From Robiginitomaculum sp. (GTDB taxonomy: Bacteria; Pseudomonadota; Alphaproteobacteria; Caulobacterales; Maricaulaceae), in assembly GCA_015485155.1 (NCBI GenBank), contig WFUF01000019.1, forward strand, positions 1 to 64,000: a stretch of 64,000 nt of DNA. Direction: 5' to 3'. The position numbers were made by a program, and so were the translations under genes. Positions 1 to 64,000 of this stretch are shown one piece after another. The stretch's first letter is position 1; the number at the start of each line of letters is the position of its first letter. The notes beneath the pieces were generated by a model. The model did no database searches. It saw only the letters and a list, made by a program, of their open reading frames with translations, and was not told where the DNA came from.

Positions 1-32
1 ATTTGCCAGGGTCGGTGACGAGGGTCACTCTT

Positions 33-400
33 AAGGGTCACTTATAGGGTCAGTGCCATTCTTCGCTGTCCCTTGAGTGATACTTGATATCCCCTGCAAT
101 TATACCAAAACAGCACTTGATGGTAATAAACTGACCCTTAAATGACCCTTGTGGATACTGACTGACCCTTGGGATAAGGGGATAAGTGCAAAAGGCGCCC
201 ACACCTGCCAGAGCTGTTATAATGTAAGGGTTGGAGGCGAAATGCCAAAAACAGAAGCTCTTTGACAGGTGAATATTTCTTTTCAAACCCAATAATTTCA
301 GGGGTTTTGCCGGTTCCTAACGCTTGCAAATAAATATGCAACCGGTAACCCGATTGCGCCTGCCTTTGGTAATTGTCCCGTGGAAAACAGAATAAGCGTT
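33..400 (+). repeat. rRNA-leader-like repeat, left copy (inverted partner at 7490-7865)
   Basis: The sequence from 33 aligns with the reverse complement of 7490-7865. The match is near-exact over the first ~140 bases (the GGGTCAC/GGGTCAG boxes, the TCGCTGTCCCTTG segment, GGTAATAAACTGACC, ATACTGACTGACCCTTGGG) and looser after about 170. It carries three AGGGTCA-type boxes at about 21-53, three TGACCCTT boxes at about 132-170, a TATAAT at 218-223 and a boxA-like GCTCTTTGACA at 257-267. Beyond boxA both copies share AACCCAATA and GGTTTTGCCGGTT. That architecture is typical of an rRNA operon promoter and leader, but no 16S gene follows. No protein gene is credible between 1 and 596. Confidence 0.7.
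218..267 (+). promoter_or_regulatory. -10 element and boxA-like antitermination site
   Basis: A perfect TATAAT at 218-223 is followed 33 bases later by GCTCTTTGACA (257-267). This is close to the rrn boxA (TGCTCTTTAACA in E. coli; a G in place of A is usual in alphaproteobacterial rRNA leaders as I remember them). The -35 is not obvious. Both elements are kept in the inverted copy at 7632-7681, which argues that they are functional or recently were. Transcripts would run right towards 600, against the minus-strand gene there. Confidence 0.55.
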
Positions 401-427
401 TTTTTACGAGCACTTCATTCCGAGCGA

Positions 428-596
428 TAGGAGTAAAGAATCCTCAAGCAGCGAAGCGGTAGGAGAAACAAAAACTCCTCAAGTAGCCGCTAGGCGGTAG
501 GACATTAAAAAACCTTCCCACTTTTGCTAAAAATGCAAATCTTTGTTTATCGCATTTTTGGCCGCAAAACCGGTTCCCACTTTTGCTAAAAATGCT
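428..596 (-). repeat. composite hairpin repeat (REP-like), copy A
   Basis: Read on the minus strand this follows the stop codon of the 597-1430 gene. It holds one 60-base hairpin unit (GCATTTTTAGCAAAAGTGGG ... GGTTTTGCGGCCAAAAATGC), a partial second unit, then two copies of a short element built on TCCTACCGCCTAGCGGCTAC or TCCTACCGCTTCGCTGC. The outer arms GCATTTTT/AAAAATGC and inner arms GCAAAA/TTTTGC can fold into a long hairpin. The same organisation recurs at 19170-19350, 35819-35990 and, in part, 40000-40075. Confidence 0.85.
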
Positions 597-1430
597 TTAG
601 GGGGTGCCCAGATCGACAGTCAATGTAGCGTAATCACTTTGATAATTGCCATCGGCTTTTTCAGGTAGTGTAATCCACACCGCCATTAACAAGACAACTC
701 CTTTGGTTGTGCTGTCAATCTGGATTGCGCCGTTTTCATCGGTTAGTAACACCTGATCTTCATGACCCGGAGAATAGAGGGTAACGTCCTGATTGGCCAG
801 AGGTTGGCCGTCGCGAACAAGTACAAACTTGTCACTGGCACCTGCTACAGCCAGAAATTCCAATGCCTGTCCTGTTGGTTGCGTGCTAACATCACGGCCG
901 GCATCACAAGTTTCTATACAGAAAAATGTTTTACTGTGCTTGTTATAGCTGCGTTGCAAGGGAGGGTTACCTGGCAAGGCATCAAAGGCCGCGCGCACGG
1001 CTTCGGAGGCACCAATTTCACCCAGATACATTTTGGTGTCTTTAGGCTCTATTTCTCCGTGGCGCCGCTTGGAGCTGGCGGCAACCATGGCAAAACCGGT
1101 CTGCTTCGGAGTAAAGGCAATATTCACATGAGTTTCATGTTCAGACAGGTCAAGGTCAGTTATCTTTTGCCCGGCAATCTGCACCTCTATGTATGGGATG
1201 CGATCCAGTTTTGGCCCAAACTGTATGTCCGGATATTCCAAAGCGCTGGTCAGGGCTATATTTACGGTTTCACCTTCTGCATAGATGAACTTTCCAGGCT
1301 GAACAAAAGTCTTGTGAGCAAGAGCTGCGCCGCCAAGCATTGTCATAGGTATAGCAATTGCCATACCTCTCAGCAATCTGGATAAGCTGTTCCTTTTTGC
1401 TGGCTTTTGTAAATATTTTTGCTGTGGCAT
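597..1430 (-). CDS. DUF4198 family periplasmic protein
   Basis: 277 residues with a signal peptide: basic start, hydrophobic run, then GGAALAHK, with cleavage probably after ALA. The mature part begins HKTFVQPGKFIYAEGETVNIALTSA, typical of DUF4198 (NikM-like) periplasmic proteins made of Ig-like beta domains. The late segment ALEFLAVAG..FVLVRDGQPLANQDVTLYSPG..VLLTDENGAIQID is the domain that recurs in this family. Some members occur with nickel or cobalt uptake genes, but no such transporter is next to it, so the substrate is unknown. AAGGAG lies 7 bases before the ATG. The stop codon sits at the edge of a dispersed hairpin repeat. Confidence 0.75.
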   Translation of the reverse strand: MPQQKYLQKPAKRNSLSRLLRGMAIAIPMTMLGGAALAHKTFVQPGKFIYAEGETVNIALTSALEYPDIQFGPKLDRIPYIEVQIAGQKITDLDLSEHETHVNIAFTPKQTGFAMVAASSKRRHGEIEPKDTKMYLGEIGASEAVRAAFDALPGNPPLQRSYNKHSKTFFCIETCDAGRDVSTQPTGQALEFLAVAGASDKFVLVRDGQPLANQDVTLYSPGHEDQVLLTDENGAIQIDSTTKGVVLLMAVWITLPEKADGNYQSDYATLTVDLGTP

Positions 1431-1492
1431 GTGCCTCTCCTTGGGTTAAGTTCTCTTGGTGTCCAGACTAATGATTAACTTGTGGTCAAGCT

Positions 1493-3643
1493 TTAGTCCA
1501 TCAATTGCTGCATCATAAAAGTATAGGACAATGCTTCGCGGCGAGCTGTTTCCTTTAGGTTTGCCGCTGCAGAATGGCCGCCATCTATGTTTTCATAGTA
1601 TAAAAACGGCTTATCAAGATCCTGCAGCAATTTACCCATTTTCCTCGCATGACCCGGGTGTACCCGGTCATCCTTGGTCGAGGTCATCAAAAACATGGTT
1701 GGATAGGAAGTTGCCTGATCTACATTGTGATAGGGTGAAATTGAACGCAAAAATGCTCCTTCATCCGGGTCATCAGGGTTGCCATATTCGCCCATCCAGC
1801 TCGCTCCAGCCAGTAATTTATGAAACCGCATCATGTCGAGCAAAGGAACTTGCGATAAAACTGCATTCCATAAATCAGGGCGCTGGATGTACATAACCCC
1901 CATCAGCAATCCACCATTGGAGCCGCCACGAATACCCAAATGCCTGGCACTGGTAAGCTTATTGGAAATCAGGCTTTCAGCAACAGCAATAAAGTCGTCG
2001 TAAATCACCTGGCGTTTGGTCTTAAGCCCGGCCTGATGCCAGTTTGGGCCAAACTCTCCGCCGCCACGAATATTGGCCAGCACATAGGCGCCGCCATTTT
2101 CCAGCCACAACTTCCCCAAAGTCCCTGAATATGCAGGCTGCAGGCTGACCTGAAACCCGCCATAACCATATAAAATAGTTGGAGTTGTGCCGTTCATTTC
2201 GGTGTCTTTACCGCGCACTACAAAATATGGAACTTTTGTACCGTCTTTTGAAATTGCTTCTAATTGTTCCACCACCAGATTACTGCTGTCAAAGCGCGTG
2301 GGTAGCGATTGAATGACGGTAGAGCTGTTCTTGGTAACATCCACCATCATCAGGCTGTCTGGTCGAAGAAAGCTCTCCATGTTGGCAAAAATTACATCAG
2401 ACTGGGCATTTGCCGATGAAATTCCGATATTACCATTTTCGGGCAGATCAAGCTGCTTTGCCGACCAGCTTTCACCATCAAAGGTATAGCTGAACACTTT
2501 GCTGGTTACATTCTCAAGCATTGCAATTATCAAGGAAGAACGGGTGGCAGAAATGCTGTCAATTGATGAACGAGCATCTGGCATGACCACTTGTGTCACC
2601 TTGCCAATTATTCCGCTTTGCATAAATGCCGGAAGATCAAATGAAACAAGAGCCCCTTTGGGCCAGACCAGCCCATCGTGCTGCCAGTCCTCTTCCAAAG
2701 ACAAAATCACCTGACCGGCAAATACTTCGCGGAAGCTGGATTTGGAAGGGACGGGTAGTTGCACCGGGTTTGCATCTTCGGGCAAATACCACCATGTTGT
2801 ATCATAAAAGGTATCGGCCTCAGAGGCGAACATCACGCCACGGCCATCAAGCTCCGCTCGGAACGGAAACACGCCAACATCTGATTTGTCGCCTGTTAGA
2901 ACGGTTGTAGCCTCCGATAAGGGTGTGCCGCGCTGCCATTGTTTTACCACAAACGGATAGCCGGACGAGGTCATAGTATCGCCACCCCAGTCTGTAGCTA
3001 CCAGCAAGGTGTCCTCATCAATCCATGCAATGCCGCCTTTGGATTCAGGAATTTCAAAGCCATCATTAACAAATGACTTGCTGCTTACATCAAATTCTCG
3101 CCGCACCGAGGCGTCTTTACCGCCCCGCGAAAGGCTGATTATGCACTTCTCATATGCAGGCTCAAGACACGATACGCCCTTGTAAACCCAGTTCTCGCCT
3201 TCGGCCTTCGAAAGCTCGTCAAAATCAATCAGCACATCCCATTTTGGCTGTCCAAGCACATAGTCGCCCAAAGTTGCCCGTCGCCACAATCCGCGAACAC
3301 TGTTTTCATCCTGCCAGAAATTATACACAAAACCGCCGCGATGGCGGCCATAGGTAATTTTGTCAGTAGCATTTACCACTGCAAGGGCCTCCGCCTGCAA
3401 CTCGGCAAAGCGTGGATCTGCCTGCAATAAGGACAAGGTTCGCTCATTTTCGGCCCGCACCCAGTTTAAGGCTTCTTCGCCCTCAACCTCTTCCATCCAT
3501 ATCCTGCTGTCGGTGGTTTCAGCGGTATCTTCAATGACAGGCTTTGCCTGTTCTGCCTGCTCGTTCATTGGCTTTGTTGTCTCCGATGGCGGGTTACAGG
3601 CAATAAGCCCGATTACACCCAGTGCAGCTATCCATGTTTTCAT
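1493..3643 (-). CDS. Prolyl oligopeptidase family serine peptidase (S9A), lipoprotein
   Basis: 716 residues from the ATG at 3643, chosen because AGGGGAG lies 6 bases upstream and the product opens with a lipoprotein signal (MKTWIAALGVIGLIAC, lipobox LIAC); an in-frame ATG at 3676 is less likely. The N-terminal region, from RIWMEEVEGEEALNWV on, is the seven-bladed propeller domain. The C-terminal alpha/beta hydrolase has the nucleophile in RGGSNGGLL (Ser about 575), the acid in TKDDRVHPGHARK and the histidine in GGHSAA. It should cleave short proline-containing peptides in the periplasm. It is a single gene, divergent from dapF. Confidence 0.92.
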   Translation of the reverse strand: MKTWIAALGVIGLIACNPPSETTKPMNEQAEQAKPVIEDTAETTDSRIWMEEVEGEEALNWVRAENERTLSLLQADPRFAELQAEALAVVNATDKITYGRHRGGFVYNFWQDENSVRGLWRRATLGDYVLGQPKWDVLIDFDELSKAEGENWVYKGVSCLEPAYEKCIISLSRGGKDASVRREFDVSSKSFVNDGFEIPESKGGIAWIDEDTLLVATDWGGDTMTSSGYPFVVKQWQRGTPLSEATTVLTGDKSDVGVFPFRAELDGRGVMFASEADTFYDTTWWYLPEDANPVQLPVPSKSSFREVFAGQVILSLEEDWQHDGLVWPKGALVSFDLPAFMQSGIIGKVTQVVMPDARSSIDSISATRSSLIIAMLENVTSKVFSYTFDGESWSAKQLDLPENGNIGISSANAQSDVIFANMESFLRPDSLMMVDVTKNSSTVIQSLPTRFDSSNLVVEQLEAISKDGTKVPYFVVRGKDTEMNGTTPTILYGYGGFQVSLQPAYSGTLGKLWLENGGAYVLANIRGGGEFGPNWHQAGLKTKRQVIYDDFIAVAESLISNKLTSARHLGIRGGSNGGLLMGVMYIQRPDLWNAVLSQVPLLDMMRFHKLLAGASWMGEYGNPDDPDEGAFLRSISPYHNVDQATSYPTMFLMTSTKDDRVHPGHARKMGKLLQDLDKPFLYYENIDGGHSAAANLKETARREALSYTFMMQQLMD

Positions 3644-3735
3644 CTGGCTCCCCTTGCTTGTTCTGTTTTGAATCACAGAATTTGCAGCAAGTTATACAAT
3701 CAGGGCTTGGGTTCATAGGGGGCTTGGATTAAGTA

Positions 3736-4587
3736 ATGGTCATGAAGTTCTCAAAGATGAATGGCTGCGGCAATCAATTTGCCATTTTTGATGCACGCTC
3801 TCTAGGCGGCCCGTTGCTTCTTGGCGCAGAACAGGTAAAAGCCATCAGCGACCCGCAAACCGGGGCAGGTTGTGATCAATTGCTGGCATTGGAGCACAGC
3901 CCAAACCCTAAGGCCGACGTTTTTATGCGTATCTGGAATCTGGAAGGTACAGAAGTTGGCGCCTGCGGAAATGGCACACGCTGTGTTGCATGGCTGTTGA
4001 TGGAGGAAACCGGTGCCAGCCAGGTGTCCATTGATACAGCTGGCGGTGTTTTGCATGCCAGCCGGAATGATAAGGATCAAATTTGCGTTGATATGGGTAA
4101 GCCTAGATTGGACTGGCAGGACATACCATTGGAAGAGCGCATGGATACCAGAGGCATTGATCTGAAAGTCGGCCCGGAAGATGACCCAATTCTGGCTTTG
4201 CCGGGCGCGGTTAATATGGGTAATCCCCATGCAGTGTTTTTCGTTGATAATGTAGATGAAATTGCAATTGATAGCTTAGGGCCAATGCTTGAATATCATC
4301 CGTTATTTCCCGAACAGGCCAATATCGGCTTTGCGGAAATTCGCTCCAGAACAGAAATTCGCCTAAGGGTATGGGAGCGTGGCGCGGGGCTTACCAAGGC
4401 TTGCGGAACTGGTGCCTGTGCGGCTCTGGTCGCAGCTTCGCGCCGGTCTTTGGTGGAGCGTTCAGCCAAAATCATAGTGGACGGCGGAGAGCTGTTTGTT
4501 GAATGGCGCACATCCGACGATCATGTACTGCTTAGCGGCCCTGTTGAGATGGAATTTAATGGAGACGTGCCGCTAACTCTTTGTTAG
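3736..4587 (+). CDS. dapF: Diaminopimelate epimerase
   Basis: 283 residues. It interconverts LL- and meso-diaminopimelate for lysine and peptidoglycan synthesis in the cytoplasm. The two catalytic cysteines sit in ACGNGTRC (Cys77) and ACGTGACAA (Cys223), and the N-terminus MKFSKMNGCGNQFAIFDAR is characteristic. ATG at 3736 and ATG at 3742 are both possible; the Shine-Dalgarno is weak. The next gene, asd, acts earlier in the same aspartate pathway, so the pair makes sense as an operon (40-base gap). Confidence 0.96.
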   Translation: MVMKFSKMNGCGNQFAIFDARSLGGPLLLGAEQVKAISDPQTGAGCDQLLALEHSPNPKADVFMRIWNLEGTEVGACGNGTRCVAWLLMEETGASQVSIDTAGGVLHASRNDKDQICVDMGKPRLDWQDIPLEERMDTRGIDLKVGPEDDPILALPGAVNMGNPHAVFFVDNVDEIAIDSLGPMLEYHPLFPEQANIGFAEIRSRTEIRLRVWERGAGLTKACGTGACAALVAASRRSLVERSAKIIVDGGELFVEWRTSDDHVLLSGPVEMEFNGDVPLTLC

Positions 4588-4627
4588 AACCCCTGCCGAT
4601 CCACCCTATAAGAATCAGGACAAGCTC

Positions 4628-5653
4628 ATGCCTATTAATGTTGCCGTTATCGGAGCCACCGGAAATGTTGGTCGCGAAATGCTGACCATTTTAGACGAAC
4701 GGTTATTCCCTGTGGACAAAATGCACGTGCTGGCCAGCCGCAAAAGCCTGGGCCGGGAACTGAGTTTTGGTGATAAAACCGTAAAATGCGAAAACATTGA
4801 GACTTTTGATTTTTCTACCGTTGATCTGGTGTTGATGGCAGCAGGTGGCGACACTGCGCGCCAATGGGCGCCGAGAATTGCACGTGACGGGGCGCTGGTG
4901 ATTGACAATTCCTCAGCATTTCGCATGACCGAGGATGTTCCCTTGATCGTTCCGGAAGTAAATCCCGAAGCAATCTTAGGAGCACGCACAAAAAACATTA
5001 TTGCCAATCCAAATTGCTCCACTATTCAGATGGTTGTAGCCTTAAAACCTTTGCATGATGAGGTAGGCATTAAGCGGATCAATGTGTCCACATTTCAATC
5101 AACTTCCGGTGCCGGCAAGGACGCAATGGATGAATTGTGGAACCAGACCCGCAGTCTGTTCGTAAATGATGAGATCGAGCAGGAAGCATTCCCAAAGCAA
5201 ATTGCCTTTAATGTAATTCCACAGGTGGATGTGTTTCTTGACGATGGCAGCGGTGACACCAAGGAAGAACAAAAAATGGTGCAGGAAACTGCAAAAATCA
5301 TGTGTCCTGACATCAAGGTCAATGTTACCTGTGTGCGGGTTCCAGTATTTGTTGGTCACTCTGAAGCCATCAATATTGAGATGAACAAGCCGATGAGCGC
5401 CGATGCTGCAAGAGAACTGCTCCGCACCAGTCCCGGCCTGATGATCAATGACAAGCACGAGCCCGGCGGTTATGTAACCCCGGTCGAGATTGCCGGGGAA
5501 TTTGCAGTTTATGTCTCGCGTATTCGCGAAGATAAGACCGTAAAGCACGGCCTTAATATGTGGGTGGTTTCGGATAATTTGCGCAAAGGGGCTGCATTAA
5601 ATGCCGTGCAAATTGCGGAGCTTGCGCTTAATCGAGGCATGTTGATCGCGTGA
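4628..5653 (+). CDS. asd: Aspartate-semialdehyde dehydrogenase
   Basis: 341 residues, the usual length. It reduces aspartyl phosphate to aspartate semialdehyde with NADPH for the lysine, threonine and methionine branches. It shows the nucleotide-binding start NVAVIGATGNVGREML, the active-site motif NPNCSTIQ (Cys130) and the C-terminal substrate domain with KHGLNMWVVSDNLRKGAALNAVQIAEL. AGGA lies upstream of the ATG. The stop codon overlaps the GTG start of rarD, so translation is probably coupled. Confidence 0.97.
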   Translation: MPINVAVIGATGNVGREMLTILDERLFPVDKMHVLASRKSLGRELSFGDKTVKCENIETFDFSTVDLVLMAAGGDTARQWAPRIARDGALVIDNSSAFRMTEDVPLIVPEVNPEAILGARTKNIIANPNCSTIQMVVALKPLHDEVGIKRINVSTFQSTSGAGKDAMDELWNQTRSLFVNDEIEQEAFPKQIAFNVIPQVDVFLDDGSGDTKEEQKMVQETAKIMCPDIKVNVTCVRVPVFVGHSEAINIEMNKPMSADAARELLRTSPGLMINDKHEPGGYVTPVEIAGEFAVYVSRIREDKTVKHGLNMWVVSDNLRKGAALNAVQIAELALNRGMLIA

Positions 5654-6525
5654 CGTCCCGCAGCAAAATTGGCTTTTGGGCCACTTTTTCTGCCTTTTTC
5701 ATTTGGGGCGTATCGCCAATTTATTTCAAATTTTTGCCGCCGATTACAGCCCTGGAAGTTAGTTTCCACCGGGCGATCTGGGCCAGCTTGTTTGTTGGTA
5801 TTTTACTACTGGCCACAAGACGGTTTGCCGAAGTAAAAGTCTTGCTGTCTAACCCAAAGGTATTGGGGTTTTTGGCGATTACATCATTGATGGTGGCATT
5901 TAACTGGTTCGTGTTTGCATGGGCCGCGATGAATGAACATATTGCTCAGGCCAGCCTTGGCTATTTCATAAATCCACTGGTTAATGTGTTGCTGGGGTTT
6001 GTATTTTTACAGGAAAGACTAAACTCCCTACGCTGGATTGCCATTGCTCTGGCAGCATTAGGTGTCGCCAATCAGGTGATTTTGGTTGGGGAGGTGCCGT
6101 GGCTGGCCTTGTCATTGGCTTTGACATTCGGGATTTATGGCCTGCTTAGAAAAACTGTACAGGCTGAAGCCGGACCGGGCCTGTTCATTGAAACCCTTAT
6201 GCTTTCACCGTTCCTGTTAATTGGCGTATTCTGGCTTGAAACCAGTGGTCAGGGTCATTTTACAGGCTCAGGACTGCTGGCCCCGGCATTATTGGTTTTT
6301 GGTGGCCTGCTTACGGCTGTACCACTGTTTTTATTTGCATTTGGTGCCAGAAGACTTGATCTGGCAACAGTGGGGCTTGTCCAGTATCTGGCTCCAAGCC
6401 TGCAGTTTTTGTTTGCCATTTGGTATGGCGAGGCGTTTACGGTACAAAGCATTATTACATTCGTTTTGATCTGGGCCGGGCTTGCGCTTTATAGCTGGGA
6501 TCTAATTCGCAAACAGGATAAGTAA
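5650..6525 (+). CDS. rarD: EamA-family permease, RarD type
   Basis: 291 residues with about ten hydrophobic membrane segments in two EamA repeats. The opening KIGFWATFSAFFIWGVSPIYFKFL and the segment ALNWFVFAWAAMNEHIAQASLGYFINPLVNVLLGFVFLQERL (here with FN for LN) are typical of RarD proteins of the drug/metabolite transporter superfamily; the substrate is generally unknown. It starts with GTG in a GTGA overlap with the asd stop and ends in a TAATG overlap with the next gene, so asd, rarD and the hydrolase are translationally linked. Confidence 0.92.
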   Translation: MTSRSKIGFWATFSAFFIWGVSPIYFKFLPPITALEVSFHRAIWASLFVGILLLATRRFAEVKVLLSNPKVLGFLAITSLMVAFNWFVFAWAAMNEHIAQASLGYFINPLVNVLLGFVFLQERLNSLRWIAIALAALGVANQVILVGEVPWLALSLALTFGIYGLLRKTVQAEAGPGLFIETLMLSPFLLIGVFWLETSGQGHFTGSGLLAPALLVFGGLLTAVPLFLFAFGARRLDLATVGLVQYLAPSLQFLFAIWYGEAFTVQSIITFVLIWAGLALYSWDLIRKQDK

Positions 6526-7472
6526 TGAACTTTCCCGCTCCCACCCGTATTGCCACCAATGGTATTACATTATCTGTACATGTGGCTGGCCCCAGAACCG
6601 GGCCGACGGTGCTGTTATTACATGGCTGGCCGGAACTGGCTCGTTCGTGGCAACACCAAATGGCAGCTTTGGCAGAGGCGGGGTTTTACGTTATTGCCCC
6701 GGATATGCGCGGATTTGGGGCTTCTGATTGCCCCGATGAGGTTTCAGCCTATGGCATTGATATCCTGTTATCGGATATGACCGGCCTGCTTGATGCACTT
6801 AACAGGGATGCGGCAATATGGGTTGGCCATGACTGGGGAGGATTTGTTTCATGGCCGGCAGCATTGTTGGTGCCGGAACGAGTGGCTGGTCTGGTCGGGG
6901 TTAACACTCCGCACAGCCCGCGCGCACCTGCTGATCCGGTTGCGCTGTTTCGTAAATCCTATGGCGATGACAATTATATTGTGCGCTTTCAGGAAAAGGG
7001 TGTGGCCGAGGCCGCATTCAGTGGCCGTGAGAACGATTTTTTTGATTTTATCTTTGGTAAGCCTCCACCCAGAAAATTGTCCCGCACTCCGGCCAGCGCC
7101 ACGCACTTTTTGAAACGCTTTGCCAAATTTAGCGGCGCTGATGAAGATACTCTGGTCATGCCCAGGGAAGAACGTGAGGTTTATGCCAAAGCCTATATAA
7201 AATCCGGTTTTAGCGGTGGTATCAATTATTATCGCAATCTCAGTGCCAATTGGAAGCGCATGAAAGGGGTTGATTATACCATACACCAGCCAAGTCTGAT
7301 GATTGGTGCTGAACTGGACTTTTTCCTGCCGCCAAAATTGATCGATGGCATGGAAGAGAGGGTCAAGGATCTTGAGGTTCACATAATCAAAGGCATCGGC
7401 CACTGGACCCAGTGGGAAGCCCCGGAAGAGCTGTCAAACCTGATGATTGACTGGCTAGAAAGACGGTTTTAG
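6525..7472 (+). CDS. Alpha/beta hydrolase, soluble epoxide hydrolase-like
   Basis: 315 residues. It has HGWPELARSWQHQM (the HGWP oxyanion region), DMRGFGASD, an aspartate nucleophile in VGHDWGG (Asp103) and the catalytic histidine in GIGHWTQWEAPEE (His293). An Asp nucleophile with HGxP points to an epoxide hydrolase, although a haloalkane dehalogenase cannot be fully ruled out from sequence reading. A cap region lies between about residues 140 and 230, with tyrosines (YYRN) that could activate the epoxide. The start overlaps the rarD stop. It is the last gene before the right-hand rRNA-leader-like repeat. Confidence 0.88.
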   Translation: MNFPAPTRIATNGITLSVHVAGPRTGPTVLLLHGWPELARSWQHQMAALAEAGFYVIAPDMRGFGASDCPDEVSAYGIDILLSDMTGLLDALNRDAAIWVGHDWGGFVSWPAALLVPERVAGLVGVNTPHSPRAPADPVALFRKSYGDDNYIVRFQEKGVAEAAFSGRENDFFDFIFGKPPPRKLSRTPASATHFLKRFAKFSGADEDTLVMPREEREVYAKAYIKSGFSGGINYYRNLSANWKRMKGVDYTIHQPSLMIGAELDFFLPPKLIDGMEERVKDLEVHIIKGIGHWTQWEAPEELSNLMIDWLERRF

Positions 7473-7489
7473 AAATTGCGAACTAGCGC

Positions 7490-7865
7490 CATCCTATTAA
7501 AACCTGTTCCATCTTGTCCACGGGGTAAGGGCTGGTGCCAGCAGCGAACATGTGGCTGCCTGTATCTTGTGAGCGCGCGATGTGAACCGGCAAAACCATT
7601 ATATTTTATTGGGTTGGTGATCTGTTTACATTGTCAAAGAGCTTCTGTTTTGGGCGTTTTAGCCCGTCACCCCTAATTATAACAGTTCTGGCCAGTGCGT
7701 GCATCGTTATCACTTATCCCCACAGCCCAAGGGTCAGTCAGTATAGAGAAGGGTCATTTTAAGGTCAGTTTATTACCCTTAAGTGCTTTTTGGGTGTAAT
7801 TACAATGTATTCCAAGTACACCCAAGGGACAGCGAAAAATGGCACTGACCCTATAAGTGACCCTT
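7490..7865 (-). repeat. rRNA-leader-like repeat, right copy (inverted)
   Basis: The reverse complement of this stretch matches 33-400. Order on the minus strand: AGGGTCAC and AGGGTCAG boxes (about 7850-7865), TGACC(CTT) boxes (about 7735-7775), TATAAT (7676-7681), boxA-like GCTCTTTGACA (7632-7642), AACCCAATA, GGTTTTGCCGGTT. It ends just downstream of the hydrolase gene, with no 16S start. Small reading frames in this stretch are not credible genes. The rest of the 7473-8107 gap (about 7870-8010) shows nothing recognisable. Confidence 0.7.
7632..7681 (-). promoter_or_regulatory. -10 element and boxA-like site in the inverted copy
   Basis: TATAAT (7676-7681 on the minus strand) and GCTCTTTGACAATGTAAA (boxA at 7632-7642) mirror the left copy. 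The spacing from -10 to boxA is 33 bases in both copies. Transcription would run antisense into the 3' end of the hydrolase gene. Confidence 0.5.
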
Positions 7866-8015
7866 CCTCATCTACCGGTTGGGATAGGGAATAGTTTCGT
7901 CTGTTTTGCTACCCGCCCCCTTGATGGGGAAAAACATGACACAGGTAAAATCAGCTCTGAAAATAATGAGGCGATAGCCAAATGATAGCGCAAATAAGAA
8001 TAATCAGGTGAGTTG

Positions 8016-8111
8016 ATGAAGGTAAGGCATGTTCATATGTTAAATTCTATCGACAATGACAAGAAACCTGCTTTACATTTAATTCTGATTTGGGGGCCGG
8101 TGATGTTATGA
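8016..8111 (+). CDS. Possible 31-residue upstream ORF or leader peptide
   Basis: ATG at 8016 is preceded by AGGTGAG at short spacing and opens a 31-codon frame (MKVRHVHMLNSIDNDKKPAL...). Its TGA (8109-8111) overlaps the ATG of the aminotransferase (8108-8110). The overlap and ribosome site suggest translational coupling or a leader peptide. The frame is short and could be chance; no attenuator hairpin was identified. No family recognised. Confidence 0.3.
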   Translation: MKVRHVHMLNSIDNDKKPALHLILIWGPVML

Positions 8112-9433
8112 GCTCGGTTTTTTATCGAAATTTGAACAAGAATTATCCGCGGGCTGTTCGCTCCGATGGCATGTATATTTATGATGAAACCGGAAAATCA
8201 TATCTTGATATGAGTGGCGGTGCGGCGGTGTCCTGTTTGGGTCATCAGCATCCAAAGGTAACAAAGGCTTTATGCTCGCAAATCCAGAATATGAGTTTTG
8301 CCCACACCGCGTTCTTCTCCAATGAACCGCAGGAACAACTGGCCAGCTTGTTAGCGGATAAATTTGCAGAGGCAGGGGCCAGGGTTTATTTTACCGCCGG
8401 TGGTTCGGAGGCCAATGAAACGGCTATTAAGATGGCCTGGCAGTATTGGCAGGCACTGGGCCAACACAAAAAAACCAAAATCATCAGTCGTGTGCACAGC
8501 TATCACGGCAATACATTTGCCGCTTTGTCCGCCAGTGGCAACCTTCCCCGGCGCCGGGATATGGGAGATCTGCTTATTGAATGGCCAAGAATTGAGCCTT
8601 GTTATGCCTATCGCCACCAACGGGCAGATGAAAGCGAGGCTGCGTATTCCATGCGATCTGCTTTTGCTCTTGAAAGGGCTATTCAGGCAGAAGGTGCCGA
8701 CACCATAGCTGCGTTTATTGCTGAACCTGTGGTCGGGGCATCTTTGGGGGTTGTTCCAGCTACAAGCGGGTATTTTGCTAAAATCCGGGAAATATGTGAC
8801 CGCTATGACATTGTGCTTATTGCTGATGAGATTATGTGCGGCTCCGGCAGAACGGGTACGTTCTTTGCTCATGAACAAGATGATTTTCTGCCGGATATTG
8901 TAACGATGGCCAAAGGGATTGCCGGTGGCTATCAACCACTGGCAGCAACTCTTGCCCGTACCAAAATTCACAAGGTGTTTGCCGCAAGTAAATCTGGCTT
9001 TGCTCATGGGCATACCTATGTGGGCCATGCAAGCTCCTGTTCAGCCGGGCTGGCGGTGATCAGAACCATTGATGAAGAAGGCCTGCTTGATAATGTGCGC
9101 CATTATGGCAAGCAATTGCATGAGGCCTTAAAAGACGCATTTGCCGAGCATCCGTTCATTGGTGATATTCGCGGGCGCGGTTTGTTTCAGGGACTGGAAA
9201 TCGTTGCCGACAGGCAGAGTAAAAAGCCCTTTGATGATGATTTGAAAATCACCTCCCGCCTGCATCAATTGACCATGAAACACAGTCTGATCTGTTATCC
9301 CGGCGGCGGTTCTGCCCGTGACCGTCTGGGTAGCCATATATTGCTGGCTCCGCCATATATTCTTGCCGATATTCATATTGAGCAATTAATTGAAAAACTG
9401 CAGACAATTTTTGCCGAGCTGTTTGATGTCTGA
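8108..9433 (+). CDS. Class III PLP-dependent aminotransferase
   Basis: 441 residues from the ATG at 8108 (a TTG at 8090 would add six residues). Class III fold: GKSYLDMSGGAAVSCLGHQHPKV near the N-terminus, the YFTAGGSEANETAIKMA cofactor-phosphate region, HSYHGNTFAAL, the acidic motif LIADEIMCGSGRTGTFFAHE, the Schiff-base lysine in TMAKGIAGGYQPLA (Lys269) and the late RGRGLFQGLE. Members transaminate omega- or beta-amino groups and diamines; the substrate here is not evident. The stop overlaps the next gene by 8 bases, so it works with the beta-keto acid cleavage enzyme: presumably one makes the keto acid the other cleaves. Confidence 0.92.
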   Translation: MSSVFYRNLNKNYPRAVRSDGMYIYDETGKSYLDMSGGAAVSCLGHQHPKVTKALCSQIQNMSFAHTAFFSNEPQEQLASLLADKFAEAGARVYFTAGGSEANETAIKMAWQYWQALGQHKKTKIISRVHSYHGNTFAALSASGNLPRRRDMGDLLIEWPRIEPCYAYRHQRADESEAAYSMRSAFALERAIQAEGADTIAAFIAEPVVGASLGVVPATSGYFAKIREICDRYDIVLIADEIMCGSGRTGTFFAHEQDDFLPDIVTMAKGIAGGYQPLAATLARTKIHKVFAASKSGFAHGHTYVGHASSCSAGLAVIRTIDEEGLLDNVRHYGKQLHEALKDAFAEHPFIGDIRGRGLFQGLEIVADRQSKKPFDDDLKITSRLHQLTMKHSLICYPGGGSARDRLGSHILLAPPYILADIHIEQLIEKLQTIFAELFDV

Positions 9434-10223
9434 TCCATTTATTATCATTTCGGCACCCAATGGTGCCAGGCGCCAAAAACATGATCACCCGGCCCTGCCC
9501 ATTGCCCCCGAAGAATTGGCGGCCTGTGCTGAGGAAATTGTTGCTGCTGGAGCTGGTATTTTGCATTTGCACGTTCGTGATGAGAACAATCAGCATACAC
9601 TGGATACGGATCGTTATCGGGCAGCAATTTCAAAAATCAGAGCAGCGGTTGGTGATCAGATAATTATTCAGGCAACTTCTGAAGCTGTGGGCAGGTATTC
9701 TTCGGCACAACAAATGCAAATGGTTCGTGAATTGCGACCAGAAGCAGTGTCTTTGGCTTTGCGTGAGCTTTGTCCGCAGGAGCAGGATATAACTATTGCC
9801 GCCAGATTTTTTTCCTGGCTGCGCTCGGAGCGTATTTTTGCCCAGTATATTCTATATGATCGTGATGATCTCATCTGGTTTGAAACCTTGCGAAAGCAAG
9901 GGGTTTTTGCAGAAGAACAGCCATTTGTTTTACTGGTAATTGGCCGCGCGCCCCTGCCAGCGTCAAAGAGTTTGTTAAATGTTCACAGTGATGGCCCGTG
10001 GGCTAAATGCGGCTTTGGATTTTCTGAATTTGCCGTGGTTTGCGATGCTGTAGAAAATAACGGCCATGCCAGAGTTGGCTTTGAGAATAATATTCACCGC
10101 AAGGATGGCAGCTTGCTTGCGGATCACAGTGCAATGATCTCATTTTGCAAGGAACAAGCTAAAGGTGCCGGGCGCAAGATCGCCAATGCTGATATGATCC
10201 GCAAATTATTTTCGTTGGAATAA
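9426..10223 (+). CDS. Beta-keto acid cleavage enzyme (BKACE, DUF849)
   Basis: 265 residues from the ATG at 9426, which overlaps the aminotransferase stop and starts MSDPFIIISAPNGARRQKHDHPALP. The motif ILHLHVRDENNQHTLD carries the HxHxR zinc-binding and substrate signature of BKACE/Kce enzymes, which condense a beta-keto acid with acetyl-CoA to give acetoacetate and a new acyl-CoA. Family usual length is about 270-310, so it is slightly short. Pairing with a class III aminotransferase suggests degradation of a beta-amino acid or diamine-derived compound; the actual substrate cannot be read from sequence. Confidence 0.85.
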   Translation: MSDPFIIISAPNGARRQKHDHPALPIAPEELAACAEEIVAAGAGILHLHVRDENNQHTLDTDRYRAAISKIRAAVGDQIIIQATSEAVGRYSSAQQMQMVRELRPEAVSLALRELCPQEQDITIAARFFSWLRSERIFAQYILYDRDDLIWFETLRKQGVFAEEQPFVLLVIGRAPLPASKSLLNVHSDGPWAKCGFGFSEFAVVCDAVENNGHARVGFENNIHRKDGSLLADHSAMISFCKEQAKGAGRKIANADMIRKLFSLE

Positions 10224-10253
10224 TCCATTTGCCCAATGCCTGCTGGGCAAAAC

Positions 10254-10291
10254 AAAAAGGCCGACCGGTTTCCCGATCGGCCTTTGTTTTC
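10254..10291. terminator. Bidirectional rho-independent terminator
   Basis: AAAGGCCGA and TCGGCCTTT form a 9-bp stem with A-rich sequence on the left and TTTGTTTT on the right. It lies between two convergent genes and can serve both. Confidence 0.85.
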
Positions 10292-10305
10292 ACTTTGTGA
10301 AATAC

Positions 10306-12723
10306 TTAGAACTTCACTTTGACATTTGCATACCATGAACCGCCTTCATAATTGGCAGCACTACGACGTGGGTATTGCAGACCAACGCTTAAGCGGTTGG
10401 CATTGGGAGGACCAATCTTGTCAACAAAGGTATTGAAGATGTTAGACCCGCCAACAGCAAGTCTGACCATATCATTGACATCATATCCAAGCTCGGCATC
10501 AAAGTAGATTGTAGCTCCGATTTTTGCACTTGGGTTGGTGATAGCACCGATCCGGCCACGCTCATCATAATGAACGCCATAATAGTTTGCACGGGCCATT
10601 ACGCTCCACTTGTCACCAATATAGGTATTAGTGCCAAGCACGAAGCGGATTTTTGGATAATTGTTTTCAATATCCTCAACCGTGCCGTCGCTTACCGGAG
10701 TAACCGGGCCTGTTGGTGTGATCACCTGTGACTGGCCTGTTACCTGTGTCTCATTATAGCTACCGGCAAATGACAGGTCAGTAGTTACATTGTCAGACCA
10801 GTCCCAGCTAGAGGTTAGGACAACATCAATACCTTGATGCTGAACATCCAGAGCATTGGTATAGAACGAGATGGTAGCTCCGGTTGTGCTTCCAGGAACT
10901 GGAATATCACCGGTACGATAAATCCGATCGGAAATATCGATTCTATAGCCATCAACAGTCAAGGTTGTTCTTTCGGACAGATCTGCAGTGAAACCAACGC
11001 TGAAGTTGTTGGATCTTTCCTCGGTAAGCGGTGCGCCACCAACAGCCAGGGCCGCAGGGCTTGTTGGAGGAACCAGACCCTCTTCAACCTGTAGTCCGGT
11101 TACACCATCAAATGTTGTGATAGTGGTGCGAACATTTGCCTGACCTGGTGTCGGAGCGTGGAAGCCGGTAGAAGCGGCAGCACGCAAATTGACACTGTCT
11201 GAAAGCGCAAAACGTCCAGCCAGTTTCCAGTTAAAGGTAGACCCAAAATCAGAGTAATCCTCAAACCTAAGGGCATATTGCAATAACAGGCGATCTGTTA
11301 CATCGTGTTCGACGTCCACATAGGCTGCATAATTGCTACGGGAGAACTGTCCCGCATCTGCCGGACGGAAGCCTGCAAGGCCGTTTGAGCCGTCTCCAAG
11401 ATAAGAATTTGGCTCACCGGCATTGATGGTGTAGGTTTCTTCGCGCCATTCACCACCAAAGGCAAAGTTGATATTTTCGGCAACTTCCTTAGAGAAATCG
11501 GCATTTACATTGACTTCACTTTGCTCATATCCACCAACCTGAAAATCACGCTGTGGAATCTGTAAGTTGGCGTCCAGTCCAAGGGATGGATTGATTGTGT
11601 TATACAGTGTGTAGTCCAGGGTGTTTTTGCCCCAGCCAGCACTGAAATCATAGTTCCAGCCGCCGCCAGTGTCACCCTTGACACCACCAACCAGACTAAA
11701 GTCTTGTTGTGCGCCGTCCAGATATGGCGTGTATCCAGCCGGCAGGCCAGTAAAGCCAAGAGCATTCAAAGTCTGCAGGGTTGAGTGTGCCGGGTTGCGG
11801 TAGAAGAAGCGATAGCGACCGTCTGTGTCGGCAAAGTTACCGTGGACATACAATTGCGCATTGCCTGAAAGATCAACCCCTGAGTTTAGGAAGAAGCGTG
11901 CACCGCTGGTTTCAGGTCGTCCCCAGGTTTGGGTAAATGGGGCATCACCAAACGGAGAATCACCACCAACATTGGGAACACCGGCATCAATAAGAGCTTG
12001 AGCATCCGGGCGGATAAGACCACGGGACAATGCTTCATTGTCGACATATTCACCACTAATGTTGATAAACCCATTATCGCCCAATGGCAGACCAACATTA
12101 CCAGCCAGCTTGTAACTTACTTCACCTTCGTAGAACTGACCATATTGGGCAATTGCTTCACCACCTTCACTTGAGTCTTTTAGGACGAAGTTGATTACGC
12201 CGGCAATCGCGTCGGATCCGTATTGGGCGGCAGCACCATCACGCAGAACCTCAACGCTTTTGAGAGCAATGCCGGGGATCATGGCAACATCTGGGGCCTG
12301 AGCGCCATTACCTGCTGCAGGAGCAAAGAACTGAACCAGTGCCGAGCGATGGCGGCGTTTTCCATTTACCAGAACCAGAGTCTGGTCAGAGGCCGTGCCG
12401 CGCAATGAGGTTGGGCGAACAAATGCGCTACCATCACCAGTTGCCGGCGTGGCAGTGTAAGATGGAACCAGAGTTCTCAGGCTGTCTGTAATATCAGCGA
12501 TATTACCCATGGCATTAAAGTCATCAGCCGGGATGACATCGACGGGAACCGTTGAGTCCTGAACTGATCTTGGTTTTGAGCTTCTAGAGCCGATTGTTAC
12601 GATTTCATCGACATAAGCCTCGTCTGATTCTTGCGTAAAGGCGGGAGTAGCAAACGCAAATGTGGCAGCAGATACAGCAACCCACATGGATGTTTGTTTT
12701 AGAGTTGATTTAAAATTGGTCAA
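10306..12723 (-). CDS. TonB-dependent outer membrane receptor
   Basis: 805 residues. A signal peptide ends about ATPAFTQE. A TonB box (DEIVTIGSR) follows, then a plug domain (STVPVDVIPADDF ... LRGTASDQTLVLVNGKRRHRSALVQF ... VEVLRDGAAAQYGSDAIAGVINFVLK), then a long beta-barrel ending in VKVKF, the aromatic-terminated strand of the Bam pathway. The start is TTG at 12723, supported by AGGGG 9 bases upstream and because only this start gives a proper basic n-region; the next ATG would lose it. The substrate is unknown: no siderophore, vitamin or sugar genes adjoin. A 26-base perfect palindrome lies about 165 bases upstream. Confidence 0.93.
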   Translation of the reverse strand: MTNFKSTLKQTSMWVAVSAATFAFATPAFTQESDEAYVDEIVTIGSRSSKPRSVQDSTVPVDVIPADDFNAMGNIADITDSLRTLVPSYTATPATGDGSAFVRPTSLRGTASDQTLVLVNGKRRHRSALVQFFAPAAGNGAQAPDVAMIPGIALKSVEVLRDGAAAQYGSDAIAGVINFVLKDSSEGGEAIAQYGQFYEGEVSYKLAGNVGLPLGDNGFINISGEYVDNEALSRGLIRPDAQALIDAGVPNVGGDSPFGDAPFTQTWGRPETSGARFFLNSGVDLSGNAQLYVHGNFADTDGRYRFFYRNPAHSTLQTLNALGFTGLPAGYTPYLDGAQQDFSLVGGVKGDTGGGWNYDFSAGWGKNTLDYTLYNTINPSLGLDANLQIPQRDFQVGGYEQSEVNVNADFSKEVAENINFAFGGEWREETYTINAGEPNSYLGDGSNGLAGFRPADAGQFSRSNYAAYVDVEHDVTDRLLLQYALRFEDYSDFGSTFNWKLAGRFALSDSVNLRAAASTGFHAPTPGQANVRTTITTFDGVTGLQVEEGLVPPTSPAALAVGGAPLTEERSNNFSVGFTADLSERTTLTVDGYRIDISDRIYRTGDIPVPGSTTGATISFYTNALDVQHQGIDVVLTSSWDWSDNVTTDLSFAGSYNETQVTGQSQVITPTGPVTPVSDGTVEDIENNYPKIRFVLGTNTYIGDKWSVMARANYYGVHYDERGRIGAITNPSAKIGATIYFDAELGYDVNDMVRLAVGGSNIFNTFVDKIGPPNANRLSVGLQYPRRSAANYEGGSWYANVKVKF

Positions 12724-13260
12724 TTTAATGTCCCCTGATTAAGATTATACGAGCCCGTGCCCGCAATTGCTTTATGTTTTTTACAACCATCGTCAATTCG
12801 CGACCGAACAATGCACAAGCCGTGCTTTTTAAGGCCAACATGCACATTGGCCAGTTTTTAGCTTCATACCCGATAAAAGCAAGAGTAATACCACAGGAAT
12901 TCCTGTGGTATTGTGTTTTGGCAACGGTTGCGAGCTGATTGAGAGAGTTTTTCGGCGCCATTTCACCTTTAAAGGGTGGTTTTAGGCAAAAAATTCCAAA
13001 TTTTCTCTGGTAACGTAAAGTTTACCCAATTCGCGGGTAAATCAGGGCTGTTTCAGCTTGTGGGCGAGGGATTGTGTCTGTGAAAACGTATTCATCTACA
13101 CAATTACCATCTTCTTGTGTTGTCGTGAATAAGCGCGTAATCTGGTCGTTGGATGTTTTTCGTTACGGGGATCTTGATACTAATATATTATTTGAGACCC
13201 CGGCAGACAGTCAGGATTGCCTAACCGGGCTATCGTTTAAACTTTAAGGAATATACAAGC
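12724..13260. other. Intergenic region with two dyad elements
   Basis: About 540 bases between the divergent TonB receptor and copper operon. A 78-codon minus-strand frame at 12725-12961 has no family features. Two inverted repeats stand out: a perfect palindrome at 12887-12912 and TTTACCC-N7-GGGTAAA at 13021-13041. Promoters for both directions should lie here; I could not assign -35/-10 elements with confidence. Confidence 0.6.
12887..12912. promoter_or_regulatory. Perfect 26-base palindrome, candidate operator
   Basis: AATACCACAGGAA is followed directly by its reverse complement, with no loop. A zero-loop palindrome in a divergent promoter region is more like a dimeric repressor site than a terminator. 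No T-run follows. Confidence 0.45.
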
Positions 13261-13863
13261 ATGACTCTTTTCCCATCAAACAATAAAATCACCGCGAACA
13301 AACGCGGACTTGCTGCCGCTTCGTTTGGCGCTGTTGCCGCCATTGCCCTAACGCTGTCGGCGCCTGCAATTGCCGGTCCCGGTGGCCATGGCGATCACGG
13401 CAATATGGAAGGCCATAAAATGAGCGCCCCCAAGTTCTCGTTTGGAGAACCTGCCCCGGACGCCACTCCTGACGTTCGTGTTGAAATGGACGCGCTGGAT
13501 ACTATGCGTTTTAGCCCGGAAACAGTTTCTGTAAAAGCTGGAAGCGTGGTTGAGTTTGTTGTTACCAACAAGGGCCAGATCCCTCACGCATGGTCAGTTG
13601 ATACTATTGAGGGCCAAAAGAAACACGAAGAAGGCATGAAGGACATGCCAATGTCCAATATGATGGGCCATATGGACGACGAACCGAACGGATTTGTACT
13701 AAAGGCCGGTGAAACCAAAAGCCTGATCTGGAAATTCAGCAAAAGCGGCACCTTGCAATTTGCTTGTCACCTGCCCGGACACTTTGATGCCGGCATGCAC
13801 AGCACACTTGAGGTTACCGGTGGTGATCATGATGACAAGGGCAAAAAAGCCCACCAACATTAA
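13261..13863 (+). CDS. Periplasmic cupredoxin (plastocyanin/azurin-like copper protein)
   Basis: 200 residues. The signal peptide runs to about IAG at 38, followed by a His/Met-rich stretch (GGHGDHGNMEGHKM). The C-terminal cupredoxin domain has complete type 1 copper ligands: His109 (IPHAWS), Cys169, His174 and Met179 (CHLPGHFDAGM, the C-x4-H-x4-M loop). A Met-rich insert (MKDMPMSNMMGHM) lies between them. The tail is His-rich. It probably binds or shuttles copper in the periplasm. First gene of the copper cluster, 39 bases before copA; AAGGA lies 11 bases upstream of the ATG. Confidence 0.88.
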   Translation: MTLFPSNNKITANKRGLAAASFGAVAAIALTLSAPAIAGPGGHGDHGNMEGHKMSAPKFSFGEPAPDATPDVRVEMDALDTMRFSPETVSVKAGSVVEFVVTNKGQIPHAWSVDTIEGQKKHEEGMKDMPMSNMMGHMDDEPNGFVLKAGETKSLIWKFSKSGTLQFACHLPGHFDAGMHSTLEVTGGDHDDKGKKAHQH

Positions 13864-13902
13864 TATCTTGTTCCTTAAGGTCTGATATCAACAGGGGTTT
13901 TT

Positions 13903-15795
13903 ATGTTTTCTCGACGACAAATTCTAGGCTCTGCTTCCGCTGGCGCGGCTTTGCTTGCCTCCGGCAATCTAATACCAGCATGGGCGCGCAGCGGCTCAGG
14001 TATCTGGCCACCAGCCGATCCAAGAACCGGCCCGCATGAATTTGATCTTGATATTGCCAAAACCCCGTTTTTTGTTGATGGCCGCGAAGGCTCTGCCGTA
14101 ACCTTAAATGGCGGTGTCCCCGGGCCGATAATGCGCTTCAAGGAAGGTGAAACCGTTACCATTCGGGTTCATAACAAACTTGACGAGACCACGTCCATTC
14201 ACTGGCACGGCATTTTGCTGCCCTTTGAAATGGACGGGGTTCCCGGGGTTTCTTTCCCCGGCATACCAGCGGGAGAAACCTTTACTTACAAATATAAAGT
14301 AGATCAGGCCGGAACCTATTGGTATCACAGCCACTCGGGCCTGCAGGAGCAATTGGGTTGTTATGGCCCGATGATCCTTGACCCGGCGGAACCTGATCCG
14401 GTCGCTTATGATCGCGAGCATGTGCTGGTGTTATCAGACTGGATGTTTGAAAATCCTTACAAGGTATTGGCCAAATTAAAGAAGCAAAGTGACTATCTAA
14501 ATTATCAGCAACGTACTGTTGGAACATTCTTTGAAGATGTGAAGAAAAAAGGCTTTGCTGCTACATGGCGGGATCGGATGTCATGGGGCAATATGCGTAT
14601 GACCCCTACCGATATCGCTGATATTACCGGTCACATATATACCTATATGATTAACGGCCATGGGCCGAGCGATAATTGGACAGGGCTGTTTCGTCCAGGT
14701 GAGCGGGTTCGATTGCGTATTATAAATGCCGCCACCATGAGCTATTTTAACTTCCGTATTCCGGGCCTTGAAATGACCGTGGTTCAGGCCGATGGCCAAA
14801 ATATTGAGCCGGTAACCGTTGATGAAATGCAAATTGCTGTTGCAGAAACCTATGACGTAATTGTGACACCAAAAGATGACCGGGCATATACTGTTTTTGC
14901 CGAGTCCATGGACAGAAGCGGTGCTGCACGAGCTACGCTTGCACCACGTCTGGGTATGAGTGCTGAAATTCCTGATCTGCGTGATCCACCCATGCGTACC
15001 ATGATGGATATGGGTATGGATCATGGCGATATGGATATGGGTGCCATGGACATGAACTCCGGTGAAGTCGATCATAGCAAAATGGATCATGGCGACATGG
15101 ATATGGGTTCCATGGATATGGGATCCGATGAGGTCGATCACAGTAAAATGAACCATGGTGATATGGATATGGATGCTGGTTCTATGGACATGAGTTCCAT
15201 GGATCACAGTAAAATGGGTCATGGCGGCATGGACATGGCCGGAGCCGGGCCGATTGTAGCCCGTCACGGCCCCGATCACCATGGGCCAGGCGCAATATCC
15301 GTTGCCGATGTACAGCGAAACCGTCTGGGCGAGCCGGGAACCGGTTTAAAGAATGTTGGTCACAGAGTGTTAGTGTACAATGATTTGCGTGCCTTAAAGC
15401 CGTACAACCAAAAGGCCCCCGATCGTGAGGTTGAACTACACTTAACCGGGAATATGGAACGCTATATGTGGTCATTTGACGGCAAGAAGTTTTCCGAGGT
15501 CAACAGTCCGATCCGGTTTTCACACAATGAAAGACTGCGGCTTATTCTGGTCAATGACACCATGATGGATCACCCGATCCATTTGCATGGTATGTGGATG
15601 GAATTGGAAAATGGCAATGGTGAGTATCTGCCACGCAAGCATACCATATCTGTAAAGCCCGCAGAGCGGGTTTCATTGCTGGTAACACCGGATGTTCCCG
15701 GACGCTGGGCATTTCATTGCCACCTCTTGTTTCATATGGATATGGGCATGTTCCGGGTTGTTGAAGTTTCACCATATGAGGGAGAAATCTTATGA
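13903..15795 (+). CDS. copA: Copper-resistance multicopper oxidase CopA
   Basis: 630 residues. A twin-arginine signal (SRRQILGSASAGAALLASG) shows export as a folded enzyme. Three cupredoxin domains carry the copper ligands: HWHG (100-103), HSHSG (142-146), HPIHLHG (about 557-563) and HCHLLFHMDMGM (about 605-616). Residues about 367-446 form a Met/Asp/His-rich insertion built of repeated MDHGDMDMG-like units, as in CopA/PcoA, expected to bind cuprous copper. It oxidises Cu(I) to the less toxic Cu(II) in the periplasm. The stop overlaps the copB ATG. Confidence 0.96.
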   Translation: MFSRRQILGSASAGAALLASGNLIPAWARSGSGIWPPADPRTGPHEFDLDIAKTPFFVDGREGSAVTLNGGVPGPIMRFKEGETVTIRVHNKLDETTSIHWHGILLPFEMDGVPGVSFPGIPAGETFTYKYKVDQAGTYWYHSHSGLQEQLGCYGPMILDPAEPDPVAYDREHVLVLSDWMFENPYKVLAKLKKQSDYLNYQQRTVGTFFEDVKKKGFAATWRDRMSWGNMRMTPTDIADITGHIYTYMINGHGPSDNWTGLFRPGERVRLRIINAATMSYFNFRIPGLEMTVVQADGQNIEPVTVDEMQIAVAETYDVIVTPKDDRAYTVFAESMDRSGAARATLAPRLGMSAEIPDLRDPPMRTMMDMGMDHGDMDMGAMDMNSGEVDHSKMDHGDMDMGSMDMGSDEVDHSKMNHGDMDMDAGSMDMSSMDHSKMGHGGMDMAGAGPIVARHGPDHHGPGAISVADVQRNRLGEPGTGLKNVGHRVLVYNDLRALKPYNQKAPDREVELHLTGNMERYMWSFDGKKFSEVNSPIRFSHNERLRLILVNDTMMDHPIHLHGMWMELENGNGEYLPRKHTISVKPAERVSLLVTPDVPGRWAFHCHLLFHMDMGMFRVVEVSPYEGEIL

Positions 15796-16547
15796 ACATT
15801 AGATACCCCTTGCTCTTGGTATCCTTAATGCTGTCTATGACCACTGCGGCTTTTGCTCAGGAATATCCGCCTACCGGATCCCCGGCCTCATGGCCACATC
15901 CATTGGATGATTCAATGACCTTCACCTTCTTTCAGGTTGATCGGGCTGAACTGGCATTTGATAATGGCGAGACCAGCTATCTGATGGATACTCAAGGCTG
16001 GATTGGCACTGATTTGAACAAATTCTGGTTCAAGGTTGAGGCTGATGGTGATTTTAATGGCAGTTTCGGTGAAGCAGAATTGCAGGGGCTCTACAGCCGG
16101 ATGATTTCTTCCTTTTTTGATTTTCAGGTGGGAATTCGCCAGGATATGGGCCCGGGGCTTGATCCAACCACTTATGCAGTAGCAGGAATTCAGGGACTGG
16201 CACCTTACTGGTTCGAGATTGATACTGCGCTTTTTTTAAGTGACAAGGGTGATCTTACCGGTCGGATGGAAGCCGAATACGATGTCCTGTTTACGCAGCG
16301 TCTCATCGGGCAGCCGCGTATGGAGGCCAGTGTCGCCGCGCAGGATGTGGTCAGTCAGGGTATTGGTTCAGGACTTAGCACTGTGGAGTTTGGTTTTCGG
16401 CTTCGGTACGAAATTAAACGTGAATTTGCGCCATATGTCGGTATTGAGTGGAGCAGCGCCGTTGGCAGAACCGCAGATTTTCGTCGTCTTGCAAACGAAC
16501 CGGTAGCAGCAACATCTGTGGTTGCTGGTATTCGGCTGTGGTTTTAG
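15792..16547 (+). CDS. copB: Copper-resistance outer membrane protein CopB
   Basis: 251 residues. A signal peptide ends at about TTAAFAQE and is followed by a beta-barrel of the CopB/PcoB type: DDSMTFTFFQVDRAELAFDNGETSYLMDTQGWIGTDLNKFWFKVEAD, LYSRMISSFFDFQVGIRQDM, and a final strand ending in RLWF. The Met/His-rich N-terminal spacer common in CopB is nearly absent, so this is a short form. ATGA overlap with the copA stop shows coupling. It acts with CopA to keep copper out of or sequestered from the periplasm. Confidence 0.93.
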   Translation: MNIRYPLLLVSLMLSMTTAAFAQEYPPTGSPASWPHPLDDSMTFTFFQVDRAELAFDNGETSYLMDTQGWIGTDLNKFWFKVEADGDFNGSFGEAELQGLYSRMISSFFDFQVGIRQDMGPGLDPTTYAVAGIQGLAPYWFEIDTALFLSDKGDLTGRMEAEYDVLFTQRLIGQPRMEASVAAQDVVSQGIGSGLSTVEFGFRLRYEIKREFAPYVGIEWSSAVGRTADFRRLANEPVAATSVVAGIRLWF

Positions 16548-16613
16548 TCTAAGCTGTTTTATCGGGTGTTCAAAGCGAGCATCTGTTGGGCAGATCATAA
16601 TCAGGAAATAAAT

Positions 16614-17330
16614 ATGAGTTCTCATGCTGTTACAATCCGCCGCCAGCCATATTTTATCTCTGGCCTGTTTTTTATTATTGCTCTGGTTTTTTGGGCGAGC
16701 GCATCAATTGCCGGCCCTGCGGGTCATGCATCTTCTGAAGATAAGGCTCCAACGGCTCAGTCAGCTGAAACCCTTGATCAAAACGGTACGCAAACTGCTC
16801 TTACCGATGCGGGCGCAACAGTAAATGAGGAGGAGGCCCCTAAGGAACATCCACACTGGGGCAGCTCACCTGACAGTTCAACATTCTCAAAAGTAGCATC
16901 CTATTTTGGCAAATTTCACCCTCTGCTTGTGCACTTTCCCATAGCGCTATTTTTAACCGCTGCTCTGGCGCAATTCCTGTTATTGATAAGTGTAGCCCCA
17001 AACTTTGCCGATACAGTTCGTTTTCTGGTTTGGCTGGCCACTGCTTCAATAGTGGTGGCAGCGGCCATGGGGTGGGGACATGCCGGGCCTCCGGTTGATT
17101 CTGAGGGGCCGGTAATGGTTGTTCATCGTGTCCTTGGAACCAGCATGGTTGTGCTTGCGTTTTTGACTGTCTGGTTTATGGAGCGGGCCAAAAAGAAATC
17201 CGCATCCAAATCAGTTTTTTTGTTTAATGCGCTCTTGTTTACCATGGCATTAAGTGTAGCCGTAAATGGATTTTTGGGCGGGGCATTGGCCCATGGTGGA
17301 TTAAAGCATTTATTGCCCGGTTTTGGTTAA
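16614..17330 (+). CDS. DUF2231 domain membrane protein
   Basis: 238 residues from the ATG at 16614 (AGGA seven bases upstream), not the earlier GTG at 16566. The N-terminus has one hydrophobic segment, followed by a polar linker (about 30-90) and a four-helix DUF2231 domain with KFHPLLVHFPIALFLTAAL, GWGHAGPPVDSEGPVMVVHRVLG and a final HGGLKHLLPGFG. The conserved histidines suggest metal or haem binding, unproven for this family. The position between copB and the sigma-factor module implies a role in copper handling. Confidence 0.8.
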   Translation: MSSHAVTIRRQPYFISGLFFIIALVFWASASIAGPAGHASSEDKAPTAQSAETLDQNGTQTALTDAGATVNEEEAPKEHPHWGSSPDSSTFSKVASYFGKFHPLLVHFPIALFLTAALAQFLLLISVAPNFADTVRFLVWLATASIVVAAAMGWGHAGPPVDSEGPVMVVHRVLGTSMVVLAFLTVWFMERAKKKSASKSVFLFNALLFTMALSVAVNGFLGGALAHGGLKHLLPGFG

Positions 17331-17373
17331 TATGTAAAATAGCCTGTAATTTAGCAAATTTTGGAGTATGCTT

Positions 17374-17832
17374 ATGAAAACCCTGTCATTTATTTTTACT
17401 GTATTTGTTCTGGCAATATTTGGCAGCAATGGTGCCTTTGCTGAGACCGGTACGGATCAGCAATCTGTTACCAGGGTTTTGCAGACCTATTCTGCGGCAA
17501 TCAACAAGGGTGATATGGATGCCATGGGCCGCAGCGTAATGGCCGAAGGAAAAGATTTTACAATCTTTGAAGGCGCAGGCAGCGACACGGGCTGGGCCAG
17601 TTATCGTGACCATCATCTGGCACCTGAATTTGCCAATCCTGATCTGAAGTTTCACAAATTCGAGTTTCAGGAAATACAAAGCACTATTGCCGGTGATTGG
17701 GCCTTTGCAACATTTTCCATTGAAAAATCCTACACCTATAAGGGCAAGGATACTGACAAGATGGGGCGAGGCACCGCCATCTTGAAACGTGTCGATGGAG
17801 TTTGGAAAATTAAACACCTTCATACATCATGA
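17374..17832 (+). CDS. Secreted NTF2/SnoaL-like (DUF4440-type) protein
   Basis: 152 residues from the ATG at 17374 (GGAG 7 bases upstream; the ATG at 17368 is closer to the site and less likely). A signal peptide ends at about GAFAET. The body (VTRVLQTYSAAINKGDMDAMGRSVMAEGKDFTIFEG, then WAFATFSIEKSYTYKGKDTDKMGRGTAILKRVDGVWKIKHLHTS) is the cone-shaped NTF2 fold seen in small periplasmic proteins of metal-resistance clusters. No catalytic residues can be assigned. The stop overlaps the next start (ATGA). Confidence 0.75.
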   Translation: MKTLSFIFTVFVLAIFGSNGAFAETGTDQQSVTRVLQTYSAAINKGDMDAMGRSVMAEGKDFTIFEGAGSDTGWASYRDHHLAPEFANPDLKFHKFEFQEIQSTIAGDWAFATFSIEKSYTYKGKDTDKMGRGTAILKRVDGVWKIKHLHTS

Positions 17833-18104
17833 GCGATAAACTTTCAAAAAATCTGTCCTTGCTATCGAAACAGATAGATGAAGAGCGTCTAACCGGTCTG
17901 GAGGCAAAGGTCTGGGAAACCATCAACCAAAATAAAACTTCTGGCTTTGGTTTTGATAGGCTCATGCTATTGAGAGTTGCCTCCATAGCCCTTGTTCTGT
18001 TTATTGGCGGAGTGGTCGGTGCTGATCAAAAGCACACTGACCCGGTATTGATGGCCTTTTCCAATGCCCCCGTCTACAGCATTATGTCGATGATAAAAAA
18101 CTAA
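17829..18104 (+). CDS. Small membrane protein, probable CnrY-like anti-sigma factor
   Basis: 91 residues: a helical cytoplasmic part (1-44), one transmembrane helix (about 45-65, LMLLRVASIALVLFIGGVVGA) and a short periplasmic tail. No domain is recognisable by eye. Length (CnrY is about 95), topology and place directly before a CnrX-like sensor and an ECF sigma factor match the CnrY-X-H order, where the cytoplasmic N-terminus holds the sigma factor. Assignment rests on context and topology, not on sequence identity. The ATG overlaps the preceding stop. Confidence 0.6.
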   Translation: MSDKLSKNLSLLSKQIDEERLTGLEAKVWETINQNKTSGFGFDRLMLLRVASIALVLFIGGVVGADQKHTDPVLMAFSNAPVYSIMSMIKN

Positions 18105-18119
18105 ACGGGGTTTTTGGGG

Positions 18120-18551
18120 ATGCGCAATACTGTATTGGCTATTTTGCTTAGTCTGGTTGCCGGACTTGCCGGGGTGTGGATAGGTAAATCATTGCTGATT
18201 GCCAATGAGTCTGAGCCACCGGACTTGCACGAGGAAATTCACACATCGCTTAATCTGACTGCAGAGCAATTACGGGAGTTTTATGTTCTTGAGGAATCTT
18301 TTGCCAAGCGCAAGCAAGAACTGGAAAACCGTCTAAAAGCAGCCAATGGGTCATTGGCTGATGCAATTCAAAAAGATCATGAGTTTTCCGAGAAAGTCAC
18401 ACAGGCCGGTGCCGAATATATGGAAGTCCTAAGCGAGCTGCAAAAGGAAACCTTACAGCATATTTTCAAGATGCGCGCTGTATTGACGGCAGATCAGGTT
18501 GAAGAGTTCGATGAAATAGTGATCCGCTCGCTCCATGCCGCAACCAACTGA
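18120..18551 (+). CDS. CnrX-like periplasmic metal sensor (heavy-metal resistance family)
   Basis: 143 residues from the ATG at 18120 (a TTG two codons earlier is unlikely). An N-terminal membrane anchor (about 4-24) precedes an all-helical periplasmic domain. The metal-ligand set of CnrX (His42, His46, Glu63, His119, Met123) is reproduced with identical spacing: His37, His41 (HEEIH), Glu58, His114 and Met118 (HIFKM). It should sense metal and signal through the preceding membrane anti-sigma factor. The 3' end overlaps the sigma-factor gene by 17 bases. Confidence 0.82.
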   Translation: MRNTVLAILLSLVAGLAGVWIGKSLLIANESEPPDLHEEIHTSLNLTAEQLREFYVLEESFAKRKQELENRLKAANGSLADAIQKDHEFSEKVTQAGAEYMEVLSELQKETLQHIFKMRAVLTADQVEEFDEIVIRSLHAATN

Positions 18552-19128
18552 CACTGATGAGCAAAGCGACCGGTCGCTGATACAGCGTGCTGCAGGGCAG
18601 GATGACCATGCTTTTACGCTTTTAATGCGAAAATTTAAGTTACCATTGTATAGATTTGCATTGCGGCATGTGGACGATCCTGATGATGCAGAAGATATAG
18701 TGCAAGACACATTTGTTGCCGCGCACCGTAATCTTGGCCGATACAATCCCAAATATGCAGTATCAACCTGGCTTTACCGGATTACACTGAACAAGTGTCG
18801 TGACTTAGGCCGCAAACGAAAAACCCGCAAATTTTTGCTACGAATGACGAGCAAAATCGAGGACCAGGTTACTAACCTTGAATCTGACGACAACCCGGAG
18901 CAGCAAATGCTGGCCCAAAACGAGCTTGGGCAATTGAGCAAGCAAATTGCCAATTTGCCAGATGCTTTGCGAGCGCCACTGATTTTATGTGTAATTGAAG
19001 AAATGAGTCACGGCGAAGCCGCCAAAATATTAGGGATCAGTGTAAAAGCCGTTGAAACCAGAATTTACCGGGCAAGAAAAACTCTGGGTAAGCGCACCAA
19101 TATGACCGTAAAGGATACGGGACACTGA
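18535..19128 (+). CDS. ECF sigma factor, CnrH-like
   Basis: 197 residues. Region 2 (FTLLMRKFKLPLYRFALRHVDDPDDAEDIVQDTFVAAHRNLGRYNPKYAVSTWLYRITLNKCRD) and region 4 (LPDALRAPLILCVIEEMSHGEAAKILGISVKAVETRIYRARKTL) are complete, with no extra domain. It follows the anti-sigma/sensor pair in the order of cnrYXH and is close to CnrH in length (191). It probably activates the copper cluster when metal is sensed; I could not identify its promoter sequence near 13261 or 17829. Confidence 0.88.
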   Translation: MPQPTDTDEQSDRSLIQRAAGQDDHAFTLLMRKFKLPLYRFALRHVDDPDDAEDIVQDTFVAAHRNLGRYNPKYAVSTWLYRITLNKCRDLGRKRKTRKFLLRMTSKIEDQVTNLESDDNPEQQMLAQNELGQLSKQIANLPDALRAPLILCVIEEMSHGEAAKILGISVKAVETRIYRARKTLGKRTNMTVKDTGH

Positions 19129-19169
19129 TACTATAGTTGGCATACATGGCAGTTTAGCTCCTAAACACC

Positions 19170-19350
19170 AGTCCTCAAGTAGCGAAGCGGTAGGACATAA
19201 AAAGAGCTTCCCACTTTTGCTAAAAATGCAAATCTTTATCTGTCGCATTTTTGAACCGCAAAACCGGTTCCCACTTTTGCTAAAAATGCAAATCTTTATC
19301 TGTCGCATTTTTGAACCGCAAAACCGGTTCCCACTTTTGCTAAAAATGCT
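19170..19350 (-). repeat. composite hairpin repeat, copy B, with 60-base tandem duplication
   Basis: On the minus strand, directly after the dctM stop: two full tandem 60-base hairpin units (period exactly 60; unit starts marked by CCCACTTTTG at 19211, 19271 and 19331 on the plus strand), one partial unit, then the TCCTACCGCTTCGCTACTTGAGGA element (about 19172-19196, plus-strand CCTCAAGTAGCGAAGCGG). The two full units are essentially identical. It fills the gap between the convergent sigma-factor and dctM genes. Confidence 0.9.
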
Positions 19351-19351
19351 T

Positions 19352-20938
19352 CTAGCTCCCGTAAATAACTTCCGGTAGCCAGGTTGCAATTTGCGGGAAC
19401 AGCGCCACCAGCACCATCACAATAATCTGGATTGCAACAAAGGGGATCACCCCTTTGTAGATATGGGTGGTGTTTATCTGTTCAGGAGCAACTCCGCGCA
19501 GATAAAACAGTGCAAATCCAAATGGAGGGGTTAAAAAACTGGTTTGCAGATTGATTGCCATCATTACGCCCAGCCATATGGGGTCGACACCCATTTGCAA
19601 CAATACCGGCCCGACTATTGGCACCACAACAAATGTAATTTCTATAAAGTCCAGAAAGAAACCAAGGGCAAACATTAAGGCCATAACCAGTAAAATAGCC
19701 CCGGTAGTGCCAAGTCCGCTTTGAGTTAGAAACTCAGCCACAGTTTCATCACCACCAAGCCCCTTGAATACTAAGGAGAACATGGTTGCTCCAATCAGTA
19801 TTACAAAAACCATTGACGATATTTCAGCGGTTTTGCGGCACACTCCGTGCACAATTTTTGAGGGCCACAGACAATAAAGGGCCGAAGCTATGCCCAAAAC
19901 ACCAATGGCACCAAGTATAAGGCCCAGCCAAATACCAGCACTTTCAATGCCTGTGTTCTGATCCCGGCCAATACGCAGATCAACGAGTTGACTAAGCGCC
20001 AACAGTGCCACCAAAGCTGCGGCTCCTGCCATAATAAATATTTTGGCCTTATTACCAGGTTCTGCCAGCCGATGCCCGGCCAGCAAGGTTGCTCCGAGTG
20101 CGCCAAGGGCAGCAGCATCAGTGGCAGTAGCAATACCGCTTAAAATTGAACCCAATACAGCAAATATCAATGCCAATGGTGCAAACAATACTGAGATCAC
20201 TTCTAAAAATGAGGTACCAACGCCTTCTTTGGCTGGAATGGCCGGAGCGCTTTTGGGGTTGATGATGGCAATAAAAATCACCCAGCAAATATAAAGCGCG
20301 ACCAATAACAGGCCCGGTAATAAGGCGCCGGCAAATAAATCACCTACGGAAATGGTTTTGGGCGAAAACAAACCCTGTGCGCGCTGAGCACTGGCATAGG
20401 CATTGGACATGACATCACCAAGCAGCACCAAAACAATGGAAGGCGGGATGATTTGTCCCAAAGTACCAGATGCGGCAATGCTTCCGGTTGCAAGTTCTGC
20501 TGAATATCCGCGTTTTAGCATGGTTGGTAAGGCAAGCAGACCCATGGTAACCACGGTTGCGCCAACAATACCGGTGGAGGCAGCCAGCAGGGCACCGACC
20601 AAAACCACGGAAATACCCAAGCCGCCGCGCAATGTTCCAAACAAACGTCCCATGGTTTCCAGTAATTCTTCGGCAATTCTGCTGCGCTCCAGCATAACCC
20701 CCATAAAGACAAATAATGGCACAGCCACCAGAACCTGACGTGTCATTACACCGCCATAAATCCGGCTTGGAAAGGCGCGCAATAATGCTTCGTCAAATTG
20801 CCCTGTAGCAATACCAACTCCAGCAAAAATCAAGGCTATTCCGGCCAGAGTGAACGCAACCGGGTATCCGGATAGCAATGCCAATACAGCTATTACAAAC
20901 ATCAACAAGTCCAGATTCTGCACCAGAAAATCCAGCAT
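19352..20938 (-). CDS. dctM: TRAP transporter large permease (DctM type)
   Basis: 528 residues, longer than the usual 420-440. It is a multi-helix membrane protein with GYPVAFTLAGIALIFAGVG near the start and FVFMGVMLERSRIAEELLETMGRLFGTLRGGLGISVVLVGALLAASTGIVGATVVTMGLLALPTMLKRGYSAELATGSIAASGTLGQIIPPSIVLVL, the DctM signature. The extra length is a middle insertion (about 270-350, with more membrane segments). This is the large variant annotated with chloroaromatic or mannitol-type TRAP systems, but the true substrate is unknown. One base separates it from dctQ. Confidence 0.92.
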   Translation of the reverse strand: MLDFLVQNLDLLMFVIAVLALLSGYPVAFTLAGIALIFAGVGIATGQFDEALLRAFPSRIYGGVMTRQVLVAVPLFVFMGVMLERSRIAEELLETMGRLFGTLRGGLGISVVLVGALLAASTGIVGATVVTMGLLALPTMLKRGYSAELATGSIAASGTLGQIIPPSIVLVLLGDVMSNAYASAQRAQGLFSPKTISVGDLFAGALLPGLLLVALYICWVIFIAIINPKSAPAIPAKEGVGTSFLEVISVLFAPLALIFAVLGSILSGIATATDAAALGALGATLLAGHRLAEPGNKAKIFIMAGAAALVALLALSQLVDLRIGRDQNTGIESAGIWLGLILGAIGVLGIASALYCLWPSKIVHGVCRKTAEISSMVFVILIGATMFSLVFKGLGGDETVAEFLTQSGLGTTGAILLVMALMFALGFFLDFIEITFVVVPIVGPVLLQMGVDPIWLGVMMAINLQTSFLTPPFGFALFYLRGVAPEQINTTHIYKGVIPFVAIQIIVMVLVALFPQIATWLPEVIYGS

Positions 20939-20939
20939 G

Positions 20940-21590
20940 TCAGATCATCTCCACATGGGTTTTTGCGGCAATTACCGGATGTCCGGTCAATTGCAATATA
21001 GCGCGCAATACCTGTGCAGAGGCCTGCAGTAACACCAAAACTGCAAATGCCGGAATTGCGGATTTCAACAGGAATACCAGATGCAATCCATCAGCCTCAG
21101 GGGAGCCTTCGAGAAACTTCCACGCCTGAGCAACATAACCATGAGAAAAAACCAGAATAAGCAGGCACACCGGGATCAGGAACACTAATGACCCTAGCAA
21201 ATCCACAATGGTTTTCTGGGTCAGGCTCAGTCGTCCAAACACAACATCAACCCGCACATGGCCATCATGTAACAGGGTTCCACCAGCAGCAAACAGGAAC
21301 AGGCCCGCATGCAGGTAAATCACCGCTTCCTGGCCCTTTAGGGAGCCAAGGCCAAACACATAGCGGCCAACTACCAACAAGGCTGTGAGTAAAACCATGG
21401 CCAGAGCGAACCATTTTACCAGCTCAATCAAGGCTTCACTGAAGCTGTCCGTTAGCTTGATCAATGTTGTGGCCATCCGGGTCAAGCCGTCTGATTGCCT
21501 AAACCAAAAGCTGCGCACGCCCAGTATAAGTGCAATTACCAGTAACGGATTGAGCAGCAGTAATAACCAGAAATAGTTTAGTCCGTTCAC
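20940..21590 (-). CDS. dctQ: TRAP transporter small permease (DctQ type)
   Basis: 216 residues with five hydrophobic segments, one more than usual, at the N-terminus (FWLLLLLNPLLVIALILGV). Typical DctQ features are VKWFALAMVLLTALLVVGRYVFGLGSLKGQEAVIYLHAGLFLFAAGGTLLHDGHVRVDV. It pairs with DctM in the inner membrane. The start overlaps the dctP stop by four bases (ATGA). Confidence 0.9.
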   Translation of the reverse strand: MNGLNYFWLLLLLNPLLVIALILGVRSFWFRQSDGLTRMATTLIKLTDSFSEALIELVKWFALAMVLLTALLVVGRYVFGLGSLKGQEAVIYLHAGLFLFAAGGTLLHDGHVRVDVVFGRLSLTQKTIVDLLGSLVFLIPVCLLILVFSHGYVAQAWKFLEGSPEADGLHLVFLLKSAIPAFAVLVLLQASAQVLRAILQLTGHPVIAAKTHVEMI

Positions 21591-22711
21591 AGTTCACGGA
21601 CTCGAAAATAAGCGCCTTCGCCATAGCGTGCCATTTGTCTCGATCCGGCCAGTGCGGACATATAGCTGTCATAAATGGCCCTGGTCTGTGCATCTGCATT
21701 GCCGACTGTGCTTAATACGTCTTTGGCTGCCGTGTTTAAGGCTCTCCAGATATCATCGGAGAATGTGCGCATTTGTACGCCGTGCTGCTCGGTCAGAACC
21801 TTAAGAGCAAGCTGGTTTTCCCATGCAAATTCCGCCGGAGTATTGGCATTGGCCTGCGCGCAGGCGGTCTGAATGGCGAGTTTCTCAGTAGCGCTCAATG
21901 AATTCCATACATCAAGATTAATGCCACAGGAAAGAATCGGCCCTGGTTCATGAAAGCCCGGGCCATAATAATAGGAGGCTTCGCGATAAAACCCAAACGC
22001 CAGATCATTCCACGGCCCAACCCATTCAGTGGCATCAATGGCACCGGATTGCAGGGCCTGATAAATGGCTCCTCCAGAAAGCAGTTTTGGCACGCCGCCA
22101 ACGGCTTTTAATACATCTCCGCCAAGTCCGGGTATGCGCATTACCAGCCCGCGAAAATCATCAATAGTGTTAATTTCACGCTTGAACCAGCCGCCCATCT
22201 GGGTTCCGGTGGATCCGGCGGCCATGGCAATGATATTAAATTGGGCTGAAAGGTTTTGCCATAATTTATTCCCTCCGCCATATTGCATCCATGACAGGGT
22301 TTCCATGGCGGTCATGCCAAACGGCACCGCAGCAAAAAACGCAAACCCCTTGGACTTTCCCTGCCAGTAATAGTCCGCCGCATGGTACATGTCAGCAGCA
22401 CCAGAGGACACATTGTCAAACTCCTGATGAGCCGGAACCAACTCGCCTGCACCATAGACTTTTATATCCAGCGAACCTTCCGTTAGCTCATTTACGGTTT
22501 TTGCAATGGTATCAGCGGTTGTACCAAGTCCGGGAAATTGCGCAGGCCATGATGTTACCATGCGTAATTTGCGGGACTTTTTCGTGTGTACCGCAGCAGC
22601 ACTGACAGTTTGGGCGGTATTGGTTTCATCAGCCGCAGAACAGGCGCCTATCAATCCGGTTAGCCCAAGTCCGCCAGCAGTTAATATTTTACGCCGGTCA
22701 ATTTTATCCAT
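21587..22711 (-). CDS. dctP: TRAP transporter substrate-binding protein (DctP family)
   Basis: 374 residues. The N-terminus DRRKILTAGGLGLTGLIGAC combines a twin-arginine motif with a lipobox (LIGAC), so it is probably a Tat-exported lipoprotein or tethered binding protein. Family features: LRMVTSWPAQFPGLGTTADTIAKTVNELTEGSLDIKVYGAGELVPAHQEFDNVSSGAADMYHAADYYWQGK and GATEWVGPWND-like segment (IDATEWVGPWNDLAFGFY). This subfamily is linked with 2-oxo or monocarboxylic acid uptake; substrate not provable here. The start overlaps the bpt stop by 8 bases. Confidence 0.92.
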   Translation of the reverse strand: MDKIDRRKILTAGGLGLTGLIGACSAADETNTAQTVSAAAVHTKKSRKLRMVTSWPAQFPGLGTTADTIAKTVNELTEGSLDIKVYGAGELVPAHQEFDNVSSGAADMYHAADYYWQGKSKGFAFFAAVPFGMTAMETLSWMQYGGGNKLWQNLSAQFNIIAMAAGSTGTQMGGWFKREINTIDDFRGLVMRIPGLGGDVLKAVGGVPKLLSGGAIYQALQSGAIDATEWVGPWNDLAFGFYREASYYYGPGFHEPGPILSCGINLDVWNSLSATEKLAIQTACAQANANTPAEFAWENQLALKVLTEQHGVQMRTFSDDIWRALNTAAKDVLSTVGNADAQTRAIYDSYMSALAGSRQMARYGEGAYFRVREL

Positions 22712-23438
22712 CGCTGATTTCCCCTAATACTTCCCATGTTGTATCTTGCATTACTTCCAAAGGCACAAAGCGTTGCTTGTAACTCATTTTTGGACTGTTT
22801 TCTATCCAGAACCCCAGATAAAGATACTGTTTGCTTTCTTGTTTGGCCCGTTCGATATTTTCCAAAATCATAAAATTCCCTAATGATCTCTTTGCCAGCT
22901 TTGGATCAAAAAAGCTATAGACCATTGATGGCCCATCAGCCAATTGGTCAATAAGAGCCGAAGCCAGCAATGTGCCTGCTTTATCGCGATAATCCACCAA
23001 TTCAGTGACCAGACAGGTTTCTTCGATCAATTCGGCAAAATCTGTTTTGCTCATGCCTTCCATTCCACCGGATTTATGTCTGGCCACCAGATATTTGCTG
23101 ATTAGTGCATAGTGCTCAGCATCGGCCACGGGCGGGCCGATGGTTCTTATCAGGTCGGAATTGCGGCGCAAAATTCGTTTCATGGAGCGTGAGGCAGTAA
23201 ATTTCTGCACTAAAACCCGGCTTGATTTGCACTGCTTACATGTGGGACATGCCGGACGATAAGCAATATTCTGGGCCCTGCGGAACCCGATATTGGTTAG
23301 TTGATCGTTGATATTGCGGCCATTGGTTTTGTCCAGATATGTAAATATTTTTACTTCATCCTGATCCGGCAAATAGGGGCAGGGGCCGGGTATTGTCATA
23401 AAGAAATTAATGTGTTGCGTGGACAATTGCGAGCTCAT
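22704..23438 (-). CDS. bpt: Aspartate/glutamate leucyl-tRNA-protein transferase (Bpt/Ate1 family)
   Basis: 244 residues. It appends an amino acid (leucine in bacterial Bpt) to N-terminal Asp/Glu of proteins, marking them for ClpS-ClpAP. Motifs: CPYLPDQDEVKIFTYL, GFRRAQNIAYRPACPTCKQCKSSRVLV with the conserved cysteine set, and DPKLAKRSLGNFMILENIERAKQESKQYLYLGFWIENSPKMSYKQRFVPLE. AAGG lies 6 bases before the ATG, and the ATG directly abuts the TAA of the SLC13 gene. It shares a transcript with the transporter genes without an obvious functional link. Confidence 0.94.
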   Translation of the reverse strand: MSSQLSTQHINFFMTIPGPCPYLPDQDEVKIFTYLDKTNGRNINDQLTNIGFRRAQNIAYRPACPTCKQCKSSRVLVQKFTASRSMKRILRRNSDLIRTIGPPVADAEHYALISKYLVARHKSGGMEGMSKTDFAELIEETCLVTELVDYRDKAGTLLASALIDQLADGPSMVYSFFDPKLAKRSLGNFMILENIERAKQESKQYLYLGFWIENSPKMSYKQRFVPLEVMQDTTWEVLGEISDG

Positions 23439-25277
23439 TTACAACCTTAAGAAGAATGGTGCTGCGATAGCAAATGTCAGCCACAACAATAAAATCAACG
23501 GTGCTCCAACACGTACATAATCAAGGAATTTATAATGACCCGGCCCCATTACCAGTAAATTAGTTTGGTAGGCTATGGGCGTGGCAAAAGAACAATTGGC
23601 AGCATAAATTACGGTCAAAACTGCAGCCACGGCCAATTTAGCCTGTTCTTCCGGTGAGTTTGCAAATGCCTCGGTTGCACGCACCGCAATGGGTGCGAAT
23701 AAAACGGCGGTGGCGGCATTTGACATAATATTGGTAAGCAGGGCCACTACCCCAAACAGGCCGATCAGCAACCCCATTACGCCAAAGGGTGAAGCTATGG
23801 CAACTGCTGTTTGCGCAATCAGATCGGCACCACCTACGGCCTGCAGGGATCCACCCATGGCAAAGGCTGCACCGATCAGTAGAAAAATCCGCAAATCAAG
23901 CGCACGAACAGCTTGACGCAAGTTCAGACACTTGCTGGCAATCATGGCAATTGCACCTGCAAAAGCTGCGTGCAATATAGGCAAAATGCCGGTAACGGCC
24001 AATAATACAATCGCGGCAAAAATCACCCGGGCAATTGCCGCACGGCGAATATCCGGCACCTCACTCATTGACCATAGCAAGACCAGCAAATCGCGATCAT
24101 GGCGCAGTTCATGCAAATCCTTGCGGGCACCAAAAATCAACAAATCATCCCCGCCCTGCAAACGAATGGATGATAAAGGCCTGCGCACCATTTTGGCTTT
24201 GCGTTCAATACCAAGCACAATACAGCCGGTGCGTGAGCGAAACCCGGTACTGGCCAGACTCTGGCCGACATAACGACCATGAGGAGCTACAACCGCTTCG
24301 GTTAGGGCCAGCTCGCCTGCCGGATCACCATTGCTATTGTCACCACCGGTGCGCAGCATGCTGGAGAGCAGGCTGGCATCGGATTTTAGAAGGTCATAAA
24401 GAGCGGTACGGGTGGCGGCGATAGTCAATATATCACCAGCCTGTAATTTGGCCTCGTCTGCAAAGGGGGGCAGAAAAGTTTTATCGCCCCGGCGCACCAT
24501 GCTGACGGTCATTGTATTTAGCCGAGGAAACATGCCTGCTACGGGTTCATCTCCTTCGTGGGCATGGCCCGGTGTTATTTCTATCTGGGCAACATATTGC
24601 CTGCCAGTGCCATTATCGTCTTCGGCAGGAACCCGCTCAGGGGTCAATTTTCTGCCAATAGTGGCAAGATAAACAAGACCAACAGCCGCAAGAACCAGGC
24701 CCAGCGGGGTCTGGGTGAAAAAGCCCAGGCTAAAATCTGTTGTCTGAACCAATACATCCGCGACCAGAAGATTGGTGGAGGAACCAATCAGGGTCACCAT
24801 ACCGGCAAGAATGGAAACATAAGATAAGGGTATCATTACCGCCGAGGCGGAGGTACCTGTCTTGGCGGCAATTGAAACCAGCACCGGGATAAACATTATT
24901 ACCACCGGCGTATTGTTGATGAAGGCGCTGATGGTCATGACAAACAGAAATAATGCCAAAATTGTTGCAATTGGACTTTTCTCGTGCATCCGCGCCAAAA
25001 ACCTCGAGGGAGATTCCATGGCTCCGGTTTGAAAAATGCCTTGTCCCACCACCAGCAAAGCCAAAATTGTAATGAGTGCCGGATTGGCAAATCCGGCCAA
25101 AATCTGTGTGGGGCCAAAGACAACGCCTTCTACGGGCAGCAATTGGAAAAACACCAGATAAAAGGCAATGGCAGCAACAGATACAATCTCAATGGAATAT
25201 CGCTCCAGAGCATAGGCAAGGATAATGGCAATTACTGATGCGCTAATGATCCATAATTGAAAAATTGTCAGTGTCAC
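23439..25277 (-). CDS. SLC13-family permease with two TrkA-C domains
   Basis: 612 residues. The N-terminal membrane half (GFANPALITILALLVVGQGIFQTGAMESPSRFLARMHEKSP, AFINNTPVVIMFIPVL) and C-terminal half (TNIMSNAATAVLFAPIAVRA, SFATPIAYQTNLLVMGPGHYKFLDYVRVGAPL) bear the two Na/dicarboxylate-type signatures. Between them (about 220-390) lie two soluble RCK-C/TrkA-C ligand-binding domains. Such proteins transport sulfate or organic acids; the substrate is undetermined. It starts with GTG; AAGGG is 8 bases upstream. Confidence 0.92.
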   Translation of the reverse strand: MTLTIFQLWIISASVIAIILAYALERYSIEIVSVAAIAFYLVFFQLLPVEGVVFGPTQILAGFANPALITILALLVVGQGIFQTGAMESPSRFLARMHEKSPIATILALFLFVMTISAFINNTPVVIMFIPVLVSIAAKTGTSASAVMIPLSYVSILAGMVTLIGSSTNLLVADVLVQTTDFSLGFFTQTPLGLVLAAVGLVYLATIGRKLTPERVPAEDDNGTGRQYVAQIEITPGHAHEGDEPVAGMFPRLNTMTVSMVRRGDKTFLPPFADEAKLQAGDILTIAATRTALYDLLKSDASLLSSMLRTGGDNSNGDPAGELALTEAVVAPHGRYVGQSLASTGFRSRTGCIVLGIERKAKMVRRPLSSIRLQGGDDLLIFGARKDLHELRHDRDLLVLLWSMSEVPDIRRAAIARVIFAAIVLLAVTGILPILHAAFAGAIAMIASKCLNLRQAVRALDLRIFLLIGAAFAMGGSLQAVGGADLIAQTAVAIASPFGVMGLLIGLFGVVALLTNIMSNAATAVLFAPIAVRATEAFANSPEEQAKLAVAAVLTVIYAANCSFATPIAYQTNLLVMGPGHYKFLDYVRVGAPLILLLWLTFAIAAPFFLRL

Positions 25278-25401
25278 AATACATGCCCTTAAAATGCCTG
25301 AATTATATCGAATCTACGGTATCAGAAAATTTTAACTTGGCACCCATTAGATTATATCTTTTACGGCAAGTAATCTTTATGGCCTGTTGCGGAGAGAATA
25401 A

Positions 25402-26394
25402 ATGACGACGAGCAAATCAAATATAAAGGCGCCGGCGGCCAATGATCAAACAGAAGATCAGACAGAAGCTAATCTGACGGGTTCCATTCAGAAAATTGAA
25501 GAAAAGCCGCTACATCATCTTGCAACCATTCGCCATGATGCCGAAACCGGGCGCGATCACTTTGAGAATGAAACCTATCCTTATGCGAAAAAACTAAAGC
25601 GCAAGGAATATGAAAAGCACAAGGCCGCCTTGCAGGTTGAACTTCTCAAGATGCAGCGCTGGGTTGAGAGAAGTGGTCAAAAAATAATCATGATTTTTGA
25701 AGGGCGTGATGCAGCCGGTAAAGGGGGCACCATAAAACGCATTACCGAACACCTAAATCCACGCGGTGCGCGGGTGATTGCCCTGGCAAAGCCAACAGAA
25801 CGTGAAAGAAACCAATGGTTTTTTCAGCGCTATATACGCCATTTACCCACAGCCGGCGAAATAGTCCTGTTTGACCGTTCATGGTATAATCGTGCCGGGG
25901 TTGAGCGAGTGATGAATTTTTGCGAACCGGCAGAATATCTTGAGTTCATGCGGCAGGTGCCGGAACTTGAACGTATGCTGGTTCGTTCCGGTATCAGGAT
26001 CTTCAAGTTCTGGTTTTCAGTAACCCGTGACGAACAATTGCGCCGATTCAAATCCCGGGAGTTCGACCCACTAAAGCAATGGAAGCTCTCTCCTGTGGAT
26101 CGGGCCTCTTTGAACAAATGGGAGGATTATACCGAAGCCAAGGAAGCAATGTTCTTTTATACGGACACTGCTGATGCTCCATGGACCATAATCAAATCAA
26201 ACGACAAGAAACGGGCACGTCTGGAATGTATGCAATACATATTAAGCAGCCTTCCCTACCCTAACAAGAATGAAAAGCTTGTGCGCGGCCCTGATCCGTT
26301 AATCGTCGGCGGCACTCATCATGTAATTGGTAAGTCTGAACATATTTTGGAAAACACCATGCATCTGGGCCGCAACCATGATGGTGACACTTAA
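25402..26394 (+). CDS. ppk2: Polyphosphate kinase 2
   Basis: 330 residues. It has Walker A GRDAAGKGGT (about 101-110), then HLNPRGARVIALAKPTERERNQWFFQRYIRHLPTAGEIVLFDRSWYNRAGVERVMNFC with the lid arginines and Asp of the Walker B-like DRSWYNR. It transfers phosphate between polyphosphate and nucleoside phosphates. An about 75-residue charged N-terminal extension precedes the kinase core, as in many class I PPK2s. GGAGAG is six bases before the ATG. Monocistronic, divergent from the SLC13 gene. Confidence 0.95.
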   Translation: MTTSKSNIKAPAANDQTEDQTEANLTGSIQKIEEKPLHHLATIRHDAETGRDHFENETYPYAKKLKRKEYEKHKAALQVELLKMQRWVERSGQKIIMIFEGRDAAGKGGTIKRITEHLNPRGARVIALAKPTERERNQWFFQRYIRHLPTAGEIVLFDRSWYNRAGVERVMNFCEPAEYLEFMRQVPELERMLVRSGIRIFKFWFSVTRDEQLRRFKSREFDPLKQWKLSPVDRASLNKWEDYTEAKEAMFFYTDTADAPWTIIKSNDKKRARLECMQYILSSLPYPNKNEKLVRGPDPLIVGGTHHVIGKSEHILENTMHLGRNHDGDT

Positions 26395-26420
26395 GGGTCA
26401 GCTAAAATATCAGTTCGTTC

Positions 26421-27107
26421 TTACAGCTTATCGATTAGCCTGGTTCCATCAATTTCCAGTCCACGAATGACGGCATTTCCCTTATCGTCCACCGACAGGA
26501 TGATACGCATTTTGCTGTCTTCAATTTTGTCCTCAAGCATTTTGGCACCGCTTTTATCAGCAAAATAACTCTCTATATTGTATTTTACCCGGTATCTGGT
26601 TTTGTTCTCTGGTGAGCTTGAAGCCCATGATACGCGCCCCTGCAAGAACGTGCCCTCGGCAGGCTTAACATGACTTAGGGCAGTTATGATCAACGGGCTT
26701 TCTTGTGAGGCAAGGCTTTGATCTTCAAGAACTGGTTCTTGAGTTCCTACCGTTGTATCAACAGCTTGAATATTGATGGTTTTTGGTGTGGCAGATTGAT
26801 TTGTTGCTGGCTGATTTGCGTCACAAGGAGCTGTACATTTTGTTGTTGCTGGCGCAAATGACACAAAAATCCGATCCCCTTTCTTGAAGGGTTTATGGGC
26901 GGGAATGTCCTTGTAAGCAAGGCGGTGCAATGGAGTACTGATAATCACATAATAGCCACGAAATAATGATCTTGGATCCACCGGCTCCATATCCAAAATC
27001 ACTTCATCTCCATTGCTGCGCGCTCGTTCGTGACCAACAACCATCCACAGCAAAAACCCGGTGAAAACAGCACACAGCACCAACACAAATAAAGCGCGGG
27101 TTTTCAT
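26421..27107 (-). CDS. GDYXXLXY-family periplasmic membrane protein
   Basis: 228 residues. An N-terminal membrane helix (ALFVLVLCAVFTGFLLWMVVG) precedes an extracytoplasmic domain with VILDMEPVDPRSLFRGYYVIIST, the position of the GDYxxLxY motif but degenerate here (GYYVIIST). The tail GDARVRG-like is VDDKGNAVIRGLEIDGTRLIDKL. A variable insert (about 90-155) is rich in Thr, Gln and Pro. The function of the family is unknown; it is nearly always encoded with a DUF2157 membrane protein, as here (ATGA overlap). Confidence 0.85.
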   Translation of the reverse strand: MKTRALFVLVLCAVFTGFLLWMVVGHERARSNGDEVILDMEPVDPRSLFRGYYVIISTPLHRLAYKDIPAHKPFKKGDRIFVSFAPATTKCTAPCDANQPATNQSATPKTINIQAVDTTVGTQEPVLEDQSLASQESPLIITALSHVKPAEGTFLQGRVSWASSSPENKTRYRVKYNIESYFADKSGAKMLEDKIEDSKMRIILSVDDKGNAVIRGLEIDGTRLIDKL

Positions 27108-28411
27108 TTGCTGCCCTCCTGTTCGATTTGTTTGTTCAGGCGCAAAGCCAATAGGGACAGGCCTAGCAGCAGGGCTCCCCCAACAAAAAAGAACAATGAT
27201 GTATTCAGCAAATCCTTGAAAGTCTCAAAATATACATAGAGTGCCTGAGCACCAAATCCGGTGCCGCCAATCCAGACAATAGGCCGGTTGTGATCAAGCA
27301 TTCCTTGCATTAGCAGGGCAATACAAATACCAAAAAATATTGCTCCGTATAATATTTGTACCGGTAAGACGCCAACAAATGTCAACAAGACCGGCGTATG
27401 AACCATTACGGCAATTGCCAGCAAAACCCCTCCAGCAAATATTGGCCGTATCTGTTTCTTCAAGACCAGCCATAGCAATAAGCCTGTGATCAGAGCCAAA
27501 ACAACTGCCAAATGTTTATATTTCTGGAAGGTTTCAGCTTCTGGCAATTGTTCTGTGGGCAGGGCAATTTGTGTCAAAAATCCAAACAAAAGTGCAGCTA
27601 TAACCATCCATATAATAAATACATATGCACCGAATATGTGTGGTCTTAAGCTTGCCATTGCCAAGGCCAGAACAATAAAGATGCCGGCGCTTATGTGCAT
27701 TAACTGTCCATCGGTAAATGGCCGGTAGTCAAATTCAGCAATCAGATAGGCCGGCACAAATAACAGGGTTGCCATGCTCAGTATATTGATCGTGGCCATG
27801 GACTTGAATTTGCCTGCTATATATCCAACACCAAGGGCCAGTAACGGATACAGCCAGTATTGAATTGTGTCAGGAACAGCGCCTTCAAAGGCCATAATCA
27901 TCCACAATCCAAGCAACAGGCTGGAAAAAATCAATATGGGGTTTGAGCGTAAAACCATTGCGGCACTAATGGCACCAAAGAACCAGATCAGTATTCCGGT
28001 TGGATAGTGGGCCTGTATGTTAAAGCTTTGCGCAATCAACATAATGGCAGCACCAAACAGCACTGCTCCAAGCAGTCCAAATGCGTGGGCATAGGCCATT
28101 ATATTACGCCATGTGGCAAAGGCAGCAATGCCAAATGCCGCCCATAAGCCTGCTAACATTAGGGACATGCGCAGCAATTTACCCATTTGCGCCCAGTTTG
28201 ATGCAACAAAACTGATGGCAGCAAAACCTAATAATACCGCGCCGGTAATTGCCAGAACTCCAACAAAGTTGATCCCGGATTTTTGTGCTTCGGCCTGTGC
28301 GATGATTTTTTCTTTTGAGCTTTGTGGCACCCACCCGGCCTCGACCCAGCTATCAAGGTCAGGTTTAAGCCTTTTAATATAAGATGATGCACGCATGGGG
28401 CATTGTGCCAA
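27104..28411 (-). CDS. DUF2157 domain multi-pass membrane protein
   Basis: 435 residues with a soluble N-terminal part (YIKRLKPDLDSWVEAGWVPQSSKEKIIAQAEA, then GVLAITGAVLLGFAAISFVASNWAQM, the DUF2157 signature) followed by about twelve hydrophobic helices. A TTG at 28411 fits the Shine-Dalgarno (GAGG, 7-base spacing) better than the ATG at 28396. Its function is unknown, possibly cell-envelope related. Operon with the GDYXXLXY gene; divergent from the aldolase. Confidence 0.85.
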   Translation of the reverse strand: MAQCPMRASSYIKRLKPDLDSWVEAGWVPQSSKEKIIAQAEAQKSGINFVGVLAITGAVLLGFAAISFVASNWAQMGKLLRMSLMLAGLWAAFGIAAFATWRNIMAYAHAFGLLGAVLFGAAIMLIAQSFNIQAHYPTGILIWFFGAISAAMVLRSNPILIFSSLLLGLWMIMAFEGAVPDTIQYWLYPLLALGVGYIAGKFKSMATINILSMATLLFVPAYLIAEFDYRPFTDGQLMHISAGIFIVLALAMASLRPHIFGAYVFIIWMVIAALLFGFLTQIALPTEQLPEAETFQKYKHLAVVLALITGLLLWLVLKKQIRPIFAGGVLLAIAVMVHTPVLLTFVGVLPVQILYGAIFFGICIALLMQGMLDHNRPIVWIGGTGFGAQALYVYFETFKDLLNTSLFFFVGGALLLGLSLLALRLNKQIEQEGSK

Positions 28412-28524
28412 TTATCAACCTCAAAGGCAAGGACGGTGGTTTGCTTGTGCAATTCTTTGGAGTTTACGCTATGGACATTTGCTTTTGAAGGTCTTTATTC
28501 TGGTCTTGATTTGAGGGTTATATT

Positions 28525-29319
28525 GTGGCCGAGCCAATTTACAGATTTTTTGAAAACCACCGCATATTGGAGGATTTTCGCACCAGTGCCCATTGGCTGG
28601 CTTTTCGTGGCTGGTCGGAAGCTGCCGGTGGCAATATGTCGGTGCGGCTGGAACTGCCGGAAGACATTTCGCCCGGCAAATATCAAGCTTTACCGCTACA
28701 GGTGCCTGAACTGGCGGGCATGGGTCTATTGTTAACCGGCTCAGGCACCAGAGCGCGCGAGATCGGTATTGATCCGGTTTTACATGTGGGTCTGTATCAT
28801 ATTGGCGATGATGGTGAAAGTTTTTGCTGGCTTGCAGGCAATAAAACCCCAACCATGGAATTGCCCGCTCATTGCGCCATTCATAACCAATTACAGCAGG
28901 TGCGGCCAGAAGATAAGGCAATTGTCCACACTCACCCGGAAAGTCTTATAGCTCTTTGTCATGTTCCTGGTATGAATTCCGCCAAAAGCATTTCAGACAA
29001 AATACTGCACCTGCAAAGTGAGGCAAGATTGCATCTACCAGAAGGAGTTGGCTTTATTGATCACCAATTGCCAGGCTCACTGGAATTGGGTCAGTTATCA
29101 GCCAAAGCCATGAGCAGGCATCATCTGGTGCTTTGGCAGTATCACGGCTTGCTGGGCAGTGGAACATCACTGGCGCATGCGATTGATTTGATGGAAGTGT
29201 TTGAGAAATGTGCGCAAGTGTACTGGAGGCTGCGTGCTGCTGGCATTGATCCTGAGGGTATAGCGGTTAAAGACATCATACACACCTTGCAGGCATTCGG
29301 CCAGTTGGGGCGATTTTAA
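28525..29319 (+). CDS. rhaD: Class II aldolase, rhamnulose-1-phosphate aldolase-like
   Basis: 264 residues from a GTG (AGGG upstream). It follows E. coli RhaD along its length: GWSEAAGGNMSVRL, LLTGSGTRAREI, a catalytic Glu in TMELPAH (Glu112), zinc ligands His135 and His137 (VHTHPESLIAL) and His207 (LWQYHGLLGSG). RhaD splits L-rhamnulose 1-phosphate to dihydroxyacetone phosphate and lactaldehyde. No rhamnose isomerase, kinase or transporter is nearby, so another sugar phosphate is possible; the symbol is by similarity only. Confidence 0.8.
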   Translation: MAEPIYRFFENHRILEDFRTSAHWLAFRGWSEAAGGNMSVRLELPEDISPGKYQALPLQVPELAGMGLLLTGSGTRAREIGIDPVLHVGLYHIGDDGESFCWLAGNKTPTMELPAHCAIHNQLQQVRPEDKAIVHTHPESLIALCHVPGMNSAKSISDKILHLQSEARLHLPEGVGFIDHQLPGSLELGQLSAKAMSRHHLVLWQYHGLLGSGTSLAHAIDLMEVFEKCAQVYWRLRAAGIDPEGIAVKDIIHTLQAFGQLGRF

Positions 29320-29520
29320 GAGCTTAAATTGCCAGCAAATCATTTATATGAGTCTGGAGCGCTGCTGGACGTAAGGTTTGGAGCCCCGTCCGGCGCCAGC
29401 AATTCATCAGTACCGGTTGATCATTTTCCAACATCTGCAGGCGATAGGACGCCAAATAGGGAGCGATTGCAAGAATCGCCAAACCCAGAGATCAGTTTTA
29501 TAATCTGATGATCAGTAATT

Positions 29521-29751
29521 CTAAGCCTTAACCGGCTTTCCCGGTAGCAGACCCTCGCGCACGGCACGTTTGCGCGCCAGCTTGCGAGCGCGGCGCAGAG
29601 CTTCGGCCTTTTGGCGAACCCGCCTCTCTGATGGCTTTTCATAATAGTTGCGACGTTTCATTTCGCGAAAAGTTCCTTCGCGCTGCATCTTTTTCTTCAG
29701 GGCTTTAAGTGCCTGGTCGACATTGTTGTCGCGTACATAAATCTGAACGAT
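29521..29751 (-). CDS. rpsU: 30S ribosomal protein S21
   Basis: The region encodes [70 protein letters not shown], a complete S21. No ATG, GTG or TTG stands at the expected start: GGAGG is followed after 8 bases by ATC (29749-29751) and then GTT. ATC is chosen here from the spacing; 76 residues. A TTG overlaps the Shine-Dalgarno itself and would add four residues, with no ribosome site of its own. Confident in the gene, not in the start. Confidence 0.88.
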
Positions 29752-29927
29752 GGGACCGTCCTCCAATCTGATTTTGAGCAATCTGGCTTTTAGCAAATTT
29801 GCCCACGGGCATGCGCCCGGCGCAATAGAGGGCGGGGGATACCAAAACGCCGCACACATGTCTAGCGCGACAAGTCGTATTTTTGTGATAAAATACGCAA
29901 ACCAGAGCCATTATACAAGGTTTTACA

Positions 29928-30602
29928 ATGGAATTTGCCGAATCACAGCCACATCTTGATGCTATTCGAGAAAAATTATTGCCTATAATGCTGGAAAATG
30001 CCGCTTTTGACGGCTGGACAGAAGCTGGACTGAAAGCTGCTGCCAAACGGGCAGAACTGCATCCGGGACAGGTGGAGCTGGCCCTGCCCAGAGGCTGTGT
30101 TGACCTGATTGCCTATTGGGCCGGATATAATGACCAGATAATGCTTAAAACCTGGCAGCAGAATAAAGAAGATATGCGTATTCGCGACAAGGCAATTTTT
30201 CTGGTTCGCACCCGCATTGAAGCCATCGGCGCAGAAAACCGTGAGGCGGCATCCAGAGCGCTGGCCCGATTGAGTGCGCCGGATTGTTTGGGAGAAACCC
30301 TGCGGCTTGGCTGGCGCACATCTGATACCATGTGGCGGGCAATGAATGATCAAAGCATGGACATCAACTATTACTCCAAGCGCACTATTCTGGCCGCAGT
30401 CTTTGCCTCAACCCTTGCGGTGTGGCTGCAAGGTGATGATGACAAGACATGGGAGTTTCTGGATCGGCGCATTGGCAATGTCATGCAGTTTGAAAGCTGG
30501 AAGATGAAAGTTAAGAAATCTTCGGAGAATTGGCCAAAACCGGAAAAAATCCTGAGCAGACTACGCTACGGCCGAGGCCGGGCTCGACCACGAAGAATGT
30601 AA
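29928..30602 (+). CDS. COQ9 family protein (ubiquinone biosynthesis)
   Basis: 224 residues. The C-terminal two thirds match COQ9: FDGWTEAGLKAAAKRAELHPGQVELALPRGCVDLIAYWAG, then LGWRTSDTMWRAMNDQSMDINYYSKRTILAAVFASTLAVWLQGDDDKTWEFLDRRIGNVMQFE. COQ9 binds lipid and helps the ubiquinone hydroxylation steps; found in alphaproteobacteria and mitochondria. CAAGG precedes the ATG by 7 bases. The basic tail RLRYGRGRARPRRM is at the very end. Convergent with purK. Confidence 0.92.
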   Translation: MEFAESQPHLDAIREKLLPIMLENAAFDGWTEAGLKAAAKRAELHPGQVELALPRGCVDLIAYWAGYNDQIMLKTWQQNKEDMRIRDKAIFLVRTRIEAIGAENREAASRALARLSAPDCLGETLRLGWRTSDTMWRAMNDQSMDINYYSKRTILAAVFASTLAVWLQGDDDKTWEFLDRRIGNVMQFESWKMKVKKSSENWPKPEKILSRLRYGRGRARPRRM

Positions 30603-30631
30603 TTTATGTGGCTTCAAGTCCCGGTCAGGAT

Positions 30632-31687
30632 TTACTGCCATTTAACTGCATGGCCCATTTTGCGACCGGGCTGTTTTCTGGATTTACCATAATCGCAAAC
30701 CTGCCAGCCTGCATTTTGCAACTCCTCCGCCTGCAGGATATCCGCGCCGATCAGGTTTTGCATTTTGGCAGAACTGGCGCACTTTGGCTGCGGCATATCC
30801 ATTGCAAGAACCGCACGAATATGCATCTCAAACTGATCAGGACAGGCTCCGCCGCGCGTCCAGTGCCCGGAATTGTGAACCCGTGGCGCTATTTCATTTA
30901 CCAATAATTTCCCATTGCCGGTTTCAAAAAACTCGACTGCCAAAACACCAACATAACCTAGTGCATCAATAATTTTACGGGTAATCGCAATGGCCGTTTC
31001 CGCAACTTCAACAGAACAATTTGCCGGTATGGATGATTGGCGCAAAATTCCGGCTTCATGCACATTTTCGGTTACAGGGAATGCCACAAATCCTCCCTTG
31101 TAATTGCATGCTGCAATCACCGAGACCTCTCGCACAAATGGCACCACCTCCTCCAGCACCGCCGGATGATGGTGAATGAGATCAAAGGCCGCTTCAGCCT
31201 TCTTTTCCTCATGGATCCAGGTCTGACCCTTGCCGTCATAACCAAAATGCCGGGTTTTCAATACTGCCGGCAGACCAACGGCCTCCATAGCCGGGCCCAG
31301 ATCAGAAACCTTGTCAATCCGGGCGAATCTTGCCAGCGGAATCTGATTATCCTGTAAAAACTGCTTTTCTGTCAGCCGATCCTGCACAATTGCCAGTATT
31401 TTTGCCCCGGGAGCTACAATATGATTAGCTTCTTGCAGGGAAAACAAGGAACGCACCGGAACATTCTCAAACTCAAAAGTTACCACATCGCAATCAGCGG
31501 CAAATTCCTGTACAGCCTGCAAATCCTCGTAATCGGCCTGAACCGCCATATCTGCGGTACGCTTTGCCGGACAATTGGCATCGGGGGCCAGAACCTTGCT
31601 GCTCACGCCAAGCCTTGATGCAGCTTCACACAACATCATTGCCAATTGTCCGCCGCCCAAGATACCAACTCGTTTATACTCGCCCAT
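30632..31687 (-). CDS. purK: N5-carboxyaminoimidazole ribonucleotide synthase
   Basis: 351 residues, ATP-grasp fold: VGILGGGQLAMMLCEAASRLG, TFEFENVP, KTRHFGYDGKGQ, LEEVVPFVREVSVIAACNYKGG, VLAVEFFETGNGKLLVNEIAPRVHNSGHWT. It carboxylates AIR with bicarbonate and ATP in purine synthesis, supplying PurE. The start is 8 bases after the purE stop, so one transcript. Usual length. Confidence 0.96.
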   Translation of the reverse strand: MGEYKRVGILGGGQLAMMLCEAASRLGVSSKVLAPDANCPAKRTADMAVQADYEDLQAVQEFAADCDVVTFEFENVPVRSLFSLQEANHIVAPGAKILAIVQDRLTEKQFLQDNQIPLARFARIDKVSDLGPAMEAVGLPAVLKTRHFGYDGKGQTWIHEEKKAEAAFDLIHHHPAVLEEVVPFVREVSVIAACNYKGGFVAFPVTENVHEAGILRQSSIPANCSVEVAETAIAITRKIIDALGYVGVLAVEFFETGNGKLLVNEIAPRVHNSGHWTRGGACPDQFEMHIRAVLAMDMPQPKCASSAKMQNLIGADILQAEELQNAGWQVCDYGKSRKQPGRKMGHAVKWQ

Positions 31688-31695
31688 GGATCAGC

Positions 31696-32187
31696 CTAAT
31701 CAGGTGTTTCTGCTACTGCTTCACTTTGCGCATTGCGCCAATCCTGTAACCGACCAGACAGGGCCGCATCGCCCAAAGACAGGATAGAGGCCGCTAATAA
31801 TGCTGCATTGGCTGCACCAGCTTCACCTATTGCCAAAGTGGCAACAGGAATACCGGCAGGCATCTGAACAATAGACAACAGACTATCAAGACCTGACAAA
31901 GACTTGCTTTGCACCGGAACCCCCAATACCGGCAAAGTAGTCATGGAAGCAATCATGCCCGGAAGATGTGCGGCACCACCTGCTCCGGCAATGATTACAT
32001 CAATTCCACTGGCTTTGGCTGATTTGGCAAAACTCACCAGACGGTCGGGAGTTCGATGAGCGGAAACTATCTTGCACTCAAAATCAATCTGTAACTCCTG
32101 CAGGATATTGGAAGCTGCCATCATTGTCGGCCAGTCAGAGCGTGAGCCCATAACAATGGCAACCTTGGGTGAGCGGGTAATAGACAT
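31696..32187 (-). CDS. purE: N5-CAIR mutase
   Basis: 163 residues from the ATG at 32187, chosen because family members start just before [14 protein letters not shown] and AAAGG lies 10 bases upstream; an earlier ATG at 32247 adds 20 residues without a match. Signatures: [61 protein letters not shown]. It moves the carboxyl group from N5-CAIR to CAIR. Upstream of and coupled with purK. Confidence 0.95.
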
Positions 32188-32343
32188 ATGATTCGTGCCT
32201 TTCGCCATGAAAGCGCGCCAACCTAAAGTGAACATTGTAGCTGTCAATGAAATATGGTTGACTGTTTCTTAACCTCAGCCGTTGAAGTTATGGCTGAAGG
32301 TAATGTGTTTTGTGTTGAAAACATCAATAGCTGAAGAACGATC

Positions 32344-33057
32344 ATGAAGGAACAAACAGACCAGACAAACCAGACAGCCACCGATGCTGCTGACATTGCA
32401 CCGCCAGAAGAACATACCCCCTCACCTGAACGACTGTCTCTTTCGCGGATTGCAGGCTTGCAGACCACAGACCTTACCCCCGATGTGCGCGATGCGGTTT
32501 TGCGATTGATCGGGGAGGTGGAAAAACTAAACTCTGAAGCTGGAAGTTTGCGTTCCCGAATCAAGGACCTGGAAGGGATTGCCGACACTGACCCGCTTTT
32601 GCCGGTATTAAACCGTCGCGCCTTCACCCGCGAATTGTCCAGAGCCATCGCCTTTGCCCAGCGCCATAAACTTGGCGGAGCTTTAGTATATGTGGATCTG
32701 GACGGCTTTAAGGGAGTAAATGACGAATACGGACATGGAGCTGGCGATACGGTGCTGATTCATGTGGCCAATGTATTAAACGATCATATTCGCGAATCAG
32801 ATCTGGTCGGCCGATTAGGTGGCGATGAGTTTGGTATTTTGCTGGCTGCAGCAGATGATGAAGGAGCTGCCGCCAAAGCAACGGCGCTGGTGGAGCTTAT
32901 TCGTGAACAGCATATTGATATTGGCACACAAAAGATTTGTATCGGTGCCAGTGCCGGTGTCCAGCCATTTCAACCAGATACCAATGCCAAGGAAATACTC
33001 GAGCTGGCCGACCGGGCCATGTATGCTCACAAGCTGGCAAAGGGCTGTGCTGCCTGA
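32344..33057 (+). CDS. GGDEF-domain diguanylate cyclase
   Basis: 237 residues. An N-terminal polar region (1-60), a short coiled coil (AVLRLIGEVEKLNSEAGSLRSRIKDLEGIADTDPLLPVLNRRAF) and a C-terminal GGDEF domain. The active site LGGDEFGIL (about 159-163) is intact and the allosteric I-site RESD (150-153) is at the canonical distance, so active cyclic-di-GMP synthesis with product inhibition is expected. There is no membrane segment or sensory domain; the signal is unknown. Divergent from purE. Confidence 0.9.
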   Translation: MKEQTDQTNQTATDAADIAPPEEHTPSPERLSLSRIAGLQTTDLTPDVRDAVLRLIGEVEKLNSEAGSLRSRIKDLEGIADTDPLLPVLNRRAFTRELSRAIAFAQRHKLGGALVYVDLDGFKGVNDEYGHGAGDTVLIHVANVLNDHIRESDLVGRLGGDEFGILLAAADDEGAAAKATALVELIREQHIDIGTQKICIGASAGVQPFQPDTNAKEILELADRAMYAHKLAKGCAA

Positions 33058-33069
33058 AGCTGTTTGAAC

Positions 33070-33570
33070 CTAGGAGCAAAGCTGATTTGCTTTACGCAAA
33101 GCTGCGGTAATTCCGGATAATGAAAACTCATATGCCGTGGCTGTTCCTCGCTCTGACATGGCCTCGACACGAAGCAGGGCGCCTTTGCGCATGGCCCGCA
33201 CCAATTTGCGTTCATCCTTTTCAGATTCGACAAATGCCTCATTGCCGACGCTGAACATGGTTATGGTGCGATTTCCCACCTTTGCCTTGGGCGGGGTTTT
33301 GCTGCGCATAGTATAGCCGGTCATTAAACTTGGCTGTTCCTGTGCTGCGCCGGATTTCCAGGTTCCAACAAAAAACGCCACATCACCATGGTTTACATTT
33401 TGCGGCGACTTGTCCTCGGCAAAATTACGGACATAACACAACAAGTCTCCATCGATCTTGCGGGTAAGCACGCTCCAGTCCTTAAAGGTGGAATTTAGCT
33501 TTGGCGCTTCATTTGCGAAGGCGGCCACTGATAACAGGCTTAAGACAAGGACAATCAAAAACAGGCGCAT
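33070..33570 (-). CDS. Invasion-associated locus B (IalB) family periplasmic protein
   Basis: 166 residues from the ATG at 33570, supported by GGAAAG 7 bases before it and by the signal peptide RLFLIVLVLSLLSVAAFAN. The mature protein has FKDWSVLTRKIDGDLLCYVRN, a TGYTMRSKTPPKAKVGNRTITMFSVGNEAFVE stretch and final LRKANQLCS, the IalB pattern with two cysteines. The family is named for an invasion locus in Bartonella but is common in free-living alphaproteobacteria; role unknown. A TTAA-N7-TTAA box lies 50 bases upstream. Confidence 0.8.
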   Translation of the reverse strand: MRLFLIVLVLSLLSVAAFANEAPKLNSTFKDWSVLTRKIDGDLLCYVRNFAEDKSPQNVNHGDVAFFVGTWKSGAAQEQPSLMTGYTMRSKTPPKAKVGNRTITMFSVGNEAFVESEKDERKLVRAMRKGALLRVEAMSERGTATAYEFSLSGITAALRKANQLCS

Positions 33571-33619
33571 GAGACACTTTCCAATGAGATTCATGGATGC
33601 CCAGTCAATCAAATCCCTG

Positions 33620-33634
33620 TTAACACAGATTTAA
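33620..33634. promoter_or_regulatory. Candidate CtrA-binding box upstream of the IalB gene
   Basis: TTAACACAGATTTAA is an exact TTAA-N7-TTAA, the full CtrA consensus of Caulobacter-like bacteria, located 50 bases before the start in the only promoter gap of this gene. Confidence 0.5.
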
Positions 33635-33667
33635 GCCGAACCAATATTCCGGTCATAACCGCAATTG

Positions 33668-34543
33668 CTATTCGTGAAATACTGCGATTTGTTTGCGGCC
33701 ATCTCCATGACGCACCGCCCGGCGCATGCCGTCAGAAAGAAATGGCATGGCAACACGTCCCCTTGCATCCACCGCAATCAGGCCGCCATCTCCCCCCTGA
33801 CGCTGCATATCTGCCAAAGCCCCGGCAGAAGCTGCATCCACACTAAAACCACCATAGGTCATGCGGGCAGAAACATCCACAGCAACAGCCGCCCGGATAA
33901 AATACTCGCCCTGCCCGGTACATGAGACCGCCACCCGCTTATCAGCCCAGGTTCCGGCTCCGATTAATGGGCTGTCACCAACACGTCCCGGTATTTTATT
34001 CAACACACCACCAGTTGATGTGCCCGCAGCCAGATTACCTGAGATATCCAGAGCAACACAGCCAACTGTACCGTGGGACAGCTCGTCGGTATTGGCACCT
34101 GCCGGTGATATGGGGGTAAAATATGTCCTGGGATCGTCTATCTGCTCAAATCCCTGTTGACGGGCAAAGCTACTGGCCCCTTCACCCGCCAGCATCACAT
34201 GGGGTGTTTCTTCCATCACCGCTCTGGCCACCGCGATCGGTGACTTTATACCCTGTAGCGCACAAACCGACCCGGCCCGGCGGCGGCTGCCATCCATTAT
34301 TGCGGCATCAAGCTCAAACTCATTATTCCGATTGGGTGAAGAGCCACGACCAGCAATATAAAGCCCGGCATCTTCAAGTTCGCCAATGACCTGTTGCACA
34401 ACATCAATCGCAGCCGCACCTGCAAGCAAATCCCGCTCGCCACAATCCAGCAATTGCGTCATATGAGCAATTTCACGGCTTTGGTCAGGGTTTCTGATCG
34501 GCCCGGCACCGCCGTGCAAGGCCAAGGCTATCAATTTGGTCAT
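33668..34543 (-). CDS. iaaA: Isoaspartyl peptidase / plant-type L-asparaginase
   Basis: 291 residues. An Ntn-hydrolase precursor: HGGAGPIRN at the N-terminus, NEFELDAAIMDG, and the autocleavage site before the catalytic Thr in SHGTVGCVALDISGNLAAGTSTGG, then RVGDSPLIGAGTWAD and CTGQGEYFIR. It removes isoaspartyl dipeptides and hydrolyses asparagine. AAGGTG precedes the ATG. Part of a minus-strand run with the YkvA-like gene. Confidence 0.94.
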   Translation of the reverse strand: MTKLIALALHGGAGPIRNPDQSREIAHMTQLLDCGERDLLAGAAAIDVVQQVIGELEDAGLYIAGRGSSPNRNNEFELDAAIMDGSRRRAGSVCALQGIKSPIAVARAVMEETPHVMLAGEGASSFARQQGFEQIDDPRTYFTPISPAGANTDELSHGTVGCVALDISGNLAAGTSTGGVLNKIPGRVGDSPLIGAGTWADKRVAVSCTGQGEYFIRAAVAVDVSARMTYGGFSVDAASAGALADMQRQGGDGGLIAVDARGRVAMPFLSDGMRRAVRHGDGRKQIAVFHE

Positions 34544-34566
34544 GAAAACACCTTAAGGGGTCGAAC

Positions 34567-34956
34567 TTAATCAAGGGACTCCTCATTAACTGGTAATTGT
34601 AACAGGTTACGGGCCTTGGCGCGATGTAAAGGCTTGATATGAGCAGCAACAATTCCCATTGCTGTTGCCAAAACGGTTGCATCATCAGTAAAACCAATAG
34701 CAGCAATAAAGTCTGGTAAAACATCCACCGGCGTCACAAAATACGCCAGAGCAGCAAACAGCACACCCTTTACCCGGCCCGGCGTATTTTCATCAACCGC
34801 ACAATACCACGCAGCCGCCAATTCTTCAGAAAATGGGATAATGCCAACATTTGCCCAAAATTTAGGCCAGAAATTCCTGGGAGCCTTACGTCTGCCGGTG
34901 TCAACAACAACTGGCAGATTGTTGGAGCTAATTACAGTTACAGGCTTTTTAAACAT
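34567..34956 (-). CDS. YkvA family (DUF1232) protein
   Basis: 129 residues from the ATG at 34956 (AAGGTGG with 8-base spacing; a TTG at 34977 is upstream). The DUF1232 core is AWYCAVDENTPGRVKGVLFAALAYFVTPVDVLPDFIAAIGFTDDATVLATAMGIVAAHI, with the DVLPDFIAAIGFTDD signature and two hydrophobic helices. The function is unknown. It ends 23 bases before the isoaspartyl peptidase start. Confidence 0.85.
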   Translation of the reverse strand: MFKKPVTVISSNNLPVVVDTGRRKAPRNFWPKFWANVGIIPFSEELAAAWYCAVDENTPGRVKGVLFAALAYFVTPVDVLPDFIAAIGFTDDATVLATAMGIVAAHIKPLHRAKARNLLQLPVNEESLD

Positions 34957-35035
34957 CTGTTTTTCCACCTTGCGCAAAAACTAAATTTAGGTTCAAAGAT
35001 ATGAACTTAACTTTAAGGCAGGAAAAGGGCAGAAT

Positions 35036-35818
35036 ATGCAAATCGAAGAACAAATGGCTGCAATTGTTACTGGTGGCGCAAGCGGCCTTGGTGAAGCTAC
35101 GGCCAGACTATTGGCCAAGCAAGGAGCAAAAGTTGCCCTGTTTGATCTTAATGAAGAACGAGGGCAACAAATCGCCAGCGAAATCGGTGGCCATTTTGCC
35201 AAAGTAAATGTTGCCGATGAAGCCAGTCTCGATGCAGGTTTTGCTTCGGCCCGTGCCGCCAATGGTCAGGAACGAATTATGGTCAATTGCGCTGGAATTG
35301 GCTGGGCTGAGAAAACCGCAGGGCGCAAACGTAATACTGGCGAGATTGTCTGTCACAGTGTCGATGGCTTCTCCACAGTTATAAACATCAATCTGGTTGG
35401 CACCTTTATGTGCATGAGCAAATCTGCCGCCGGAATGATGAGCCTGGAACCAGTAGATGGAGAAAGCCGGGGCGTCGTAATCAACACTTCCTCTGTGGCT
35501 GCCGTCGATGGTCAGATCGGACAATTGGCCTATAGTGCTTCAAAAGGCGGCATAGTGGCAATGACACTGCCGGCGGCCCGTGATCTGTCCCGTGAGGGCA
35601 TCCGGGTATTGAGCATTCTGCCGGGATTTTTTGAAACCCCTATTTATGACACTTTGCCACCACATGTAAGAACCGCTTTGGAAGCCCATACCGTATTTCC
35701 AGCCCGGTTTGGCCGTGCGGAAGAATATGGCAATTTTGTTCTATCGCTGATTTCCAATGATTACATCAATGGCGAACACATACGTCTGGACGCTGCCGCC
35801 CGCATGCCACCGCGCTAA
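35036..35818 (+). CDS. Short-chain dehydrogenase, HSD17B10-like (3-hydroxyacyl-CoA dehydrogenase type 2)
   Basis: 260 residues. Rossmann motif VTGGASGLGEATARLL, then NVADEAS, NCAGIG, the catalytic serine in VVINTSSVAAVDGQIGQLAYSASKGG with YxxxK (YSASK). The loop AGRKRNTGEIVCHSVDGFSTVININLVGTFMCM and the tail EHIRLDAAARMPPR are characteristic of the type 2 hydroxyacyl-CoA dehydrogenase branch acting in fatty acid or branched-chain oxidation. AAGGG lies upstream of the ATG. Its stop is followed immediately by hairpin repeat copy C. Confidence 0.88.
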   Translation: MQIEEQMAAIVTGGASGLGEATARLLAKQGAKVALFDLNEERGQQIASEIGGHFAKVNVADEASLDAGFASARAANGQERIMVNCAGIGWAEKTAGRKRNTGEIVCHSVDGFSTVININLVGTFMCMSKSAAGMMSLEPVDGESRGVVINTSSVAAVDGQIGQLAYSASKGGIVAMTLPAARDLSREGIRVLSILPGFFETPIYDTLPPHVRTALEAHTVFPARFGRAEEYGNFVLSLISNDYINGEHIRLDAAARMPPR

Positions 35819-35990
35819 AGAGCATTTTTAGCAAAAGTGGTAACCGGTTTTGCGACCAAAAATGCGGTAAACAAAGAGTCTGCATTTTTAGCAAAAGTGG
35901 GAAGCTCTTGCTTGCGCTACCGCCTAGCGGCTATTTTAAGCGCGGGTTTTGCGACCAAAAATGCGACAGGTAAAGATTTAGCGCAAATTC
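35819..35990 (+). repeat. composite hairpin repeat, copy C
   Basis: Starts directly after the SDR stop codon: GCATTTTTAGCAAAAGTGG ... GGTTTTGCGACCAAAAATGC hairpin unit, a second partial GCATTTTTAGCAAAAGTGGG, the TACCGCCTAGCGGCTA element and a final GGTTTTGCGACCAAAAATGCG half unit. The order matches copies A and B read downstream of their genes. The remaining bases to 36206 hold the rpoH promoter region (TATAAT at 36159-36164, no convincing -35) and no gene. Confidence 0.88.
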
Positions 35991-36206
35991 TAAGTTCATT
36001 TTGAACCGAAGATGCTATATATCTTATAGCCTCTTGCCAAACAGAATTGCGCAGAATAACAGACCCTGATCGCAGACTCCGTGATGACAAACGCTGGCTT
36101 ATTGGATATTTTATTTGTGTGAACCCTTTTTACTGTCACAAAAAAGCCTATCTGTTCTTATAATGCTGAGCCGGAACAAGGCTGCCATAACAGGCAGGAG
36201 GATAAA

Positions 36207-37109
36207 ATGACCGATAAATTACCTGTAGCACTTACTCCAGAGGCCTCTCTTTCAAGGTATTTAACGGAAATTCGTAAATTCCCAATGCTGGAAAAGGACG
36301 AGGAGTTTATGCTGGCCCGGCGCTGGCGTGATCATGCTGATGGTGATGCTGCCCATAAGATGGTTACGTCACATTTGCGGCTTGTTGCCAAGATTGCCAT
36401 GGGCTATCGTGGATATGGCCTGCCAATTGGTGAGGTAATCTCCGAAGGAAATGTTGGCTTGATGCAGGCGGTCAAAAAGTTCGAGCCTGAAAAGGGCTTT
36501 CGCCTTGCAACTTATGCAATGTGGTGGATTAGAGCCAGTATTCAGGAATATATTTTGCGTTCATGGTCTTTGGTCAAAATGGGCACAACAGCAGCACAAA
36601 AAAAGCTGTTTTTTAATCTGCGTCGTCTAAAGGGGCAGATGAAGGCTATAGATGAGGGTGATTTGCGGCCAGAGCAAATTGAAGAAATTGCAACCAGGCT
36701 TGGTGTTACCAATTCCGAAGTTGTTTCCATGAATGGACGCATGTCTGGCCCTGATGCCAGCTTAAACGCCCCCATTCGCTCGCAGGATGGTGAAAGCGGC
36801 CAGTGGCAGGATTGGCTGGAAGATGAAGCTCAGGTAGATCAGGAAACCCGGATAGCAGAGTCAGATGAATTTTCATCACGCATGGAACTGTTACAAGTGG
36901 CCATGGAAGAGTTAAACGAGCGCGAGCAGGATATTATCCGCCAGCGTAAACTTTCTGATGAACCAAAAACCCTGGAAGAATTGGCGCAGGTTTATAATGT
37001 CAGCCGCGAACGTATCCGCCAGATTGAGGTTAGAGCATTTGAGAAACTGCAAGCGGCCATGTTAGCTGCGGTTGCAGAGCAAAAAGATGCCGGGATCATA
37101 GCGCATTAA
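36207..37109 (+). CDS. rpoH: RNA polymerase heat-shock sigma factor (sigma-32)
   Basis: 300 residues. Region 2 (LRLVAKIAMGYRGYGLPIGEVISEGNVGLMQAVKKFEPEKGFRLATYAMWWIRASIQEYILRSWSLVKMGTTAAQKKLFFNLRRLK) includes the RpoH box QKKLFFNLRR, specific for sigma-32. Region 4 ends EELAQVYNVSRERIRQIEVRAFEKLQ. It directs heat-shock genes, with stability normally set by DnaK and FtsH. AGGAGG precedes the ATG. The long leader upstream (over 200 bases) may hold an RNA thermometer, not evident by eye. Confidence 0.96.
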   Translation: MTDKLPVALTPEASLSRYLTEIRKFPMLEKDEEFMLARRWRDHADGDAAHKMVTSHLRLVAKIAMGYRGYGLPIGEVISEGNVGLMQAVKKFEPEKGFRLATYAMWWIRASIQEYILRSWSLVKMGTTAAQKKLFFNLRRLKGQMKAIDEGDLRPEQIEEIATRLGVTNSEVVSMNGRMSGPDASLNAPIRSQDGESGQWQDWLEDEAQVDQETRIAESDEFSSRMELLQVAMEELNEREQDIIRQRKLSDEPKTLEELAQVYNVSRERIRQIEVRAFEKLQAAMLAAVAEQKDAGIIAH

Positions 37110-37134
37110 GGCCCTAAAGCCTGGTGGCTAGAAG

Positions 37135-37551
37135 CTAATCGAGATAAAGCGCTTCTATGATTGGACAATCAGGGGTGTCACCGCCAGCACATTCTTTGGA
37201 TATTGCTTTTAAGGTGCGTTCCAGCTTCTTAAGGTCTGCAATTTTATTGGTTACGCTGTGCAAGTATTTTTGGGTCAAAGCATAAACTTCGCCGCAGGTA
37301 TAACCATCAGAGTCAACCATTGATAATAGTTTGCGCAATTCTTCTATGGAAAACCCCAATTCCCGGCAGCGCAAAATAAATCGCAGTCTTTCCTGATCGC
37401 TTTGGCTATATAAGCGATGGCCACTTGGTGTGCGCATTGGCTGTGGCATAATGCCAATATTTTCATAATATCTGATGGTTTCCAGATTACACTTTAGCTT
37501 TTTGGCCAGCGTCCCGCGTTTTAACGGTTCGCCCGAATGTGTTTTTTTCAT
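37135..37551 (-). CDS. merR: Mercury-responsive regulator MerR
   Basis: 138 residues from the ATG at 37551 (AAGGG 6 bases upstream). The winged-helix part KRGTLAKKLKCNLETIRYYENIGIMPQPMRTPSGHRLY is MerR-type. The mercury ligands are in place: Cys of CGEVYAL at the start of the dimerisation helix and the pair in KECAGGDTPDCPIIEAL, as in Tn501 MerR. It represses and, with Hg(II), activates the divergent merTPA promoter. Upstream codons up to 37626 were excluded as they overlap the operator. Confidence 0.94.
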   Translation of the reverse strand: MKKTHSGEPLKRGTLAKKLKCNLETIRYYENIGIMPQPMRTPSGHRLYSQSDQERLRFILRCRELGFSIEELRKLLSMVDSDGYTCGEVYALTQKYLHSVTNKIADLKKLERTLKAISKECAGGDTPDCPIIEALYLD

Positions 37552-37559
37552 GTTTGCCC

Positions 37560-37590
37560 TTGATCCTGTAGTTGCTACAGAGTGTATGTT
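37560..37590 (+). promoter_or_regulatory. merTPA promoter and MerR operator
   Basis: -35 TTGATC (37560-37565), spacer of exactly 19 bases (37566-37584), -10 TATGTT (37585-37590). The spacer contains the dyad CTGTAG-TTG-CTACAG. An overlong 19-bp spacer with a centred dyad is the hallmark of MerR-activated promoters. The merR ribosome-binding site overlaps the -35 on the other strand. Confidence 0.85.
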
Positions 37591-37684
37591 GCAGTCAGTT
37601 TGGCCAAAAGTACAAGAAAAAACCACAGGTATTTAGTCTTTTAAGTGCAAACAGGATCATTATTAAGCAAAGGTTTTTAAGCAA

Positions 37685-38080
37685 ATGGACGCGCAAAAAG
37701 ATGAACCACAAGTAAGCAAAGCCGCTCCGTTAAAAAGCACCGGTGGGGTTTTCGCATCTGGCGGAGTATTGGGCGCGATTTTATCCTCGGCGTGCTGTAT
37801 AATACCTTTATTGTTGATAAGTGCCGGCGTTTCAGGTGCCTGGATTGGCAGTTTGACGGCGCTGGAGCAATATAAACCTGTATTTATTGCTATATCTGTT
37901 TTGTTTATTGGTGCCGGGTTTTGGCAGGTATATTTCAAAAAGCCTGAGCCTTGTGATGCTGAGGATGGATATTGCGCCAGTCCCGCAGCTTCGCTGATTA
38001 CCAGGGCCGCGCTTTGGCTGGCAACAATTGTGGTTTTACTGGCCCTTACTATTAATTACTGGGCACCGTTATTTTACTAG
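37685..38080 (+). CDS. merT: Mercuric ion transporter MerT
   Basis: 131 residues. Three hydrophobic helices, a vicinal cysteine pair in the first (SSACCIIPL, Cys37-Cys38) and a second cysteine pair in the loop (PCDAEDGYC) match MerT, which imports Hg(II) delivered by MerP to cytoplasmic MerA. The N-terminus is longer and more polar than Tn21 MerT. First gene after the MerR-controlled promoter. Confidence 0.93.
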   Translation: MDAQKDEPQVSKAAPLKSTGGVFASGGVLGAILSSACCIIPLLLISAGVSGAWIGSLTALEQYKPVFIAISVLFIGAGFWQVYFKKPEPCDAEDGYCASPAASLITRAALWLATIVVLLALTINYWAPLFY

Positions 38081-38123
38081 GAGCCTGTTCTTAAGGCGGG
38101 CGAACTTAAAAAGGAGATATCTC

Positions 38124-38459
38124 ATGAAAAAATACATATTTGGCGTTATTGCCACGCTGGCTCTAATACCTGCTATCGCTATAAGCAACGGGCATATACT
38201 GGCATCAGCACAGGCAAAGCCTGCCAGCGCTGCCGCGCAACAGGTAACAGCCAGCTTTAGCATTGAAAACATGACATGTGCTTCTTGTCCGATTTCGGTG
38301 CGTACTGCCATGAAGCGTGTGGATGGGGTAAATTCCGTAGAAATTGACTATGAAAGCAAGATGGCAACGGTTGTATTTGATCCGGCTAAAACCAATACCG
38401 GACAGATCGCTGAAGCCTCTACCAAGGTAGGTTATCCAGCCACTGAAATTAAAGAATAG
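38124..38459 (+). CDS. merP: Periplasmic mercury-binding protein MerP
   Basis: 111 residues from the ATG at 38124 (AAAGGAG upstream; earlier in-frame codons fall inside merT). A signal peptide ends about ILASAQA. The HMA domain has MTCASCPISVRTAM (Cys52, Cys55) and the expected ferredoxin-like length. It captures Hg(II) and passes it to MerT. 43 bases after merT and 8 before merA. Confidence 0.94.
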   Translation: MKKYIFGVIATLALIPAIAISNGHILASAQAKPASAAAQQVTASFSIENMTCASCPISVRTAMKRVDGVNSVEIDYESKMATVVFDPAKTNTGQIAEASTKVGYPATEIKE

Positions 38460-38467
38460 GCGCAATT

Positions 38468-39892
38468 ATGACCGTAATACCCTCCTCTAACCGGGTTAGG
38501 GGCGTCTATGATCTGGCGGTAATCGGTGCCGGTTCTGCCGGGTTTTCTGCTGCAATCACCGCAGCAGAACAAGGGGCAAGGGTGGCTCTTATTGGCCATG
38601 GCACAATTGGTGGCACTTGCGTTAATGTCGGATGTGTGCCGTCTAAAACCATGATCCGTGCGGCTGAAACCTTGTATCAGGCCAATGCCGCGAGCCGGTT
38701 TAGTGGGATTGCGGGTCAGGCAAAAATAACCGATTGGGATAAATTGATTGCGGCCAAGAATAATCTGGTTACCGATTTGCGGCAAAAGAAGTATATTGAT
38801 CTGCTGCCTGAATATGAAAGCATTACCTATATTCAAGGCTGGGCAAAGCTGTGTGAAGGCGGGGTGATGGTGGATGGGGATTTTCTGCAATCTTCTAAAA
38901 CTATCATTGCCACGGGGTCTTCTTCCATGGTTCCGCCGATTGTCGGCATAGATGATGTTGCCCACCTCGACAGCACCATGGCGCTTGAGCTGGATGCTCT
39001 TCCCAAATCCCTGTTAATTATCGGTGGCGGAGTAATTGGATGTGAGCTTGGCCAAATGTTTGCCCGCTGCGGGGTAAAGGTAACTATCTGTTGTCGTAAT
39101 CGATTATTGCCTTCTATGGAAAAGGAAATAAGTGCAGGCCTGCAATCGGTATTGGAAGAGGAAGGGATCAGTGTTTACGTTGGCCTTGATTATCAAGAAA
39201 TAGAGCAGAACCAAACCGGCATTACACTGATCGGTAAAAGCAATTCCAGGCAGCACCAGATACGGGCCGAGAAACTGCTTCTTGCAACAGGGCGCAGAGC
39301 CAATACAGAGAGCATGGCCTTGGAGGAAAATGGTGTTGAGGTTTTGGAAAATGGCGGCATTAAAATAGATGAGTATATGCGATCTACCAATCCTGACATC
39401 TATGCTGCCGGCGATGTAACCGGAACAGACATGTTTGTTTATATGGCGGCCTATGGCGCAAAACTTGCGGCAAGGAACGCAATGGGCAAAGCGGAAGTTT
39501 ACGATAATTCTGCTATGGCGCAAATTGTGTTTACTGATCCGCAGATAGCTATGGTCGGCCTTGGTGAACTGGCAGCCAGACAACAAGGATATGAGGTTAA
39601 AACCTCAATAATCGGGCTGGATAACGTGCCCCGTGCATTGGCGGCCCGTGACACAAGAGGGTTAATAAAGCTGGTTGTTGATAGCAAAACTGACATTTTG
39701 CTGGGCGCACATATTATGGCACCTGAAGGCGCGGACAGTATTCAGACCGCCGCCCTGGCGATCAAGCATGGCATGACCAGTGCTGAACTGGGTGCAACTA
39801 TATTTCCCTATTTAACCACGGTAGAGGGCTTAAAACTTGCGGCACAGGGTTTTGGCAAGGATGTGGACAAGCTTTCCTGCTGTGCCGGTTAG
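38468..39892 (+). CDS. merA: Mercuric reductase MerA
   Basis: 474 residues. It reduces Hg(II) to Hg(0) with NADPH. FAD-binding GAGSAGFSAAI, redox-active GTCVNVGCVPSK (Cys51, Cys56), NADPH motif GGGVIGCELGQMF, and FAD-binding YAAGDVTGTDMFVYMAAYGAKLAA. The C-terminal vicinal cysteines KLSCCAG (Cys471, Cys472) that bind mercury are present. It lacks the N-terminal HMA domain of Tn501 MerA, a common short form. Last gene of the merTPA operon. Confidence 0.96.
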   Translation: MTVIPSSNRVRGVYDLAVIGAGSAGFSAAITAAEQGARVALIGHGTIGGTCVNVGCVPSKTMIRAAETLYQANAASRFSGIAGQAKITDWDKLIAAKNNLVTDLRQKKYIDLLPEYESITYIQGWAKLCEGGVMVDGDFLQSSKTIIATGSSSMVPPIVGIDDVAHLDSTMALELDALPKSLLIIGGGVIGCELGQMFARCGVKVTICCRNRLLPSMEKEISAGLQSVLEEEGISVYVGLDYQEIEQNQTGITLIGKSNSRQHQIRAEKLLLATGRRANTESMALEENGVEVLENGGIKIDEYMRSTNPDIYAAGDVTGTDMFVYMAAYGAKLAARNAMGKAEVYDNSAMAQIVFTDPQIAMVGLGELAARQQGYEVKTSIIGLDNVPRALAARDTRGLIKLVVDSKTDILLGAHIMAPEGADSIQTAALAIKHGMTSAELGATIFPYLTTVEGLKLAAQGFGKDVDKLSCCAG

Positions 39893-39929
39893 AATCAAAA
39901 CCTGAAACTTTGTATTCGCAATACTCAAT

Positions 39930-40075
39930 CACACGTCCCGTCACTCCGGCGAAGGCCCGAGTCCAGTCTTGCGCTTAGCAATTGTAAACGATAAGGCATT
40001 AAAGAGTCCTCAAGTAGCCGCTAGGCGATAGGACATTAAAAAACCTTCCCACTTTTACTAAAAGTGCTACGTCTC
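39930..40075 (+). repeat. Two repeat types: CCGGCGAAGGCCC motif and partial composite repeat D
   Basis: At about 39933-39966 is CGTCACTCCGGCGAAGGCCCGAG with a short inverted repeat, resembling the widespread CGTCATTCC-type REP of proteobacteria. At 40010-40075 are TCCTCAAGTAGCCGCTAGGCG and a diverged CCCACTTTTACTAAAAGTGC, the same composite family as copies A-C but opposite to the gene layout seen there. No gene lies between 39893 and 40093. Confidence 0.75.
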
Positions 40076-40093
40076 GCATTATCAGGAGTCAAC

Positions 40094-40744
40094 ATGGAAA
40101 AAGAGTTTACACCGGCATTGGGTTTTGCGGCACTTAGCCCATTATATGACTGGGCGATTTTAAGACTTACCCGTGAACATATCTGGCGTCACGAGTTTGT
40201 GAACCAGATATCAGCGCAGCCATCAGACAGTATTATAGATGTGGGTTCAGGCACAGGCTCCTTGGCTGTGGATTTGCTGCAAAGATCACCAAAAACCAGT
40301 TATATCGGGATTGATCCCGATGCCGATATTGTCAAAAGAGCCCAAATAAAAGCAGACAAAGCTGAAATTTGCGCACAGTTTGAAACCGGGTTCTTTTCTG
40401 CTGATTTACTTGCGAATAAATCAGTGAACAAAATTATTTCCAGTCTGGTTTTTCATCAGGTTCCATTAGATGAAAAACAACGTATTATTGATCTTGCTTA
40501 TGAAAAGCTCCCAAAAAATGGTGAAATTCATATTGCCGATTATGGTCTGCAAAAATCCCTGTTGATGAAATTCTTGTTCCGAATAACGGTGCAGTTGATT
40601 GACGGGGTGCGCGATACCACGCCAAATGCCCAGGGAATTTTGCCGGTTTTACTTGCCAAGGCCGGTTTTATGGATATCAGGGAAACTCGCAGAATCCCCA
40701 CCCTTACCGGAACCATCTGTATGTATATGGCGCGCAAGCCATAA
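40094..40744 (+). CDS. Class I SAM-dependent methyltransferase
   Basis: 216 residues from the ATG at 40094 (AGGAG 6 bases upstream). SAM motif I DVGSGTGSLAVDLL, acidic YIGIDPDADIVKRAQ, then ISSLVFHQVPLDEKQRIIDLAYEKLPKNGEIHIADYGL and a helical stretch (LLMKFLFRITVQLIDGV) of the UbiE/COQ5-like fold. The substrate is unknown. It follows merA by 200 bases with repeats between, so a role with mercury is possible but unproven. Confidence 0.85.
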   Translation: MEKEFTPALGFAALSPLYDWAILRLTREHIWRHEFVNQISAQPSDSIIDVGSGTGSLAVDLLQRSPKTSYIGIDPDADIVKRAQIKADKAEICAQFETGFFSADLLANKSVNKIISSLVFHQVPLDEKQRIIDLAYEKLPKNGEIHIADYGLQKSLLMKFLFRITVQLIDGVRDTTPNAQGILPVLLAKAGFMDIRETRRIPTLTGTICMYMARKP

Positions 40745-40844
40745 CTATGCCTGGTTCATAACTGCTTCATATGTTTCTGCTGGTTGCGGCGTTGGCCTTG
40801 TACCTTTACAAGCAATGGTGAAGTTAAACAGATGAGACAAGGCC

Positions 40845-41459
40845 ATGAGCATAACTCTGCACAAAAATGACCTGCCGGCGGGGATAGAATTTACCAATGG
40901 CGTGGCCATAGACACTGAAACCATGGGCTTAAGTCTGCAACGGGATAAGCTTTGCATAGTGCAATTATCAGCTGGTGACGGCGATGCCCATCTGGTGCAA
41001 TTGGATCGTGACACCTATGATTGCCCGAATTTAAAGACATTGCTTGCTGATAATTCAATTGTAAAGATCCTGCATTTTGCAAGGTTTGATGTAGCCATGG
41101 TGCAAAAATATCTTGGTGTGATGATGGCGCCTATTTATTGCACCAAAATTGCTTCAAAACTGGTGCGCACCTACACAGACCGACACGGGTTAAAGGATCT
41201 GGTACGCGAACTTGCAGGACGCGAATTATCAAAACAGCAGCAAAGTTCTGATTGGGGGGCTATGGAACTTTCGACAGCTCAACAAAACTATGCCGCGTCA
41301 GACGTGTTGTTTTTGCACGAATTACGGGACAGGCTGGACGAAATGCTAGCCAGAGAAGGAAGATTAGAGCTGGCGCAAGCATGTTTTGATTTTCTTCCGG
41401 TTCGCGCCATGCTTGATCTGGCTGGATGGGCGGATATAGATATTTTTGCTCACCGCTGA
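40845..41459 (+). CDS. rnd: Ribonuclease D-like 3'-5' exonuclease
   Basis: 204 residues. The DEDD exonuclease residues are visible: AIDTETMGL (Exo I), KILHFARFDVAMV (Exo II) and NYAASDVLFLHEL (Exo III). The C-terminal HRDC domain of E. coli RNase D is missing, so it is the short form common in alphaproteobacteria, trimming tRNA 3' ends. It precedes the LPS-transport genes by about 120 bases, as in other alphaproteobacteria. Confidence 0.92.
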   Translation: MSITLHKNDLPAGIEFTNGVAIDTETMGLSLQRDKLCIVQLSAGDGDAHLVQLDRDTYDCPNLKTLLADNSIVKILHFARFDVAMVQKYLGVMMAPIYCTKIASKLVRTYTDRHGLKDLVRELAGRELSKQQQSSDWGAMELSTAQQNYAASDVLFLHELRDRLDEMLAREGRLELAQACFDFLPVRAMLDLAGWADIDIFAHR

Positions 41460-41579
41460 TCTGATTTAATTTATAGATACTTATTTTCGTCATGATTTAG
41501 CCGCAACCATGGGCTTATAATGGTTCTTCTGGCAAAATCTTTCCTATATGGTAAGAGTATTTGAATCACAAAGGTGCTT

Positions 41580-42254
41580 ATGAGTATGGATACGGCATTG
41601 CAGGTAAATACAGCTTCAAATGGCTGGGAACCTTCCAGGCGCTTAACCCTGACTTCGGCCCGTCGGCGCTCAGTTGTGGTCAGGATATTACGTGTAACTT
41701 TCGTGTCTGCTGCATTGAGCATTGTCGGCCTTGTTGCCAGCTATGTAATATATTATACCAAAAACCCAGAACCAGAGCCCCCTCTAGCGCAGGTACAGGA
41801 TATTGATCCTGGTAAAATGCTAATAGTAAACCCGGTATATACTGGCCGCGATGAATCCAATGGACAATATGTGGTAAAGGCGGAAACCGCAGCCACCCTG
41901 TCAGAAGAAGAAGCAATTACCGAGTTGGTGCGTCCGCAACTGGGGCGGGGGGATGACCCTAATGTCACTGCTGCCCGCGGCGTCTATGATGACCAGAATA
42001 AAACACTAGAATTATTTGATGAGGTGCAATTGCAAACATCTGGCGGGTTTGTATTTGATACCAGCAAGGCGAAAATTGATATTAAAAAGGATCGGATTGT
42101 TGGCGAGGAAACCGTAGAAGGAACCGGGCCGATGGGTGATATCAAAGCCGACGGTTACGAGATATTAAATGGCGGTGAGCGGGTCGTGTTTCGCGGTCGT
42201 GTCACGACCACAATACCAATGAATAGTAAAAAAAAGGATGATGGTGATGAATAA
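41580..42254 (+). CDS. lptC: LPS export periplasmic protein LptC
   Basis: 224 residues from the ATG at 41580; GTG at 41574 and ATG at 41586 are alternatives. One N-terminal membrane helix (about 36-57) anchors a beta-jellyroll domain with NPVYTGRDESNGQYVVKAETA, VTAARGVYDDQNKTLELFDEVQL and KADGYEILNGGERVVFRG. LptC joins the LptBFG ABC transporter to the LptA bridge. Its 3' end overlaps lptA. Confidence 0.92.
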   Translation: MSMDTALQVNTASNGWEPSRRLTLTSARRRSVVVRILRVTFVSAALSIVGLVASYVIYYTKNPEPEPPLAQVQDIDPGKMLIVNPVYTGRDESNGQYVVKAETAATLSEEEAITELVRPQLGRGDDPNVTAARGVYDDQNKTLELFDEVQLQTSGGFVFDTSKAKIDIKKDRIVGEETVEGTGPMGDIKADGYEILNGGERVVFRGRVTTTIPMNSKKKDDGDE

Positions 42255-42786
42255 CAATTTGATTACTGGACTGTTTGCAGCCTTGTTTTTTCTGTTGCTA
42301 ACAGATGTAGCCAGTGCGCAATTGTCATCATCTGGCGGCCCGGTTGATATTAGTGCCGACGAGTTGGAGGTTATAGACGCAAAAAACATTGCCATATATA
42401 GCGGCCATGTGGACGTTCTTCAGGGTGATTCCAGACTGCAGGCTGATCGTATTGAAGTGCAATTTGCCAAAGGCGAGGCCAGCAGAACTGACGGGGCATT
42501 AAGCGCATCATGGGGAGATATTCAAACAATTACTGCCCTTGGTAATGTGTTTTACACCACTCCTGGTGAAGTGGCACGAGGCGATAAGGCGGTTTATCAG
42601 GTTGTTACAGATACGATTGCCCTTACCGGCGATGTAGTGGTTACTCAAGACGGCAATGTAATACGAAGTAATAAGCTGACCATTCACATCAAAACCGGAG
42701 AAGCCTCTTTTGAAGCTAAAACCAAAGGGCGCAGATCCACGAACAGGGTGCGCTCGGTATTTTTTCCACCAAAAGGTAAAAGCTGA
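42238..42786 (+). CDS. lptA: LPS transport protein LptA
   Basis: 182 residues. A signal peptide ends about TDVASAQ. The OstA-type jellyroll has ISADELEVIDAKNIAIYSGHVDVLQGDSRLQADRIEVQF and ALGNVFYTTPGEVARGDKAVYQVVTDTIALTGDVVVTQDGNVIRSNKLTIHIKTGEA. It bridges the periplasm for LPS. Several start codons (42238, 42241, 42247) are possible. Overlaps lptC by 17 bases. Confidence 0.93.
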   Translation: MMVMNNNLITGLFAALFFLLLTDVASAQLSSSGGPVDISADELEVIDAKNIAIYSGHVDVLQGDSRLQADRIEVQFAKGEASRTDGALSASWGDIQTITALGNVFYTTPGEVARGDKAVYQVVTDTIALTGDVVVTQDGNVIRSNKLTIHIKTGEASFEAKTKGRRSTNRVRSVFFPPKGKS

Positions 42787-42851
42787 CTTGCGGAGCAATC
42801 AGGTTAAATTCATCAGATGAATGACCTTTGGATAAAATGTAAGGCATATTG

Positions 42852-43616
42852 ATGAATCAGTCGATAAGTGTCGAAAGCAACAAGGTTAAAGCCATATCCG
42901 AGGGGCTTGTGGCAAAACAGCTTTGCAAATCTTTTGGCCGAAGAAAAGTGGTCAAGGGGGTGGATATTGCCTTAAAACAAGGCGAAGTCGTGGGGCTGCT
43001 CGGCCCAAATGGCGCTGGAAAAACAACTTGTTTTTATATGATTACCGGGCTGATTAGCGCAAATTCCGGCAAAATACTCCTCGATGAACAAGATATAACC
43101 CGTCTGCCAATGTATCAGCGCGCCCGCCTTGGAGTTGGGTATCTGCCGCAGGAAGCCTCCATTTTCAGAGGTTTAAGCGTAGAGCAAAACGTAATGGGTG
43201 TTGTTGAAATTGTTGAAAAAAACAAGGCTTTACGCAAACAGCGCGTGGATCAATTACTTGATGAGTTGCACATTACACATTTGGCCCAGGCACCTGCCTT
43301 GTCGCTTTCCGGTGGTGAGCGCAGACGTGTTGAAATCGCCAGAGCATTGGCTACACGCCCGGCATTCATTTTGCTGGATGAACCATTTGCCGGTATTGAT
43401 CCTATGGCGATTGCCGATATCCGTGAACTGATAAGATTTTTATCCGGAAGGGGCATTGGAATCCTGATTACGGATCACAATGTAAGAGAAACATTGGAAA
43501 TTGTAGATCGGGCCTCAATTATTTTTGAAGGTGAAGTGCTTTTTGAAGGAAATCCAGACGAGATTTTAACCAATCCCGATGTACGACGGGTGTATCTTGG
43601 TGATGCATTTGGTTAG
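42852..43616 (+). CDS. lptB: LPS export ABC transporter ATP-binding protein LptB
   Basis: 254 residues from the ATG at 42852 (AAGG 8 bases upstream). Walker A GPNGAGKTT, Q-loop, signature LSGGERRRVEIARAL, Walker B FILLDEPFAGIDP, H-loop ITDHNVRETL. It powers LPS extraction together with LptF and LptG, which are elsewhere. The C-terminal EILTNPDVRRVYLGDAFG is typical of LptB. Precedes rpoN by 11 bases. Confidence 0.96.
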   Translation: MNQSISVESNKVKAISEGLVAKQLCKSFGRRKVVKGVDIALKQGEVVGLLGPNGAGKTTCFYMITGLISANSGKILLDEQDITRLPMYQRARLGVGYLPQEASIFRGLSVEQNVMGVVEIVEKNKALRKQRVDQLLDELHITHLAQAPALSLSGGERRRVEIARALATRPAFILLDEPFAGIDPMAIADIRELIRFLSGRGIGILITDHNVRETLEIVDRASIIFEGEVLFEGNPDEILTNPDVRRVYLGDAFG

Positions 43617-43627
43617 GAGTATCTAAA

Positions 43628-45136
43628 TTGGCGTTTTCTCAGCGCATGGAAATAAAGCAGGGTCAGTCTTTGGTGATGACCCCGCAATTGCAGCAGGCGA
43701 TAAAACTGCTACAATTTTCTAATGTGGAATTGACCTCCTTTGTAGAAGAAGAACTGATTCGCAATCCATTATTGCAACGCGACCAGGGAGATTCTGTAAC
43801 TGCTGACAAGCCTGAAAAACCTGTTTTAGAGCCAGAGTCCCGAAGTGAGGTAAAACTGGATGGAAAGGCGGGTAAGGCTGCTGAAGAAGCGGTTGATGCC
43901 GATTTTGAAAGCACTTATGCGACTTCACGAAAAGATGCAGGCGAGGTTTCTCGCGATACAGGTGCAAATCTAGACTGGTCAAGTACTGGCAGCGGCGGTC
44001 GTAGTTCTTTTGAAAGCCTGGAGTTTGGAATTGATCAACTAGAAGCAGCAAAGCCGGGCTTGCATGATCATTTATACAACCAGCTAAGTATTGCCAATTT
44101 GGATCCGGTTGCACGAATGGTGGCTTCTAATTTGATCTCGCAGGTTGAAGATGATGGTTATCTGCGGGTGAACATCGAAGAAGAGGCCATCCGACTTGGT
44201 GTGAGTAAAAAGCTAGCACTTGATGCGCTAAAAGTATTGCAGGGTTTTGAACCAACCGGGATTTGCGCCCGAGACCTAAAAGAATGTTTAACCCTGCAGT
44301 TGCGTGAACGTGACCGTTTTGACCCGGCCATGCAAATTATGGTGGATAATCTTGAATTACTGGCAAATCAGGACATGCCGGCTTTGCTTGAAATGTGTGA
44401 AGTTGATGCCGAAGATCTGGCAGATATGGTTGCCGAATTACGTGCCCTTGACCCAAAACCAGGCGATGCCTTCAGCGGAACTACCGCTGCATTTGTCGTG
44501 CCGGATGTGTTTATTCGTGAAACCTCCGAAGGTGGTTGGTCTGTGGAATTAAACACAGATACTCTACCCAAGGTTTTGGTTAACTCCAGGTATTATGCTG
44601 AAATTAATAAATCTGCTCATTCGGAAAAAGACAAAACTTTTATTTCTGAATGTCACCAATCTGCAAACTGGCTAGTGAAAAGTTTGGACCAACGGGCCCA
44701 GACTATCTTAAAAGTAACCACAGAGCTGGTAAAACAGCAAGACGGGTTTTTGGCCCATGGAGTTTCAGCTCTGCGACCGCTTACATTAAAAACTGTGGCT
44801 GATGCCATTGAGATGCACGAATCAACGGTTAGCCGGGTCACTGCCAACAAATTTGTTTCAACGCCGCGCGGCTTGTTTGAATTGAAGTATTTTTTCACCG
44901 TTGCGATTCCTTCGGTAAATGGCGGTGAAGGGCACTCCGCCGAGGCTGTCCGCCACCGGATCAAAGGGTTGATAAGCGAAGAGACAGCAAGCTCTGTGTT
45001 ATCAGATGATCGAATTGTTGAAATTTTGCGTGAGGCCGGGGTCGAGATTGCCAGAAGGACTGTAGCTAAATATCGGGAATCCATGCATATTCCATCTTCG
45101 GTTCAACGGCGCAGAATCTTGAAGCAAAGCGCATAA
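43628..45136 (+). CDS. rpoN: RNA polymerase sigma-54 factor
   Basis: 502 residues from a TTG (GGAG 8 bases before), the only start that retains the N-terminus MAFSQRMEIKQGQSLVMTPQLQQAIKLLQFSNVELTSFVEEELIRNPLL, region I that contacts activators. An acidic linker follows (about 50-130). The RpoN box ARRTVAKYRE lies at about 475-484 and the HTH (LTLKTVADAIEMHESTVSRVTANKFV) before it. It directs -24/-12 promoters. Same order lptB-rpoN-hpf-ptsN as in most proteobacteria. Confidence 0.97.
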   Translation: MAFSQRMEIKQGQSLVMTPQLQQAIKLLQFSNVELTSFVEEELIRNPLLQRDQGDSVTADKPEKPVLEPESRSEVKLDGKAGKAAEEAVDADFESTYATSRKDAGEVSRDTGANLDWSSTGSGGRSSFESLEFGIDQLEAAKPGLHDHLYNQLSIANLDPVARMVASNLISQVEDDGYLRVNIEEEAIRLGVSKKLALDALKVLQGFEPTGICARDLKECLTLQLRERDRFDPAMQIMVDNLELLANQDMPALLEMCEVDAEDLADMVAELRALDPKPGDAFSGTTAAFVVPDVFIRETSEGGWSVELNTDTLPKVLVNSRYYAEINKSAHSEKDKTFISECHQSANWLVKSLDQRAQTILKVTTELVKQQDGFLAHGVSALRPLTLKTVADAIEMHESTVSRVTANKFVSTPRGLFELKYFFTVAIPSVNGGEGHSAEAVRHRIKGLISEETASSVLSDDRIVEILREAGVEIARRTVAKYRESMHIPSSVQRRRILKQSA

Positions 45137-45311
45137 GTAATTGAATATGCCAATAAAATTGCTTGAGAGCCCGATTCCTAAATTACTGTGCGACAAAATC
45201 ACGCCTTATATTCACCTTTTTCGCTTTGCGCACAGCAGTGGGCGCGCTACATTATAAAAGATCATCCGTTGCCGGATGCATTTGTGCTCCGGCCAATTTC
45301 AGGAGCAAGAC

Positions 45312-45914
45312 ATGAGTATTCAAATCGTCAACAAAGGTATCGATGTTTCTGCTGCACTGCAGACCCGCATTTCCGATCGGGTTGGCGAAGGTATAGAAAA
45401 ATACTTTGACCGGCCCGGTGAAGCCTATGTGGTGATTGAGCGAGACGGACGCAGTGGTTTTAAGGTGCACTGTTCCTTGCATTTGCCAACGGGAGCCATG
45501 CTGCAAACCAGCGCAAATGACAATTCTGATGCTTATGTGGCTGCTGATGAGGCGATGGAAAAGCTGGAAACCAGATTGCGACGCTATAAGCGTAAATTGC
45601 GCAACCATCACAAGGGAAAGCGTCTTGGCAAAGAGGCGGAAGAAGCCATGTATGCGGTATTGCAAGCTGGTCGAACCTCTGTGGAGGAACCTGAGAACGA
45701 GCAGGAAGACGACACACCACCAGAGGCCGTTGTTGTATCCGAGCGCATGGGCGAGTTGCGCTCTTTAAGTGTCTCCATGGCGGTGATGGATATGGATCTC
45801 TCCGATGCGCAAGTGTTGCTCTTCCGCAACATTGCCAATGGCGAGATAAATGCTCTATATCGCCGGGCTGATGGACATATTGGTTGGATGAACCCGCAAA
45901 AGAGGGCTGGTTGA
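45312..45914 (+). CDS. hpf: Ribosome hibernation promoting factor, long form
   Basis: 200 residues from the ATG at 45312 (AGGAG 7 bases upstream). The N-terminal S30AE domain (IQIVNKGIDVSAALQTRISDRVGEGIEKYFDRPGEAYVVIERDGRSGFKVHCSLHL) and the C-terminal dimerisation domain (GELRSLSVSMAVMDMDLSDAQVLLFRNIANGEINALYRRADGHIGWMNP) show the long form that makes 100S ribosome dimers. The linker is acidic (about 115-140). Between rpoN and ptsN. Confidence 0.95.
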   Translation: MSIQIVNKGIDVSAALQTRISDRVGEGIEKYFDRPGEAYVVIERDGRSGFKVHCSLHLPTGAMLQTSANDNSDAYVAADEAMEKLETRLRRYKRKLRNHHKGKRLGKEAEEAMYAVLQAGRTSVEEPENEQEDDTPPEAVVVSERMGELRSLSVSMAVMDMDLSDAQVLLFRNIANGEINALYRRADGHIGWMNPQKRAG

Positions 45915-45990
45915 GTCTGGGTAATTCCCTGAAAATTCGCAGGACAGCAAATTGTTGTTTGCGATGGCTTGGTGCCGGTTTGGATTTGAC

Positions 45991-46479
45991 ATGAAAATGG
46001 ACAGCATACTTGCCCATGACCGGGTTTTTGTGGGAGTAAAGGCTTCGAGCAAAAAGCAATTACTGCATTTGATAGCAGGACATTGCGCCAGATCACTTAA
46101 ACTGGATCCGAAGAAAGTGCTGGCAGGCTTGCTGGAACGTGAGGCTCTTGTATCCACAGGTGTTGGCAGTGGTGTTGCCACTCCCCATGTGCGTTTACAT
46201 GAAATAGATACGGTGACCGGTTTCTTTTTTCGACTTGAGACACCTGTTGATTTTGATGCGGTTGATGATGCCAAGGTGTGTTTAGTATTTGCCTTGTTAA
46301 CTCCGTTTGATGCTGGAGCTGAACACTTAAAGGCACTGGCTCAGGTTTCGCGGACTCTGCGTTTGCCACAAATCAGAAAGCGGCTGCTTGCGGCACCTGA
46401 TGCAGATGCCTGTCGTATTATTCTGTGTAGTGATATTGCCGCAAGCTCAACAAAACCGACCCGTCAATTGCAAACCTGA
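45991..46479 (+). CDS. ptsN: PTS IIA-like nitrogen-regulatory protein
   Basis: 162 residues from the ATG at 45991. The EIIA-Ntr fold with VFVGVKASSKKQLLHLIAGH, GLLEREALVSTGVGSGVATPHVRL (phosphorylated His66) and VCLVFALLTPFDAGAEHLKALAQVSRTLR. It relays phosphate from PtsP and NPr and affects nitrogen, potassium and stress control. Shine-Dalgarno weak. Usual place after hpf. Confidence 0.94.
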   Translation: MKMDSILAHDRVFVGVKASSKKQLLHLIAGHCARSLKLDPKKVLAGLLEREALVSTGVGSGVATPHVRLHEIDTVTGFFFRLETPVDFDAVDDAKVCLVFALLTPFDAGAEHLKALAQVSRTLRLPQIRKRLLAAPDADACRIILCSDIAASSTKPTRQLQT

Positions 46480-46533
46480 GTAATTTAGCGCCCGGTTTGA
46501 GCTGTTGGCCCGAAAATTGCTTGTTTTTCTGTC

Positions 46534-47652
46534 ATGAAAAACTATGCGATTATACTAGGTAATTATTGGCACAAATGCCCTACTTTAGGGCAGGCATTGC
46601 AGACACCCGGCAATTTATTCACCCCAATGCGGATGTTTTTCGCCTTGGGTGTATTGCTGGGGCATTCTTATGTGGTCAATCTTGGCATTGATCAGCCGGA
46701 GCCCTTATCCTTGTTCGGGATGACTATTTCCTATGTAGCAGTAAACGGGTTCTTTATCTTAAGTGGTTTGCTTATTACCCGATCCATTGACCGCAATCCT
46801 GATTATATCAGGTTCTTTTCCGCACGAGCATTGCGGCTATTCCCGGCGATGATCTTGATGGCAATCTTGGCTAGTTTTGTGGTCGGGCCGCTGGTTAGTT
46901 CCGCAACGCCAAGGGAATATTTCTCTGATCCGTTGGTTTGGCGCTATATTCTTGATGTAATAAGTTTTGGTGATACCTCAGGCGGGCCTCCTGAAATATT
47001 CTTTAACAACCCTGCCCCCTTTGAGTGGTCGGCTTCGTTATGGACCTTGCGTTACGAGGCTATTGCCTATGTAGGCACGGCTATTCTTGCTGCCATTGGT
47101 ATTTCGCGCTCAAGAACGGCTATGCTGGCCCTGTTCGTATTAAGTGTTAGCCTGTTTTTGTTTGTGCGTCTGGATTGGGTGGCTTTACCCGATGCATTTT
47201 TGCATCTGACCCGTTTTGCCACAACTTATTTATTGGGCGCAGTTTTGTACTGTTATCGCGATCAGGTACGCCTGTCATGGCTTTTGGGAATTGCTATTAC
47301 CGGAATTGCGCTTTTGTTTGGGCCGGTAATGGCTCCTTTTGAGATTATGCTGAATTTTGTACTGGCGGCCATACTGTTATTAGCTGGTTTTGCCAAAATT
47401 CCCGGGCGTTTGGCCATCTCGAAAATGCCTGATGCATCTTATGGGGTTTATATCTGGCAATGGCCGGTCATGCAGACACTGTGGCATTTTGATATTGCCC
47501 GCGATCCCTATAGTACCATGCTGATTGCAATCCCCATTACGATTTTAATCGGGCTTCTCTCATGGTATGCAGTTGAAAAGCCAATATTAGCGCTAAAGGA
47601 TCCGGTAGCTGGCTGGATTCGCGCCCGTTTGCAGTTCTTCAAACCGGCTTGA
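46534..47652 (+). CDS. Acyltransferase 3 family (OafA/YrhL-like) membrane protein
   Basis: 372 residues with about ten membrane helices. The family N-terminus FTPMRMFFALGVLLGHSY has the conserved basic residue and H. Other signature segments: YVAVNGFFILSGLLITRSI, SARALRLFPAMILM, SLWTLRYEAIAYVG, and DASYGVYIWQWPVMQTL near the end. Members O-acylate LPS, capsule or other envelope sugars using a cytoplasmic acyl donor. No glycan cluster adjoins. The start is uncertain because no clear ribosome site precedes it. Confidence 0.88.
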   Translation: MKNYAIILGNYWHKCPTLGQALQTPGNLFTPMRMFFALGVLLGHSYVVNLGIDQPEPLSLFGMTISYVAVNGFFILSGLLITRSIDRNPDYIRFFSARALRLFPAMILMAILASFVVGPLVSSATPREYFSDPLVWRYILDVISFGDTSGGPPEIFFNNPAPFEWSASLWTLRYEAIAYVGTAILAAIGISRSRTAMLALFVLSVSLFLFVRLDWVALPDAFLHLTRFATTYLLGAVLYCYRDQVRLSWLLGIAITGIALLFGPVMAPFEIMLNFVLAAILLLAGFAKIPGRLAISKMPDASYGVYIWQWPVMQTLWHFDIARDPYSTMLIAIPITILIGLLSWYAVEKPILALKDPVAGWIRARLQFFKPA

Positions 47653-47675
47653 CAATCCTGATCACTGCCTGCTGA

Positions 47676-50156
47676 TTATTCGGCGTTTTCCACGTGTAAC
47701 TGCAATTCCGGTGGCGAATTTACGATAGTGGCATTTGCTGGCAGATGGCAGGTAACAGTGGTGCCTTTTCCAGGTTCTGATTGAAAACGCACAATCCCTC
47801 CATGCATATCTATTAATTTGCGCACCAGAGCCAGGCCAAGCCCTGTACCTCCTTGAGCTCCGCTTTCAAAAGGCTCAAATATCTTTGTTTGCTGGTCTGC
47901 TGCTATGCCGGATCCATGATCAGTTACCCACATTCTGATACCGTTTTTCTCTTCGGCACCGCCAATGGTGATTTGACCTTCAGAACAGCTGAATTTTACG
48001 GCATTTGCGACCAGATTATACAGGACCTGTTTCAATCTGGCTTCATCACCACGAATTTTACCAAGGTCTTCAGGGCAATCAATTTTTATCTTGATTTTAG
48101 TTTCTTCGGCATGGGTTTGCGCGAGCTGTTTCACATCATTGATAATCTGAAACACATCTACGTCGCCTAATTGCAACTCCAGCGTTCCGGCATCAATTGC
48201 CGCAATATCAAGAATATTCTCGAACACTGTAGTTAGCTGATTTCCTGCAGATAAAATGCTTTGTACCGGGATTATCTGTTGTTTGGATAACTTCCCGGCC
48301 ATATTTTCATTAAGCATTCCAGCATAGCCAACAATGGTGTTTAATGGATCGCGCAATTGATAGGAAACATGGCTTACAAAATCAGCTTTCAGACGTACAA
48401 CTGTTTCCATGGCCGCATTTTTTTCTTCCATGGCTTCATTTTTCTCGCGCAGGGTTTTTTCCACCTGCTTGCTGTCAGTAATATCGACCCAGGTAACTAC
48501 TGTTGCGCCATCGGGCAGCGGCCACGATACCCAGGTGAGGATTTTACCATCATGGCGTTCAATTTCTGCCTCGCGGTGGCAGCGCACTTCCGGGCTCATA
48601 TCGGTAATAGTGGCCTGCATTTCATTCCAATAGGCGTCATCGGCAAACAATTGACGACATTTTTGCGCTATCTGGGAGAACGGTTCACCGGGTGTCAACT
48701 CGGATTCATTAAGCTGCCACAGACTGACAAAGGCCTGATTATGCAGCCGCAATCCACCATCAGAACCAAATACGGCTACAGCCTCAGACAATTTATCAAG
48801 TGTCGCCCGTTGTACGCGTATCAATGTATTAAAGCGGGTTTGCAGGATCAACTGGTCGGAAATATCCTCAAAAATATACAAAAGTCCGCCTAAAGGATGG
48901 CGTAAAGTTGCCACCCTTAGTGTCCGCTCATCAGGAAGCGACCACAATTTATCAACTGTTTCTGCATCTGGAGACATATTATAGTTTTCAAGTTCGGCCT
49001 TTTTCCATTCTTGGTAATCTGCCTGTTCGGGGATGCGTCTTCGTTCACGTAAATGATCAAGCAACATGCCGTGTTCGGGCTGTTCATCGAGCCAGCGCTC
49101 ATCAAGACTGAACAGATCACGAAATGCTTTGTTATAGAAAATCAACTCTTTTTTGCCGGAAAAAATAGCTACGGCATCGGCTAGGTGATCGAGGGTTTCA
49201 TTAAAAGCCCGTGATTGCCGCTTCATTTCCTTGATGGTTTCTTTTTGGTCACTTACATCTCTGGCAATAAGGGTAACTCCACCAGCCACTGGCCATGCGC
49301 TTATTTCCAGATTGCGCAACTCGCCTGCAATAACAACAGAAAACGTATCGCTTTTGGGTTCTCCTGTGCTCAGGGTCTGTCTGGTCATTTCCTTACAATC
49401 TTCGCTAAGAAACACTTGCTGTTTTAGCACTGCATCAAGATTGTCGGCCTCGACCGTTTCAACATACATGGCATTTGCCCAGATAATTTTCAGGCCAGAG
49501 GACAGCCTCCAGACGGGAAACGGCGCTTTGCCTAGCATGTCTATAAATGCTACCGGATCCTCAGATAATACATGGCGAACTTCTTCCAGACGGCCTCGTG
49601 CTCCGGATTCTTCTAGTCCCTTAATCGTGGCATCAGTCATCCATAATACTAATTGCGCCCCTGTAGCTCGGCCATCTGCTTCCAGGAAACGACCCGAAGG
49701 CCCTAAAATTGTCAGGGAAAACGAGGTGCCGTTTTCGCGTAACTCTTGCAAAGCTTCGCGTAAAGAAGTGGTTTCGCCGCTGGTGTTACGGGCCTCATAA
49801 TCAGCCAAGCCATCTAATATGCCTTTGGCAGGATCTGAGTCAGAGGAGTGCTCTGCAAATTTTAGCATTGCTCCCAAAGCCACAGGTGAACCAAATATAC
49901 TAGGATCGCCCCACGGATTTTGGGAGTCTGGTTGATCATCATCAGCCTGCCACACTAAAATCAACCCGGGATGAGCCGAAAATACGGACTCGGCGCGGTT
50001 AATTCTGGCTTCCAGCCCTTCGGCCCGTTTTCGCCATTTTAGATTAACAGCGCGTGTTCCCACAGTCATGCGCAAAGAATACAAGGCTACCGCAATGGCG
50101 AGAGATACAGCACCAAGAGAAACAATGATAGAAGCAGCTTGAGCGTATTGTCCCAT
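47676..50156 (-). CDS. divL: DivL-like PAS-domain pseudokinase with Tyr phospho-acceptor site
   Basis: 826 residues. One N-terminal membrane helix (about 8-28), a coiled coil, several PAS-like domains (about 60-560, ending at a C-terminal PAC-like segment HREAEIERHDGKILTWVSWPLPDGATVVTWVDITDSK), a DHp domain and an HATPase domain (LYNLVANAVKFS; WVTDHGSGI; GTGLGLALV). In DFVSHVSYQLRDPLNTIVGYAGML, Tyr599 stands where histidine kinases have the phospho-accepting His (SHELRTPL). That replacement, the topology and the length (Caulobacter DivL 769, Tyr550) identify a DivL orthologue, the CckA/DivK partner that controls CtrA. A CtrA-type box lies 55 bases upstream. Confidence 0.83.
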   Translation of the reverse strand: MGQYAQAASIIVSLGAVSLAIAVALYSLRMTVGTRAVNLKWRKRAEGLEARINRAESVFSAHPGLILVWQADDDQPDSQNPWGDPSIFGSPVALGAMLKFAEHSSDSDPAKGILDGLADYEARNTSGETTSLREALQELRENGTSFSLTILGPSGRFLEADGRATGAQLVLWMTDATIKGLEESGARGRLEEVRHVLSEDPVAFIDMLGKAPFPVWRLSSGLKIIWANAMYVETVEADNLDAVLKQQVFLSEDCKEMTRQTLSTGEPKSDTFSVVIAGELRNLEISAWPVAGGVTLIARDVSDQKETIKEMKRQSRAFNETLDHLADAVAIFSGKKELIFYNKAFRDLFSLDERWLDEQPEHGMLLDHLRERRRIPEQADYQEWKKAELENYNMSPDAETVDKLWSLPDERTLRVATLRHPLGGLLYIFEDISDQLILQTRFNTLIRVQRATLDKLSEAVAVFGSDGGLRLHNQAFVSLWQLNESELTPGEPFSQIAQKCRQLFADDAYWNEMQATITDMSPEVRCHREAEIERHDGKILTWVSWPLPDGATVVTWVDITDSKQVEKTLREKNEAMEEKNAAMETVVRLKADFVSHVSYQLRDPLNTIVGYAGMLNENMAGKLSKQQIIPVQSILSAGNQLTTVFENILDIAAIDAGTLELQLGDVDVFQIINDVKQLAQTHAEETKIKIKIDCPEDLGKIRGDEARLKQVLYNLVANAVKFSCSEGQITIGGAEEKNGIRMWVTDHGSGIAADQQTKIFEPFESGAQGGTGLGLALVRKLIDMHGGIVRFQSEPGKGTTVTCHLPANATIVNSPPELQLHVENAE

Positions 50157-50210
50157 TTATCCTGACCATGCCTGCGCGCTGTTGGCAGCTTCACCATCAC
50201 GGCACAGGCG

Positions 50211-50225
50211 TTAATACTTCATTAA
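50211..50225. promoter_or_regulatory. Candidate CtrA-binding box upstream of divL-like gene
   Basis: TTAATACTTCATTAA is an exact TTAA-N7-TTAA, continuing as TTAACC on the plus strand, and ends about 55 bases before the divL-like start in the only promoter-sized gap of that gene. Confidence 0.5.
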
Positions 50226-50299
50226 CCTGAACCCTGTTTGCGGTGCTTCGCGCAAAAAACCAAGCCCGAATTTATTTTTAAGACAGGATATGCCCTTTA

Positions 50300-50719
50300 T
50301 CAGTTGCCAATTCGAACCGAACCGAGCCGATAGCTGATAAAAACCAGACAGCCGCTAAGGCCCTGTTCTCCCGGCGGCTCAAATTGCCAGGTTTGAACAG
50401 CCCTGATTGCGGATCTGTCAAAAATATCCCGTGGAGCAGAGCGCCGGGCAGAGACATTTTGAGTAGTGCCATCCTCGGCTACATCCAAGGATACCACTAC
50501 CCATCCCTGCCGTTTTTGCCATTTTGCCCGTCGTGGAAACTTGGGAAGCGGCAGGTTTCTTGCTGCCAAAGCCTCTCCCCCCTGACAGGCTCCGGGCTCG
50601 GTTAATCTCTTGATACTGGGGGGTGCAGGATAATCATGATTAAGCCGCACCGCTGCGGCATCGGCACATGCGAACAGACCAAAACACAAAATCAACAGGA
50701 CAATTGGAAGCATCTTCAT
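50300..50719 (-). CDS. TonB C-terminal domain protein, secreted
   Basis: 139 residues from the ATG at 50719, two bases after the ymdB stop. A signal peptide or anchor (MLPIVLLILCFGLFACADA, with a possible lipobox-like FACAD) is followed by a TonB C-terminal domain: WQKRQGWVVVSLDVAEDGTTQNVSARRSAPRDIFDRSAIRAVQTWQFEPP. Too short for a full energy-transducing TonB: it lacks the Pro-rich linker. Two extra cysteines (GACQGG, SGCLVF) may form a disulfide. Role unknown. Confidence 0.78.
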   Translation of the reverse strand: MKMLPIVLLILCFGLFACADAAAVRLNHDYPAPPSIKRLTEPGACQGGEALAARNLPLPKFPRRAKWQKRQGWVVVSLDVAEDGTTQNVSARRSAPRDIFDRSAIRAVQTWQFEPPGEQGLSGCLVFISYRLGSVRIGN

Positions 50720-50721
50720 GA

Positions 50722-51552
50722 TCAAACCGACTTTGCAGGCAAAGGGGTCGGCATCAGGCATCCCCCCATTCGTAACGGCGCGCAATTTGTAGCCAGCCCG
50801 GTTTTTGCATCAGTTGCAACGAACAGGCCGCTAATGGTGGCCTCACCATTTGCCGGTTTGAACCTTGTGCCACGCAACCGGGTTGAAAACCGGCGCATGG
50901 GCTCTTCCTTGTCCATTCCAATAACACTGTCATAATCACCGCACATGCCAAGGTCGGTAATAAAGGCGGTGCCATTGTTCAGAATTCTGGCATCTGCCGT
51001 AGGGATATGGGTATGAGTACCAAAAACCACACTGGCTCGCCCATCGCACAAATGGCCCATTGCAGTTTTTTCCGAACTTGCCTCGCCATGAACTTCCACC
51101 ACAATCAAATCAGCGTCCCGTCCTAATTCACAGGCAAGTAATTGTTGTTCCACCGCGCTAAATGGGTCATCCATTGGCTCCATATACACCTGCCCCATCA
51201 CGGTTATGACCAAAACCCGGTTGCCATTGTTACCAGTGTGCAAAGTGGTGCCCCGACCTGGCACGGCTGCCGCTGGCGGATAGTTGGCTGGCCGCAAGAT
51301 AGCAGGCTCACGCTCTACCAGTCCGATAGCTTCGGCCTGATCAAAAGCGTGATTGCCAAGAGTAATAATATCAACACCGGCATCAAACAGCACATTTGCA
51401 GTTTTTTGGGTAATGCCAAATCCTCCAGCAGCATTTTCGCCATTGGCCAGCACAAAATCCAGCTCCAGATCCTGTATCAATTGCGGCAGATGCCGACTTA
51501 CAGCTTCGCGGCCTGACTTCCCGACAACGTCCCCAAGAAACAGCGCGTTCAT
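50722..51552 (-). CDS. ymdB: YmdB-like cyclic nucleotide metallophosphodiesterase
   Basis: 276 residues of the TIGR00282 family. Metal-binding motifs: FLGDVVGKSGREA at the start, VLANGENAAGGFGIT, TLGNHAFDQ, VEVHGEASSEK and GTHTHIPTAD. Members are metallophosphoesterases with 2',3'-cyclic phosphodiesterase activity (B. subtilis YmdB). Ends two bases before the TonB-C gene and starts six bases after the 5-FCL stop, so all three lie in one transcript. Confidence 0.92.
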   Translation of the reverse strand: MNALFLGDVVGKSGREAVSRHLPQLIQDLELDFVLANGENAAGGFGITQKTANVLFDAGVDIITLGNHAFDQAEAIGLVEREPAILRPANYPPAAAVPGRGTTLHTGNNGNRVLVITVMGQVYMEPMDDPFSAVEQQLLACELGRDADLIVVEVHGEASSEKTAMGHLCDGRASVVFGTHTHIPTADARILNNGTAFITDLGMCGDYDSVIGMDKEEPMRRFSTRLRGTRFKPANGEATISGLFVATDAKTGLATNCAPLRMGGCLMPTPLPAKSV

Positions 51553-51558
51553 TGGCAG

Positions 51559-52152
51559 CTACGGAGTTTTACGGGTAATGGAATGAGCTTCGGTTTCTGA
51601 AATGATCCAGTCCAGTTTTTGGTCGTGGCGCTCTACGGGCAGTCGGGAAATGCCTTGCGCCTCATAGCCAAGCCCAACTGCTACCACATGTTCGTTTTTT
51701 TCGCGCAACTGGGCAAGGGTACGATCATAATAACCACCACCATAGCCCAAACGAAAGCCCTTGGAATTAAAAGCAAGCAAAGGCACCAGAACCATGTCGG
51801 GGACTACTTCTGGTGCATCTTCAGAAGGCTGCTCAGTTCCAAATTTTCCCGGGAACAACTCCTGGCCTGGTTCCCATGAGCGGAAAATCAATGGCTGCTC
51901 TTTTTCCACTACAACCGGCAGGCACATGCGCGCACCTCTGGCTTTTAGTTTTTCCATTAGGGGAATGCAGTTTATTTCACTTCCCTTAGGGACGTAACCA
52001 GCAATGGTCAGACCACCTCTGGCAACCAGCTCTGCCGGAAATCTTGCTGCAACCTGACTGCCGGAACGTGGGTATAATGAGGCCAGCGTTCCGCGCTTAC
52101 GCTTCATTTTTGAGCGAAGATCAGTTTTATCATTGGTTTTGAACAACACCAT
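51559..52152 (-). CDS. 5-formyltetrahydrofolate cyclo-ligase
   Basis: 197 residues. It converts 5-formyl-THF to 5,10-methenyl-THF with ATP. Typical segments: DLRSKMKRKRGTLASLYP, IAGYVPKGSEINCIPLMEKLKARGARMCLPVV, PDMVLVPLLAFNSKGFRLGYGGGYYDRTLAQL and AVGLGYEAQGI. Its place just downstream of 6S RNA and zapA is conserved across proteobacteria (ygfA/fau in E. coli). ATG at 52152. Confidence 0.94.
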   Translation of the reverse strand: MVLFKTNDKTDLRSKMKRKRGTLASLYPRSGSQVAARFPAELVARGGLTIAGYVPKGSEINCIPLMEKLKARGARMCLPVVVEKEQPLIFRSWEPGQELFPGKFGTEQPSEDAPEVVPDMVLVPLLAFNSKGFRLGYGGGYYDRTLAQLREKNEHVVAVGLGYEAQGISRLPVERHDQKLDWIISETEAHSITRKTP

Positions 52153-52199
52153 GTTGGCGGCTCCACATACACCGTCGGGGCATTAAATGCCCTGATGAC

Positions 52200-52329
52200 C
52201 CAAATTTACAGGTGGGCGCAACGTGAAAGAAACCACGGTCTCAATCAGAGGTCGCTCCCTCAGGAGACATTACGGTCGCCGGGATTTGACCCCAAACATG
52301 CGCCGTAGAAACCGCCTCTGGCGCCTTCT
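52200..52329 (-). ncRNA. ssrS: 6S RNA
   Basis: The gap between zapA and 5-FCL is the conserved site of 6S RNA. On the minus strand the 5' part has GGCGCCAGAGGCGG and the 3' part CGTTGCGCCCACC; GGCGC pairs with GCGCC to close the molecule, and a central arm CTCCTGAGGGAGCGACCTC is self-complementary in part. 6S traps RNA polymerase holoenzyme in stationary phase. Ends are estimates: start from the promoter (below), 3' end before the palindrome at 52178-52192. Confidence 0.75.
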
Positions 52330-52335
52330 AAAGCA

Positions 52336-52364
52336 ATTTTAGAAAAAGTGAAGCCCACAATCAA
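52336..52364 (-). promoter_or_regulatory. Candidate promoter of 6S RNA
   Basis: On the minus strand TTGATT (52364-52359), a 17-base spacer and TAAAAT (52341-52336), with the expected start seven bases on at 52329. The stretch also resembles the core of the dispersed hairpin repeat (AAAGCAATTTTAGAAAAAGTG), so some of the similarity may be repeat-derived. Confidence 0.55.
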
Positions 52365-52390
52365 CATAAGATCATAAGTTTTACCGATTC

Positions 52391-52720
52391 TCACGATAGT
52401 TTTTTTACAATCTGTTCCACTTGTTCAGCAGCGTCCTCCAGCGCTTTGACGGCCGTATCGTTGATTTTACGGATTTTAGCATCATGGTCTGGGGTAGCGC
52501 TTTTGTTATCTAATCCGGATTTTATACTGGCCAACTCATCCGAGATCACCAAAGCTGCCATCAAAAACAAGCGTAAATCGCCAATCTGCCCTACCTGTTT
52601 CACAAGCTCGGCAACCCGGCTGTCAAAGGCTTCGCCAAGGGATTTAACGTATTCTTCCTGCCCAGGTTCACAACCGATGGAAAAAGCACGATCATTTACC
52701 CGAATAGATACATTGCTCAT
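52391..52720 (-). CDS. zapA: Cell division protein ZapA
   Basis: 109 residues. The N-terminal domain VSIRVNDRAFSIGCEPGQEEYVKSLGEAFDSRVAELVKQVGQIGDLRLFLMAALVISDELASIK is the ZapA signature and is followed by a helical tail. It binds and bundles FtsZ at the septum. 19 bases after the DUF4164 gene, and its 3' side leads into 6S RNA. Confidence 0.94.
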   Translation of the reverse strand: MSNVSIRVNDRAFSIGCEPGQEEYVKSLGEAFDSRVAELVKQVGQIGDLRLFLMAALVISDELASIKSGLDNKSATPDHDAKIRKINDTAVKALEDAAEQVEQIVKKLS

Positions 52721-52739
52721 TGCCTGTCTCCCGCCATTG

Positions 52740-53015
52740 TTATTCGCTCATGCGTAGGGCTGCTCTTACATCTGCAATGGCTGCATCTAAGGCCGCGCCT
52801 GCATCACGGGCAGCATCTTCCATCAGGGCTGCGCGGCTTCTGGCCTCATCAAGTTCTGCAGCCAGTCTTGATCTATCTTCGTCCACATTCTTTGCGCTTT
52901 GCGCTTCGCGGACGCGATCAAGTAAATGTTCCGCTCTTGCCTCTAATTGTTCAAGGGCAGAGCCAAGTCTTTCAGCAGCTTTAACAAGCGAATCATCTGT
53001 GGTCTTTTTACTCAT
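52740..53015 (-). CDS. DUF4164-type coiled-coil protein
   Basis: 91 residues from the ATG at 53015 (a longer frame opens at 53102 but its extra residues fit nothing). Almost entirely helical with heptad pattern: LVKAAERLGSALEQLEARAEHLLDRVREAQSAKNVDEDRSRLAAELDEARSRAALMEDAARDAGAALDAAIADVRAALRMSE. DUF4164 proteins sit immediately upstream of zapA in alphaproteobacteria, which is the case here, so a cell-division role (ZapB-like) is suggested. Ribosome site weak. Confidence 0.82.
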   Translation of the reverse strand: MSKKTTDDSLVKAAERLGSALEQLEARAEHLLDRVREAQSAKNVDEDRSRLAAELDEARSRAALMEDAARDAGAALDAAIADVRAALRMSE

Positions 53016-53180
53016 ATGTCCAGTGTGGCATTTTGCACACCGGTTCGCCAAGGGTAGAAGTGAATTTCCTGCAAAATTGCTACTGTGCCGTAGGCTGACC
53101 AAAAATACTTGTGCTAATTAGTCAAAAAAGATATCATCCCATCCCAGGGCGAGTGCTGTTTCACGCTTTGGTGAACGGGG

Positions 53181-53942
53181 ATGTATCAGCACATGGTCGA
53201 AAGACAGGACCAGATTCCGGTTATGACGGTCTCGGCAATCACCGCCATCAACAAGGCCGGTAATATTGCTGATCTTACAGATGTTTTTAGCGGATTTGTT
53301 AAAGCCTTGGGGCTGAACACGTTTCAACTTACAGAAGTTGTAGATGCACATAATTTTCCGGGGGCTAACCTTTCTTTTGGCACCCTGCCAGCCGAGTATA
53401 TAAAAGAATACTGGAAACGGGGAGGCGGCGGAATACATGACCCGACAATGCGCACAATACTTACCTCCAACCGTCCCATTCGGTTTTTACGTGAAGATAT
53501 GGAAATTCCCAGCCAAAAGCCTTCACAGGATGTTCTGCACCGCCGGTTCAGGCAAGGAATTGTTGATGGATATGCGTTTCCACTAAAGGGCCGCATGAAC
53601 AGGTTTGCTATGGTTGCTGTGCATGGAGATGTCTCCGGGTTCAGCAGCCTTGATCTGGTTTACATAGAAATGGCGTGTCTTGCCCTATACCGGCGCGCCG
53701 CAGACTTGCACTCCATCAGTAATGCCATCGGGTTTTCAGAAAAAGGCGTACTTACAGTTCGTGAGCGCGAATGTCTGGCGTGGGTGGCAAAGGGTAAAAC
53801 CAATTGGGATATTTCGCAAATTTTGATGATTACCGAACGCACGGTGCAATACCACATCGAGAACGCCAAAAAAAAGCTGGGGGCTGATACCCGTTTGCAG
53901 GCAGTGGTGCTGGCGGCAAGGCAGTTGGAGATCATGCTATAA
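53181..53942 (+). CDS. LuxR-family regulator with autoinducer-binding-like domain (solo)
   Basis: 253 residues. The N-terminal domain (to about 185) includes YIKEYWKRGGGGIHDPTMRTIL, aligned with the YxxxY..DP region of acyl-homoserine-lactone receptors. The C-terminal HTH is LTVRERECLAWVAKGKTNWDISQILMITERTVQYHIENAKKKLGADTRLQAVVLA (about 193-247). No luxI synthase is nearby, so it is a solo or responds to an external signal. Starts at 53181, 53193 and 53223 are all possible. Confidence 0.85.
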   Translation: MYQHMVERQDQIPVMTVSAITAINKAGNIADLTDVFSGFVKALGLNTFQLTEVVDAHNFPGANLSFGTLPAEYIKEYWKRGGGGIHDPTMRTILTSNRPIRFLREDMEIPSQKPSQDVLHRRFRQGIVDGYAFPLKGRMNRFAMVAVHGDVSGFSSLDLVYIEMACLALYRRAADLHSISNAIGFSEKGVLTVRERECLAWVAKGKTNWDISQILMITERTVQYHIENAKKKLGADTRLQAVVLAARQLEIML

Positions 53943-53955
53943 TCTCTTGTTAACC

Positions 53956-53980
53956 ACCTGTAATTGTTTACAGGTTTTTT
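53956..53980 (+). terminator. Rho-independent terminator after the LuxR gene
   Basis: ACCTGTA pairs with TTACAGGT around a short loop, followed by TTTTTT. It lies 14 bases after the stop. Confidence 0.8.
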
Positions 53981-54197
53981 CGCGCATCCGACCTGTTACT
54001 ATTATCTGGTTGCGAATGGCTGACATTGGCAGGGACTGCTGGCGAAGAAATAACATCCCCGTTTTTTTCTGGCTGGTAAGATCTGCGGACCCCGTTTGCC
54101 ATTCGCAACATTACCGTTTCGGCACCATTTGCGGCATATTCTGGTGCATTTCAGTTGACATGAAACATTTCTTAAAACCCGTAACATGGAGTTTTTT

Positions 54198-54443
54198 ATG
54201 AATAATATGAATCGCAGAATGGCCCGTCTCGATCGTGAGGGCGATATAATGATCGAGCTGGATCGAATGACCGAAGCGCAGTTGCGGGACAGAATTGCAA
54301 GAATACTCGATAAGGCCATGGTGATTCGCGGTAAAATCCAGGAATTACCGCTTGCTGATATAGCCGAACAGCTTTCCGAATGCCGTGGCGAGATGGGTCT
54401 GATCATGCACGAATGTGAATTGCGAGCCCTGCGCAAGGCATGA
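54198..54443 (+). CDS. Small helical protein, unknown
   Basis: 81 residues from the ATG at 54198, which has GGAG six bases upstream (a 54186 ATG would overlap that site). Entirely helical and charged: MARLDREGDIMIELDRMTEAQLRDRIARILDKAMVIRGKIQELPLADIAEQLSECRGEMGLIMHECELRALRKA. No signal peptide, membrane segment or recognised domain. The clear ribosome site and strong codon pattern argue that it is real. The upstream 54 kb gap (53981-54197) shows only a TTGACA without a matching -10. Confidence 0.55.
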   Translation: MNNMNRRMARLDREGDIMIELDRMTEAQLRDRIARILDKAMVIRGKIQELPLADIAEQLSECRGEMGLIMHECELRALRKA

Positions 54444-54672
54444 TTTTTCTTCCTGTTACCTAAAAGGTTTGAAAACAATCATGTTTTCTCTACACTTTTC
54501 TTTGCCCCATTTAACTTTATTCGCAATAAAAACTCAAATAACCAGGTTACCAGACTACTCTTTTCTTGCCCCCATTGCCCGCTTCCGGTATGACCCGCTC
54601 ATATTTGAAGAAACATTATAAGAGCCAGCGTAAAAACCAGATGTTTTTAGTCGGTGCAATGGGGAGAAAACG

Positions 54673-55680
54673 ATGACAATCAGAGTAGCAATCAACGGAT
54701 TTGGCCGGATAGGGCGTTTGGTATTTCGCTCCATAATTGAACATGAGCGCACCGACGTAGAAGTAGTGGCGATCAATGATCTGGGGCCGGTGGCCACCAA
54801 TGCCCATTTGCTAAAATATGACAGCTCCCACGGTATTTTGAATGCTGAAATATCTTCTGATGATGACAGCATGATCGTAAACGGGAAAAAGGTGCGCGTT
54901 CTGGCCGAGCGTAATCCTACGCAATTGCCATGGTCTGAGCTTGGTATTGATATTGTAATGGAATGCACCGGTTTTTTTGCTTCCAAAGAAAAGGCTTCTG
55001 CTCATCTGGAAGCCGGTGCCAAACGGGTTCTGGTTTCGGCCCCTGCGGGCGGTGCTGATAAGACCATTGTTTATGGTGTTAATCACGATACCATTACTGC
55101 CAATGATCTGGTAGTTTCCAATGCCTCTTGCACTACTAATTGCCTGTCACCAGTAGCCAAGGTTTTGCATGAGGAATTTGGTATTCTGCGTGGCTATATG
55201 ACAACTATTCACGCATATACCGGTGATCAGCCTACTTTGGACCGTATGCATTCCGATTTGTATCGCGCCCGTTCGGCAGCATTGTCGATGATCCCGACAT
55301 CTACTGGTGCGGCCAAGGCTGTTGGTCTGGTTCTGCCTGAGTTATCCGGCAGACTTGATGGTTCCTCTATCCGGGTGCCAACTCCAAATGTATCTTGCGT
55401 TGATTTGTGTTTTGATGCTGGCAGGGATGCCAGTATCGAAAGCGTAAATAATGCTGTTATTGCTGCCGCCAACGGCCCAATGAAGGGTGTATTAGGGGTA
55501 TCCGACGAACCATTGGTATCTATTGACTTTAATCATAACTCCCATTCTTCGGTTTTTGCCTTGCCGCAAACCCAGGTAATGGACAGCCGCTTTGTGCGTA
55601 TTTTGACCTGGTATGACAATGAGTGGGGTTTTGCCACTCGCATGTCTGATACTGCCGCTGTCATGGGCAAATTTCTCTAG
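54673..55680 (+). CDS. gap: Glyceraldehyde-3-phosphate dehydrogenase
   Basis: 335 residues. NAD-binding INGFGRIGRLVFRS, catalytic Cys in NASCTTNCLSP (Cys153), SALSMIPTSTGAAKAVGLVLPEL and the late WYDNEWGFATRMSD. Type I GAPDH of glycolysis/gluconeogenesis. GGGGAG precedes the ATG. First of a consecutive gap-pgk-fba series; the 230-base gap before it holds no recognised feature. Confidence 0.97.
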   Translation: MTIRVAINGFGRIGRLVFRSIIEHERTDVEVVAINDLGPVATNAHLLKYDSSHGILNAEISSDDDSMIVNGKKVRVLAERNPTQLPWSELGIDIVMECTGFFASKEKASAHLEAGAKRVLVSAPAGGADKTIVYGVNHDTITANDLVVSNASCTTNCLSPVAKVLHEEFGILRGYMTTIHAYTGDQPTLDRMHSDLYRARSAALSMIPTSTGAAKAVGLVLPELSGRLDGSSIRVPTPNVSCVDLCFDAGRDASIESVNNAVIAAANGPMKGVLGVSDEPLVSIDFNHNSHSSVFALPQTQVMDSRFVRILTWYDNEWGFATRMSDTAAVMGKFL

Positions 55681-55693
55681 GGTGAGCAGTTAA

Positions 55694-56899
55694 ATGACAG
55701 GTTTTGTTCCGGTGCGCGATGCTGATCTGGCGGGTAAAGCCGCCTTGGTCAGGCTGGATTTGAATGTCCCGGTTCAAGACAATAAGGTCAGTGACACCAC
55801 CCGGCTGCAGCGTGCCAAACCAAATATTGAGTTTTTGCGCAATGCTGGTGCCAAGGTAATACTGCTTTCGCATTTTGGGCGTCCAGGGGGCAAGCCTGAT
55901 CCGGCATTTAGCTTGCGGGCTATTATTCCTGCTCTGGAACGGGAGCTGGGCTGTGATGTTGGCTTTGCCGAAGACTGCTTTGGCCCATTAGCTGAACAGG
56001 CGGTCGGCAAAATGCGCGCTGGTGATGTCTTATTGCTTGAGAACACCAGGTTTCATGCCGGTGAAAGCAAAAATGATGCAAAAATGGCTGCGGCCATGGC
56101 CACTTTGGGCGATTTATTTGTTAGCGATGCCTTTTCAGTGGTTCACCGTGCGCATGTATCCACTGTAGGTCTTGCCGAGCATTTACCTGCCTTTGTCGGA
56201 CTGGCGCTGGAGCGTGAACTGGATCATCTGAACCGGGCGTTGGGCAACCCGCAAAAACCTGTGCTGGCAGTGGTTGGCGGCGCCAAGGTCTCTACCAAGA
56301 TTGACTTGTTAAGAAATCTGGTCAGCAAGGTAAATATGCTGTGCATTGGTGGCGGCATGGCTAACACATTTTTATTTGCTAAAGGCATGGCGGTGGGCGC
56401 ATCCTTGTGCGAGCCGGATTTGGCCGATACTGCGCGCATGATTTTGAACGAGGCGCAAAAAACCGGTTGCGAGATTTTGTTACCCATGGATGTAGTAGTA
56501 GCAAGCAAATTTGCTGCTCATGCCCCTCATACCATTAAACCGGCAAATCAGGTTGCTGATGGCGAAATAATTTTAGATGCCGGGCCACAAGCGGTTGACG
56601 CGCTGATCAGCGCCATGGACAGAGCCAAAACCATTATCTGGAACGGGCCACTGGGCGCTTTTGAGTTACCACCCTTTGATGGCGCCACTATTGCTGCTGC
56701 CCGTGCTGCTGCTGTTCGCACTGTTGCGGGTAAACTGGTTTCAGTAGCCGGTGGCGGCGATACGGTTGCAGCGCTAAATCAGGCAGAAGCTGCCGATGAT
56801 TTTACCTTTATTTCCACAGCAGGCGGCGCATTTTTAGAGTGGATGGAGGGCAAGGAACTGCCCGGCATCGCCTGTCTTTTTCAATCAGCAAAAACTTAA
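55694..56899 (+). CDS. pgk: Phosphoglycerate kinase
   Basis: 401 residues, standard length. [67 protein letters not shown], and the nucleotide loop [17 protein letters not shown] with [14 protein letters not shown] near the end. It transfers phosphate from 1,3-bisphosphoglycerate to ADP. 13 bases after gap, 12 before fba. Confidence 0.97.
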
Positions 56900-56911
56900 G
56901 GGGACTTTCGA

Positions 56912-57922
56912 ATGAATTTGGAACAATTAAATAAAATCGCCAATCACATGACAGCGCCGGGTACAGGTATTCTGGCTGCGGATGAAAGTTCAGGCACCAT
57001 TAAGAAGCGCTTTGACAGTATCAATGTGCAAAGTACAGAAACCAATCGTCGTAATTGGCGTGAATTGCTGTTCCGCACAGAGCAGGCAATGAAAGATTAT
57101 ATTGGCGGGGTTATTTTATTTGATGAAACCTTGCGGCAAAAGTCCGATGACGGAACACCATTGGTTAAATTGATTGAAAATTCAGATGCTATTCCGGGTA
57201 TCAAGGTGGATACGGGCGCCAAGGACATGGCTGCATTTGCTGGAGAGAAAATAACTTCCGGGCTTGATGGCTTACGTGACCGCATGCAGGAATATTACCA
57301 GTTGGGTGCACGATTTGCCAAATGGCGGGCAGTTATTGAAATTGATGATGTTCGGCCCTCAAATGCCTGTGTCATTGCCAATTGTCATGCCTTGGCCCGC
57401 TATGCGGCGATCTGTCAGGAAGCGCAGATTGTTCCTATTGTTGAGCCAGAGGTTCTGATGGATGGTGGCCACAGCATTGACCGCTGTGCTGAGGTAACTA
57501 TGGCCGCCTTAAAAACCCTGTTTATGGAATTGCACACACAAGGGGTTAAGCTGGAAGGAATTGTCCTAAAGCCCAATATGGCAATCTCAGGTAAAAAATG
57601 CGCGCATCAGGCTGGTGTCGAAGAAGTTGCCGAAAAAACCGTAGCCGTACTCAAAGCAAGTGTTCCAGCAGCAGTACCGGGTATCGCGTTCTTGTCAGGC
57701 GGCCAATCAGACCTGGAAGCTACAGCACATTTGAACGCGATGAACGCCGGATTTGATTTACCATGGAATTTAACGTTTTCTTATGGTCGTGCCCTGCAGG
57801 CAGCACCTTTGGCGGCATGGGCGGGCAGCAATATTGCCGCAGGACAGGCAGCATTTGCTCATCGGGCGAAGATGAATTCCCTGGCTTCTAAAGGTGAGTG
57901 GAATGAGGCCATGGAGGGATAA
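56912..57922 (+). CDS. fba: Fructose-bisphosphate aldolase, class I
   Basis: 336 residues. LAADESSGTIKKRFDSINVQSTETNRRNWRELLFRT, GGVILFDETLRQKSDDGTPL, KVDTGAKDMA, ARFAKWRAVIEI, EPEVLMDGGHSIDRCAEVT, and the Schiff-base lysine in LEGIVLKPNMAISG, with FLSGGQSDLEATAHLNAMN. A class I (lysine-dependent) enzyme like that of plants and animals, less usual than class II in bacteria. AAGGGG precedes the ATG. Confidence 0.95.
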   Translation: MNLEQLNKIANHMTAPGTGILAADESSGTIKKRFDSINVQSTETNRRNWRELLFRTEQAMKDYIGGVILFDETLRQKSDDGTPLVKLIENSDAIPGIKVDTGAKDMAAFAGEKITSGLDGLRDRMQEYYQLGARFAKWRAVIEIDDVRPSNACVIANCHALARYAAICQEAQIVPIVEPEVLMDGGHSIDRCAEVTMAALKTLFMELHTQGVKLEGIVLKPNMAISGKKCAHQAGVEEVAEKTVAVLKASVPAAVPGIAFLSGGQSDLEATAHLNAMNAGFDLPWNLTFSYGRALQAAPLAAWAGSNIAAGQAAFAHRAKMNSLASKGEWNEAMEG

Positions 57923-57945
57923 TCCCCAATACCAATAGGCGCACT

Positions 57946-58572
57946 ATGAGCACGCAGCTTTATTTGTTGACCCCGTCGGCAATTTCCGATCTGGAGGATT
58001 TTGCAGGAAAATTGCGTTCCGTGTGCTCGGCAGTGGAAATTGCCAGCTTGCAAATTCGTTTGAAAAACACCCAAAATGACGAGGTGCGCCGAGCTTTTGA
58101 CACTCTGGCCCCGATTGCCCGTGAACATGGCGCAGTAGTGATCTTAAACGATGATCCGCATCTGGCACAGGAGTTGGGGGCAGACGGAGTGCATCTGGGT
58201 CAAAGCGATATGCCGGTAAAAGCCGCCAGAAAATTACTGGGCCCCGATATGGTGATCGGGGCCAGTGCTCATAATTCGCGGCATTTGGCCATGTGTGCTG
58301 CTGAGGATGGTGCTGATTATGTAGCCTTTGGCGCTTTTTTTCCTACTGCCACGAAAAAGACAGAATATGTGGCAAATGTGGATTTGCTTGGCTGGTGGAC
58401 GGATTTATTTGAAGTTCCCTGTGTGGCCATTGGCGGAATTAAACCTGAGAATGCCGCTTTACTTGCGCAGGCTGGTGCAGATTTTGTGGCCGTTTGTTCA
58501 GGTGTATGGGACGGTCCACATGGACCGGTTTCGGCAGTACAGAAATTGGAAGCAGCTTTGAAAGTAACATGA
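57946..58572 (+). CDS. thiE: Thiamine phosphate synthase
   Basis: 208 residues. TIM barrel with ILNDDPHLAQELGADGVHLGQSDMPVKAARKLLG, GASAHNSRHLAMCAAEDGADYVAFGAFFPTATKK and AIGGIKPENAALLAQAGADFVAVCSGVWDG. It joins HMP-PP and thiazole phosphate. No other thiamine genes or TPP riboswitch near. Its stop overlaps the next ATG, so coupled to the Sel1 protein. Confidence 0.9.
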   Translation: MSTQLYLLTPSAISDLEDFAGKLRSVCSAVEIASLQIRLKNTQNDEVRRAFDTLAPIAREHGAVVILNDDPHLAQELGADGVHLGQSDMPVKAARKLLGPDMVIGASAHNSRHLAMCAAEDGADYVAFGAFFPTATKKTEYVANVDLLGWWTDLFEVPCVAIGGIKPENAALLAQAGADFVAVCSGVWDGPHGPVSAVQKLEAALKVT

Positions 58573-59768
58573 TAAGTCGTATAGTTTTTGTCCATATTGC
58601 TTTGCTTACTTGGGGTTTGGCTTACCCGGCATTGGCCCAGCAAGCCCCTGATCCTGCTCCGAATTCAGATTTTTCAGCAACAGAGTCGACACAGACAGAT
58701 ATTGCTATTGGGCAAACAGCACAGTCATCTGAGGACACAATTGCGCGGCAAAACCCGTTTGAGCTTGGGTTTTCCTTGCCCAGGTTTGCCGTTGATAACG
58801 GTGATCATACTACTCTTGAAGCTATCAAGGCATGGCAGGAACAGGATTATATCAAGGCCCGTGTACTTGCGGCCAGTGCAGGGGCTGAAGGAAATGGACA
58901 GGCACAAATGCTGTTTGCAATTTTGCTGGAGCAAGGCAAAGGCGGGCCAAGACAGCCGGAGAATGCGGTGGCTTGGTATATGGAAGCCGCAAATAATGGT
59001 CAAGCTGATGCCTGGCTGTCACTTGCACGGCTAGCGCTTGCAAACAGTGGGGGATTATCGGCTGGTGACGGCCGCAAGTTTTTGTTAAAAGCCGCCGAAA
59101 ATAATATTTCTGAGGCATTTTTGGCTTTGGGTCGTGTATATGCCGCAGGAATAGGCGGTGCCCCTGATGAACAAGCTGCCGAGCGCTGGTTTCGCCAGGC
59201 GATTGCGGTCGGTATCAATCAGGGCCGTGTTGCGCTGGCAGATTTGCTTCTTACGCAGAACAAGGATGAGCAGGCCCTGGAGTTGTACAAAACTGCTGTA
59301 TTTGGCGGATCTGTTGAAGCAGCCTATAAACTGGGTGTCTTGCAAACAGATCCGGATAGCCCGGTTTATGATCCTGATCAGGCAGGTAAGCAATTACAGG
59401 TGGCCGCAGATGCCGGAAACCCACGTGCCATGACCGCTTATGGTATATTTTTGGCTGGAGGTAATCCGCCATTACCGGCGCGGGCTGCGCGCTGGTTCCG
59501 CAAAGCAGCTTTGGCAGATGAGGCAGAAGGTCAGTATCTGTACGCCCTGTCTCTGGCCAAGGGCGAAGGGGTGGTGATGGATCGTGAGCTTGCATATGAA
59601 TGGGCGTTGCGAGCCAGCAATAATGATCCATCTCAGGATGAATATCACAAGCTGGCAGAGCTGTTACGGCTGGAATTATCTCCTGCGGTTCGGGATCTGA
59701 TATTCGCCAGAGCACAAATGCCACTGATGATCATGACCAAAGCGCCAGCGAAACAGTTGACCGATTGA
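58569..59768 (+). CDS. Secreted Sel1/TPR-repeat protein
   Basis: 399 residues from the ATG at 58569 (ATGA overlap with thiE; it gives the signal peptide MISRIVFVHIALLTWGLAYPALAQ). After a low-complexity Gln/Thr/Ser stretch (25-70) come Sel1-type helical repeats: AQMLFAILLEQGKGGPRQPENAVAWYMEAANNGQADAWLSLARLAL, ALGRVYAAGIGGAPDEQAAERWFRQAIAVG, AYKLGVLQTDPDSPVYDPDQAGKQLQVAADAG, AMTAYGIFLAGGNPPLPARAARWFRKAALADEAEGQYLYALSLAKGEG. A periplasmic protein-binding scaffold; partner unknown. Confidence 0.88.
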   Translation: MISRIVFVHIALLTWGLAYPALAQQAPDPAPNSDFSATESTQTDIAIGQTAQSSEDTIARQNPFELGFSLPRFAVDNGDHTTLEAIKAWQEQDYIKARVLAASAGAEGNGQAQMLFAILLEQGKGGPRQPENAVAWYMEAANNGQADAWLSLARLALANSGGLSAGDGRKFLLKAAENNISEAFLALGRVYAAGIGGAPDEQAAERWFRQAIAVGINQGRVALADLLLTQNKDEQALELYKTAVFGGSVEAAYKLGVLQTDPDSPVYDPDQAGKQLQVAADAGNPRAMTAYGIFLAGGNPPLPARAARWFRKAALADEAEGQYLYALSLAKGEGVVMDRELAYEWALRASNNDPSQDEYHKLAELLRLELSPAVRDLIFARAQMPLMIMTKAPAKQLTD

Positions 59769-59819
59769 TGGCCACGGCATAGATGAGTGCCAAACAAGTT
59801 TATCAAGGAATGGCAGGCC

Positions 59820-60383
59820 ATGAAAATAAATGGAAATGAAATCCGTCCGGGAAATGTAATTGATCATCAAAACTCATTGTGGCTGGCTGTAAAATGCAAT
59901 GCTGTAAAGCCGGGAAAAGGCGGGGCATTTAATCAGGTGGAGTTAAAAAACCTGCTAAATGGCAGCAAGTTAAACGAGCGCTTTCGTGCCTCGGAGAAGG
60001 TTGAAAAAGTTCGGCTTGAACAAAAGCCACACACTTATCTGTTCGATAATGGCGATACCCTAGCCTTTATGGATTGCGAGACTTTCGAACAGGTAGAGTT
60101 AATGAAAGAGTTTGTTGGTGATGCCGCTGCCTATTTGCAGGATGGCATGGAGGTTTCCATCGAATTTTACGAGGAGCGGCCTATTTCGCTGGATATGCCT
60201 GATCAGGTAATCTTAACAGTTACCGATACCGAGCCGGTGGTAAAGGGGCAGACTGCAGCCAATTCATTCAAGCCTGCCATATTGGAAAACGGGGTTCGTA
60301 CACAAGTGCCGCCATTTATCGAAGTTGATGAAAAAGTGGTGATCTCTACTGGTGATGGATCCTATGTAAAGCGTGCTGACTGA
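59820..60383 (+). CDS. efp: Elongation factor P
   Basis: 187 residues from the ATG at 59820. [68 protein letters not shown], then the OB domains and [24 protein letters not shown] at the end. The loop lysine (Lys33, in VKPGKGG) is at the site that EpmA lysylates, so modification by beta-lysine is likely if EpmA exists in the genome. It relieves ribosome stalling at polyproline. 51 bases after the Sel1 gene. Confidence 0.96.
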
Positions 60384-60411
60384 TTGTTCTGGCCTGTAAA
60401 AGGATTTTACC

Positions 60412-61206
60412 ATGGTAACCGCTTCTGGCTTGCACAATATTATGATGGGTGCTGCGCGCACAGCCGCCAGAGTTCTAAATCGAGATTTTGGCGAGGTTGA
60501 GCATTTACAGGTTTCTAAAAAAGGCCCGGCGGACTTTGTAAGTGCTGCTGATAAAAAGGCCGAAGAAATTCTTGTGGAAGAACTCATCGCATCACGCCCA
60601 GGATATGGCTTTTTACTTGAAGAAGGCGATGAAATAAAGGGTACTGATCCATCACACCGCTTTATTATCGATCCGCTGGACGGCACCACAAATTTTTTGC
60701 ACGCAATTCCACACTTTAGCATTTCCATTGCTCTTGAACGCAATGGTGAATTGGTCGCCGGGGTGATTTATGATCCAATCCGCGATGAAATGTTTCGTGC
60801 CGAAAAAGGCAAGGGCGCGTTTCTGAATGATCGCAGAATCCGGGTTTCTGCACGCAAGGCTCTTGATTCATCTCTACTGGCTACAGGTATTCCGTTTAAG
60901 GGAAAACCCGGCCACGGGCAATTCCTGAAAGAACTTCATAGAATTAGCCAACAGGTGTCTGGCGTAAGGCGCCTTGGCTCGGCTGCCTTGGATATGGCGT
61001 GGCTGGCGGCGGGCCGCTATGATGGATATTGGGAGCGTAATCTTAATTTATGGGATATTGCTGCCGGGATTGTTCTGGTGCGCGAAGCTGGCGGCTTGGT
61101 CACCAATATGGATGGGGGGGTAGAGATAGACGGCAGTTCAATCATTGCTGCTACCCCAAAACTGTATGAGCCCATTAAAACTGAACTGGACAAGGTAAAG
61201 CCATAA
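60412..61206 (+). CDS. suhB: Inositol monophosphatase family protein (SuhB)
   Basis: 264 residues. Metal-binding motifs EEGDEIKG (in LLEEGDEI), the IDPLDGTTNFLHAIPHFSIS box and the late DIAAGIVLVREAGGLVTNMDG. SuhB removes phosphate from myo-inositol phosphates and also affects rRNA transcription in E. coli. It follows efp, with a 28-base gap, and ends 30 bases before a convergent hydrolase gene. Confidence 0.94.
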   Translation: MVTASGLHNIMMGAARTAARVLNRDFGEVEHLQVSKKGPADFVSAADKKAEEILVEELIASRPGYGFLLEEGDEIKGTDPSHRFIIDPLDGTTNFLHAIPHFSISIALERNGELVAGVIYDPIRDEMFRAEKGKGAFLNDRRIRVSARKALDSSLLATGIPFKGKPGHGQFLKELHRISQQVSGVRRLGSAALDMAWLAAGRYDGYWERNLNLWDIAAGIVLVREAGGLVTNMDGGVEIDGSSIIAATPKLYEPIKTELDKVKP

Positions 61207-61235
61207 TAGCTATGTGCCTCATGTATCTTCGATGG

Positions 61236-62375
61236 TCACAAGCACTCATAAAGTGCTGTGGTCAGACGGGCCGCACGTAAATCTTTGACAAGCTCACTAT
61301 CTTGTTTGGTTGTGACATAACCAAAAGCAAGACGCTTATCTGGATCAGCAAACAATACTGAGCCACCAAACCCCGTATGACCAACCGTATGATCCCCCGG
61401 GCCGTACACATGGCGCATTGGTGTATTTCTAATCAGCCCTGCCCCAAAACTAAGATCATGGGGCAGCACCCTGTCCATGCCTGCTACCCGCTCTTTCATG
61501 GCTTCGGCTCTTACTTTCTTCGGTAATATAAACCTCTTACCCAAATGGCCATCACCAGCCAAAATTGTCATGAGTTTTGCCATTGCCTTGGCCGTGCCAT
61601 GCCCATTAGCCGATGGAATTTCCATACGTCGCCATGCGGCACCTCCTTTTCGCCCCGGTGACGACCATGGCTTCATAAAGGCCAGTTTTTGAATTTCATT
61701 CACATTGGCAAACCCGGCAGGAATTTTTGTGGGTTTGGATGTTTGCGCCACTCTATGGTGTTGTTCATCGGGCAAGCCAATCCAAAAATCAATGTCTTCG
61801 GGTACACAAAATTCCTCGCGCAAAATACTACCAATCGTGCGGCCAGTGGCCCTAATAACAATTTCTCCGGCCAGATAACCCCATGTCACCGGATGATAGC
61901 CAGAGCCATCACCCAATTCCCATAATGGTTTCATGGCAGCAAGCCTTGCACAGGTTTTATCCCAGTCAAACCAGTCTTCTGGTTCCCATGATGCTTCGAT
62001 GGCGCTTAAACCGGCTTGATGGGAAAGAACTTCACCCACGCTGATATTGGCTTTGCCATTTTGTGCAAATTCCGGCCAGATATCTGAGACCTTTTGCGAA
62101 TAGGACAGTTTGCCCTGTGCCACCACCCAGGCAATTACCAAAGCCGATACCGCCTTGGAACAGGAAAACACCGGCACCAGACTATTGGGAACCATTGGCG
62201 TATCACAGGCCCGGTCAGACCAGCCGCCTATCAGATCAATAACCAACTCGCCGTCCTGATAAACCGCAAGAGCGCCGCCGCGCTCCAGCCCTTCAGCAAA
62301 AAGCGAAACAAACTCATCACGCACCGGCTCAAAACCGGCGGCAATGGCACCTGTAAGAGGAAGATCGTTTTTCAT
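61236..62375 (-). CDS. Beta-lactamase-family serine hydrolase (EstB-like)
   Basis: 379 residues from the ATG at 62375 (AAGG six bases upstream; a TTG at 62390 is also open). The class C-type SxxK box SCSKAV (Ser71, Lys74), the Tyr of GSGYHPVTWGYLAGEI and the HTG-like GHTGFGGSVLFADP. No signal peptide, so cytoplasmic; such proteins are carboxylesterases or peptidases more than beta-lactamases. Downstream of the outer-membrane lipoprotein gene and its terminator. Confidence 0.88.
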   Translation of the reverse strand: MKNDLPLTGAIAAGFEPVRDEFVSLFAEGLERGGALAVYQDGELVIDLIGGWSDRACDTPMVPNSLVPVFSCSKAVSALVIAWVVAQGKLSYSQKVSDIWPEFAQNGKANISVGEVLSHQAGLSAIEASWEPEDWFDWDKTCARLAAMKPLWELGDGSGYHPVTWGYLAGEIVIRATGRTIGSILREEFCVPEDIDFWIGLPDEQHHRVAQTSKPTKIPAGFANVNEIQKLAFMKPWSSPGRKGGAAWRRMEIPSANGHGTAKAMAKLMTILAGDGHLGKRFILPKKVRAEAMKERVAGMDRVLPHDLSFGAGLIRNTPMRHVYGPGDHTVGHTGFGGSVLFADPDKRLAFGYVTTKQDSELVKDLRAARLTTALYECL

Positions 62376-62388
62376 AAATACCTTGTGC

Positions 62389-62419
62389 AAAACAAAACCC
62401 CGGCATGCAAGAGCCGGGG
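62389..62419 (-). terminator. Rho-independent terminator of the outer-membrane lipoprotein gene
   Basis: On the minus strand CCCCGGC pairs with GCCGGGG over an 8-base loop and is followed by TTTTGTTTT. It lies about 30 bases after the gene at 62451-63245 and just before the hydrolase start. Confidence 0.85.
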
Positions 62420-62450
62420 CAGTTCAGAGATCAAAAAAGTAAGACACCTG

Positions 62451-63245
62451 CTAAAACTTGAAACGCCCACGCAAGGTAACCGGAACACTGATATTTTGGG
62501 AATTGCTCCGGCTTTCCTGCCAGCCAATTGCGGTTAGCGTACCATCACCAGCCTTCAGCTCACCAGTATATCGTAGTCCGGTTTCAAGCCCCAGGGCAAA
62601 ATTACGTGAGGCCCGCCATTCAGCGCCAACCATGACTTGCGCGGTTGGCACAATTGAATCATCATACCATTCAGCATTGAAATTTGTTGGCTGTCCAATA
62701 CTGGCAAAGCCTGCAGATGACAGCGCGGCGCCTGTGCTTTCTACATGCTGAATACCTAAATCGGCGCTAACATACGGGCTGACCGATGGGCTTAACAAAT
62801 GGGCAAATGTGCGATTCCTAAAATATTTGCGCACGCCAATTTGCGCGCCATAGGTTTCCAGATCATCAAATTGGGCTGTTACAACATCAGTGCCGTTAAT
62901 CATGCCAACATCGACAGATTTTCCTTCGGCTTTGGAATAATTGGCACTGGCTGTAAGCTCCACCGTATTGCTGAGCGCATAAGAAGCTCCCAATTGATAT
63001 TTTGTGGCCTGACCATAGGCATCATTATAGCTGGTAGACCTTAGTTCAGCAGTTCCGCTATTATCAAAATCGGTTGTTATAACATCACCATCAATGCTTG
63101 GATCAACGCCAATGGCCATTTCAAGATTCATCCGCTGGCCGATGGGCCGCTGCTGTGACTGGCCATATCCGCCACCCCAGTTTCCGATCCAGGAACACCC
63201 TGACAACAGGGCGGCAGATGCAACAATAAGAGCAAGGCGTATCAC
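62451..63245 (-). CDS. Outer membrane beta-barrel lipoprotein
   Basis: 264 residues. A lipoprotein signal (MIRLALIVASAALLSGC, Cys17) then a Gly/Gln-rich linker and a beta-barrel of alternating hydrophobic strands (LEMAIGVDPSID, TKYQLGASYALSNTVELTASANYSK, YGAQIGVRKYFRN, SPYVSADLGIQHVES, TAQVMVGAEWRASRNFALGLETGLRYTGEL) ending in VPVTLRGRFKF. An OmpA-like eight-stranded barrel is likely; no function can be assigned. A TTAA-N6-TTAA lies 84 bases upstream. Confidence 0.8.
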   Translation of the reverse strand: MIRLALIVASAALLSGCSWIGNWGGGYGQSQQRPIGQRMNLEMAIGVDPSIDGDVITTDFDNSGTAELRSTSYNDAYGQATKYQLGASYALSNTVELTASANYSKAEGKSVDVGMINGTDVVTAQFDDLETYGAQIGVRKYFRNRTFAHLLSPSVSPYVSADLGIQHVESTGAALSSAGFASIGQPTNFNAEWYDDSIVPTAQVMVGAEWRASRNFALGLETGLRYTGELKAGDGTLTAIGWQESRSNSQNISVPVTLRGRFKF

Positions 63246-63371
63246 TTGGATTCTCCAGTTTTCATCGTCAACAATCGGGCATCGAATCGTTCTTCTAAAA
63301 CCCTCATTCCATAAAGCACTTTATTCCTTTAAGGATTGTTAACCATAATTAGAATCACCCGGAGCAGATAA

Positions 63372-64000
63372 GTGCAGAAAATTCTTATAGTAATTATTGG
63401 CGGTATTTTGGGAAGTTTAATACTGCCCGTTTCCACCCTAGCTCAATCAAACAACAGCATATCTTCTGAACAATTAACCCAATTGATTGATGAGGTTGAA
63501 GCATTTGACCTGGCCAGTGATCCCATAACTGCCGGTCGCAAGGGTGATATGGAGGCTTTGCGTAAAATGCCGGACGTATCGCAAAAAACCATCGCCGCCA
63601 GATCCTTGCAAAACAAAAAATATTTAACTCGCATAAATATGATTCTGGAGCAGGAATTATCGGATTCTGACCGTATAAATGCTGATTTACTACACTATGC
63701 TTTGGCCAACCGTGTAGCACGAGCAGAATTTGATACCGCTGCCCTGCCGTTTACCAATGATAGCGGCTTTCATACCAGCCTTGACTTTATTGCCAGAACC
63801 ACACGGGTAACATCGCTGGATGAGGGTGAGGCGTGGGTTGCAAGACTGCACGACGTGCCCCGGTTTTTAGCAGAGCATCGCAGCAATATTTCACGCGGTA
63901 TTAAATCCGGGTTTTCCCAGCCTAAGCTGGTAGTAAAGGGAGTGCTTGCTACGCTGGAGGCGCAATTGGGTGATGATGCCCTGCTAAACAGCCTGCTGGC
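63372..64000 (+). CDS. DUF885 family protein, 5' part (truncated by window end)
   Basis: GTG at 63372 with GGAG eight bases upstream opens a frame that runs off the window (209 codons). Signal peptide MQKILIVIIGGILGSLILPVSTLA, then LIDEVEAFDLASDPITAGRKGDMEALRKMPDVSQKTIAARSLQNKKYLTRINMILEQELSDSDRINADLLHYALANRVARAEFDTAALPFTNDSGFHTSLDFIARTTRVTSLDEGEAWVARLHDVPRFLAEH, the start of a DUF885 putative metallocarboxypeptidase-like protein. The zinc-binding residues lie beyond the window. Confidence 0.82.
   Translation, partial: MQKILIVIIGGILGSLILPVSTLAQSNNSISSEQLTQLIDEVEAFDLASDPITAGRKGDMEALRKMPDVSQKTIAARSLQNKKYLTRINMILEQELSDSDRINADLLHYALANRVARAEFDTAALPFTNDSGFHTSLDFIARTTRVTSLDEGEAWVARLHDVPRFLAEHRSNISRGIKSGFSQPKLVVKGVLATLEAQLGDDALLNSLL

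Follow-up and report, generated by a model that had tools for sequence, protein, structure and literature searches.

A CnrYXH-like sigma factor module linked to copper resistance genes in Robiginitomaculum sp.

Introduction

Which metal does a CnrX-type sensor respond to when the genes that accompany it are copper resistance genes? CnrX is a sensor of nickel and cobalt. An earlier note on a stretch of 64,000 nucleotides from Robiginitomaculum sp. (contig WFUF01000019.1, positions 1 to 64,000; hereafter the window) had described a CnrYXH-like module downstream of genes for a cupredoxin, CopA and CopB, and had left two alternatives, namely that the sensor reads copper with a Ni/Co-type site or that the operon answers to Ni/Co too. 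Here we describe the module, its promoter and its relatives, and we propose that the locus is probably an autoregulated CnrYXH-type transmembrane sigma switch that controls copper resistance, with periplasmic copper as its signal.

Results

Eight genes between positions 13261 and 19128 lie on the same (forward) strand and presumably form a single transcript. The upstream part comprises a CopI-like cupredoxin of 200 aa (13261–13863; PF00127, E 1e-10; CopI models, E 3e-27, which is under their cut-off), a CopA/PcoA-type multicopper oxidase of 630 aa (13903–15795; TIGR01480, 827 bits for a cut-off of 479) with an internal Met/His-rich repeat (15016–15176), and a CopB outer-membrane copper resistance protein of 251 aa (15792–16547; PF05275, E 3e-82). 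The genes for a DUF2231 membrane protein of 238 aa (16614–17330; PF09990, E 2e-13) and an NTF2-like secreted protein of 152 aa (17374–17832; PF13474, E 3e-10) intervene between CopB and the regulatory module. The latter consists of the predicted anti-sigma membrane protein Y (91 aa, 17829–18104), recognized by its position, size and hydrophobic segment, the CnrX-type periplasmic metal sensor X (143 aa, 18120–18551), assigned by sequence, ligands and fold, and the CnrH-type extracytoplasmic function (ECF) sigma factor H (197 aa, 18535–19128; PF04542 and PF08281). This order, the sizes of the three proteins and the copper genes upstream are all as the earlier note had described them. The end of the NTF2-like gene overlaps the start of Y by four bases, and H starts 17 bases within the X frame. 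The length of X given above is counted from an ATG; an alternative in-frame TTG at 18114 would yield 145 aa. The sensor is present in one copy in this genome, and a 97% identical counterpart exists in a Robiginitomaculum-related MAG.

The recognisable effector genes of the operon are all copper genes, and these stand at the locus in place of a linked CnrCBA Ni/Co efflux pump, which we did not find there. The absence of RND genes from the neighborhood, also claimed previously, was borne out, as all PF00873 (RND) matches of the genome are located on contigs other than that of the window. The CnrA-type RND motif is absent from the genome's RND pumps, while the CusA-type motif is present.

Two further features of the region were observed. 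The pair of DUF2231 and NTF2-like genes (16614–17832) is found with the module in numerous genomes, in some of which (L003, L080) no CopA/CopB lies in the vicinity, and a DUF2231 gene adjoins Y-X-H in L003, L080, L097 and others. Moreover, a 60-bp unit (TTCCCACTTTTGCTAAAAATGC...GCAAAACCGG) occurs in the window at 19208–19349 (2.4 tandem copies), 515–595 and 35816–35979. With 102 whole or partial matches across the genome, often in short tandem arrays, this unit is a dispersed repeat element.

Among solved structures, X matched CnrX (phmmer E 6e-20) and NccX (E 3e-19), with approximately 40% identity to CnrX over 111 ungapped residues. The five metal ligands of CnrX (H42, H46, E63, H119 and M123) correspond to H37, H41, E58, H114 and M118 of X, which align without gaps over the sensor domain, so that the identical spacing reported in the earlier note is correct. 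The AlphaFold2 model of X (mean pLDDT 75, below 50 in the membrane segment) comprises two long antiparallel helices (48–85 and 91–121) behind an N-terminal membrane anchor. When this model was used in a Foldseek search, the first 15 rows were all CnrX/NccX. The structural alignment with CnrX that the note had called for gave VIA-align Z scores of 11–11.6 over about 110 residues, compared with about 7–8 for ZraP, Spy and CpxP, and chains of the latter three were likewise absent from the results of the sequence searches. Judged by its sequence and predicted fold, X is thus a homolog of CnrX/NccX, and an origin of the sensor from CpxP/ZraP was rejected on both scores. No relatives of the sensor were found in viral contigs. 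In CnrX, Ni and Co recruit the Met ligand, whereas Zn does not, and signaling depends on this residue (PMC7689651). A structure of CnrX with bound copper, obtained in vitro, also exists according to its title (3epv).

The best PDB match of H was CnrH (E 3e-28), followed by RpoE-type sigma factors (1e-21), and H and CnrH have in common the region 4 helix SVKAVE.RI.RAR. H ends soon after region 4, and we found no Cys-rich C-terminal tail in it. For Y, profile searches returned no significant family match, and neither profile comparison nor a PDB search detected similarity to CnrY. Its role as an anti-sigma factor is therefore suggested by position and topology. Hence, the designation of the module as CnrYXH-like, which had been based on all three genes, holds by homology for X and H, while Y is an analog of CnrY by position, size and topology; on this understanding, we consider the module type as very likely correct. 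A small ORF with a hydrophobic stretch precedes X in nearly all related loci. Their products combine the motif LE..VW.RI with a membrane segment and a short tail; the latter reads APSTLL for the majority of copper-linked loci and FSNAPVYSI for the window.

Upstream of the operon, we identified a predicted sigma-H promoter, GAGGG-N16-CGTA (-35 and -10 boxes), at 13066–13090 of the forward strand, with a predicted transcription start near 13099. A single match occurs in the window, where 0.12 are expected, and it heads the copper operon; we assign it as a promoter with high confidence. The same dyad was found upstream of Y in 46 of 77 and upstream of CopA in 28 of 61 related sequences, while in shuffles of each set, which served as control, any dyad reached at most 5. 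Most matches begin with T-GAGGG and carry a G before CGTA. Within 1.88 Mb of sequence around the sensors, the pattern [TC]GAGGG-N16/17-CGTA occurred at 294 sites versus 11 for the reversed control, and 101 of the 109 loci contain it. Elsewhere the motif also precedes CopA, CopC and DUF2231 genes. A search of the genome for regulon members, done as a pattern search, yielded with a tighter pattern only one other exact match, located within a 150-aa ORF. The transcription start sites of cnrY and cnrC on pMOL28 have been mapped (PMC9045368), and boxes with a spacer of 17 end 9 nt upstream of both published starts; the -35 box of cnrY reads AAGGG rather than GAGGG. Boxes of the same kind at this distance from mapped starts indicate that the copper modules use the CnrH promoter code. 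Since the window's promoter heads an operon that contains Y-X-H, the module would be autoregulated, provided that the operon is a single transcript. A structured leader RNA between the promoter and the first gene was also considered and found to be unsupported (z -0.39).

To place the locus in its family, we collected sensors by their similarity to X alone. A sensor was present in 72 of 200 genomes of the order, and 79 plasmids also carried one. CopA or CopB was encoded within about 8.5 kb in 70 out of 91 loci, and 7 further loci contained CopC/CopD or a CusA-type pump. Another 10 had a metal P-type ATPase or a CueR-like gene alone, genes that are less copper-specific. Copper-associated genes thus occurred in 87 of the 91 loci, with no copper marker in the other 4. 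The Y-X-H gene order was conserved in related loci. On annotated plasmids, the module adjoins copAB in Blastomonas, Sphingopyxis, Asticcacaulis, Sphingobium and Aurantiacibacter, and in Caulobacter FWC26 it adjoins other copper genes. Loci of the true cnr type, which include a DFGLIIDGAVIIVEN RND pump, occurred on Cupriavidus plasmids, in another genome of the phylum, G449, and in one alphaproteobacterium, G042. The copper wiring that the earlier note had pointed out is therefore real, but it is not special to this locus, as copper linkage is the norm in a large family of the Alphaproteobacteria.

Two further observations came from the collection. In G042, a locus of the true CnrYXH-CBA type for Ni/Co coexists with several copper-linked copies of Y-X-H (L168; L041/L094), and this genome could serve as a within-genome pair for studying specificity and cross-talk. 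In addition, a paralog in which Asp replaces the first His ligand (DHEHM) adjoins a metal P-type ATPase (L058:1636, L060:15416, L063:2746, L084:11380, L086:16687, L090:17650 and L106:8783); the same genomes carry a standard copper-linked copy.

The ligand set HHEHM does not separate copper-linked sensors (79/93) from Ni/Co sensors (4/4). A second pair of residues shows a different distribution: at the positions equivalent to 101 and 104 of the window sensor, a His/Met pair (HxxM) was present in 102 of 111 sensors, or 102 of the 107 outside the Ni/Co group, and Glu and Ala occupy these positions in all four Ni/Co sensors. The non-Ni/Co sensors without HxxM are that of the window (M101, L104) and those of L002, L003, L080 and L097. 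These five form one clade with 100/100 support, distinct from the Ni/Co clade in an unrooted tree. On a tree built without the trait columns, the distribution of HxxM required two changes, and one change sufficed in 0 of 200 bootstrap trees. A Met occupies position 72 in 49 of the 93 copper-linked sensors. If the pairing of E58 with H114/M118 is taken as a guide, this position should face 101/104 across the two long helices of the model. We hypothesize that the relatives possess a second, Met/His copper site that is missing in the window sensor. Separately, a clade comprising L102, L105, L110, L113, L114, L115 and L117 has H-H/Q-E-Y-I/V in place of the ligand set, keeps HxxM and has copper genes nearby; its members may sense through HxxM rather than through the CnrX site.

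Discussion

The proposed switch would operate as follows. With metal absent, H would be retained at the inner membrane by Y, jointly with the periplasmic X. Copper accumulating in the periplasm would bind X at its CnrX-type site (H37, H41, E58, H114, M118), and the resulting change in the shape of X would cause Y to free H, a release that we infer by analogy with CnrYXH. RNA polymerase carrying H would then initiate at GAGGG-N16-CGTA, and the eight-gene transcript would provide the cupredoxin, CopA, CopB and the two accessory proteins as well as additional Y, X and H. That copper is the metal sensed by X appears probable, though we put this lower than we otherwise would because HxxM is missing in the window sensor: as its clade lacks this pair, the argument by analogy with the copper-linked relatives is weaker here.

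The strongest competing explanation to be weighed is that X, like CnrX, still senses Ni/Co, or else several divalent metals, and that induction of the copper genes follows from Ni/Co or is one facet of a general response to metals. The window sensor retains the five CnrX ligands, one of them being the Met that Ni and Co recruit, and it resembles the Ni/Co sensors in being devoid of HxxM. However, the same five ligands occur in most copper-linked sensors, the window clade stands apart from the Ni/Co clade, and neither the recognisable effector genes of the operon, all for copper, nor the genome, with no CnrA-type RND motif, fit this explanation, which we regard as rather improbable. Between the alternatives left by the earlier note, copper is hence favored, with an operon and a promoter that are copper-dedicated.

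Two other explanations are far less likely. X could be a periplasmic chaperone or metal buffer of the CpxP/ZraP/Spy type rather than serving the neighboring sigma factor as its sensor, as its hairpin fold is related to theirs and a weak LTXXQ (CpxP family) Pfam match exists (E 0.0045, under the cut-off); yet the PDB sequence matches were to CnrX/NccX at ≤1e-18, the fold scored clearly higher against CnrX, and X has an N-terminal membrane anchor and a place in a conserved gene order, which leaves this idea with hardly any credit. It is similarly very doubtful that the sigma module neighbors the copper genes by chance, with other targets for H and another regulator for the copper genes. Although CueR-like genes lie near several related loci, the single promoter match of the window heads the copper operon, the only other exact match to the tighter pattern in the genome falls inside an ORF, the motif precedes CopA, CopC and DUF2231 genes elsewhere, and copper linkage recurs across families.

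How does the module compare to systems already described? CnrYXH of Cupriavidus metallidurans pMOL28 and NccYXH have the same gene order, sizes and overlaps, and have in common with the window the five sensor ligands, a CnrH-type sigma factor and the promoter boxes. The differences are the copper genes in place of the CBA efflux pump, the terminal location of the module in its operon, a promoter spacer of 16 instead of 17, and a Y without detectable similarity to CnrY. The module of the window thus would work like CnrYXH but is not a Ni/Co cnr determinant, because copper genes replace CnrCBA and the genome contains no CnrA-type RND motif. Other counterparts are the copper-linked modules of Sphingomonadales and Caulobacterales, such as those of Asticcacaulis excentricus pASTEX02 and Sphingobium chlorophenolicum pSPHCH01, in which Y-X-H likewise adjoins CopA/CopB, the promoter motif is the same and the five ligands are mostly kept. 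Unlike the window clade, these have HxxM at 101/104 and the Y tail APSTLL. In public (PGAP) annotation, the relatives bear the generic label ‘periplasmic heavy metal sensor’. CorE of Myxococcus xanthus is likewise a copper-linked ECF sigma factor, which controls a multicopper oxidase and is named as the copper ECF sigma factor in a survey of marine copper signaling. CorE senses copper via its own Cys-rich C-terminal extension and has no anti-sigma factor, whereas the window encodes a separate periplasmic sensor and an H without such a tail. CpxP, ZraP and Spy, finally, share a related helical hairpin with X, but they differ by a lower fold score, by the absence of a sequence match and by the absence of a linked sigma module. 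While CnrYXH itself is known, the copper-linked branch of CnrX, its promoter code and the HxxM signature are new within the open-access literature that we searched, where we found no description of them; an earlier mention is possible.

Most of the CnrX family, which is known from Ni/Co sensing, seems to be linked to copper, and the common promoter permits the prediction of regulons. We tentatively suggest that most of the family are copper sensors that use a second HxxM site (to which roughly half of the copper-linked members would add Met72) beside the CnrX site, that Ni/Co sensing goes with the absence of this pair, and that the window clade, which independently lacks it, runs a copper operon on a bare CnrX-type site. 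If this possible scheme is true, the window clade would be a natural test of what sets the choice of metal. The HxxM contrast, together with this exceptional clade, makes metal choice by near-identical sites testable with paired proteins.
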